A stretch of 34,598 nucleotides of DNA from a virus. The stretch is taken from the IMG/VR virus record IMGVR_UViG_3300035701_000150, positions 1-34,598 of that record; one strand, given 5' to 3'. The notes beneath the pieces were generated by a model, which was not told the DNA's origin, searched no databases, and saw only the letters and a program-made list of their open reading frames with translations. The position numbers and the translations under genes were made by a program. This document shows, one piece after another, positions 1 through 34,598 of this stretch; the first letter of the stretch is position 1, and each line of letters begins with the position of its first letter.

Positions 1-2759
1 TATGAGGACACAAAAAAATCCTTGCACAACCGCTGCATCAGTTTATCTGTCCAGCCATCATCATATCGGACCAACTGTCCGGAGATGGCCCGGCCGCCGT
101 TATAATATTTATACCGTAACGGATCCAATGCGGCATAATCCAGCGACCCCTCGATAGCAGTCCCATCGGTGTTGATCAGTGCCGCCGGAGAATATTGCTG
201 TCCTGGAACGGATGTGTTGTCACCGGTCTCCGACCAATTCTGCAGGCGTAATACGTGCTCCATGAGATCTACTGGATTGGCTATGCAATCCGCAGGATTT
301 TTCCGGCCTCCCCATGTGCTCTCATACCGGCGCCCCGCGAACGGACTATAGATTGCGTCCTTGACACTCATGCTCTTTTTAAATATCATGGCTATTTCGG
401 AGATAGCTATATCCTCTATGTAACCTCCCACCTCGGGCCCGGTCTGTTTACGTTTCCACATGAGCACGCCACGCTGTAGAGAGTTATACTGGTCGGCATT
501 ATTGATTCCAGGACATTTAAAATTTGCGTATCCTGACCACGTCTTATCAGTGAGCGCCTCGCCATCGGTCCGCTCATAATAAAAACTCTCATTATTGGTG
601 CTGGTCATGTCATTGTGGTAATAGAAATCCGGTAGGTTGTCCACGGCTTGATAATATCCGGGATAATTATGATCTCCAAAATCCGTCGAGTCGCATTGAT
701 GCAGATCAATCGCGCGGCCGCTCCAGCGCTTGGCACGTATCCGGAACTCATTGAGAGCCGGTATTGGTGCCGCGCCGGAATTGCATTGCCACCTGGATTT
801 GAGGTTCACACCAATGTACATCTCATTAAAATCAATATCCGCCGGTATTGCAGGAAAATTAAAACCTACCACACGGTAGTAGTCATATGTACCATAGAGC
901 GCATTGGTACCTTGAACATGACTGGTGGACCAGGTGGTTCGAGACTTATCACCAACATTCAACACCCCTGAAAAATTACTGTCAGAGCCGGGTGACTGAG
1001 CCGGTAATTGGCCAAATAAATACGGACCTGTCCGGCTGTAGAGGTTCATATTAACTGCATCACCGGCCACTTCCCAGGTTTTGAGCGTGTTCAATGGCAA
1101 ATTCAGTTCATCACCAATCCCGCCCGGTATAGGAAATGTAAAAAATCCATCAATGTTGTCTACGTTACCGTTGTACATGTTCACGCCGACATGTATTTTG
1201 TTGTTGCTCCCGTCGACTGTGTCCGCTGCATAGGCATAATATGGTATTGGCAGGTACTCAGCCATGGACTGATTCAGAGGAATTGGAGACCCAGTCGTGT
1301 CCACGGTAATTTTTGATTTCTGGTCATATGCATAGAGCTTCAGCTCTCCCCGGTTTGCACAATCAGTGGTCAATGGATTTAGCGAGTCATCCAGGAACGC
1401 CGTACACGGCCAGACGTCCGCCTGGTAATCTTTCATGACCGTGCAGAATGAGACCCAGCTGGGGGTATTACACATGGTATCCATGCCGGCTGTGATCCCT
1501 GTCGTGAGCGCTCCAATCCTGATGCTGGCATAATATGCAGGATCATAGGTACTGGACAGTGTTCCATAGATTGATATGGTGTAAGATCCCGGCTTCCCGG
1601 TTACATATATATTTTGCTGGTGTGATACTCCGGATGTGTCGCTCAATAGTCCCCAGTCGCCTATGTTGAATTGGTTACTGTCAGGAACATTTATTGAACC
1701 TGCACCGACCGTGGCCGGGAGTGGCCCTATATATTGGATTGGTCCCATCAATAAATGAGAGAACACACTTTCAACCTGTATAGTCAGATTTCCGCAGGTT
1801 GCTCCGGCAGTCACCTTGGCTCCAGTGATGCGACGATACTCCCCCTCTCCGGGCCCGGTTACCACATACATATATTTATCGATGAACCATTGCAGGTCAT
1901 ATGTGCCGCCGTACACCTCGGTTCCGTTGCGATACCATTGTATCCAGTAATTGAGGCCCTGTAATCCGGACCAACCGAGTTCAATTTTATATACATTGAG
2001 GGCCAGTGGCTTGGTCACATCGAATGGGTTTACAGGCAATCTTCCTATGACAGGAAATATTTTTTTATTATACGGTGCGCAATTGAATTTTGCCACCATA
2101 TGCTGTCCTGCGCCATTAGTACCAAAATCAAATGTGGATAATGGTCCGGGTGCTATGAATGTGTCCTCAACCACTTTGGTGTTCACAAATTTTGCTCGAG
2201 GCATATAACCGAATGTGGCTGGTATGATTATATTGTCACTCGAGGTCTGTGTCAATTGCTGCGAGGTGGTCCCGACATCGGACTTTTGAGTCATGATGTT
2301 GGCTTTGCGTTTGTACTGACTCTGTACTATCTCGAGACGGTAAACGGTCTCATCCCAGACCGGGTTGGCCCCTACACCTGAAAACTCCTGTGTCTCCGTG
2401 GCCGGAGACGTTGAGCAGTTAAATCTAATTATTTTGCATTTCATACCCTGCAGCGTTATACCTAAGTCTTGAATCTTCTTCCAGAATTTTCCGGAGTTAT
2501 TGATGGACACGCCACAATTATTCTGCTGTGACACATTACCGCCCCGGCGGTAATCGGATGTTTCCTGGACATCGTCGAACGGCCTGTCGGTCATCAGGAG
2601 GTGCTCGGCATACGGCCAGGTGGTGGTCACGGCATTGGTAATCAGCCTTATCTGCGAGGTGACCACTCCCGACTCGGCATCGGTATACAGGCCTATGCTC
2701 GTATCCTGTGTATAGGTCCCATTCAAGTCAATTTTTACGCCAAACACATATCTTGCCAT
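1..2759 (-). CDS. Tail-tip / tail-associated protein, C-terminus cut by window edge (at least 919 aa)
   Basis: I checked this frame codon by codon: it is open from the ATG at 2759 to position 1 with no stop, so the gene leaves the window. The start MARYVFGVKID lies 2 bp after the stop of the distal-tail gene, with a GAGG element just upstream. The protein is beta-rich and low in repeats, and lies directly downstream of tape measure and distal tail genes, where siphoviruses keep the large tail-tip protein (Tal or baseplate hub class). I see no peptidase or lysozyme motif. The last residues before the edge (LMQRLCKDFFVSS) are not a natural C-terminus. The orphan C-terminal fragment at 33835-34598 is the likely continuation if the molecule is circular. 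Role by position; exact family not identified. Confidence 0.75.
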   Translation of the reverse strand, partial: MARYVFGVKIDLNGTYTQDTSIGLYTDAESGVVTSQIRLITNAVTTTWPYAEHLLMTDRPFDDVQETSDYRRGGNVSQQNNCGVSINNSGKFWKKIQDLGITLQGMKCKIIRFNCSTSPATETQEFSGVGANPVWDETVYRLEIVQSQYKRKANIMTQKSDVGTTSQQLTQTSSDNIIIPATFGYMPRAKFVNTKVVEDTFIAPGPLSTFDFGTNGAGQHMVAKFNCAPYNKKIFPVIGRLPVNPFDVTKPLALNVYKIELGWSGLQGLNYWIQWYRNGTEVYGGTYDLQWFIDKYMYVVTGPGEGEYRRITGAKVTAGATCGNLTIQVESVFSHLLMGPIQYIGPLPATVGAGSINVPDSNQFNIGDWGLLSDTSGVSHQQNIYVTGKPGSYTISIYGTLSSTYDPAYYASIRIGALTTGITAGMDTMCNTPSWVSFCTVMKDYQADVWPCTAFLDDSLNPLTTDCANRGELKLYAYDQKSKITVDTTGSPIPLNQSMAEYLPIPYYAYAADTVDGSNNKIHVGVNMYNGNVDNIDGFFTFPIPGGIGDELNLPLNTLKTWEVAGDAVNMNLYSRTGPYLFGQLPAQSPGSDSNFSGVLNVGDKSRTTWSTSHVQGTNALYGTYDYYRVVGFNFPAIPADIDFNEMYIGVNLKSRWQCNSGAAPIPALNEFRIRAKRWSGRAIDLHQCDSTDFGDHNYPGYYQAVDNLPDFYYHNDMTSTNNESFYYERTDGEALTDKTWSGYANFKCPGINNADQYNSLQRGVLMWKRKQTGPEVGGYIEDIAISEIAMIFKKSMSVKDAIYSPFAGRRYESTWGGRKNPADCIANPVDLMEHVLRLQNWSETGDNTSVPGQQYSPAALINTDGTAIEGSLDYAALDPLRYKYYNGGRAISGQLVRYDDGWTDKLMQRLCKDFFVSS

Positions 2760-2761
2760 TT

Positions 2762-3619
2762 TTAGGCCTCAGTATGAAATGAAAGAGTTGTGAGCCAGCG
2801 TCCATGACTTTCATGCGTCATCTCGAGAGCTCCATCAATCCACCGTACATTATAGGTTCCGTTAGAACTGTTCTCGACGCCAAATAAGTATGAATTTGCA
2901 GGAGTAATAATATCCAGAGGCACTCCCCGAGCAGTGCCTATCATGTAATTCTGCAGTGCCGCCGCATTTCCTTGGTTTAATACGAGCGGCAACGTGACTT
3001 CCCAGCAATCCATGCCCTGATCGATTATGTAAGCATATGGCCCGTGAGTGGTCTGCGCCGACCAGCCATAATCCGCCTTGAGCCCCGGCCGGGCGTTTGG
3101 CCAGCGCAGTCCTGACACTGAACCTATCTGCAAACTACCCTCTGAGACCGCGCCAGGAGGCGCGTAGCTCGGCCAAATGGTTCCTGTGTACACAAACGTA
3201 ACCTGGAACTCCACCAGGTTCTCAGGATGGCCTATAGTGCCTGTCTGGATTATTTCAATAATTTTACATTTGAATGCTACAGCAGTACCCCGGTAGGGGC
3301 CAAACGGATACCAGCCGGTACCCGGTGTGAGTGTGAGTTCCTGGCCGCGGCCTTTAGCCACGTCTCGTGCCATGTCAATGAATATGGCAGCCGAAGCCAC
3401 CGGAATTAAAAGAGTTACGGTACAGGAGTGTACATCAAAATCATATGCAAATGATGTGTCTGCAGTAGGATCATAGATGGCGTAACCTCCGTCGGCTCGC
3501 TGGGTAACGGTCATTGGAGTCTGCACTTTTATAGAGTAGCCCCACTGGGGGTTGACGGTGGTGATGGTACCGCCCCCTCCTCCTGGATATGCTATGGTTG
3601 CTGTGAGTTCGTATGGCAT
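2762..3619 (-). CDS. Distal tail protein-like minor tail protein (285 aa)
   Basis: The protein is beta-rich with no membrane segment. It lies between the tape measure gene and the large tail-tip gene, the usual place of the distal tail (Dit-like) protein that caps the tail tube and holds the tip. The N-terminal half carries a GGGG run near residue 14 and a predicted beta-sandwich pattern. The C-terminal part (WIDGALEMTHESHGRWLTT) has the strand pattern of minor tail proteins. It starts at an ATG at 3619, 10 bp after the tape measure stop. Assignment rests mainly on gene order and composition. A different minor tail protein is possible. Confidence 0.55.
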   Translation of the reverse strand: MPYELTATIAYPGGGGGTITTVNPQWGYSIKVQTPMTVTQRADGGYAIYDPTADTSFAYDFDVHSCTVTLLIPVASAAIFIDMARDVAKGRGQELTLTPGTGWYPFGPYRGTAVAFKCKIIEIIQTGTIGHPENLVEFQVTFVYTGTIWPSYAPPGAVSEGSLQIGSVSGLRWPNARPGLKADYGWSAQTTHGPYAYIIDQGMDCWEVTLPLVLNQGNAAALQNYMIGTARGVPLDIITPANSYLFGVENSSNGTYNVRWIDGALEMTHESHGRWLTTLSFHTEA

Positions 3620-3629
3620 GTGTCCACCT

Positions 3630-5732
3630 TTAGACCGTGGCCATGCCGGTCAGCCTTGCAGGGTTTATTTTTTTGCTGCGGAAGCCGAGCTCGAGCATGC
3701 GCACGAACCGGTCGAGCTCCTGGCCTATGGCCTTGACAGTCCTGGGATCAGCATTGCCTTGAATAACTATGGTTGGCGAGGCAGTAATGGATCCAATTGT
3801 TGCACCACTGTTCAAAGCGTTGACCCCTGCTGGGCCTAAAACGTTTACGGCATTGGCGTTAAGAACTGCTTCACCGGAAGATAGGTATGCGGGTATCATG
3901 TCACTAATGGATGATCCCGATCCGGATACAATACCACCCTGGGCGAATTTGGATATCTCATTTATGTTTGCAAGTCCGGCTGCGATAGCGGCTGCGGCCG
4001 CAATTGGTCCAAGGACGAATCCTACGACAGGTATGGCCGCGGCTGACGCATAGGCAGCATTGGCGGCCTTGTACGTGTCCATGGCTGCGGCGGCGTAAGC
4101 AAAGGCCTTGTAGACGCCCTTGGCCTCTTCCCACTGCGTGGCCACGGTTTTTAGGTTGGCTGCGGCATTATCCGCGGACTGAGTGGCGGAATCCAATACC
4201 AGTTGTTTCTTTTTATCGTGATATTCCTTGTCTATAATGGTTTTTTGCTGAGTAGTAAGTTCATCATCCATCAGCTCCTGTCTGTGCTCCTGCTCGAGCA
4301 TGGTCAGGTCCTTCGCAAGGGACACCTTTCCGAGCAACTCTGAACGCTTTGCGAACGACTGCTCCGTCTCGAACTTCCTCATCTGGATGGCGGTCTCCCT
4401 CTCCGTGCCTCTTGCCAGCGCGTCCATCACTTCCTTGGTGTGCTTCTCGGCTGCCTTCTCCTCCTCCAGGTCATATTTGAACCCAATTGAAAGTATCCTG
4501 TTGCGGTGCTCCTCGGAGAGATTCGCGATGGCCTTTTTGTTGCCGGCATACGCCGTCAGTTTTCCATTATATTCAAGGTTCTCCCTTTTCATTTCGAGAG
4601 CCCTGAGATAATCAAACTTCTCATATCCGGTCTGGGCTATTGCTATTTTGGAGTCTATAAGCGCTTTCTGTGACTCAAGGGTCTGTTTTATAACAGCGGG
4701 TTCAACATATGGTTTTTCCGGAGGAGGTGCAGGAGGTGTAAAAACTTTTGCATATTTTGCCTCATATTCCCTGAATTCACCCATACTTGGAGCCGGAAAT
4801 TTAAATGGAATTGGCATGTTTGCCATTTTATATGCTGTATCAACTGCTTCTGTTTTTAGCCCTTTCCAGACTGCAATAAGATTTTTTATTTCCTGGACTT
4901 TTCCATAAACATATGACACCCCGAGTTCAATGGCAAGATTTTCTTCCGTTTGTGCTGCAATTCTAATTGGAATAAGATCTTTACCGACTTTATCCTCAAT
5001 TTCATTGAGGGCATTTTGTTGTTCTGTATATTGACCAATTGAACTTTTCTTGAATGTATCGTCTACCAATAAAAATTGTTGTTTAAGACGATCAAATATT
5101 ATGGCCGCAGCTGCCGCTTTATCACCGGAAGCTTCAAGTGATTTAATTAGATCTTCCTGTTGCGCCGTTAAATAGACACCTTCTGATCTGAGCATCCTGA
5201 GACCGCGTTGAGGGTCTTCAAGTATCCTGCCAAGCTCAAATGTCTTCTCTTTCAGGCTGCCACCAAACAAGTGTGCCATACCGGAAGCGACTTTAATTAC
5301 GTCCGGAATTTCCTTGGTCGCTATGCCTTTAAATTGAAGAGCCATGGCTTCAGCGGATTGCAACTCATCATCCGTTCGGACAGTGCTTTCCTTCAATGTA
5401 TTATTCCATGCAGTAAATTGTGTAACAGGAACATCACGTCCTGATGCCTGGAGGGATGCATCCAATTTGAATTGGGCTTCTGAAGCTTCAAGGCCGGCTT
5501 GATTGCATTCATCAAGGAAAGCAGAAAGTTTACTTACGCCGCTCGAAAGAAGACCAGTGGCAGTTGTGGCTATACCGAACGCCCCAGCCAATTTAGTAAA
5601 AGACATGGAGGATTCACCAGCCGCGGCCTTGCTCTTGTTGCCGAAGTCGTTTATGGAATTGGTAATCTTAGCCAGTTCTCCGGAGATGTGGTCCTTTAAA
5701 CGTGCTTCCACTTCTATGATGCCATCAGCCAT
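3630..5732 (-). CDS. Tail tape measure protein (700 aa)
   Basis: Tape measure proteins set siphovirus tail length and usually carry helical stretches and hydrophobic segments. This one shows a helical N-terminus (LKDHISGELAKITNSIND), a hydrophobic stretch near residues 50-70, a long charged helical middle (about 330-560), and an Ala/Gly-rich hydrophobic segment near 600-630 (VVGFVLGPIAAAAAIAAGLA) followed by FAQGGIVSGSG, a motif common near tape measure C-termini. At about 1.5 angstrom per residue, 700 residues suggests a tail near 105 nm (inference). It overlaps the preceding chaperone frame by 8 bp. The N-terminal coding half (about 4690-5560) is visibly more AT-rich than the rest, suggesting a recombined gene. 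No lysozyme or peptidase insertion is seen. Confidence 0.88.
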   Translation of the reverse strand: MADGIIEVEARLKDHISGELAKITNSINDFGNKSKAAAGESSMSFTKLAGAFGIATTATGLLSSGVSKLSAFLDECNQAGLEASEAQFKLDASLQASGRDVPVTQFTAWNNTLKESTVRTDDELQSAEAMALQFKGIATKEIPDVIKVASGMAHLFGGSLKEKTFELGRILEDPQRGLRMLRSEGVYLTAQQEDLIKSLEASGDKAAAAAIIFDRLKQQFLLVDDTFKKSSIGQYTEQQNALNEIEDKVGKDLIPIRIAAQTEENLAIELGVSYVYGKVQEIKNLIAVWKGLKTEAVDTAYKMANMPIPFKFPAPSMGEFREYEAKYAKVFTPPAPPPEKPYVEPAVIKQTLESQKALIDSKIAIAQTGYEKFDYLRALEMKRENLEYNGKLTAYAGNKKAIANLSEEHRNRILSIGFKYDLEEEKAAEKHTKEVMDALARGTERETAIQMRKFETEQSFAKRSELLGKVSLAKDLTMLEQEHRQELMDDELTTQQKTIIDKEYHDKKKQLVLDSATQSADNAAANLKTVATQWEEAKGVYKAFAYAAAAMDTYKAANAAYASAAAIPVVGFVLGPIAAAAAIAAGLANINEISKFAQGGIVSGSGSSISDMIPAYLSSGEAVLNANAVNVLGPAGVNALNSGATIGSITASPTIVIQGNADPRTVKAIGQELDRFVRMLELGFRSKKINPARLTGMATV

Positions 5733-6063
5733 TTTGTTTTCCTTTTAAAGCAATAAACTCCGCAAATTTCATTTTATAGTACGTGCAGGCCTGCAGGAAC
5801 TTTGGATTCACATCCTGGTACCCCGGCATGGGCGCAGATGGGAACTGCTCCGTATGATAAATAAAAATTTTTATAAATTCCCATATTGAACTCGGTACAA
5901 ACTGCAGTGGACAATTCCAGTACCTGGTCATCACGTTCCCTTCGGTCTCCACGTCGGCCGGCCTCAGGCTACGGCCATTGCATCCGTACAGTTTCTTAAG
6001 ATCAGGCTGCTGCCTGCACGAATTACAATTCATCCGAAGCATTCCGCTCCGGACAGCAGCCAT
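5725..6063 (-). CDS. Second tail-assembly chaperone frame (GT-type, -1 frameshift extension, 112 codons)
   Basis: The frame overlaps the upstream 149-aa gene by one base (TAATG) and ends 8 bp inside the tape measure gene, the position of the T part of the lambda G/GT chaperone pair. It has a Cys cluster (CNSC at residues 13-16, then C28 and a later NCP) that could bind a metal. A G_GGT_TTA slippery heptamer at 6069-6075 puts ribosomes moving back one base exactly into this frame, adding Arg-Val before its Met. There is only a weak Shine-Dalgarno for the ATG at 6063, so the main product is probably the 262-aa fusion rather than a free 112-aa protein. Some independent initiation cannot be excluded. 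Confidence 0.75.
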   Translation of the reverse strand: MAAVRSGMLRMNCNSCRQQPDLKKLYGCNGRSLRPADVETEGNVMTRYWNCPLQFVPSSIWEFIKIFIYHTEQFPSAPMPGYQDVNPKFLQACTYYKMKFAEFIALKGKQNG

Positions 6064-6512
6064 TACTCTAAACCCCGGAGCTCATCCTCTGTCAGAGTCA
6101 TGTTCTCCGTAATCGCATTACAGAGTTCGATCTTCATCGGCTCGGAGAGGAACCGGACTGATTTCTCCACGGATTCAAAAGGCAACATTTTGAAATCTTT
6201 GTCTTTGTAGTTCTTCCAGCCGATCAACCCCATCTTGAGAATCTTAATACGATGCGTCCCACTTCCGGAGTGCCACTCCCGCTTATTAGGATTCTGCATA
6301 TCCAGCACGCTATAGCCGCTCGAATCCTCGAGCTCGGCTATCTGCTCTCCATCAAGCGTCTTCAGGAGGAAGACCGCCCACTGCTTTTTGTCTTTAACCA
6401 GCTTACGCTGGATTGCCGGCACATATTTGAACTCTCGGTCCGGTGTGATTGCCATGTAAGCCGCCAGTTTCTCCTTTAGTTCAGGAGTCAATTCAAGGTC
6501 TCTCTGCTCCAT
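6063..6512 (-). CDS. Tail-assembly chaperone (G-type, 149 aa)
   Basis: A soluble charged, mostly helical protein between the tail tube and tape measure genes. This is the position of the tail-assembly chaperone that coats the tape measure before tube polymerisation. It starts at ATG 6512 behind AAGGGAG, next to one arm of a large inverted repeat (6527-6585). The acidic C-terminus TLTEDELRGLE is encoded over the slippery heptamer, so a fraction of ribosomes should bypass its stop and read on into the next frame. The sequence alone does not give a family. Gene order and the frameshift signal support the role. Confidence 0.78.
   Translation of the reverse strand: MEQRDLELTPELKEKLAAYMAITPDREFKYVPAIQRKLVKDKKQWAVFLLKTLDGEQIAELEDSSGYSVLDMQNPNKREWHSGSGTHRIKILKMGLIGWKNYKDKDFKMLPFESVEKSVRFLSEPMKIELCNAITENMTLTEDELRGLE
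6069..6075 (-). other. Programmed -1 ribosomal frameshift site G_GGT_TTA
   Basis: On the minus strand the codons before the chaperone stop read CGG GGT TTA GAG TAA. The last G of CGG with GGT TTA forms an X_XXY_YYZ heptamer (G_GGT_TTA) in the correct zero frame. A -1 slip gives AGA GTA ATG, which enters the 112-codon frame with no stop. This is the arrangement of the lambda G/GT site and lies 4 bases before the zero-frame stop. No obvious strong stem-loop follows at once. The site was found by eye, and frameshifting itself is inferred. Confidence 0.75.
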
Positions 6513-6526
6513 TTTCTCTCTCCCTT

Positions 6527-6585
6527 CTCACAGGTTTTTATTACTTACCGCGGCCCGGGGCAGCCCGGGCTTTGCCACCTGTGAG
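6527..6585 (-). promoter_or_regulatory. Nested inverted repeat between tail tube and chaperone genes
   Basis: A 9-bp perfect inverted repeat (CTCACAGGT at 6527-6535, ACCTGTGAG at 6577-6585) encloses a GC-rich hairpin with 6-bp arms (GCCCGG 6553-6558, CCGGGC 6565-6570). In late mRNA the outer arm ends next to the AAGGGAG ribosome site of the chaperone gene. The structure could lower chaperone translation relative to tail tube, or protect the tail-tube message. No U-run follows, so a simple terminator is unlikely. The whole 6513-6629 gap is non-coding. Confidence 0.55.
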
Positions 6586-6629
6586 GAGGTAGGCAGAGTA
6601 CCAGGCCACCCGGACAGGGCCACGGGGTT

Positions 6630-7589
6630 TTATGTCTTACTTCCTTGCAGTATCTCGACTTCAGCATCAGTAGACGCCGTCGCCCTCAATAACGCCAGGT
6701 TCAGCGTGTTTACAACAACGCCATTTCTGTCAGCGCTGTCGAACGCCTTAGTAATCTGGCACGATGGGGCCAGCACCTGGAGATGAGCACCTACGGTCAT
6801 AGCAAACGATGCCTGTGTGTTCGCGACCCACTTTCCAAGGATGTCCTTGGATGCCGTCGAATCCAGGTACGGATCTAATGTCATCTTAGGTTCTCTCCCG
6901 GTAATGACACAACCGCATATACCCTGTGCCCGGCTCGGATCGACTACATTCTCGACCTTGGTACCAGTATCGATGGACACTTTATCCATGTCCATGGTGT
7001 ACCCCATGGCCGTGACCGTACTGGCCAGGACCGCGTCAGGCTGTACATTATCGAATGTACCGTGCGTGGTCTTCGTAGTATCAAATACAGAATTCAACGC
7101 ACCCTTGAACTCGGTCTCAAGCTTGAGCGGAGCCCCCACCTGGGCGAGCGTCAGCTTGGCGGCGCCCATGCACCCGCTTGCGCGGACTATCAACGCCGTG
7201 CTGTCATCAGGCGAATTCTCAGCCACCTCGACGGTGACCGGGCACGCAGCATTGATTGAGGACAATGCATAGCCTACTCCGGTCGCCCCATAGATGGTTT
7301 CTTTCCAGCCGCAGGCTATCAGGGCCTTGCCCCACTCCGGAGGCGTGGCAGCGGTACCGGACCAGGCGAGGTCCTGGCTGAAGCTGATGGTGCACTCTTC
7401 TTTGCCCATCACAGATGAGAACGACGCGAAGTCGCCGGTCGCGTATTTGCGCTTCGTCTCGAGGATGTTAGCGCTGTACTTGACATTGTCAGCGCGGAAA
7501 TTGTAGTCCGTGCTGGTCATGTCGGTTTGAGCAGTATAAGGAGTAGCCTCGAGCTTCATCCCTACCTGCCGTTTGTTTGTTAGAAACAT
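6630..7589 (-). CDS. Major tail tube protein (319 aa)
   Basis: The start KRQVGMKLEATPYTAQ and the alternating beta pattern resemble siphovirus tail tube subunits. The gene directly precedes the chaperone pair and tape measure, where the tube protein normally sits. The protein is Thr/Ala/Gly-rich with no membrane segment, and about 100 residues longer than the smallest tube proteins, leaving room for a surface domain. The start at ATG 7589 has an AGGAGGGC-type Shine-Dalgarno in the short gap upstream. It is followed by a 117-bp structured gap that may help produce much more tube protein than chaperone. Confidence 0.82.
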   Translation of the reverse strand: MFLTNKRQVGMKLEATPYTAQTDMTSTDYNFRADNVKYSANILETKRKYATGDFASFSSVMGKEECTISFSQDLAWSGTAATPPEWGKALIACGWKETIYGATGVGYALSSINAACPVTVEVAENSPDDSTALIVRASGCMGAAKLTLAQVGAPLKLETEFKGALNSVFDTTKTTHGTFDNVQPDAVLASTVTAMGYTMDMDKVSIDTGTKVENVVDPSRAQGICGCVITGREPKMTLDPYLDSTASKDILGKWVANTQASFAMTVGAHLQVLAPSCQITKAFDSADRNGVVVNTLNLALLRATASTDAEVEILQGSKT

Positions 7590-7607
7590 TTGTGCCTGCC
7601 CTCCTTT

Positions 7608-7802
7608 TTATTTCGGCATCAGTTTTTCTATCGCATCACGCCCGGCCATCATCCCCAGGCCCAGGATGATTTCCTGGACTCCGGTTGAATCCTTCTGGTA
7701 CGCCAGTTTGACGATACCATATACGACCAGTGCGGCCCCGGCGTAGAACGTCTTCGACGTCAGCGTACCCGGGTTGAATAAATACTTGAGCGGATTAATC
7801 AT
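7608..7802 (-). CDS. Small membrane protein, holin-like candidate (64 aa)
   Basis: The start is ATG 7802 (MINPLKYLF) because AGGGAGG lies just upstream in the 10-bp gap after the DNRLRE gene. A reading frame opening further upstream lacks such a site. Residues about 18-35 (TFYAGAALVVYGIVKLAY) form one hydrophobic segment, and a second weaker one lies near 44-54 (VQEIILGLGMM), ending in a charged GRDAIEKLMPK tail. Small phage proteins of this shape are often called holins, but it sits among structural genes with no endolysin nearby, so a virion membrane or tail role is equally possible. Confidence 0.6.
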   Translation of the reverse strand: MINPLKYLFNPGTLTSKTFYAGAALVVYGIVKLAYQKDSTGVQEIILGLGMMAGRDAIEKLMPK

Positions 7803-7812
7803 AAAAGCCTCC

Positions 7813-10092
7813 CTATTGATAGTAAATTGTAAATTTTGGTCTATAAGAACTATAAGGTTCCGTAAGTGATGCAACCCCATACCATTTCTGATTGGCATTT
7901 GTTCCAGCGTCACAGATAAAAAACCCATAATTAGCAGCACCATCAACCCAGGATTGCACTAATGCCAATCCATCTGAATTTAATTCCACCGAAATTGGTG
8001 GGAGCTGATTGAATTGATTGCTATAAAGACTTCCTAAGATAGTACTACCTATGTCATTGGCGCCCTTTCCTCCTGCCGTCTGCCAGCTGTTTCCAGTTGA
8101 ATACTCAGTCCATGTGGCTTGTGAATCGACAAAATCACGTTTACATTCATATATATTTACAGCAGATTGAATCTGAATTTTAGTGATTGTAAAATCTACT
8201 CTTACAACCCTTTTTCCTGATAGGCTGATTCCACCCCATTTTATCATCGTTCGAGCTTCTAGACCACCCGAAGAATAATAAATGTCAAGAGGATTAGTGC
8301 TGGATGCTGAAGCAGTAAAGATACTGACAGAACTGCTACTGGAATAATCAACTGTTGGATATACACCATTCTGATAATTCTCTGTTGATATCGTCGATCC
8401 TCCAGTTATGGAATAAAGAACCCTTTTCGGCTTGAATCTCCAATTGCTGTTCCGCCCAGAATTGGTATTGGTGTTTGAGGATGCATGAATTATGTAATTA
8501 CCTCCAGCGGTAGAATCTGTGGCATTAACATAATTGACATAAGTGTTTTGTGGAGGAATTATTTTATACCCGGTCCCCGGGCTGGATGATACCCAGGTAA
8601 TTACATTTCCCGCAGCCCCGGACCAGTCCCCGGCCGTATAATTGGTGACCGTTATATTGTTCGTGGTCGACCAGGTGTATGTTTTACCTGCACTTAAGAT
8701 TATCCTCGAGAAGGTCCTCGTTCCCACAGTGACCGTGGTATTGCCTTGCCAGGCCAATACGCACGCGGTCGTGGTAACCGTACCGGATGTCGTTATAGAG
8801 AATGTACCATTGCTGGTCATTGTTGTATTTCCGCCCAACGTCAAATTACCTGTTCCCCCAAAGCTCATCCCTGCTGTAGCTTTCAATTCATAGTTTTGTG
8901 AATTAAAAATCCCTGCAGTAACAGTGATGGTGTTGCAGGCCAGGTCCGATGTCATGGTATAGGTCTTTCCGGCGCCATTGATTATCAAGGTATACCATGG
9001 AGTACCGGATGCTACCGATGAGGTGATAGTAGACGTATTGGTTGAAAAAGTAGCTTGCGCTGTTCCGGCATCAATCGTCGCAATGCTATTCCAGACAAAA
9101 TGACCGGAGCAATTCCAGACGCTTGATCCCAGATTTATTGCTATTAACGATCCAACATTATATTCAGACCCCTTATAGGCATAAGTAGAGCCTGAAAATG
9201 GGCCGCAGGTTATAGTTGATGAGTTGAAATTAAATGTACTCGAGGAGCCTGTTTGAAATCCACCAATGAATATAGTGGCACATGTAATATTATAATAAGG
9301 ATTTGTTCCTGTATTAAACGTCATCATGCCGGCAGCCCTCAAATTTATAACGTAGAAAGGGCCTTCCATCGAGAGGTTCCCTGCCAAGTTCCAAGTGACA
9401 TCAGGATCAAGTGTTTTTTCAATTATAAGACTTCCTATTCCTGTCATGGTCATTGCAGGAATACTGACGGTCGCCTGTGATCCTTGTGTCAGGTATATTC
9501 TGCCTGCATTTCCTATGGTCGGAGTTCCAACAATTACTATTGGATTGGCATTGTCACAGCTTATGGTGATATATTTTCCTGATGCGGTATTAAATGTACC
9601 CCCATTAATGGTTAACTGTCCATTGAACATTGAGTTCACAACACCAATGTCTCCGGTCACCGTGGTGGTCTTTCCGGAGTAGGCGCAGGTTACGTTCCGC
9701 AAAGGTGAGGCACTTATATTCTCATCGATGTCCAGGTTCCCGGTTCCCTTGAGGTCAATGCCCGCCCCGCCCGTGAACGTGGTTACGGATGTTGCAATTC
9801 CGAATGAACCATCAGCATTTAAAGTTATCAGAGAACTTGAATTTAAAGACAATGGTCCAGTATGGCTAAACTGGCAGTTCCCCGAGACGGTCAGGGACTG
9901 GCCATTAGTAGAAAATGTCTTCGTATATGAGGAATTCGCGGAAAGTGACTTGCATACGGATGCTGCAGTAAGGGAGCAGTCAACATTACCAGAAGCCACA
10001 AAATAAACATTATCTGCAGCAGTTGGTTTTACTCCTGTATCCCAATTGGTACCCTTTTCCCAATCAGTATCAGTAGTTCCTTTCCAATCCAT
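7813..10092 (-). CDS. Beta-repeat fibre/appendage protein with C-terminal DNRLRE-like domain (759 aa)
   Basis: The N-terminus has a Trp/Asn-rich motif (DWEKGTNWDTGVKPTAADNV) typical of secreted repeat proteins. Residues about 40-545 are Ser/Thr/Gly/Asn-rich short strands such as GAGKTYTMTSDLACNTITV, recurring as in a right-handed beta-helix. Residues about 556-759 resemble the DNRLRE (disaggregatase-related) domain: ECKRDFVDSQATWTEYSTGN, then a Gly/Ala segment and WVDGAANYGFFICD. Such domains occur in surface carbohydrate-acting or binding proteins. The gene sits in the block between neck and tail-tube genes, so it may be a neck or tail appendage. Base composition is mosaic: about 8570-8830 is GC-rich inside AT-rich flanks. 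Catalytic activity is not shown. Confidence 0.7.
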   Translation of the reverse strand: MDWKGTTDTDWEKGTNWDTGVKPTAADNVYFVASGNVDCSLTAASVCKSLSANSSYTKTFSTNGQSLTVSGNCQFSHTGPLSLNSSSLITLNADGSFGIATSVTTFTGGAGIDLKGTGNLDIDENISASPLRNVTCAYSGKTTTVTGDIGVVNSMFNGQLTINGGTFNTASGKYITISCDNANPIVIVGTPTIGNAGRIYLTQGSQATVSIPAMTMTGIGSLIIEKTLDPDVTWNLAGNLSMEGPFYVINLRAAGMMTFNTGTNPYYNITCATIFIGGFQTGSSSTFNFNSSTITCGPFSGSTYAYKGSEYNVGSLIAINLGSSVWNCSGHFVWNSIATIDAGTAQATFSTNTSTITSSVASGTPWYTLIINGAGKTYTMTSDLACNTITVTAGIFNSQNYELKATAGMSFGGTGNLTLGGNTTMTSNGTFSITTSGTVTTTACVLAWQGNTTVTVGTRTFSRIILSAGKTYTWSTTNNITVTNYTAGDWSGAAGNVITWVSSSPGTGYKIIPPQNTYVNYVNATDSTAGGNYIIHASSNTNTNSGRNSNWRFKPKRVLYSITGGSTISTENYQNGVYPTVDYSSSSSVSIFTASASSTNPLDIYYSSGGLEARTMIKWGGISLSGKRVVRVDFTITKIQIQSAVNIYECKRDFVDSQATWTEYSTGNSWQTAGGKGANDIGSTILGSLYSNQFNQLPPISVELNSDGLALVQSWVDGAANYGFFICDAGTNANQKWYGVASLTEPYSSYRPKFTIYYQ

Positions 10093-10104
10093 TTAGTTTT
10101 TTTC

Positions 10105-10365
10105 CTAATTAGAAAATGCAGTCATTTCGACAACATTCATAATTATTATTGGCCGTATCTCCATACCTTCTGCCGGGCCATTCTCAATGGTAGTTTTGAG
10201 CCTGTCAATTTCCATCCCGTTTTTGATGATGGATAATTCCACAACGTCGTTGATTACCAGCGGATCTTGATTGAATGAATAGCGAAATCCCGGACGGTTC
10301 ACATGCGCGGGAACAACTACGGTTGAATCGGGTATCACTGTTTCAGGTATTACTATCTCAGCCAT
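10105..10365 (-). CDS. Hypothetical 86-aa protein of the appendage module
   Basis: I do not recognise this protein. It has a Val/Ile/Pro-rich start (MAEIVIPETVIPDSTVVVP) and a short beta pattern, without membrane segment or cysteine. ATG 10365 is preceded by TAAGGAG, a strong ribosome site. It lies between the second collagen protein and the beta-repeat DNRLRE protein, with gaps of 12 and 18 bp, so it is in the same transcript and may be a small adaptor or trimer-foot for a fibre. That role is a guess from context. Confidence 0.65.
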   Translation of the reverse strand: MAEIVIPETVIPDSTVVVPAHVNRPGFRYSFNQDPLVINDVVELSIIKNGMEIDRLKTTIENGPAEGMEIRPIIIMNVVEMTAFSN

Positions 10366-10383
10366 AAAAAAATCTCCTTAGTT

Positions 10384-12036
10384 TTAAATTTCCGAGTATC
10401 TGAACGTCACCGACAAATTATTGACGGTGCCTGATTTATCTCCAGTTCTCATCACCAGCCAGGTGTTGGCCGGAATGCCTGCAGTAGTAAAAGAAGTAAA
10501 ATCCTGTCCAATCCCGGTATTGGTGATGGTCTGCTTCGTTGAAAAGAACTTGGTGGTATCAGTCAATGTCGTGGAATAATAAGGATCAATCCCAATTGAC
10601 GGCGTAGTTCCTAATACTACCGCATGTACCTGTAACAGTGTACCTGCATTGTGCATATATAACATAGGCGTAGATTCACTCGTATCTGGAGAATCGACGG
10701 TATATGCTACGTACGCACTTGCACCCGCGGGACCCTGGGTTCCTGTTGGACCTTGTATACCCGTTGCTCCTTGAGTTCCTGTACCCTGAGTCCCAGTACT
10801 ACCTTGAGGACCAGTATTTCCCTGAACCCCTGCTCCTTGCGCACCAGTACTACCCTGAGCCCCGGCCGATCCTACTGGCCCCTGATTACCTTGTGGCCCA
10901 GTATTACCTTGTGTTCCAGCACCTGTACTACCTTGAGCCCCAGTAGAGCCCTGAGGACCTGTTTTTCCTTGTGTACCTTGAGTCCCCTGTGCTCCAGTAC
11001 TTCCTTGAGAACCCGCGCTGCCTGTAGGTCCTTGTGTCCCGGCACCAGTACTTCCCTGAGCCCCTGTTGAACCTTGATTACCTTGTGGGCCCTGAGCCCC
11101 GGTCGGTCCCTGAGACCCAGTAGAACCTGCAACTCCCCCTGAGCCCTGTGGACCAGTGGATCCCTGACTGCCTGGAGAACCAGTACTACCCTGTGAGCCA
11201 GTACTACCCTGTGAGCCAGTACTACCTTGAAATCCTTGTGCCCCCGAGCCCTGAGCCCCAGTGTTTCCTTGACTGCCGGTAGTGCCCTGTGAACCTTGAA
11301 ATCCTTGTGGTCCAGTATTTCCCTGAGCTCCTGTAGTTCCATAATTACCAGGTCCCTGGAAACCTTGTGGCCCTGTGTTTCCCTGAGCCCCTGTATTTCC
11401 CTGAGTACCCTGTGCCCCAGTACTTCCCTGGTTGCCTTGAGCCCCAGTACTGCCCTGTGGCCCGGTATTTCCCTGTGTACCTGTATTTCCCTGCGTACCA
11501 GTAGGTCCAATATTGCCTTGATTACCTTGAGCCCCTGTTGAACCCTGGTTTCCAATAGGCCCCTGCGTGCCCTGGCTGCCCGTAGGTCCTTGTAATCCTG
11601 CAGGCCCAACATCACCTTGGTCACCCTGAGGCCCGGTGGCTCCTGGAAGATTACCTGGCCCTTGTGAACCAGTGCTGCCCTGAGTACCTTGAGGCCCCTG
11701 AGGCCCGGTCAATCCTTGGATTCCAGTATTACCTTGAGAGCCCTGCCCGCCTCCGGAACCTGTTGTTCCCTGATTACCTTGAGACCCCTGTGGTCCAGTG
11801 CTACCTTGTGCCCCAGCCCCGGTTGGGCCTTGGAACCCGGTAGGCCCGGTACCACCCTGAGGCCCGGTTGGCCCTGTATTGCCTATGCCTGGGCCTTGTG
11901 GCCCCTGAGGCCCTTGATTGCCGAGAATGGCCTGTGATTTAATCTTCCAGGTGGCGGTCGCTGACCCGTAGACCCAGGTTGTTCCTGTCGTGTTTGTATA
12001 TTCTTGGCCGTCTATTGGGTTCGTCGGGAATGCCAT
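10384..12036 (-). CDS. Collagen-like fibre protein (550 aa)
   Basis: Residues 1-40 form a small N-terminal domain ([19 protein letters not shown]) found at the base of many phage fibres. Residues about 41-438 are Gly-X-Y repeats rich in Thr, Gln, Asn, Ser and Pro (GPQG, GSTG, GNTG units), able to form a collagen-like triple helix. Residues 441-550 form a beta-rich C-terminal head that could trimerise and bind a receptor. ATG 12036 uses an AAGGAG lying inside the end of the 46-aa gene upstream. The repeat resembles that of the 1093-aa protein, allowing exchange between the two genes. Role as a virion fibre is inferred. Confidence 0.85.
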
Positions 12037-12041
12037 TTTTA

Positions 12042-12182
12042 TTACTCCTTCTCCCAGCCATCATTGGATAGTTTGGTTTCTATCTCAGTTTTGTCAACGC
12101 TGTCTATATAGGATAAAGTGCTGTCCGTTTCCAGAGGTGTTAACAAAACTCTTTCCTCACCTTTAATCCAAACATCACCCAT
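12042..12182 (-). CDS. Hypothetical 46-aa protein
   Basis: A short gene. It starts at ATG 12182 ([18 protein letters not shown]), with a near-perfect TAAGGAGG five bases upstream, and ends at TAA 12042. It fills an otherwise empty 155-bp gap between the two collagen genes. The protein is acidic and soluble, with a possible helix at the C-terminus ([17 protein letters not shown]). Its last codons contain the ribosome site of the next gene, so translation is probably coupled. I do not recognise a family. Confidence 0.65.
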
Positions 12183-12191
12183 TTTTCCTCC

Positions 12192-15100
12192 TTAATCAGA
12201 TATCTTATTGACGATCAGCACGTTCCTACGAGTGGTCAAAGTAGTGGTATTTACACTATGTGAAAACCAAGCATTTACAACATTCCCACTTTTAATAGGA
12301 GCCTGTGTCGCGAATGTAAAGCCTACTGTTTGATTAGCGGCAGTATAAACGTAGCTATTTGAAAAATTATTCAGATCGGCGTTAGTTCCATCAATCAAAA
12401 TTTTCAGATATAAAGCGCCAGCGTTACCAAACTGATAAAATGAGGCCATCGAAATGACATAGGTACCATCCATCCCACAGGTAAGGTCACCATTCAAATT
12501 TGATGTCCAATTTCGGCAGTCACCTAAGTAATTTCCATATGTCCATTTGTAAAATGTGTTTGCAGTAGTAAGAACTAATGCAGTTGAATCCTGCGACGAA
12601 GTTGCAGGCTGATAAATCTTTGCAAATGCAGGAGTCCAGCTACTACCAGTACCAGTAGGACCTTGTGGCCCAGTATTACCCTGAGTTCCCTGTCCTTGTG
12701 GTCCAGTATTGCCCTGAGGCCCGGTATTACCCTGAGGCCCATTACTCGATCCAATGCGGTTTATCGTGAGTGAGGCTGGACCACTCGAAAGATTGGTTTG
12801 ATCCTCGTCGAACGAGGCATACATCTCCACATAATCACCGGCCACAAGTGTTCCGTCATATTTACAGATGGCTGCTCCGACAATCATTTCTTCTGCATAC
12901 CGGGCCTCTGCAACTGACGTTCCATTAACGTATATATCTACGTAATATTTTTTCCCGGCAGTATAGGTTTTCAGCCCGGCAAAACACCAATAACCGAATA
13001 CCGAATAAGTACCATCGTATCCGGCATTGACTGTGATTCGGTGATTAGTGGCGGCATCAACAGTAGTGTTGAGTTGTGCTCCCGCAGTCGTATCAACCCA
13101 TTTTGTATATACTCCAGCTGAATAAGTATGAGGATTATATAGGCTGCATTGCATGGCACCATATGCTTCCATTGCCCCCTGAGGCCCGGTTCCTCCTTGA
13201 TTACCTTGTGGGCCCTGAGCCCCTGTGGCTCCAGCTAAGTTTCCTGGACCCTGATAACCCTGCGGTCCGGTACTACCTTGAGCCCCAGTACTGCCCTGAG
13301 AACCTGTATTTCCCTGTGTTCCTTGGAAACCCTGTGCCCCAGTGTTCCCCTGAAATCCTTGAACCCCAGTACTTCCTTGAGACCCGGTGTTTCCCTGAGT
13401 ACCCTGTGCTCCAGTGTTCCCCTGAAATCCTTGAACCCCAGTACTTCCTTGAGACCCGGTGTTTCCCTGAGTACCCTGTGCTCCAGTACTTCCCTGAAAT
13501 CCTTGAACCCCAGTACTTCCTTGAGACCCGGTGTTTCCCTGAGTACCCTGTGCTCCAGTACTTCCCTGGTTGCCTTGAGCTCCGGTACTACCTTGTGACC
13601 CAGTGTCTCCCTGATTGCCTTGAGCTCCAGTATTGCCCTGAGACCCGGTACTGCCCTGCGTGCCTTGTGGCCCAGTATCCCCCTGGACTCCAGTAGGACC
13701 AGTATTACCTTGAACACCTTGAGTACCTTGTGCCCCGGTATTACCCTGAGACCCGGTATTACCCTGAGACCCAATGTTTCCCTGATTTCCTTGTGTTCCC
13801 TGTGCTCCGGTAGAACCTTGTGTGCCTTGTGCACCAGTACTGCCTTGAGAACCAACATCACCCTGAGGCCCAACTGATCCTTGTGCCCCAGTAGGACCAA
13901 TACTGCCCTGTGGCCCGGTATTGCCCTGCATGCTGCCTGCGGATATCTGCACCCACTTATTAATGTTTGCTATACCCGCGTAAAGTATCTCATCAACTTC
14001 ATTCCAAAGCAGTACAGGCGGTGCCGAAATGGCCGGCCATGATGACATATCCCAGAAGTTTGCTACCCCGGTGCCCCCCTGAAATCCGGTTGGCCCCTGC
14101 CAGCCCTGCGGTCCAGTATTTCCCTGAGACCCGGTATTACCTTGTACCCCCTGCGTACCTTGATTACCTTGCGTGCCTTGTGTACCCTGAAATCCCTGTG
14201 CCCCGGTATCACCTTGTGGACCAGTGTTTCCTTGTGGCCCGGAAACTCCCTGATTACCTTGGATTCCCTGTGGACCAGTGTTTCCTTGTGGCCCGGTATT
14301 TCCTTGTGGCCCAGTAGGACCTTCCAAATTACCAGGACCCTGAGACCCGGTGGCTCCAATTGGACCGGTTGGACCTTGTGAGCCTATGCCTCCTGCTCCC
14401 TGCGAACCTTGTACCCCCTGCGTACCGGTCGGACCAGGCCTGCCCTGGTAACCACGAGGCCCCTGAGGCCCTGTGGCGCCTTGTGCGCCAGCCGCCATCG
14501 GTTCCATGGGATTGTTCAAATCCTGCCGGTAGAAGACCTCCAGGCCTACCTGGACGCCTGCCATAGGCCTTGTAGTCTCGGCCATGAACGGCTGATTGTA
14601 AACAGGATAGCATTCGGTACAGGTTCTATTGCCTTCAGAATCCGGTAATACATAGTTATTCATGAACCGCTTCTCCACATCGGCCACCACCTGCTCAATG
14701 TCGCTGTTGACCGTATCAGGATTTTTAACGAAATTATCAATAGTGTATATCAGGCGCTTCTTAACCCAGTTGTCCTGGCCCTGCTCATCATACTCCTCAG
14801 CGCGGGATATCACATTGGCGAAAGGAAAGTTATTCATGGTCTCTACCGAGCGTATGTCCCGGTCGGTGTCCGTATACATGGTTTTGTTATAGCCATTGGC
14901 TTTCTTAATCTGGCTGAGCTGATATTCAATGGCCTCCGCAAGCTGGTCCTTGATTGATATTGAACAGGTCTCCTCCAAATTGAACTGTGGAGGTTCTCCT
15001 TTGGCTGTAGAATAAGGATCAAATAGGTTCTGCATGTATTCTATCGAAATCTCCACGGTCATTCCCCCATGGCTCTTGGACTGTTGCAGGCCCCAGGGAG

Positions 15101-15473
15101 TGTTCTTTTTAAATAGCGTTATGTTGCATGTTGGCTTACCATAGACATCCGGCAACATGAAGTTATTTAGTAATAACTTCTCAATATCCTTGACCGCCCT
15201 ACTTCTCTGGTGGTCTATGTCGTTGTTATTCCTGAAGAAATAATCAATGTTCATTATGGCTGATTTGAACAGGTAGCCTGAACTATGTGTAGGTTTCTGA
15301 TAGGTCTCACGGCCCCAGATTAGGTTCACGGCCGGAAAATTTCGCATCATCTCAAAACTGCGCGGCTCGATGTTGAGTTCGCCAATGTTCTGGTCATAAC
15401 CGTTCGGAATCGTTATGAGCCGAAGATTTTGAAACAAGGCCTTTCGTATCTTGGTCTTTACTGAATCAGCCAA
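12192..15473 (-). CDS. Duplicated tail-terminator-like domains fused to collagen-like fibre and C1q-like heads (1093 aa)
   Basis: Residues 1-160 and 170-322 look like tandem copies of one domain: NFPAVNL/NFPFANV, a central helix ending NNFMLPD/NNYVLPD, a shared Cys (PTCN/RTCT), and a closing strand ([24 protein letters not shown]) typical of tail terminator proteins. Collagen Gly-X-Y follows at 328-469, a 45-residue insert at 470-514, collagen at 515-766, a C1q-like beta domain at 767-911, a short collagen link at 912-944, and a second C1q-like domain at 945-1093. The start is TTG 15473, five bases after GAGGAGG. Position between gp10-like and tail-tube genes fits a terminator. A neck whisker is the simplest reading. 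Domain names rest on sequence pattern only. Confidence 0.75.
13320..13535 (-). repeat. Three tandem 72-bp units inside the collagen region
   Basis: Within collagen block 2 of the 1093-aa protein, a 24-residue unit beginning [15 protein letters not shown] is present three times in a row (residues about 647-718), with near-identical DNA at a 72-bp period: the word CCTGAAATCCTTGAACCCC recurs near 13348, 13420 and 13492. Whole-unit gain or loss keeps the reading frame and would change fibre length. Confidence 0.85.
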
Positions 15474-15483
15474 AAATGCCTCC

Positions 15484-15750
15484 TCACCTGATTGCCGTCA
15501 CACCAACCGCATCACTCCCGGTGCTCCAGAATAAGCGCACGCTATACGGATAGTTCTTCCCGGCCACGACCGGAATGGTCACCGCCCCGGACGAGGAATC
15601 GACCAGAGTAAGTTTCAAGTTGCCAGCCGCGTTGACATGGAACGAGGTGCAATAATCAGATTGACCATCCTCGTCAATCATCAAGGCGGCCGTAGTATCA
15701 GACAAGGTGATGCCCTGCATCAACATGCCACTGCGCCATGGATATGACAT
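15484..15750 (-). CDS. Head spike-base-like protein, single domain (88 aa)
   Basis: The protein aligns by eye along its length with the last 88 residues of the neighbouring 619-aa protein: [88 protein letters not shown]. The pattern (SDTT, G-x-L-x-V-T, P-x-x-x-R-x-x-x-TG) also recalls the spike-base family of Rhodobacter gene transfer agents (Rcc01079 class) and related capsid decoration proteins. It probably sits on the capsid or at a fibre base. The gene is 15 bp downstream of its paralogue and ends 10 bp before the next start. Confidence 0.7.
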
Positions 15751-15765
15751 ATTTTAGTTCTCCTT

Positions 15766-17625
15766 TTATTTTATTGCAAATACCGTTACGGTACTGTCAG
15801 TACCGGTCGACCAGAACCGTCTGATTGAATATGGATAATGAGTCCCTGCCACAACGGTCAAGGAGACATCCCCGCTCGAGGCGTCTACCGCAGTTACCTT
15901 CAGGACTCCTGACGCACCGACAGTGAATGCCTGGCAATAATCCCAGACCCCCGCCTGGTCCTGGAACAGCTGTGCCGTGGTATCAGACTTCGTCACCGCG
16001 TTAATCATTGTTCCCTGCCGGAACGGGTGCTCGGTTCTGTAGAGCCCAGTACCGGTCACGGTCAGCGGGAACGCAGTCGTATCATTGTCATTGCTGTTGA
16101 ATGTTATAATAGCCGACTGTGACCCAATATTCCACGGATAGAAGACCACGTCCGCGGTGCTCGAGTCGCCGACGGATATGTAAGCATTCGACACATTGTC
16201 GTTTGCAAGATAGAACTGCGCATTATTAGACGTGACTGTGGTCATTATAAGTGCCGTATTACCAATATTTGTTACGGTCACAGTTTTGCTTACCGTGGAT
16301 AAAGGAGTCGTAGCACCCACCCCGCATGGGCTCGGGCTTACATCTATATCTGCCGATACTTCAGTTCCATCAAACACTAACGAATAGGTCGCGGTAACCG
16401 GATCATTGGACGGTATCAATAAAGTATCCACAGAGGTACCATCCCCGTCGTGAGGCGTATACCTGACTACCACTGTGCTCGAATCACCGGTATTGAACAG
16501 TGTCTTACCTGTCACATTATTCCCGGTCATGGCAAAAGGCGCCGCCAGCCCTGACAACGTGGTTATGATAAGAGGCTGGTTCCCAGTATTGGACACGGTA
16601 ACGGTCTTGTCCGTAGTGGTATCAGTACTCTTACCGCCAAAACTCCAGGACCCTGGTGAGACGGAGACTATTGGCTGTGCGCATGTACCATCCAGGCGCA
16701 TGACATATGGTGTCGTCGCATCATTGGAAGGAATTGTCAGGTTGCTCGTGTCGCCGGTGCTCAATACGGACGGAATATAAACGACCGTCGTATCAAGCCA
16801 TGCCCCCGCGGCTATGGTAGCATCAGAGAGGCTCTGCCCAGATATCGCAAAAGGGGTTAAAGCCGTCACGGTGCCTATGGTCAGATTGATGTTACCTATG
16901 TTCGCGGCCCGTACTACTTTAGGAGTGGAACTGGATTTGATATGTGTGCCATAGCTCCAAGAGCCTGGTATTACGTTCAGAATGGCCTCTTCACATGTGC
17001 CGTCTACTATGAAAGTTACAGCAGGTGTGACCGGATCATCCGAGGATATCGTAAGAGTATCATTTATTCCAGAGTTCAATGCGGTCGGCCTGTAACTGAC
17101 CGTGGCATCAGAATAGGTTGCTCCCGGAACTATCGTTGCCGCCAGCGAACCAACCATCCAGAACGGGCTTATGAAAGTGTCGGCGGTAATATGCAAGTCA
17201 ATGTTTCCGGTATTGGTCACGGATATGGCCTGGTCGGTCGTGGTGCCGCGCAAGTGATTCCCGAAGCTTTTGAATACAGGTGAAACACCAATTATGGCCT
17301 GTTCGCATGAACCATCCATATTGAAAGCATATGTAGGAGTGATCGGATCGTTCGAAGGTATGTTAAGAACCGAGGCATCGCCCAGGCTCAGGATTGACGG
17401 TATATATGCTACGGTCATATCGGCATATGCCAAAGGAGCTATTGTAGCATCAGATATTGAAACTCCTGCAATACCAAATGGGCTGGGCGCGGTAATGGTA
17501 CCAAGTATCAGAGTAGCATCTGCAGCACCATTACTGACCCGGACTACCTGGGTCGTAGTGGAACCTTTAATGTGTACCCCGAAACTATGTGATACTGGGG
17601 CGACAATAATTGTTGAATCTGGCAT
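15766..17625 (-). CDS. ASH/Ig-like five-repeat protein with C-terminal spike-base domain (619 aa)
   Basis: Five repeats of about 105 residues (roughly 7-107, 112-212, 213-315, 316-420, 424-528) share a start V-x-P-x-x-x-S-[FY]-G, a centre T-V-x-N-x-G-N and an end PSNDPxTPxYxFxxDGTC. This is the choice-of-anchor-D or ASH/DUF1573-like Ig fold. The first three repeats end in DG[ST]C, with one Cys each. Residues about 533-619 match the adjacent 88-aa spike-base-like protein. The protein is thus a rod of Ig domains with a probable capsid- or fibre-binding foot. It starts at ATG 17625 behind AAAGGGAG. Location after the gp10-like gene suggests a head or neck decoration. No signal peptide is seen. 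Confidence 0.72.
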   Translation of the reverse strand: MPDSTIIVAPVSHSFGVHIKGSTTTQVVRVSNGAADATLILGTITAPSPFGIAGVSISDATIAPLAYADMTVAYIPSILSLGDASVLNIPSNDPITPTYAFNMDGSCEQAIIGVSPVFKSFGNHLRGTTTDQAISVTNTGNIDLHITADTFISPFWMVGSLAATIVPGATYSDATVSYRPTALNSGINDTLTISSDDPVTPAVTFIVDGTCEEAILNVIPGSWSYGTHIKSSSTPKVVRAANIGNINLTIGTVTALTPFAISGQSLSDATIAAGAWLDTTVVYIPSVLSTGDTSNLTIPSNDATTPYVMRLDGTCAQPIVSVSPGSWSFGGKSTDTTTDKTVTVSNTGNQPLIITTLSGLAAPFAMTGNNVTGKTLFNTGDSSTVVVRYTPHDGDGTSVDTLLIPSNDPVTATYSLVFDGTEVSADIDVSPSPCGVGATTPLSTVSKTVTVTNIGNTALIMTTVTSNNAQFYLANDNVSNAYISVGDSSTADVVFYPWNIGSQSAIITFNSNDNDTTAFPLTVTGTGLYRTEHPFRQGTMINAVTKSDTTAQLFQDQAGVWDYCQAFTVGASGVLKVTAVDASSGDVSLTVVAGTHYPYSIRRFWSTGTDSTVTVFAIK

Positions 17626-17638
17626 ATTTTTACTCCCT

Positions 17639-18106
17639 TTAGTTAATTCCCGCCTGCCTCATGGCCTGCGTGATGTGATCATGAATCATCCTGTACCCTA
17701 TGGCCATGTTTGAAAAATTCTCCGGTATGTTAAGCCTTTTTGGAATCGTGACTTGCGTGCTCCGCCGATATGAGCCATCAGGCAATTTGTAATGCAAATA
17801 AGGTGCGTTCCTCGCCGTAATAGTCATGCCTTTCTGATGGACCTCTGCGTAAAAGGTGCTCTTGCTGTTGGCCATACGGACAATGAATTCCAGCCCTTTA
17901 CCTTCCGTCTCTATGTGCCAGCCCTGAGCCAGGGCGCCCGAGCCCCGGTTGAGCCCGGGCCGTCCAGTCATCTCATTTTTGATTTCGTATGATTCAAATT
18001 CACGCATCCCTGCTACCATGCCCACCTGGGCGTATTCAATGAACCGCTGGACTTTGTCCTTGAGAGCCTGCGTTGCATTATCTTTAACAGAGAGTTCTAG
18101 GCTCAT
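17639..18106 (-). CDS. HK97 gp10-like neck / tail-completion protein (155 aa)
   Basis: An N-terminal helical half (KDKVQRFIEYAQVGMVAGMR) is followed by GALAQGWHIE, a tract FYAEVHQKGMTITARNAPYL, then HYKLPDGSYRRSTQVTIPKR. This pattern (His/Gly dyad, A-x-x-L-H-[FY], V-x-I-P-x-R) is the hallmark of HK97 gp10-like and Mu gpG-like neck proteins. The length is typical. ATG 18106 overlaps the stop of the adaptor gene (ATGA), so translation is coupled. It acts at the head-tail junction during assembly. Confidence 0.78.
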   Translation of the reverse strand: MSLELSVKDNATQALKDKVQRFIEYAQVGMVAGMREFESYEIKNEMTGRPGLNRGSGALAQGWHIETEGKGLEFIVRMANSKSTFYAEVHQKGMTITARNAPYLHYKLPDGSYRRSTQVTIPKRLNIPENFSNMAIGYRMIHDHITQAMRQAGIN

Positions 18107-19191
18107 GCCAGGTACCTCCGGTAAGGTTTAAGCAGCGCTATGGCCTCAGGCTGCAGCTGATAGATAAATTTGTCCGGACGCCTGCTCGTCTGCTCTTTGT
18201 AAGTTCCCTGGTTCTCGAAATCATACTTGTGTTTATGCAAATAGCAGATTTCCAATTCGCAGGCCAGCGTGATCTCAGGATATGCCTCGCATAGCGCCCG
18301 GCGGATGTCCTTGGCATAGACCGCGGTGACCGTGGACGTTCCCCTGGCAACCGATGAGTCCCATTGCTGTAATGTCTCCCCAGCTGTGAAATAGGCCTTC
18401 TCCACCCCGATCCCCTGGTACTGGACGGTTATATATGTAGTAGAATCTGTTGCCATTATGAGCACGGTCGATCCGGACGTGGCTCCCACAAGCCACTTAC
18501 CAGCCGTAAACGTGCCTGTGGACGAGTTAATGCCAAAGGTCATGGTAGTATTGTCATCGTTGGCACAAAGCAATGTGGCGGTGGCAGTTTGGTCTCCTAC
18601 CGCGAATTCCGTGGCCTGCGCGGTAAGCAATTCACCTTCAACGAACTTACCATATCTCACATCAATGGTAATCCACTTCGGCCAGTCCTGGTCGTCAAAC
18701 GCCACGATGACCCCCGCGGCCCCGGACGTGGCTCCTACTATCCATTTGTCCACGAACCATTCCGTAGTCAGTCCTTGTACCGCGTAAGTGCTTTTAGTCG
18801 GTTCATAGGCGTATCCAGCTAAATATTTCAGCCGTAATCCTTTACGCCACCTGAGAACCGGATAGGCCAAGCTCAGGGCCTGGTTGAATCTTGAGCCATA
18901 GAAATTTATCACGGAGTATTCCTCTCCCTGATAAAGCCCCATGGCGGATGCGTATACACTGTTAATCTGCAGTATTGGAGTGGCAAGAGGAGTGTATTCA
19001 ATTTGCGTCTCATAGCTGTCGAAGTAGTCCGTCCTCTGCTCAATATGCAGTTGCCTGTTCAGATACGACTCTATACGTGCGGACGTACCAGTCAGCCACA
19101 TTTTCATGTCGCGTAATTTAACCGGGGCATCCCCGGCCTGGTCTACCAGCTCGGTATATTGCATCAGCCTTTCGGCGCTGGTCAATAACAT
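18103..19191 (-). CDS. Head-tail adaptor (gp6-like) with an inserted beta-repeat domain (362 aa)
   Basis: Residues 1-135 and 293-362 look like a helical head-tail adaptor of the HK97 gp6/SPP1 gp15 class (YTELVDQAGDAPVKLRDMKMWL; IESYLNRQLHI; AKDIRRALCEAYPEITLACE). Between them, residues about 138-292 hold two related beta units with KWIVGATSGA and KWLVGATSGS, each continuing to an F-x-x-G-E-x-L turn. Typical adaptors are far shorter, so this is an insertion and may project outside the neck. The start is ATG 19191. It sits after the capsid and decoration genes and overlaps the gp10-like gene. Confidence 0.68.
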   Translation of the reverse strand: MLLTSAERLMQYTELVDQAGDAPVKLRDMKMWLTGTSARIESYLNRQLHIEQRTDYFDSYETQIEYTPLATPILQINSVYASAMGLYQGEEYSVINFYGSRFNQALSLAYPVLRWRKGLRLKYLAGYAYEPTKSTYAVQGLTTEWFVDKWIVGATSGAAGVIVAFDDQDWPKWITIDVRYGKFVEGELLTAQATEFAVGDQTATATLLCANDDNTTMTFGINSSTGTFTAGKWLVGATSGSTVLIMATDSTTYITVQYQGIGVEKAYFTAGETLQQWDSSVARGTSTVTAVYAKDIRRALCEAYPEITLACELEICYLHKHKYDFENQGTYKEQTSRRPDKFIYQLQPEAIALLKPYRRYLA

Positions 19192-19218
19192 TGGTAAATT
19201 CCTCTCTCAAGAAAAGGC

Positions 19219-19232
19219 CTCCAGACCTGGAG
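19219..19232 (-). terminator. Possible weak terminator or attenuator after the capsid block
   Basis: In the 96-bp gap between the decoration-like gene and the adaptor gene, the minus strand reads CTCCAGGTCTGGAG followed by GCCTTTTC. The stem is only 5-6 bp and the U-run only four, so read-through must be frequent. It could reduce expression of neck genes relative to capsid. Confidence 0.3.
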
Positions 19233-19287
19233 AGGGAGGGAAAGTCGACGTAACCCGTCTCCCCAGGTCCTTTAGCCAATTAAAGAC

Positions 19288-19737
19288 TTACGCTATCACA
19301 GCGAAAGTATCGGTGCTCGTCTGGTCCGTCGGACGGTCATAGTTATACAGCACGACTGATGCTGTAATGGCCACGCCCGAGTGAGCCGGCGCTGTACCGT
19401 CTGTCTGCAACCACATGTATCTCGGATAGCCCTTTGTAAGGACAAACCCGGTATACATGGTCGAGTTGCTCAAGGTCCCGAAGCTCCCAATCGTTACCGC
19501 GGCCGCATCAAGCGGATCGGTCGACGGGGAAAGACGTACCCCTGCGGTGAAGCCCGCAGCATTTGCTCCTGTCTGCACCGTCACGTACGCCTGATCGTAA
19601 TACCGCGTGTCGATGGGATAGTTCGTGCTGTCAGCCGCAGTATACCCGTCGTAACGGGACCCTGTGCTGTCAGCCGCTATGCCGGCTCCACCTATCATGG
19701 AGACGACTTTGCTGATCTCGTTCAGTAATCCTGGCAT
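19288..19737 (-). CDS. Capsid decoration-like protein (149 aa)
   Basis: A Thr/Ala/Gly-rich beta protein directly downstream of the major capsid gene. It has a short helical start (LLNEISKVVSMIGG), a central strand pattern YDQAYVTVQTGANAAGFTAG, then YPRYMWLQTDGTAPAHSGVA and SVVLYNYD. Small proteins of this pattern follow capsid genes in many phages, where they coat the shell or serve as head-fibre subunits. It starts at ATG 19737, 20 bp after the capsid stop, behind a TATAGGAG-type site. Role by gene position and composition. No catalytic motif. Confidence 0.6.
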   Translation of the reverse strand: MPGLLNEISKVVSMIGGAGIAADSTGSRYDGYTAADSTNYPIDTRYYDQAYVTVQTGANAAGFTAGVRLSPSTDPLDAAAVTIGSFGTLSNSTMYTGFVLTKGYPRYMWLQTDGTAPAHSGVAITASVVLYNYDRPTDQTSTDTFAVIA

Positions 19738-19757
19738 TGTGTCATTCTCCTATAGGT

Positions 19758-21032
19758 TTATATTTTGCTCTGCAGTGTTTCTGCATCGCTGATCTTCGTC
19801 CATGACAGCTCGTTCTTGATAGCGAAGTCTGTCTGCTGTTGGACCAACAGCCAGGTCTCATCCTGGAGGAAGGCCGAGCTGTTCGCATCGGATGCGACGT
19901 CGGTCTTCTTGAGGACCATCCCGGCCCATGTGGCAACGATCAGGTTGGTGAGATCACCAAATATGACGTCGCTCAATGTGGTCGAGGAGCCCTTGGCGTT
20001 GTTCGTATGTATCTGCGTGGTCGACTTGATAGGATACCCTATCCGGTCCTCGAGGTCCGTGTCGGCCATGTTACCCTGGAACATCCCGTAGATCGGGAGT
20101 CCTACGTTGGACGCGGTCCCAGTAATAACCTGTACACGCTCCCTCTTCAGATACTGCTTGACTATCGGGTGCGCGACATAGATGAACTTCCCGCTATCGA
20201 GAAGCAGGTCGCTGTTGTCAATGGTCGCCTGCATCTGCTGCAGGACATCAAGAGTGGCCCGGCCGCCTGAGGCGCCAATCGCCGTTGTGGCCTGGATGCC
20301 GCTATTGATGATACCCTTCGGCTGGAAGCTGGTTCCTGTACCGTACAGCATGGCCAGATGCCATGCCAGAGCCAGTGACCGGGCCAATTCCTCGAGTATC
20401 ACTTTCTCAGCAACCGCCGGGGCCTGGAGCAGGAGAAGGTTTGAAACCTTCGTGTATGCAGCAAGGCGCTTCGGTGTGAGGTTGATGGTACCGAACTGGG
20501 CGTTCGCCGGGTTCGTAGGTACCGCATTCTCGCCTACCCAATACGCCACGCCACGGGCCGTGATTCTCGGGATGGTAAGGTTGCTGGTAAGGTTCTGGAG
20601 CAGTGTCGCACCTGCTTCTTTAAGCAGCGGCATCTTCGCAAATGCCAGGGGTATGACCATGTCAGAAACTTCCACAGGAATGAAAAATCCACCGGCCACG
20701 CCTGCGGAGGCATAGTTCCCGGTCTTCTCTACGAGAGCTGCGGCCTCCTGCATGACCTTCTGCTCGTAGCCGCTGTCGCGCCAGTCACCCAGCACGATTC
20801 CGCGGAAAGCCTTTGTGAAGCTGAACTTTTCCTTTCCGTCATTTACGCCCGGCAGGGATATGTTACTCTTCTTCATGGCTTCGTTCACCTTTGCAATTTC
20901 GGCATCATATCGCACCGTTATTGCATCGATGGCCGCCTGCATCGACGTGGCCTTGGTCTCAACGGCCGTGACCTTGTCGATTGCGTCCTTTTTCAGGCCG
21001 TCCAAAGCGGCCTGGAGTTCTTTTGGTAACAT
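19758..21032 (-). CDS. Major capsid protein, HK97 fold (424 aa)
   Basis: Residues 1-70 form a helical delta-like domain (KELQAALDGLKKDAIDKVTA) likely removed in maturation. The shell domain follows, with signatures ASAGVAGGFFIPVEVSDMVI, LLKEAGATLL, YWVGENAVPTNP, FGTINLTPKRLAAYTKVSN and FLQDETWLLVQQQTDFAI, all typical of HK97-fold capsids. The length is normal for this family. The gene follows the protease-scaffold gene by 8 bp, with AAAGGAG before ATG 21032. Since the upstream protein also carries a coiled coil, this virus seems to have both an N-terminal delta region and a separate scaffold segment. Confidence 0.92.
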   Translation of the reverse strand: MLPKELQAALDGLKKDAIDKVTAVETKATSMQAAIDAITVRYDAEIAKVNEAMKKSNISLPGVNDGKEKFSFTKAFRGIVLGDWRDSGYEQKVMQEAAALVEKTGNYASAGVAGGFFIPVEVSDMVIPLAFAKMPLLKEAGATLLQNLTSNLTIPRITARGVAYWVGENAVPTNPANAQFGTINLTPKRLAAYTKVSNLLLLQAPAVAEKVILEELARSLALAWHLAMLYGTGTSFQPKGIINSGIQATTAIGASGGRATLDVLQQMQATIDNSDLLLDSGKFIYVAHPIVKQYLKRERVQVITGTASNVGLPIYGMFQGNMADTDLEDRIGYPIKSTTQIHTNNAKGSSTTLSDVIFGDLTNLIVATWAGMVLKKTDVASDANSSAFLQDETWLLVQQQTDFAIKNELSWTKISDAETLQSKI

Positions 21033-21040
21033 TATTTATG

Positions 21041-22489
21041 TTACTCCTTTGGTTTAGGTTTAGATGTCAATGTCGATCTCAACGTGCTGACTCCTTCCAT
21101 TACCCCGGCATAGAGCTGCGATTGCGCGGATTTTTCACCGGCATCGGGTTCGTCACCGTGTATGGCCTCGGACAGCCCTTTCACTGTTTCAGAAAGTTCT
21201 TTTACTTTAGTGCAAAGTTCCTCGACCTTCCCGTGCATGGCCTCGGACAGCCCTTTGTGGGCCTTATGGACCTCGCTCAGGCCGTCTACCTTGCCACTGA
21301 GCGCCTCAGAGAGGTCCTTATGACCTTTGTGCATGGCCTCAGATTCGGTCTTATGTGCCTTCACAGCCTTGTGGATGCGGTTCAACTTCTCGTGCATGGT
21401 GCCATCATCACCGGGTTCAGGCTCATCACCAGGCTCTGGCTCGGGTTTTGCCTTCTCCTCAAATTTGTCAATCTCCATGTCCAGCAATGTTTTCTTCATA
21501 ATCCACTCCTCTATAACTGTTTTTATTTGTGTTTCATTTGGCATGTCACATTCAAAGGCCGCTCCTACTGCCTTCCCGCTGAAGGAAGACTTCACCCAGG
21601 CCTTGGCCTTGGCTATCGTCCAGTCATCCTCTTTAGGAAATCGTAAAGCCTGTACGGTCGTAGACGTCTCACCTTTCAGCTTTCCGATGATTGCGAATAC
21701 GCGCGGTTTCTTTTTCTGCAGCGTGATACGCCTGAACGAACCATCCTCGAAAAGGCCTGGCTCCTTCACCCGGTACCGGATCTCATTCTCAGTCTCCTCG
21801 TACCCAGGCTTGGCCTCAGCATTGTCCGGTATGTTGTCTTCCATGTACCTGGCGACCTCGGCTGACACATTGTCCTCTGAGTCCAGTTTGAATTCCGTTA
21901 TAATGTCGGTTATGCTCTTGCTGCGTATCGACGCCTGTGTCAGGCAGTTTGGATTGCATGGTACTGAGCAGACTGACCATTCCAGGAGCTCTGAGCGGAG
22001 AAACTCACGGCCGGCAGGGCCGAGACCCATCTCCTCCCGCTCCTCGGGGTCAGCTGGATTGTTGTCCTCGCGCGGTATGAACCCTACTGAGGCACCACGC
22101 ATGAATCCGCTCGAGGCAAATCTGTAGGCCACATCGCTCAGACCAGTTTTATCAACACGGTCATCCGCGAACAGAGCCAAGGACTTGACTGATTTTTCCT
22201 GTGCGTCATACCAGGTCTTAAGTGAGTTCGCGACCGGGAACTTAGATGTGTCATGACTGAGATGTACCACAGGATTGATCTTATAATTAGCAAGGTCCAC
22301 GCCTTTGGCTCGGACTATGTCCCCGTACCGGTCTGGTGTCTCGTCAGTAATAGTGTACTCCAGGACCCGGGCCTCATACCCAGGCAGGTACTCGAGCCCG
22401 ATCATGGTACACATGCGTTTACATTCGGCCTCGGTCATCTCGACCTTTTTAGGTCCCCGCGGTATGGCTTTATAAATTGCTTGCTTCAT
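21041..22489 (-). CDS. Prohead protease fused to a scaffold-like coiled coil (482 aa)
   Basis: Residues about 38-185 are an HK97-type (U35/S78) prohead protease: EARVLEYTITDETPDRYGD, NPVVHLSHDTSKFPVA with candidate His79, and MRGASVGFIP with Ser134; Glu170 in ELLEWSVCSVPCNP may complete the site. A middle segment contains a FPKEDDWTIAKAKAWVKSSF motif seen in other phage protease proteins. Residues about 345-460 are a highly charged coiled coil with imperfect repeats (GHKDLSEALSGKVDGLSEV; AHKGLSEAMHGKVEEL), probably the scaffold. ATG 22489 follows AAGGAG. The protein would act inside the procapsid, processing capsid and itself. Confidence 0.88.
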   Translation of the reverse strand: MKQAIYKAIPRGPKKVEMTEAECKRMCTMIGLEYLPGYEARVLEYTITDETPDRYGDIVRAKGVDLANYKINPVVHLSHDTSKFPVANSLKTWYDAQEKSVKSLALFADDRVDKTGLSDVAYRFASSGFMRGASVGFIPREDNNPADPEEREEMGLGPAGREFLRSELLEWSVCSVPCNPNCLTQASIRSKSITDIITEFKLDSEDNVSAEVARYMEDNIPDNAEAKPGYEETENEIRYRVKEPGLFEDGSFRRITLQKKKPRVFAIIGKLKGETSTTVQALRFPKEDDWTIAKAKAWVKSSFSGKAVGAAFECDMPNETQIKTVIEEWIMKKTLLDMEIDKFEEKAKPEPEPGDEPEPGDDGTMHEKLNRIHKAVKAHKTESEAMHKGHKDLSEALSGKVDGLSEVHKAHKGLSEAMHGKVEELCTKVKELSETVKGLSEAIHGDEPDAGEKSAQSQLYAGVMEGVSTLRSTLTSKPKPKE

Positions 22490-22499
22490 AGGCTTCTCC

Positions 22500-22742
22500 T
22501 TATTTCAAAACGAATAATGGTTCATTGCTGATGACTCCGATGCAGCCTTTAGGCCTGTTGATAAACGCCCGGAACGGGGCGGCCATGTCAGAAGCCTGGC
22601 GTGAGTTCTTTTTGTCTTTGGCCTTAGGCTCAGACTGTTCAATTACAGGTGCCACTTCAACAGGCGGAACAGCGTGCGGATCGTTTACACCTTTCTCATC
22701 AGCCAGCAATGCGTCAATATCCAATTGTTTCTCTTCAGACAT
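22500..22742 (-). CDS. Hypothetical small protein between portal and protease (80 aa)
   Basis: I do not recognise it. The N-terminal 50 residues are acidic, then Lys-rich and Pro-rich (likely disordered), followed by a short hydrophobic C-terminus (CIGVISNEPLFVLK). The start at ATG 22742 is two bases from the portal stop, with AGGAGG inside the portal gene end, so translation is coupled. Position between portal and protease suggests a head-assembly accessory, for instance a scaffold or portal cofactor. Confidence 0.65.
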   Translation of the reverse strand: MSEEKQLDIDALLADEKGVNDPHAVPPVEVAPVIEQSEPKAKDKKNSRQASDMAAPFRAFINRPKGCIGVISNEPLFVLK

Positions 22743-22743
22743 T

Positions 22744-24954
22744 TTATGCTTCCTCCTCAGGAGCCTGGGCGAATACCGCCACGCACCTGCAGTTTATTGT
22801 ATTTTCAGGTTCCCCGTCCGGATCAAGTGGCATAGTCAGACCGTTGGAAAATTGATCACCTACCCGTACAACTTCCCCGTCTATGTCATGTCCATCCCGA
22901 ACCCGGTCGTCCCTGGATGAGACCCATTCCCAGTACTCAATATCTTCAGCTCGGAACGCCTCCATCCTGGTCATACTCGAGATGCTACCAGTCTCAGTCC
23001 TGGCTATGGTCATGGCGTTGCTTATACGCATTTGAAATACATCGTAAAGACCGTCTTTAAGTTCCTCGGCGAGCTGGGCATTGGTCAGTCCCTGATCAAT
23101 ACCATCCGCTACAATGTCCTCTATGACGTCGCGTGCAGTGTTAAAAGTAGTTGTATTGATGCCTTCCACAGCCTCACGCCTAAGAGCCGCGAATGCCTGT
23201 ATGCTGTCGTCGTTCACCGACCAATTCACACAACCATTAGGCAACTCATTGTTGAGCCTGTTGGTCTCACGTACCATCTGGTCCTTTACGTGTGGTTTGT
23301 ATAAGGACATGATTTCCTCATTCTCTTTCGCTACATCAAACAGGAACACGCTGGGCCCGGGCTGGGGCGTGGCCTTGCATACCATCTCCAATTGGTTCGC
23401 GGACTTATGTGCCTTGGACCAGGCATCTACTTTGTCCAAAGTCTTATTACGTTGCCGTGAGAAGAACTTCTGCAGGTCACGGTTAAGTGATTTCTCACCA
23501 GGGTCTAACACCGCTTTGCAATACTCTTCTGAGATTGCGTTGTTACGTGCGGCGTGCTTTTCTTCCTCGGAGATATCAGATGCAGCCTTCCAGTTCACTT
23601 TCCTCTCCTTTGGACTTGGCTCTCCTGTTGGCGCTGGGAACCCGCCTGGGGCCGTGGGCTGTACCCGGTCGGTCATCCAGTCGTATTTGCTTGTGTCTAT
23701 GTCTATGCCTACTATGCGAATTGCTTCGGCCGGCGGTATGGTCATCTGCTGAATCATCTGCGAGCCTATCTTCACTCTCTCCCCCAAATCGGCCTTGAGC
23801 GCCTGCACTTCTGACAAATCCGATTCCCCGTGCAGCTCCCCGGTTGGTGGTATGTACTGTATCCATTGCGTGTTGATGGCTTCCCAGATTTTGTAGTTCC
23901 ACGGAAGGTATGAATCGTACCATAGTATTTTCCTCCCCTCGATGACATTGGAATAGGGGATTCCTTTGATTGATCCTGCCGCCAGCTCATTCAGCGAATA
24001 GGCGGCCATGATGGTGTCACGGTTATTGTCCTTCTGTTCTTTCCACTGCATGTCCAGATGGGACCTGCTGAGTTCCTGAAACTTGAGACCATTACCAAGA
24101 ACTGCTATTGATCCAGCTTTGTGTGATCCGCCATAGAGCTCGGCCCATACCCGGCTGATGTCCTGGCGCTGACTTGGCGTCAGGTCCAGGTCTCCCGTGA
24201 GTATGCCGTCTGGTCGTGCATTATTTTTAAAGTAAAAGTAGTTCCAGTTGTCCGCCTCGCTATCCTGTAAAGCCTGGGCCCGGACCGGGACGTAGGGTGC
24301 CAGTCCCTTGCTGATGTCATATGGATTATAGTTATAGATACGGATTAACTCATTTGGCTTAAAATACTTAGCCGTGTCAAGATTGGTTCCTGGAATCTGA
24401 TACTTCCAACAGACCAATTTGCCCTCAACAATATCCGGAGACATGACCGAGTCATCCAGCGGATAGATACGCGCAGGAATGATTCCTTTGGTGAGGTCTA
24501 CCGGATTGCCGGCGTTGTCCTCAGGCACCAGGAATATCTGGCCACCAGTAGACCGGGACGTAGGGAGCAATAATCCAAGGATGACTGCTTCCCAGAACGT
24601 GGATCCGCTTTGCCACTCATTTGGCCTATTAAAGAGATTCAGGATTGGATGCTTGTAAATATGCTGCTCCTCGTCATCACCGTTCGCACGCTGGGCCAGC
24701 TTGGCCGGGAGGCGGCACAAGTTCTTGGCAATGGTTGATGCGCATACGTAAATCCAGGAGTGGCTCGAGTAAGGTTTGTTAGGGTCCATCATCATGGACT
24801 GTGCACCCATGCGGAACTGGCCGTAGTAATAGGATGGCTCAAAATTGGGCACAATCTTGGAGATGACCTCGCCGGCCGGGGAGTAAATGTTGGTCACACC
24901 CGCTTCGAATATGGCTGTCTGCTCCTGAGGTGTGAGCCGTCTCCTATTTGCCAT
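22744..24954 (-). CDS. Portal protein fused to a MuF-like head morphogenesis domain (736 aa)
   Basis: The N-terminal about 430 residues match HK97/SPP1-type portals: SSHSWIYVCASTIAKNLCRL, HPILNLFNRPNEWQSG, DILTGDLDLTPSQ-like helix region, MAAYSLNELAAGSIKGIPYS and IQQMTIPPAEAIRIVGIDI. The last about 190 residues are the SPP1 gp7/Mu F minor head domain: MTIARTETGSISSMTRMEAF, EWVSSRDDRVRDGHDIDGEV and a closing ENTINCRCVAVF. These are usually two genes. The start is ATG 24954 (MANRRRL) since GGAGG lies 7 bases upstream. An ATG 15 bp earlier lacks a site. The gene overlaps the one-TM gene by 11 bp. The protein forms the DNA channel and helps load ejection proteins. Confidence 0.9.
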   Translation of the reverse strand: MANRRRLTPQEQTAIFEAGVTNIYSPAGEVISKIVPNFEPSYYYGQFRMGAQSMMMDPNKPYSSHSWIYVCASTIAKNLCRLPAKLAQRANGDDEEQHIYKHPILNLFNRPNEWQSGSTFWEAVILGLLLPTSRSTGGQIFLVPEDNAGNPVDLTKGIIPARIYPLDDSVMSPDIVEGKLVCWKYQIPGTNLDTAKYFKPNELIRIYNYNPYDISKGLAPYVPVRAQALQDSEADNWNYFYFKNNARPDGILTGDLDLTPSQRQDISRVWAELYGGSHKAGSIAVLGNGLKFQELSRSHLDMQWKEQKDNNRDTIMAAYSLNELAAGSIKGIPYSNVIEGRKILWYDSYLPWNYKIWEAINTQWIQYIPPTGELHGESDLSEVQALKADLGERVKIGSQMIQQMTIPPAEAIRIVGIDIDTSKYDWMTDRVQPTAPGGFPAPTGEPSPKERKVNWKAASDISEEEKHAARNNAISEEYCKAVLDPGEKSLNRDLQKFFSRQRNKTLDKVDAWSKAHKSANQLEMVCKATPQPGPSVFLFDVAKENEEIMSLYKPHVKDQMVRETNRLNNELPNGCVNWSVNDDSIQAFAALRREAVEGINTTTFNTARDVIEDIVADGIDQGLTNAQLAEELKDGLYDVFQMRISNAMTIARTETGSISSMTRMEAFRAEDIEYWEWVSSRDDRVRDGHDIDGEVVRVGDQFSNGLTMPLDPDGEPENTINCRCVAVFAQAPEEEA

Positions 24955-25168
24955 TATTGGCCTCCACATGAGATACGGATGGAATTACTTTTTCCAGTGT
25001 GACCTTCAGGTTGCTATTGTATATTTGCACCAGCAAAGAACATACTGTCAGAAATAATACCGCTACGATTCCTATAAGTACCTGCCAGGCCCGGGCGTTC
25101 AGATCATGCATGAAATCCGTCACCGGTTTCATCTTGGCATTACATTCAGTCTCAGTCACGTTACTCAT
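24944..25168 (-). CDS. Small one-TM protein between terminase and portal (74 aa)
   Basis: One clear hydrophobic segment at residues about 28-48 (WQVLIGIVAVLFLTVCSLLV) has a polar N-terminus containing one Cys and a short basic C-terminal region. ATG 25168 overlaps the terminase stop (ATGA), and the gene overlaps portal by 11 bp. Such a protein between large terminase and portal is not typical. It could be a holin/pinholin or a superinfection-exclusion protein. Nothing in the sequence decides. I recognise no family. Confidence 0.65.
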   Translation of the reverse strand: MSNVTETECNAKMKPVTDFMHDLNARAWQVLIGIVAVLFLTVCSLLVQIYNSNLKVTLEKVIPSVSHVEANNGK

Positions 25169-26487
25169 TCGAAGAACCCCTTAGGGCCCGCGCCCGGCAG
25201 TATGGCTGGCACTGTGTTGAACCCGTCGACCGGGTCCTGTGTGATTTCCTGCTTGGTAATCTCATCCTGCTGCTTCATGACCTCCTGCTCGGTGGTCCAT
25301 ATGAGCGGCCCGCTGTTCAATGCCAGGTATCCGTATCCTTGAGAGATAGAGTCCACCTGGTCATCATGTTCATAATCCTTTTCATTGGCGCTAAAGCTGG
25401 CACATTCATCAAGGAAGTCTCGGTTCCAGGCACCCCGGCAAATCTTAACCAATCCCTGCTCAGCCCGGCTTATCCATGGCATGGCTCGAGAATATTTGTC
25501 CTTGGAAGGTTTAAAAGGTCTCACCGGGAACCGGCTCATCTCAGTCGAACGCTGCAAGTCATCGAATATGGCACGCTGTTGGCCTGCCTCCTCAATGACT
25601 ACCGTAGTACCAGCCCCATCGGCCCGGGCACAATTAACAATCTGTTTCCTGAGGTCCGGATAGGCCAAACGCACACGTATCATATCGTGTATAATTGTGT
25701 AATCATCCAGCTGGCTGATGAGTGCCCCGGCTGAATAATCCGCGGAGGTCTTGGATGATACTGACAGATCCCAGGACCGGACGGCGTGGCTCGGTTTGAA
25801 ATATTCTATGACTGGGAACCACTCTGGCCTGATGGAGCCCGCACCCAGGTTCACTATCTCCGCATAAATTTCCTGACGTGCAAACAGCGATGTGTAATTC
25901 TTAAGAAGCATTTCAACATATTCACTCGGAAGGAAGGGACTGTCAGTAGTTGACTGCTCTATGGTCTCACAGTCATCACCGAGATCCTGGGCCAGCTGCC
26001 AGACCCAGTTCCGGCCTTTGCTGGTCGAGGCTATGTAAATCTGGCCATCCGAGGAATCGCTCATACGGCCAATCAGGACGTCATAGATGTACCTATCATG
26101 AAACTCACGGGCCTCGTCGATGCCTGCGTCGCTGCAGGATATACCACGTAGTGCATCCTCATCCGAGCCTGACCGGAGCATGATGTCCGTGCCTCGGCCA
26201 CCTTTGATGATGGTGACGGTCATGGATGATTCGTTGATTTTATATTGGATGCGGTTGTCAAGAGCCTGCATTTGTAACAGTATAATCTTTAAAGTTTTAA
26301 GGACCACATCCCGAAGAGTTGGATATGAGAATGAAACTAAAAGGAATGTCCGGTGAGCCAATGCTGACAGAACTGCTTTAATGCAAAGAATCCGAGTCTT
26401 ACCTGAGCGTATACCACCGCGGAAGTAGACTACACTCCGTTTAGACTGTAGAAACCGAGACTGGGCCTTGGAAATTTTAAGATTCAT
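25165..26487 (-). CDS. Terminase large subunit (440 aa)
   Basis: This motor packages DNA into the procapsid. The ATPase domain has Walker A at residues 24-31 (GGIRSGKT), a Walker B-like AGIDEARE at 121-128 (Asp124, Glu125), and coupling motif IASTSKG at 152-158. The nuclease domain has Asp240 (VRSWDLSVSS), a VVIEEAG strand with Glu299/Glu300, and a DYEHDDQVDS motif with Asp375, Asp376 and Asp379, matching the RNase H-like metal site. The length is normal and the gene looks intact. It overlaps the upstream gene by 4 bp. The packaging mode (cos or pac) cannot be read directly. Confidence 0.93.
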   Translation of the reverse strand: MNLKISKAQSRFLQSKRSVVYFRGGIRSGKTRILCIKAVLSALAHRTFLLVSFSYPTLRDVVLKTLKIILLQMQALDNRIQYKINESSMTVTIIKGGRGTDIMLRSGSDEDALRGISCSDAGIDEAREFHDRYIYDVLIGRMSDSSDGQIYIASTSKGRNWVWQLAQDLGDDCETIEQSTTDSPFLPSEYVEMLLKNYTSLFARQEIYAEIVNLGAGSIRPEWFPVIEYFKPSHAVRSWDLSVSSKTSADYSAGALISQLDDYTIIHDMIRVRLAYPDLRKQIVNCARADGAGTTVVIEEAGQQRAIFDDLQRSTEMSRFPVRPFKPSKDKYSRAMPWISRAEQGLVKICRGAWNRDFLDECASFSANEKDYEHDDQVDSISQGYGYLALNSGPLIWTTEQEVMKQQDEITKQEITQDPVDGFNTVPAILPGAGPKGFFE

Positions 26488-26981
26488 TTTGGATTAAGAA
26501 CCTCCACTAATGGTAGTCCTGCGACCTCGTAGCGGGCGTCCAGGGCCTCAGGAGTGTCCTGGGCAGGCTTAGACATGGGTTGCGCCTGTTTGACCGGCTC
26601 AAGGGCCTTCTCAATCTGTTCAAAGACTATCTGTAGCGGCTGGTCGGTCAGATTGGTGTTCTGTACAGTTTGCGGACAAGTACCTTCTACGCGGTCCAAG
26701 GCAATCGCCGCAAAGTGCCGGTCGCCGCCCAGGGCCTTAGCAAGTATCACCGCGGATAATTTCCTGCAAACTTCCGGAGTACACATATTACGGAGATAGT
26801 CACTCACACGAACCTGGCCCGGTTTCAGGGGCCGACCCTGCTTCAGGTTAGCCAGGGATTTAGGATTGTAGCGAATCTTTTTCTTGGTCGGTGATAAGTC
26901 GGTTGTGGCCACCGATGTGCTCGTAACCTGATCCGGTTGCGTATCGAGAGGTACAGTATCGATTGGATTGGTATCCGGCAT
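26484..26981 (-). CDS. Probable terminase small subunit (165 aa)
   Basis: It is the first gene of the leftward operon and overlaps the large terminase start by 4 bp. A Thr/Asp-rich disordered start is followed by a basic stretch RYNPKSLANLKQGRPLKPG, like the entry motif of many small terminases. Next come helical segments (VCRKLSAVILAKALGGDRHF) and a C-terminal tail. Length and place fit a DNA-recognising small terminase. A helix-turn-helix is not obvious. Start ATG 26981 has AAAGGAC upstream. Confidence 0.65.
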   Translation of the reverse strand: MPDTNPIDTVPLDTQPDQVTSTSVATTDLSPTKKKIRYNPKSLANLKQGRPLKPGQVRVSDYLRNMCTPEVCRKLSAVILAKALGGDRHFAAIALDRVEGTCPQTVQNTNLTDQPLQIVFEQIEKALEPVKQAQPMSKPAQDTPEALDARYEVAGLPLVEVLNPK

Positions 26982-27047
26982 TGTAAGTCCTTTTGTGTAT
27001 CAGCGGTTAACAGCTACATAAGGATGTTCCGGCCATTATCGGTATAG

Positions 27048-27085
27048 GTGTCTGCCATTTGCCTGTAGAAAGGCCGGGCAGACAC
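27048..27085. repeat. 9-bp perfect inverted repeat with nested stem, upstream of the late operon
   Basis: GTGTCTGCC at 27048-27056 pairs with GGCAGACAC at 27077-27085, and a nested GCCT/AGGC stem lies at 27061-27074. In the late (leftward) direction it would form a leader hairpin about 70 bp before the small terminase start. A TTTTTT run lies 18 bases beyond it on the plus strand, too far for a normal terminator. A regulatory or packaging-related structure is possible. Confidence 0.5.
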
Positions 27086-27133
27086 AGCATGATCAGTTAC
27101 TATTTTTTGTAATATTAACGGATTATTAAAAAT

Positions 27134-27175
27134 ATGAGCCAACTTACGTCTACAGTATATGATTAGTGGGCTCAT
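27134..27175. promoter_or_regulatory. Operator-like inverted repeat ATGAGCCAAC / GTGGGCTCAT
   Basis: The right arm read on the minus strand is ATGAGCCCAC, matching the left arm ATGAGCCAAC in 9 of 10 bases, with 22 bases between them. The left arm covers AGCCAA, which on the minus strand is TTGGCT, a possible -35 element for the leftward operon with an AT-rich stretch 17-19 bases on. A dimeric repressor or activator could bind here. No regulator is identified in the window. Confidence 0.4.
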
Positions 27176-27224
27176 CGTGGCCTATTGTGATGTATAGTAT
27201 GTGTATGTTATTACTGCTAAGCTT

Positions 27225-27236
27225 TTTTGGTATATA
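27225..27236 (+). promoter_or_regulatory. Extended -10 promoter for the rightward operon
   Basis: TTTTGGTATATA includes an extended -10 (TG-N-TATATA). The ten bases TTTTGGTATA recur exactly at 30808-30817 before another rightward gene. No good -35 is seen, which extended -10 promoters can tolerate. Transcription would start near 27243, leaving a leader of about 25-50 bases. Confidence 0.5.
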
Positions 27237-27289
27237 GACTTATGCATTTTTCTCTATGAAAATGGATGGAAAAGTTATATAATAATTAT

Positions 27290-27733
27290 ATGTCTATCCT
27301 CCATTGTACATGCGGCTCAGTATTTTACTACGACAATAGGCCCAGCCACCCATCAGTCACATTCACATGTGATAAGTGTAAAAAAGAGCACAGCATATTT
27401 ATAACGGATAGCACCTCGTTAGTATCAGCTCCGGTAATACATCTGCCACAACTCATACCTGGCTTCGGCCGCGGAAAACCTAAATATTCGCCGGTTCGGG
27501 ACCGGGATCTTCCCCGGGCAAAAATTCCTATGGTTGAGGAAGAGGATGAGAATGCCCTCCCCGAGGAATTAGAGTATCATTCAAGCGGCGACATGGCGCG
27601 GGTACGCCTAGAACATCTTGATGACACTAACATGTATTTGTGCGGCAGTACAAACTTGCGACCAATTTACGGCCGCTATTCGGCAGCGGCTTGGGGACGC
27701 TCCAAAGTAAAATCTCGAAATGTTAAAACATGA
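27290..27733 (+). CDS. Zinc-ribbon protein, first gene of rightward operon (147 aa)
   Basis: The N-terminus has a zinc-ribbon-like pair CTCG (residues 6-9) and CDKCKK (about 30-35) flanking a beta hairpin. The middle is Pro-rich and acidic (MVEEEDENALPEELEYH), and the C-terminus basic (GRSKVKSRNVK). Such small ribbons bind nucleic acid or proteins. An in-frame ATG at 27266 would add 8 residues. Neither start has a clear Shine-Dalgarno. A TATAAT at 27278-27283 lies seven bases before ATG 27290, so a leaderless message is possible. No family recognised. Being first after the control region, it may be a regulator. Confidence 0.68.
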   Translation: MSILHCTCGSVFYYDNRPSHPSVTFTCDKCKKEHSIFITDSTSLVSAPVIHLPQLIPGFGRGKPKYSPVRDRDLPRAKIPMVEEEDENALPEELEYHSSGDMARVRLEHLDDTNMYLCGSTNLRPIYGRYSAAAWGRSKVKSRNVKT

Positions 27734-27758
27734 TTTACATTGAAAAAAAGAGGAAATT

Positions 27759-28754
27759 ATGAAAACAGCGTTAGTTACCGGAGGTCATGGGTTTATAGGA
27801 CATCATATGGCAAAGAGGCTCAAACAGGAAGGCTACTGGGTGAGAACTGTTGATATTCAAGAGTTCCATTATGGAAAACTTCCTGTGGATGATTATACAA
27901 TAGGAGATCTGAGAGACAAGGCAATCTGTGATGAAGCTTTTACGCCCCCGGACGGGAAGCCCTGGGACGAGGTGTATTGCTTCGCTGCTTGGATGGGAGG
28001 CGCATTTGTAATCTTTTCTGGAAATAATGACGCCCAGATAGCCCATGATTCCGCTTTGCTTGATATACTTTCCGCGGAAATGTGTCATAAATATAAAGCT
28101 AAAAAAATATTTTTTTCCTCTTCAGCTTGTGTGTATAATCAGGATAATCAATTGGATCCAGATCACCCGGTCACTTATGAGGCTTCCGCCTATCCTGCCA
28201 ACCCTGATTCAATTTATGGGAAGACTAAATTATGGTCGGAGTGCTTATATCAGTCCTATCGCAGGAATATGGGTTTGGACATTAGAATTGCTCGGTTCCA
28301 TAACATCTTCGGGACAGAGGGTGCATGGGGGAATGGGAAAGAAAAAGCACCAGCGGCAATGTCTCGTAAGGTTGCTATGGTAAAGGATGGAGGCACTATA
28401 GAGATATGGGGTCCGGGAGTTCAGACAAGATCTTTTTTGTACATCGACGAATGCCTTGAGGGCATCCGCAGGCTCATGGATTCCGAAACCTTCTTCGGAC
28501 CGGTGAACATAGGGTCTGAGGAGAAGATATCTATAAATGATCTTGCCAGAATGGCCATGGACATTGCCGGCAAGAAGCTTGAGATAAAGAACGTTCCAGG
28601 ACCGCTCGGGGTCATGGGGCGCAACTCCGACAACCGGCTCATCAGGGAGAAACTGGGCTGGGCCCCGTCCAGGCCCCTCCGGGAGGGGATGGAGAAAACC
28701 TACCGCTGGATTGAGGAGCAGGTGCGCCTCGGGAAAACGGATCCTAAATGTTAA
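27759..28754 (+). CDS. GDP-mannose 3,5-epimerase-like NAD-dependent sugar epimerase (331 aa)
   Basis: A short-chain dehydrogenase/reductase (extended type) with GGHGFIG (residues 8-14) binding NAD, YxxxK at Tyr153/Lys157, and features close to GDP-mannose 3,5-epimerase: SSSACVY with Cys124, RFHNIFG, GKEKAPAAM with Lys196, WGPGVQTRSFLYIDECLEG and GRNSDNRLIREKLGWAP. The Cys and Lys match the known acid/base pair. It would convert GDP-mannose to GDP-L-galactose or a related sugar. The last third (from about 28440) is clearly more GC-rich than the first, so the gene may be mosaic or recently acquired. An AGAGGAA site precedes ATG 27759. GDP-mannose itself must come from the host. Confidence 0.88.
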   Translation: MKTALVTGGHGFIGHHMAKRLKQEGYWVRTVDIQEFHYGKLPVDDYTIGDLRDKAICDEAFTPPDGKPWDEVYCFAAWMGGAFVIFSGNNDAQIAHDSALLDILSAEMCHKYKAKKIFFSSSACVYNQDNQLDPDHPVTYEASAYPANPDSIYGKTKLWSECLYQSYRRNMGLDIRIARFHNIFGTEGAWGNGKEKAPAAMSRKVAMVKDGGTIEIWGPGVQTRSFLYIDECLEGIRRLMDSETFFGPVNIGSEEKISINDLARMAMDIAGKKLEIKNVPGPLGVMGRNSDNRLIREKLGWAPSRPLREGMEKTYRWIEEQVRLGKTDPKC

Positions 28755-28770
28755 GAGTTGAAGAGGTTCT

Positions 28771-29073
28771 ATGACTATTGATGAGTTATTAGCCCGGCCG
28801 GACCTGGCCTACGTCCTATCCCGGTTGGAGCCGCGGCAGCGGCAGGCCGTGGAAACCATCATGAGATCGCCGGAGAGGCCGGCCCTGGTCCTCCAGGCCC
28901 GGTACCCAGGCCTAACCTACCAAGTGCTTGAGAAACGGTTCCAGGAGCTCCTGGTCAGGTACTGTAACCAGAGGCTCCTTACAATGAAACCACCCTTGAA
29001 ACTGTCAGATTTTAAATCTTACTGGAAATATGGCTGGAATCTGCCCCAGCCACGGGCCGCGCTCGGTTCCTGA
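28771..29073 (+). CDS. Small basic protein, possible DNA-binding (100 aa)
   Basis: The helical N-terminus (DELLARPDLAYVLSRLEPRQ, then QAVETIMRSPERPALVL) is followed by a second helical part (YQVLEKRFQELLVRYCNQRL) and an aromatic basic C-terminus (KSYWKYGWN). The arrangement resembles a compact helix-turn-helix or sigma-like fold, but no family is recognised. It lies 16 bp after the epimerase and shares its high GC content. The repeat region begins directly after it, so it is a candidate to bind there (inference). Confidence 0.7.
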   Translation: MTIDELLARPDLAYVLSRLEPRQRQAVETIMRSPERPALVLQARYPGLTYQVLEKRFQELLVRYCNQRLLTMKPPLKLSDFKSYWKYGWNLPQPRAALGS

Positions 29074-29464
29074 GCCATAGGCAACTAATTAATATCATTC
29101 AGAAAGATTCCTTGAAGGCAGAATTCCATAAAATCTTAACATCTGATTAAATTAATATATCATTCAGAAAGATTCCTTGACTTGAATTCAAGGATTCGAG
29201 TACAAGGAATATGCAAGGAATATTCCAGGAATTGATTCCTAGATTCGAACTCTTGATTGATTCCTTGACTTGAATTCAAGGATTCGGAATCAAGAATTCA
29301 GTCAAATCCTTGTATATTCCTGGAATATTCCTTGTACTTATAATTCAAGAGTTCAATTCAAGGTACTATATTCATGGAGATTTACCAACAAAAATTCTAC
29401 ACTTTACCTATTGCTTTTTCCGGAAAAAGATGTTATATTAATCATCAACATTAAGGAGACACAT
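29074..29464. other. 391-bp non-coding gap holding the repeat cluster
   Basis: This AT-rich gap has no convincing gene. Frames crossing it are made of repeat sequence and lack ribosome sites. It contains the repeat cluster at 29087-29363 and, at its end, the leader and TAAGGAG site of the 57-aa zinc-ribbon gene. Confidence 0.75.
29087..29363. repeat. Dense direct/inverted repeat cluster, candidate origin or protein-binding centre
   Basis: A word CAAGGAAT or its complement recurs throughout: TTCCTTG at 29108, 29173, 29261 and 29328; CAAGGAA at 29203 and 29214; variants at 29189, 29277, 29306 and 29359. A 28-bp unit is repeated exactly (29171-29198 and 29259-29286), each with the 12-bp palindrome CTTGAATTCAAG. 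A 29-31-bp unit around ATCATTCAGAAAGATTCC occurs at 29087 and 29150. Inverted pairs include GTACAAGGAATAT (29200-29212) with 29325-29337, and GAACTCTTGA (29247-29256) with 29345-29354. This looks like an iteron origin, a partition site or a large cruciform. No DnaA box recognised. Confidence 0.8.
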
Positions 29465-29638
29465 ATGAAGGTTACAGTTGAGAAGTACGAATGTTTGAAG
29501 TGTTATCATGTCTGGATACCCCGTATAGAGGGCAGGAAGCCTCTACAGTGCCCCCGGTGCCACAACAGTGCCTGGGATAGACCTAAGAAGGTTAAGCATT
29601 TTCCCCCGGAAACGGGGGTTGAACCGCGGAGCTTGTAG
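29465..29638 (+). CDS. Small zinc-ribbon protein (57 aa)
   Basis: The start is ATG 29465 (MKVTVEKYEC) because TAAGGAG lies 8 bases upstream. The open frame extends further back only through repeat DNA. CLKC near residues 10-13 and CPRC near 29-32 flank a HVWIPRIEGRKP hairpin, a classic two-knuckle ribbon, followed by SAWDRPKK as in many small phage and bacterial ribbons. It may bind DNA or partner with a larger protein. A 6-bp GAAA-tetraloop hairpin (29602-29617) lies in its coding end. Confidence 0.75.
   Translation: MKVTVEKYECLKCYHVWIPRIEGRKPLQCPRCHNSAWDRPKKVKHFPPETGVEPRSL
29602..29617 (+). other. GNRA-type hairpin in the end of the zinc-ribbon gene
   Basis: CCCCCG GAAA CGGGGG forms a perfect 6-bp stem with a GAAA tetraloop, very stable in RNA. 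It codes for FPPETGV. No U-run follows. It may stabilise the message or be chance. Confidence 0.45.
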
Positions 29639-29639
29639 A

Positions 29640-29698
29640 GCCTTCTGTGACTGCCACAGAGGCATAAAAAACAAAGGCAGACATTGATAATGCCTGCC
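29640..29698 (+). other. Two successive hairpins between the zinc-ribbon and 212-aa genes
   Basis: Hairpin 1 pairs TCTGTG (29644-29649) with CACAGA (29655-29660), extended by GCC/GGC around a bulge, followed by ATAAAAAAC. Hairpin 2 pairs GGCAGACATT (29676-29685) with AATGCCTGCC (29689-29698), one mismatch, with a three-base loop. Neither has a proper U-run. They might partly terminate or process the transcript. The rest of the gap to 29775 shows nothing else. Confidence 0.4.
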
Positions 29699-29775
29699 TG
29701 AGCTTTGGATTATATTGAGGCTCGTAATCCATCAATATACTCCATTGCACAACAATTTGCAATAGGAGTCTTCAT

Positions 29776-30414
29776 TTGGATTTATCAAAATTTCAACATT
29801 GTGACAATCCAGCTGCAGTCAACCAGGCTCCGGGGTTCATCTACAAACTCGTCGATGTGGTAGATTTAGGAGTAGTCCAGGCTGGGGTGAAAAAATATGG
29901 TAATACCATATATGATGACGCCACTTATCATTATGAGCGCAAGTTTTGGCTTGGTTTTATAAGAAAGCAAAAGGACCTGCATAAACCGCCTGTTTATGAA
30001 AAAAAGATAATGGACATAAGGCTGTTCGCCAAGCAGCAGACAGACCTGTATAAACTGCTGGTGGCCATGGGCAACAAAGAAAAAGATATACAGGGCATTG
30101 GCATGATACAGGAGCATTCCAAAGATATTATGAATTCGTTCTGCCGGGAACTGAAGGGTGACCTAAACAAATTGATCGGGGATTATTGGCGCATAAATTG
30201 GAACTGGAATAATAAATCAAAACCGATAAATGCTATATACTTGATAGGCCCTGTCCTCGAGGGTAGTTTTGGCCGGTATGAGATAAGAGGTCAGGACCAG
30301 GATAAGGTGCCCCTACCCCCGTTCTCCAGCCGTGAACTGAAAATGTTTGAGGATGCTAACTATAAGCCGGGTTTGTTCCGGCTTGAACCTATATTATTAG
30401 AGGAAGTTTTATGA
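29776..30414 (+). CDS. Hypothetical early protein (212 aa)
   Basis: I do not recognise this protein. The start is TTG 29776 (reading MDLSKFQHC), with AGGAG 7 bases upstream. It is Lys- and aromatic-rich, soluble, with a helical middle (DIRLFAKQQTDLYKLLVAMG) and a Trp-rich stretch (YWRINWNWNN) followed by strands (AIYLIGPVLEGSFGRYEIRG). There is no membrane segment or ATP motif. It is the largest unknown of the rightward operon, so a role in replication, transcription or host takeover is possible. Its end overlaps the next start by 4 bp. Confidence 0.72.
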   Translation: MDLSKFQHCDNPAAVNQAPGFIYKLVDVVDLGVVQAGVKKYGNTIYDDATYHYERKFWLGFIRKQKDLHKPPVYEKKIMDIRLFAKQQTDLYKLLVAMGNKEKDIQGIGMIQEHSKDIMNSFCRELKGDLNKLIGDYWRINWNWNNKSKPINAIYLIGPVLEGSFGRYEIRGQDQDKVPLPPFSSRELKMFEDANYKPGLFRLEPILLEEVL

Positions 30415-30596
30415 AAAATGAATTTGCGGATTTCTTGGAAAAGAATAATCCTAATTTTGACAGGGACAGATTTTTTTACCGAGAAGGAATAACAAAAGGT
30501 ATTAAATGGAGGTGCTCAATGGAAAAGATGGTTATAGACGATTTGACCAAGAACCTGGAGCAGATACTGGAGCAGATACTGAAGGAGGTTGGATGA
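30411..30596 (+). CDS. Hypothetical 61-aa protein
   Basis: ATG 30411 overlaps the previous stop (ATGA), with GAGGAAG upstream. It is charged and helical. The C-terminus NLEQILEQILKEV comes from a short DNA duplication (a 12-bp GAGCAGATACTG-type unit twice). No family is recognised. It is coupled to genes on both sides, suggesting a shared function. Confidence 0.6.
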   Translation: MKNEFADFLEKNNPNFDRDRFFYREGITKGIKWRCSMEKMVIDDLTKNLEQILEQILKEVG

Positions 30597-30760
30597 AGGA
30601 TGATGGAATTTTACTGGCGTGCTGCCGCGAACTTAACCTGTCGTTCCGGCATGCGCAGAAACTGGCGTATGCGAAGTTGTACAAGGAAATATTTGGTCGG
30701 ATGCCGGCTGGCCAGCCGGCCTGGATCTGGCAGTTCATTGAAAAAAAGGAAACAAAATGA
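30593..30760 (+). CDS. Hypothetical 55-aa protein
   Basis: The start at ATG 30593 (MKDDGILLACC) overlaps the previous stop, and AAGGAGG lies 5 bases before. An earlier in-frame ATG would read through the preceding gene and has no better site. It has a helix-turn-helix-like pattern (ELNLSFRHAQKLAYAKLYKE) and a Trp-rich end (PAWIWQFIEKKE). Not recognised. A small DNA- or protein-binding factor is plausible. Confidence 0.62.
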   Translation: MKDDGILLACCRELNLSFRHAQKLAYAKLYKEIFGRMPAGQPAWIWQFIEKKETK

Positions 30761-30810
30761 AACCAGCGTTATGGAGGCAAAAATAAAGTTGGTTAAAAGC
30801 CCTAAAATTT

Positions 30811-30819
30811 TGGTATAAT
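30811..30819 (+). promoter_or_regulatory. Extended -10 promoter TGGTATAAT
   Basis: TGGTATAAT (consensus -10 plus TG) lies in the 114-bp gap before the 114-aa gene, preceded by TTGGTT at 30789-30794 with a long 19-base spacer. The ten bases TTTTGGTATA are shared with the promoter at 27225. A start near 30826 gives a leader of about 50 bases. It would drive a second rightward unit. Confidence 0.6.
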
Positions 30820-30874
30820 ATAAGGTATGGGGCAAGGCAAACAGTCGGGGCCCTATAACTAAAAAGGAGGTATC

Positions 30875-31219
30875 ATGGATGAGATAAAAAGGATCAATGG
30901 AAACACAGTAGAAGTAAATGGGGAAAAGAGGTTGTTAACTCTTGATATCAACTCCAATTTATATGTTGGAGACTACATGGCAACGAGAGATGAAGAGGCT
31001 GAAATTTTTTCATTATTTAACGCGCAGGAACTATCGATGCTTGACGAAAGGGAGCGGGGGGATAACTGGACGATGGGCGTAGGCGGGGTGGAAGGCTTTT
31101 TGCAAATCAACAAAGAAGCCTCGGTACCTGGCCGTGGACATTGTACGGTCAGGCCGGCCAAACGGCGAAAAAATATTGGTATTTTCAAGGATTTCCAACA
31201 ATTTCCGGAACTGAGGTGA
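30875..31219 (+). CDS. Hypothetical early protein (114 aa)
   Basis: First gene after the extended -10 promoter, with AAAGGAGG 6 bases before ATG 30875, so likely well expressed. The N-terminal part is beta-like (RINGNTVEVNGEKRLLTLD), then acidic (ATRDEEAEIFSLF), then a basic Gly-rich part (VPGRGHCTVRPAKRRKNIG). No family is recognised. No membrane segment. Confidence 0.68.
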   Translation: MDEIKRINGNTVEVNGEKRLLTLDINSNLYVGDYMATRDEEAEIFSLFNAQELSMLDERERGDNWTMGVGGVEGFLQINKEASVPGRGHCTVRPAKRRKNIGIFKDFQQFPELR

Positions 31220-31221
31220 AT

Positions 31222-31449
31222 ATGATTATGTCGGCCAATAAATCCGGACCAATACAGGTTATCAACCAGGAATCAGGACTGACCTACACGGTCAGTGTAG
31301 TCCCGGATGGGCTCCTGGCCGTAGATATTCACGGTCATCAATATTTCCATTACTGTCCGCAGGTATCCTACGAGGATTTGATTGTGGCCTGTGAAAAATT
31401 TGAGGAAGGATTTTCCAGCAATTCGCCTGAGGAGATCCGGAAACTGTGA
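31222..31449 (+). CDS. Hypothetical 75-aa protein
   Basis: The start at ATG 31222 (MIMSANKSG) has GAGGTGA at 31213-31219, just upstream. The frame opening earlier at 31141 has no ribosome site and overlaps the preceding gene. A small beta domain (LTYTVSVVPDGLLAVDIHGH) is followed by a helix (YEDLIVACEKFEEGF). Not recognised. Its stop overlaps the next gene's start (GTGA). Confidence 0.65.
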   Translation: MIMSANKSGPIQVINQESGLTYTVSVVPDGLLAVDIHGHQYFHYCPQVSYEDLIVACEKFEEGFSSNSPEEIRKL

Positions 31450-31991
31450 ACCTCAAGGACCTGGTGGCCGGCCTGCTCGGCCTTACGGAGTACATGGAAC
31501 GACGGTCAGTCATCCAGAAGTTCCGTCTGCAGGCATCAGAACTATCAGACTTCATTCTCACTTTTCGCGGTGAGCGATCACCAATCAAAAAAGATATTAT
31601 CCTGCCGGAGATTATAAAAGCGGCGGATACGTTCTCCCGGACCTGCCGTGAGGTGAGCGTGGTGGTCGGCAATGACGACAAAATAATGTCTTATGCACAG
31701 AATATCTTTGATTGCGTACAGGACATCATTGCCAATAGATCGGTCGTCAGAGACCTTAAAGAAACTCTGGCCGATGATTTTGAACAGGGAACGGAAGGAT
31801 TTGACAAATTTGTACCGCAGGCCAAGGAGATGATGGCCGAGGCAGATTTGATTGTTAACAGGCCCAGGATTGGCCGGGATGAGTTTGGTGAGCGTTTAGA
31901 AAATGCAGTACAGTCCCTGCTCGAGTCGACCAAGCCGGCCACGGCGCTGTTCTACAGGCCGGCAGAAAGGATAAAATGGCAGAGGAAATAG
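31446..31991 (+). CDS. Hypothetical helical protein (181 aa)
   Basis: The start is GTG 31446, overlapping the previous TGA, with GAGGAG about 10 bases earlier. It is almost entirely helical and acidic-basic patterned (LVAGLLGLTEYMERRSVIQK; DCVQDIIANRSVVRDLKETL; RLENAVQSLLEST), as expected of a coiled or bundle protein. No enzyme motif, no membrane segment and no recognised family. It overlaps the next gene by 16 bp. Confidence 0.68.
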   Translation: MNLKDLVAGLLGLTEYMERRSVIQKFRLQASELSDFILTFRGERSPIKKDIILPEIIKAADTFSRTCREVSVVVGNDDKIMSYAQNIFDCVQDIIANRSVVRDLKETLADDFEQGTEGFDKFVPQAKEMMAEADLIVNRPRIGRDEFGERLENAVQSLLESTKPATALFYRPAERIKWQRK

Positions 31992-32161
31992 CTATCCGCC
32001 CATTTCGTTCCGGAGGTCACGTACCCGAACCGGTCGCATTGCAGGAAAATTTGTTGCATTTGTTGATTTTTAGGCCAGTAAACGCCCAGCCTGAGGAGGC
32101 GGCGGACGCAGCACTGATTTTAGTCACAGGTCGGTGGAGTAGTTGGTGGAATGTTGATTGA
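31976..32161 (+). CDS. Hypothetical 61-aa protein
   Basis: ATG 31976 lies inside the end of the 181-aa gene, after a GAAAGG site. A moderately hydrophobic middle (LLHLLIFRPVNAQPEEAADA) is too short and interrupted for a clear membrane helix. The C-terminus WSSWWNVD is Trp-rich. Not recognised. The coding status is less sure than for its neighbours. Confidence 0.5.
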   Translation: MAEEIAIRPFRSGGHVPEPVALQENLLHLLIFRPVNAQPEEAADAALILVTGRWSSWWNVD

Positions 32162-32220
32162 ATTTGAAGGAAATAGAAAAAGAAAAAAAACCAGGTTTGA
32201 TTTTTTAAAAGGAGTAACTG

Positions 32221-32415
32221 ATGACTACCATGGAATACCAGCGTGAATTGTTTGCGTTCGCGGAAAAAATTCAGCTCGCCAAACTTGAGGAAGCCAAGGC
32301 TCATGAGCGAGTCGTAGAACTGGAGTATGCCAAGGCCCAGTTCGAGCTGAATTGTATCGTTGCAGCCATGAGCCAGCCCAGCCCGAGCCCCGCGCACGCG
32401 CACCCGGTCGCTTAG
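32221..32415 (+). CDS. Hypothetical coiled-coil protein (64 aa), last rightward gene
   Basis: AAAGGAG precedes ATG 32221. Residues 5-46 form one charged amphipathic helix (QRELFAFAEKIQLAKLEEAK), then a Pro/His tail (SQPSPSPAHAHPVA). It ends at 32415, one base from the end of the convergent tail-fibre gene, with no space for a separate terminator. Not recognised. Confidence 0.65.
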   Translation: MTTMEYQRELFAFAEKIQLAKLEEAKAHERVVELEYAKAQFELNCIVAAMSQPSPSPAHAHPVA

Positions 32416-33822
32416 TTAGTTCTTGGTCTCCCAAAATAGCTCGCCCGCGCAGGTCTTGGCCCCCGTGTCCGAGAATGCCGCCAGTGCATAATCTTTATAA
32501 ACCAATATCCGCGTGGCATCGGCCAGCATTTTTATGTATCCTGGGTGGGACTGGGCCGCCCCTCCGTCCATTATACATGCACTGTTGCTCTCGGTCAGAT
32601 ATTTTGCCTGCATAATCGTTGGCAGCGTGAAATAGACATAATCGCCACCTGTCGTCCCATCCCCGGTCAACGAAAAATAACACTGGCCGAGCTTCCCAAC
32701 TTTTTTATAATAAATTGTACCCGAAACCCCAATTGGTCCGAATCCGTGTATGCTCGATGTACTATAGTAATCCGCGCTGAGAGCCGTCGTAAAAATATCT
32801 TTTTGAACATACACCAGGTCCGAGAGGAGAGATATTTGCGTATCGGCACATACGTTCATGGTCGCCGCAGATGGTGCATAAATTTTTGCATGACTGTCGT
32901 AAAACTGCATATCATTATCCAACTCACAGACCGCACCCGAATTAAATCCGGCTTTGCCATAAATATTAATGTAGGCCGATGACATGTCCAGCTGGTCCCG
33001 GGCCATTATCTGCAGGTGCTCAGATCCTCCACCGAGATTGCGGATTGTTACTGCAGTAGTGTCAGAACTACCCATTTTTATGAGGCTCCCGGCGTGGATA
33101 TACAGGCTGTGGCCCGCGGTCACAGTGGTGTCTCCGTCCACGGAGATGGTCGGACCGGTCAGTCCAATTGTTGGAGCCGTTATCGTTGCAAATGACAGCC
33201 CCTCAATATGCGCGAGATATCCGGCTGTCATCGATATATTTGAATTAGATTCCAGATTTAGAAAATCATTACTGAATAACGTTGTCGTCATCAGTTTAAC
33301 TGCATAATTTCCTTTCAGATATCCACTACGGTCATTGTTGAGCCAGATAGTCATTGAGTCATTTTTTTCCTGGATGTTGCCCCATATATTAACCGTGTTA
33401 TACGCTGGATAAATGTATCCTGGCATCAGGTTGATCTGTTGGCCAGCATAGATTTGCACCACATTGGACGACATATCCAGCGCGTCCCGGCTATATAGTT
33501 CGGTCACCCGGGATCCGGACTGGTTAACGCAGGTGAGCCACGCCTGGAGGCTTGGCTCGAGCCATAATGCGGATGATGTTCCGCTCGTGAAATAAATGTC
33601 TTGTACGTACAGGTTGGTATACAAATTGCCCTGCTCGGACCAGGTCATACCCACCAGATCGTACGTCTGGGAATTTTTCATGACATTATAATTTGTGCCA
33701 TCCCGGTATGCCCATAATCCAGTATCGGACTCTATGCAACTCTGTCCATTCCCGATCCCGGCTATCATGCTGGTCCGGTCGGACATAATCCTGGTAATAT
33801 TATGTAGTTCTGCTCCTGCCAT
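32416..33822 (-). CDS. Tail fibre / receptor-binding protein (468 aa)
   Basis: The N-terminus (residues about 1-60, ITRIMSDRTSMIAGIGNG then WAYRDGTNYNVMKN) resembles the virion-attachment end of tail-tip fibres. The body is Ser/Thr/Asn-rich short strands with internal similarity, for example RDALDMSSNVVQIYAGQQIN near 110 and RDQLDMSSAYINIYGKAGFN near 280, as in beta-helical fibres. The C-terminal about 100 residues (IYYKKVGKLGQCYFSLTGDG, then YVYFTLP) form a beta domain seen at fibre ends. An AAAAGGAG site precedes ATG 33822. It follows the tail-tip fragment by 12 bp, the expected place of a receptor-binding protein. Confidence 0.72.
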   Translation of the reverse strand: MAGAELHNITRIMSDRTSMIAGIGNGQSCIESDTGLWAYRDGTNYNVMKNSQTYDLVGMTWSEQGNLYTNLYVQDIYFTSGTSSALWLEPSLQAWLTCVNQSGSRVTELYSRDALDMSSNVVQIYAGQQINLMPGYIYPAYNTVNIWGNIQEKNDSMTIWLNNDRSGYLKGNYAVKLMTTTLFSNDFLNLESNSNISMTAGYLAHIEGLSFATITAPTIGLTGPTISVDGDTTVTAGHSLYIHAGSLIKMGSSDTTAVTIRNLGGGSEHLQIMARDQLDMSSAYINIYGKAGFNSGAVCELDNDMQFYDSHAKIYAPSAATMNVCADTQISLLSDLVYVQKDIFTTALSADYYSTSSIHGFGPIGVSGTIYYKKVGKLGQCYFSLTGDGTTGGDYVYFTLPTIMQAKYLTESNSACIMDGGAAQSHPGYIKMLADATRILVYKDYALAAFSDTGAKTCAGELFWETKN

Positions 33823-33834
33823 ATTTTTCTCCTT

Positions 33835-34598
33835 TTACGGGGTTAAAAATGAATCCTGTATTGGTGCAATATTCTGCGTAGTATCCTGTAGGCCTACCCA
33901 GCCAATCTCATTCTGGTGCTGGATTGTGTCCTGTATATAATAGCCCAGCTTGCTCGGCACTCCTGTAATCATCGCTGTCAAATTAATCAGACCATCTTCA
34001 TTACCGAGCTTCCTGGTGACCTTTTCCGTGATGCATTGTATTGATGTTTTGTCAGTCTGGAACGGCAGGTCCAACCAGAAATGCTTTCCAGTATGGTATA
34101 AATTACCAATCTCATATGGCACATCAAATGACAGCCATCTCGGTGGCCTTATCTCATAGTACCCGGTTCCATCCGCGGTGGACATATCGTAAACGCCCAT
34201 ATAACTCTGCCACGAATATAAATATTGCACGGCCATCACCGGATCGGTAATCCAGTATTTGTCCGTCATTTCCGACGGCGGTTGCTCAATCTGCTTGTAA
34301 AAATTATAGAGACAATGCGACCGGCTCCACAGGGCCGAGGCGTCCGCCAGCGCAGGAACGCCTGTCACGTACGAGGCGTCCCACTGGTCTGCCTGTACGC
34401 TGAGGATATTGATGAGCCCGTCGAATTTCTGCGACGCCTGGTTGTACGAGTACTGCACATATGGCTGGCAGAATACATCCTCCGGCTTCTGCTCGGTCAG
34501 CTGTGATATTGGTCCCACAATGTCCGTCAGGTCAATGTGCGGAAACCACGCAGTTACGTCCGAACCGTCGCCTGTTGGTTTTATCGGCCACACAGGCG
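33835..34598 (-). CDS. C-terminal part of a tail-tip protein, start beyond window edge
   Basis: The frame is open to the right edge. A GTG at 34593 exists but has no ribosome site, and the codons before it are open, so this is a truncated gene. About 254 residues are seen, with motifs HIDLTDIVGPISQLTEQKPE, PYVQYSYNQASQKFDG, MTDKYWITDPVMAVQYLYSW and SFDVPYEIGNLYHTGKHFWL, and a normal C-terminus. It looks like the closing domain of the large tail-tip protein whose N-terminal 919 residues end at position 1. Joining position 34598 to 1 directly is off by one base in frame. Confidence 0.65.
   Translation of the reverse strand, partial: PVWPIKPTGDGSDVTAWFPHIDLTDIVGPISQLTEQKPEDVFCQPYVQYSYNQASQKFDGLINILSVQADQWDASYVTGVPALADASALWSRSHCLYNFYKQIEQPPSEMTDKYWITDPVMAVQYLYSWQSYMGVYDMSTADGTGYYEIRPPRWLSFDVPYEIGNLYHTGKHFWLDLPFQTDKTSIQCITEKVTRKLGNEDGLINLTAMITGVPSKLGYYIQDTIQHQNEIGWVGLQDTTQNIAPIQDSFLTP

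Follow-up and report, generated by a model that had tools for sequence, protein, structure and literature searches.

A probable −1 frameshift at the tail assembly chaperone genes of a metagenomic virus, flanked by an unusually full set of predicted stimulators

Two short overlapping frames of a metagenomic virus, here called ORF A and ORF B, very probably encode a tail assembly chaperone of the lambda G/GT type, in which a programmed −1 frameshift joins the second frame to the first, and which is equipped with an unusually full set of predicted stimulators. Frameshifting at chaperone genes is a known kind of event. The window analysed is the whole IMG/VR virus record IMGVR_UViG_3300035701_000150, a single metagenomic sequence of 34,598 bases. 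A programmed −1 frameshift between the two chaperone frames had been proposed from the letters of this DNA, and it is supported by the phase of a slippery heptamer, the neighbouring tape-measure gene and a GAGG motif 10 nt upstream, as well as by a predicted RNA structure at 7 nt, the unfavourable setting for initiation at ORF B and ten similar sites in other phages. The features used in the argument are the following:

26487-25165, minus strand: terminase, from family models
24969-22744, minus strand: portal, from family models
22489-19758, minus strand: protease and capsid, from family models
6630..7589, minus strand: gene of 319 aa standing where a major tail protein gene would lie, upstream of ORF A, named by position only
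6063..6512, minus strand: ORF A, gpG-like chaperone part, 149 aa, ending with TAA at 6065-6063; function by position
6086..6089, minus strand: SD-like GAGG, with 10 nt between its 3' end and the heptamer and 22 nt to the ORF B ATG
6069..6075, minus strand: slippery heptamer G_GGT_TTA, in the phase of A and 3 nt before the A stop, from an in-phase scan
6062..6068, minus strand: 7-nt spacer with the A stop and the first two bases of the B ATG, from fold prediction
6005..6061, minus strand: 57-nt RNA predicted to form a three-way junction, in which an outer stem of 9 bp encloses two hairpins, from fold prediction
5725..6063, minus strand: ORF B, T-like chaperone part, 112 aa, in the −1 frame relative to A; function by position
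3630..5732, minus strand: tape measure protein gene, 700 aa, directly downstream of ORF B

Family models place the head and tail genes on the minus strand, where both frames are open at the lengths of 149 and 112 aa read earlier. The tape-measure gene follows directly after A and B, which is the placement of lambda-type G/GT genes; its product matches PHROG tape-measure families (best 6.9e-08) and Pfam TMP_2 at 4.3e-04, the latter under the family cut-off. Neither ORF A nor ORF B gave a usable family match in PHROGs, Pfam or NCBIfam, and we infer from position, not from a family match, that they are the tail assembly chaperone frames. Position likewise suggests that the 319-aa gene upstream of ORF A encodes the major tail protein, or tail tube, as no match to it was found in PHROGs, Pfam or PDB sequences. 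The cysteine cluster noticed earlier in the downstream part is indeed present, as C13, C16, C28, C51 and C93 of ORF B, and ORF B may carry a metal-binding domain. AlphaFold2 models of A and B (pLDDT 45.6 and 36.1) were too poor for structure comparison.

No relative good enough for a conservation test came out of the searches with A, B, the upstream tail gene and the tape measure against viral contigs, with A, B and the tail-region DNA against phages, or with the tape measure against genome contigs. Relatives of the large terminase (30 viral loci and one Gemmataceae locus) held no match to A or to the tape measure. Weak ORF B matches, with E of 0.3 and above, were discarded, and so was a match of ORF A to locus L053 over 48 residues (E 0.017), which covers a host gene. 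The lack of an A or B relative, through which heptamer conservation or stem covariation could be followed, was counted against the frameshift.

The frames, their phase, the positions and the signal statistics are observed directly. In the A frame, GGGTTTA at 6075-6069 is split as G_GGT_TTA, so that its phase is right, and it is the sole in-phase canonical X_XXY_YYZ heptamer in ORF A. The sequence-only reading had placed it four bases before the first stop; three are found (GAG at 6068-6066, then TAA). Past the heptamer, the −1 frame reads GF and then RVMAAVRSGM..., and the slip product comes by arithmetic to 148 residues, Arg-Val and a further 112, which is the total of 262 aa given earlier. 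ORFs A and B overlap by one base, as TAATG; a −1 relation between two genes follows from any overlap of this form and is by itself no evidence. The preceding B-frame stop ends at 6082, and a −1 slip can therefore join the two frames within 18 nt only. G_GGT_TTA lies inside this stretch, in which there are four possible in-phase positions (by eye). Heptamers occupy 22 of 7333 in-phase positions in a background that leaves out two collagen-like genes and ORF A, corresponding to a chance of about 1.2% over 4 positions.

Scans with the flanking elements taken into account single out the same site. The most stable downstream fold among the 41 in-phase heptamers of 22 minus-strand genes is that of G_GGT_TTA at 6075-6069, and no other heptamer among the 41 combines, as it does, a fold of −25 kcal/mol or lower with an SD-like 4-mer 8-14 nt upstream. 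When all frames of both strands were included, there were 308 heptamers, 35 of them with an SD-like 4-mer at 8-14 nt; four of the 308 combined the 4-mer with a fold of −20 kcal/mol or lower, one of these being at 6630, at the end of the gene preceding ORF A, and only the heptamer at 6075-6069 was both below −25 kcal/mol and in phase.

The GAGG motif and the RNA junction were not reported in the sequence-only reading, and they make the frameshift signal stronger than was seen there. GAGG at 9-11 nt has a background of 1.2% of codon-phase positions. The junction RNA at 6005..6061 has a predicted energy of −29.6 kcal/mol (z −3.52), with none of 200 shuffles as good, and a slightly longer segment gave a z of −3.48, with 1 of 200 shuffles as good. 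Longer segments may fold differently: for the 100 nt that start five bases beyond the heptamer the optimum is another one, in which one inner hairpin survives but the outer stem does so only in part. As for folds of 62 nt, 24 of 8073 minus-strand positions are at least as stable as the one just past the heptamer. The most stable of the whole minus-strand region start upstream of ORF A, between it and the 319-aa gene (6513-6629), reaching −35.1 kcal/mol at 6620; this gap holds a very GC-rich inverted sequence, which might act in termination, processing or attenuation behind a strongly expressed tail gene.

For −1 shifts, SD stimulators are described as lying 9-14 nt upstream and downstream structures as being separated by spacers of 5-9 nt, and a three-way junction is noted for IS911 (PMC5009743). 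The GAGG at 10 nt and the predicted junction RNA at 7 nt both fall within these ranges for a cassette of the dnaX/IS911 type. As far as these systems are described there, the E. coli dnaX and IS911 cassettes resemble the one in this record in the SD-like element, the heptamer and the stem, and IS911 also in the three-way junction, which is predicted here, whereas the gene and the heptamer are different ones. Lambda G/GT, on the other hand, shares the two short frames before the tape-measure gene and a −1 slip near the end of the first frame, but its heptamer is GGGAAAG instead of GGGTTTA, a difference pointed out earlier and borne out by the sequence. The most shift-prone E. coli heptamers named in one review end in AAG (PMC5009743), and the use of GGGTTTA was counted against the frameshift; in the frameshift literature, as far as it is covered by titles and abstract openings, GGGUUUA appears mostly in papers on yeast and fungal RNA viruses. 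The distance from heptamer to stop, averaging 26 and 36 nt in the two published sets reported in PMC10885494, is only 3 nt in this record.

Comparable sites were reached through distant portal, tape-measure or chaperone matches. The portal search used three sequences, the wider alignment being too diverse to search with, and the tape measure gave partial matches of 26-33% identity in 35 phage records, from which loci L054-L057 were taken. Ten other phage sites carry an in-phase heptamer 0-6 nt before the first-frame stop, mostly with both flanking elements:

L039: heptamer AAAAAAC, SD-like 4-mer at 8 nt
L042: heptamer AAAAAAC
L046: heptamer CCCAAAC
Geobacillus phage GBK2: heptamer CCCAAAC
Bacillus phage Silence: heptamer CCCAAAG, annotated in its record as a joined chaperone
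L064: heptamer CCCAAAC, no SD-like 4-mer
L065: heptamer AAAAAAC, SD-like 4-mer at 13 nt
Vibrio LP.2: heptamer AAAAAAG
Vibrio 1.189.B: heptamer AAAAAAG
Dinoroseobacter R4C: heptamer GGGAAAC, SD-like 4-mer at 7 nt, downstream RNA z −1.33

L042, L046, L064 and L065 were compared by their chaperone frames alone, and the A frame of L064 and L065 was read near the stop only; L062 and L066 were left out as repeats of L063, and L060 and L061 are contigs of L046 and GBK2. The GGGTTTA of this record differs from the heptamers at all ten sites. Together with this record, the 3' end of the SD-like 4-mer lies exactly 10 nt upstream at 7 of 11 sites, and the downstream RNA has a z of −2.66 or lower at all but one (10 of 11), the exception being R4C. 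Because a single protein family accounts for six of the ten sites and the two from Vibrio are close to each other, they amount to about four independent comparisons. Before the tape-measure genes of L038 and Stenotrophomonas S1 (L054), no suitable heptamer was found near the gene end, which indicates that the neighbours do not all use the frameshift device. This finding and the dependence among the compared sites were both counted against the frameshift.

Close parallels in layout are GBK2, Silence, L046, L042, L064 and L065, with a heptamer 0-3 nt before the stop and a stem of −28 to −39.5 kcal/mol after a spacer of 5-8 nt; GAGG stands at exactly 10 nt in four of the six, as in this record. 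They differ in their heptamers (CCCAAAC, CCCAAAG, AAAAAAC) and in forming single long hairpins with no junction, and their proteins have no detectable similarity to A or B. Within the GBK2/Silence family (L059, L060, L061, L063, L064, L065), the stem pairs the codons of GL(D/N)W with those of GPLNL, so that protein and RNA constraints overlap in the two conserved motifs. Covariation in the GBK2 family is weak (two-sided change in 4 of 17 consensus pairs among 6 sequences; covariation term +0.11), and many pairs are broken in single sequences, because the stems shift register. The RNA argument for this family rests on the strong predicted folding of each sequence, not on covariation.

L039, an IMG/VR contig reached via portal similarity, offers a different kind of likeness. 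It carries A_AAA_AAC at the stop, its A frame matches PHROG 313, a tail assembly chaperone family, at 2.4e-05, and its B frame resembles ORF B in having CxxCRQ 15-16 residues past the shift point (CEQCRQ versus NCNSCRQQ), but its stem is weaker (−12.7 kcal/mol). Homology between the two B proteins was rejected as not significant: BLASTP found nothing, and 277 of 2000 shuffles score as high. No such Cys motif is present in the B frames of the GBK2-like and Vibrio sites. It is quite possible, if somewhat short of probable, that a whole branch of tail chaperones, among them those of this record, the GBK2/Silence family and Vibrio LP.2-like phages, uses three-part cassettes, consisting of an SD-like element at 10 nt, a heptamer beside the stop and a strong stem, in place of the unstimulated slip reported in lambda.

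Among the alternatives, an unlikely one that nevertheless retains some weight is that the RNA serves otherwise, for instance by protecting the transcript or by repressing B as long as A has not been translated, with only low-level unstimulated slippage as is reported for lambda. Shifts in certain tailed phages seem to proceed without stimulatory signals, according to one review (PMC5009743), and the stem overlaps the start codon of ORF B. This record differs from those phages in having strong predicted stimulators. Against the alternative, the spacer length and the GAGG at 10 nt suit stimulation of a −1 shift, and stems of this kind recur at an equal distance in other phages where the B frame lacks a start codon close to the heptamer.

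Markedly less likely is translational coupling, whereby ribosomes ending A at TAA would restart at the overlapping ATG and make a separate 112-aa B, the heptamer being incidental. TAATG overlaps are a classic arrangement for coupling, and ORF B starts exactly with ATG, whose presence right at the overlap was counted against the frameshift. Yet no SD-like 4-mer stands at initiation distance from this ATG: a spacing of 22 nt, which is that of the GAGG, is too long for ordinary initiation, whereas the same motif is 10 nt from the heptamer. An SD-like 4-mer was found by eye within 20 nt upstream of 20 of the 22 minus-strand gene starts, and is absent at ORF B and the portal gene. Moreover, the ORF B start is the most structured among these 22 starts (−29.6 kcal/mol, the next being −18.4), with the G of its ATG paired at the base of the predicted stem. 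At eight of nine compared sites, the first B-frame ATG, GTG or TTG appears only 20-134 nt past the heptamer, L055 having TTG at 5 nt. Because the ORF B start is structured and has no near SD-like motif, with GAGG 22 nt off, frameshifting accounts for the signals better than reinitiation does. That the two frames are a single gene broken by a recent frameshift mutation, or by an indel from sequencing or assembly, with nothing programmed, is conceivable for a metagenomic contig known from one sequence, but is very improbable, as a random indel would not bring together an in-phase heptamer, a GAGG spaced at 10 nt and, 7 nt on, a stable RNA, and ten other sites share the split, each with its own heptamer.

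Under the stimulated frameshift, most ribosomes would terminate at the TAA of A and yield the 149-aa protein, while a minority would stall on G_GGT_TTA with GGT and TTA in the decoding sites. Base pairing between GAGG and the anti-SD sequence, together with the RNA junction lodged at the mRNA entrance, would hold these ribosomes there, and the tRNAs for GGT and TTA could then re-pair with GGG and TTT, after which AGA GTA ATG... would be read, giving the 262-aa A-B fusion. The slippage, its efficiency and the functions of the proteins are inferred. In lambda, the tape measure is bound both by the short product and by the fusion through its G part, while the T part attaches to the major tail subunit and possibly recruits it (PMC5009743). 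By analogy, the A part may bind the tape measure and the B part may recruit tail-tube subunits.

If three-part cassettes are indeed used across this chaperone branch, the ratio of A to A-B would be set by RNA structure, perhaps at a level much higher than in lambda; for reference, reporters of two HK97-like chaperones are reported at 6 and 7% (PMC3711429). The three-part plan of the cassette would then have outlasted the turnover of its heptamer, its RNA fold and the protein sequence. Tail chaperones are described as having low similarity across phages (PMC5009743). With the shift proposed here, the tail-chaperone frameshift would be extended to a phage lineage without a recognisable chaperone sequence, in which a recoding signal can identify genes where homology fails. 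Should the stimulators work, they would contradict the usual picture of unstimulated tail-chaperone shifts and would provide a compact natural cassette that combines SD-like pairing and a three-way junction at an uncommon heptamer. The titles and abstract openings of the literature searched describe no cassette of SD-like element, stem-loop or three-way junction at a tail chaperone, which is not proof of absence. PRFect, described as trained mostly on actinobacterial phages, has SD and fold scores among its features, and such elements at chaperone shifts may therefore be less new than PMC5009743 suggests.

Several other observations were made along the record. A large tail ORF (1-2759, 919 aa so far) runs off the left end, and an open frame on the same strand enters at the right end (33835-34598), as if the ends were joined in a circular genome; the reading phase across the ends is not seamless (by eye), so a few bases may be missing. 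The C-terminal part of the portal (22744-24969) matches head-morphogenesis (MuF-like) families, making it a portal-MuF fusion. Between the head-completion and tail genes lie two long collagen-like Gly-x-y repeat proteins (10384-12036 and 12192-15473) matched to tail fibre families, whose repeats give many in-phase GGGAAAT and GGGAAAC and thereby inflate naive counts of slippery sites. A 619-aa protein (15766-17625) is composed of repeated Ig-like units, which we take to resemble SPD-2/Hydin repeats, with a tail-fibre match at its end. On the plus strand, 27759-28754 encodes a nucleotide-sugar epimerase (PHROG 540, 2.6e-67), possibly an auxiliary metabolic gene.
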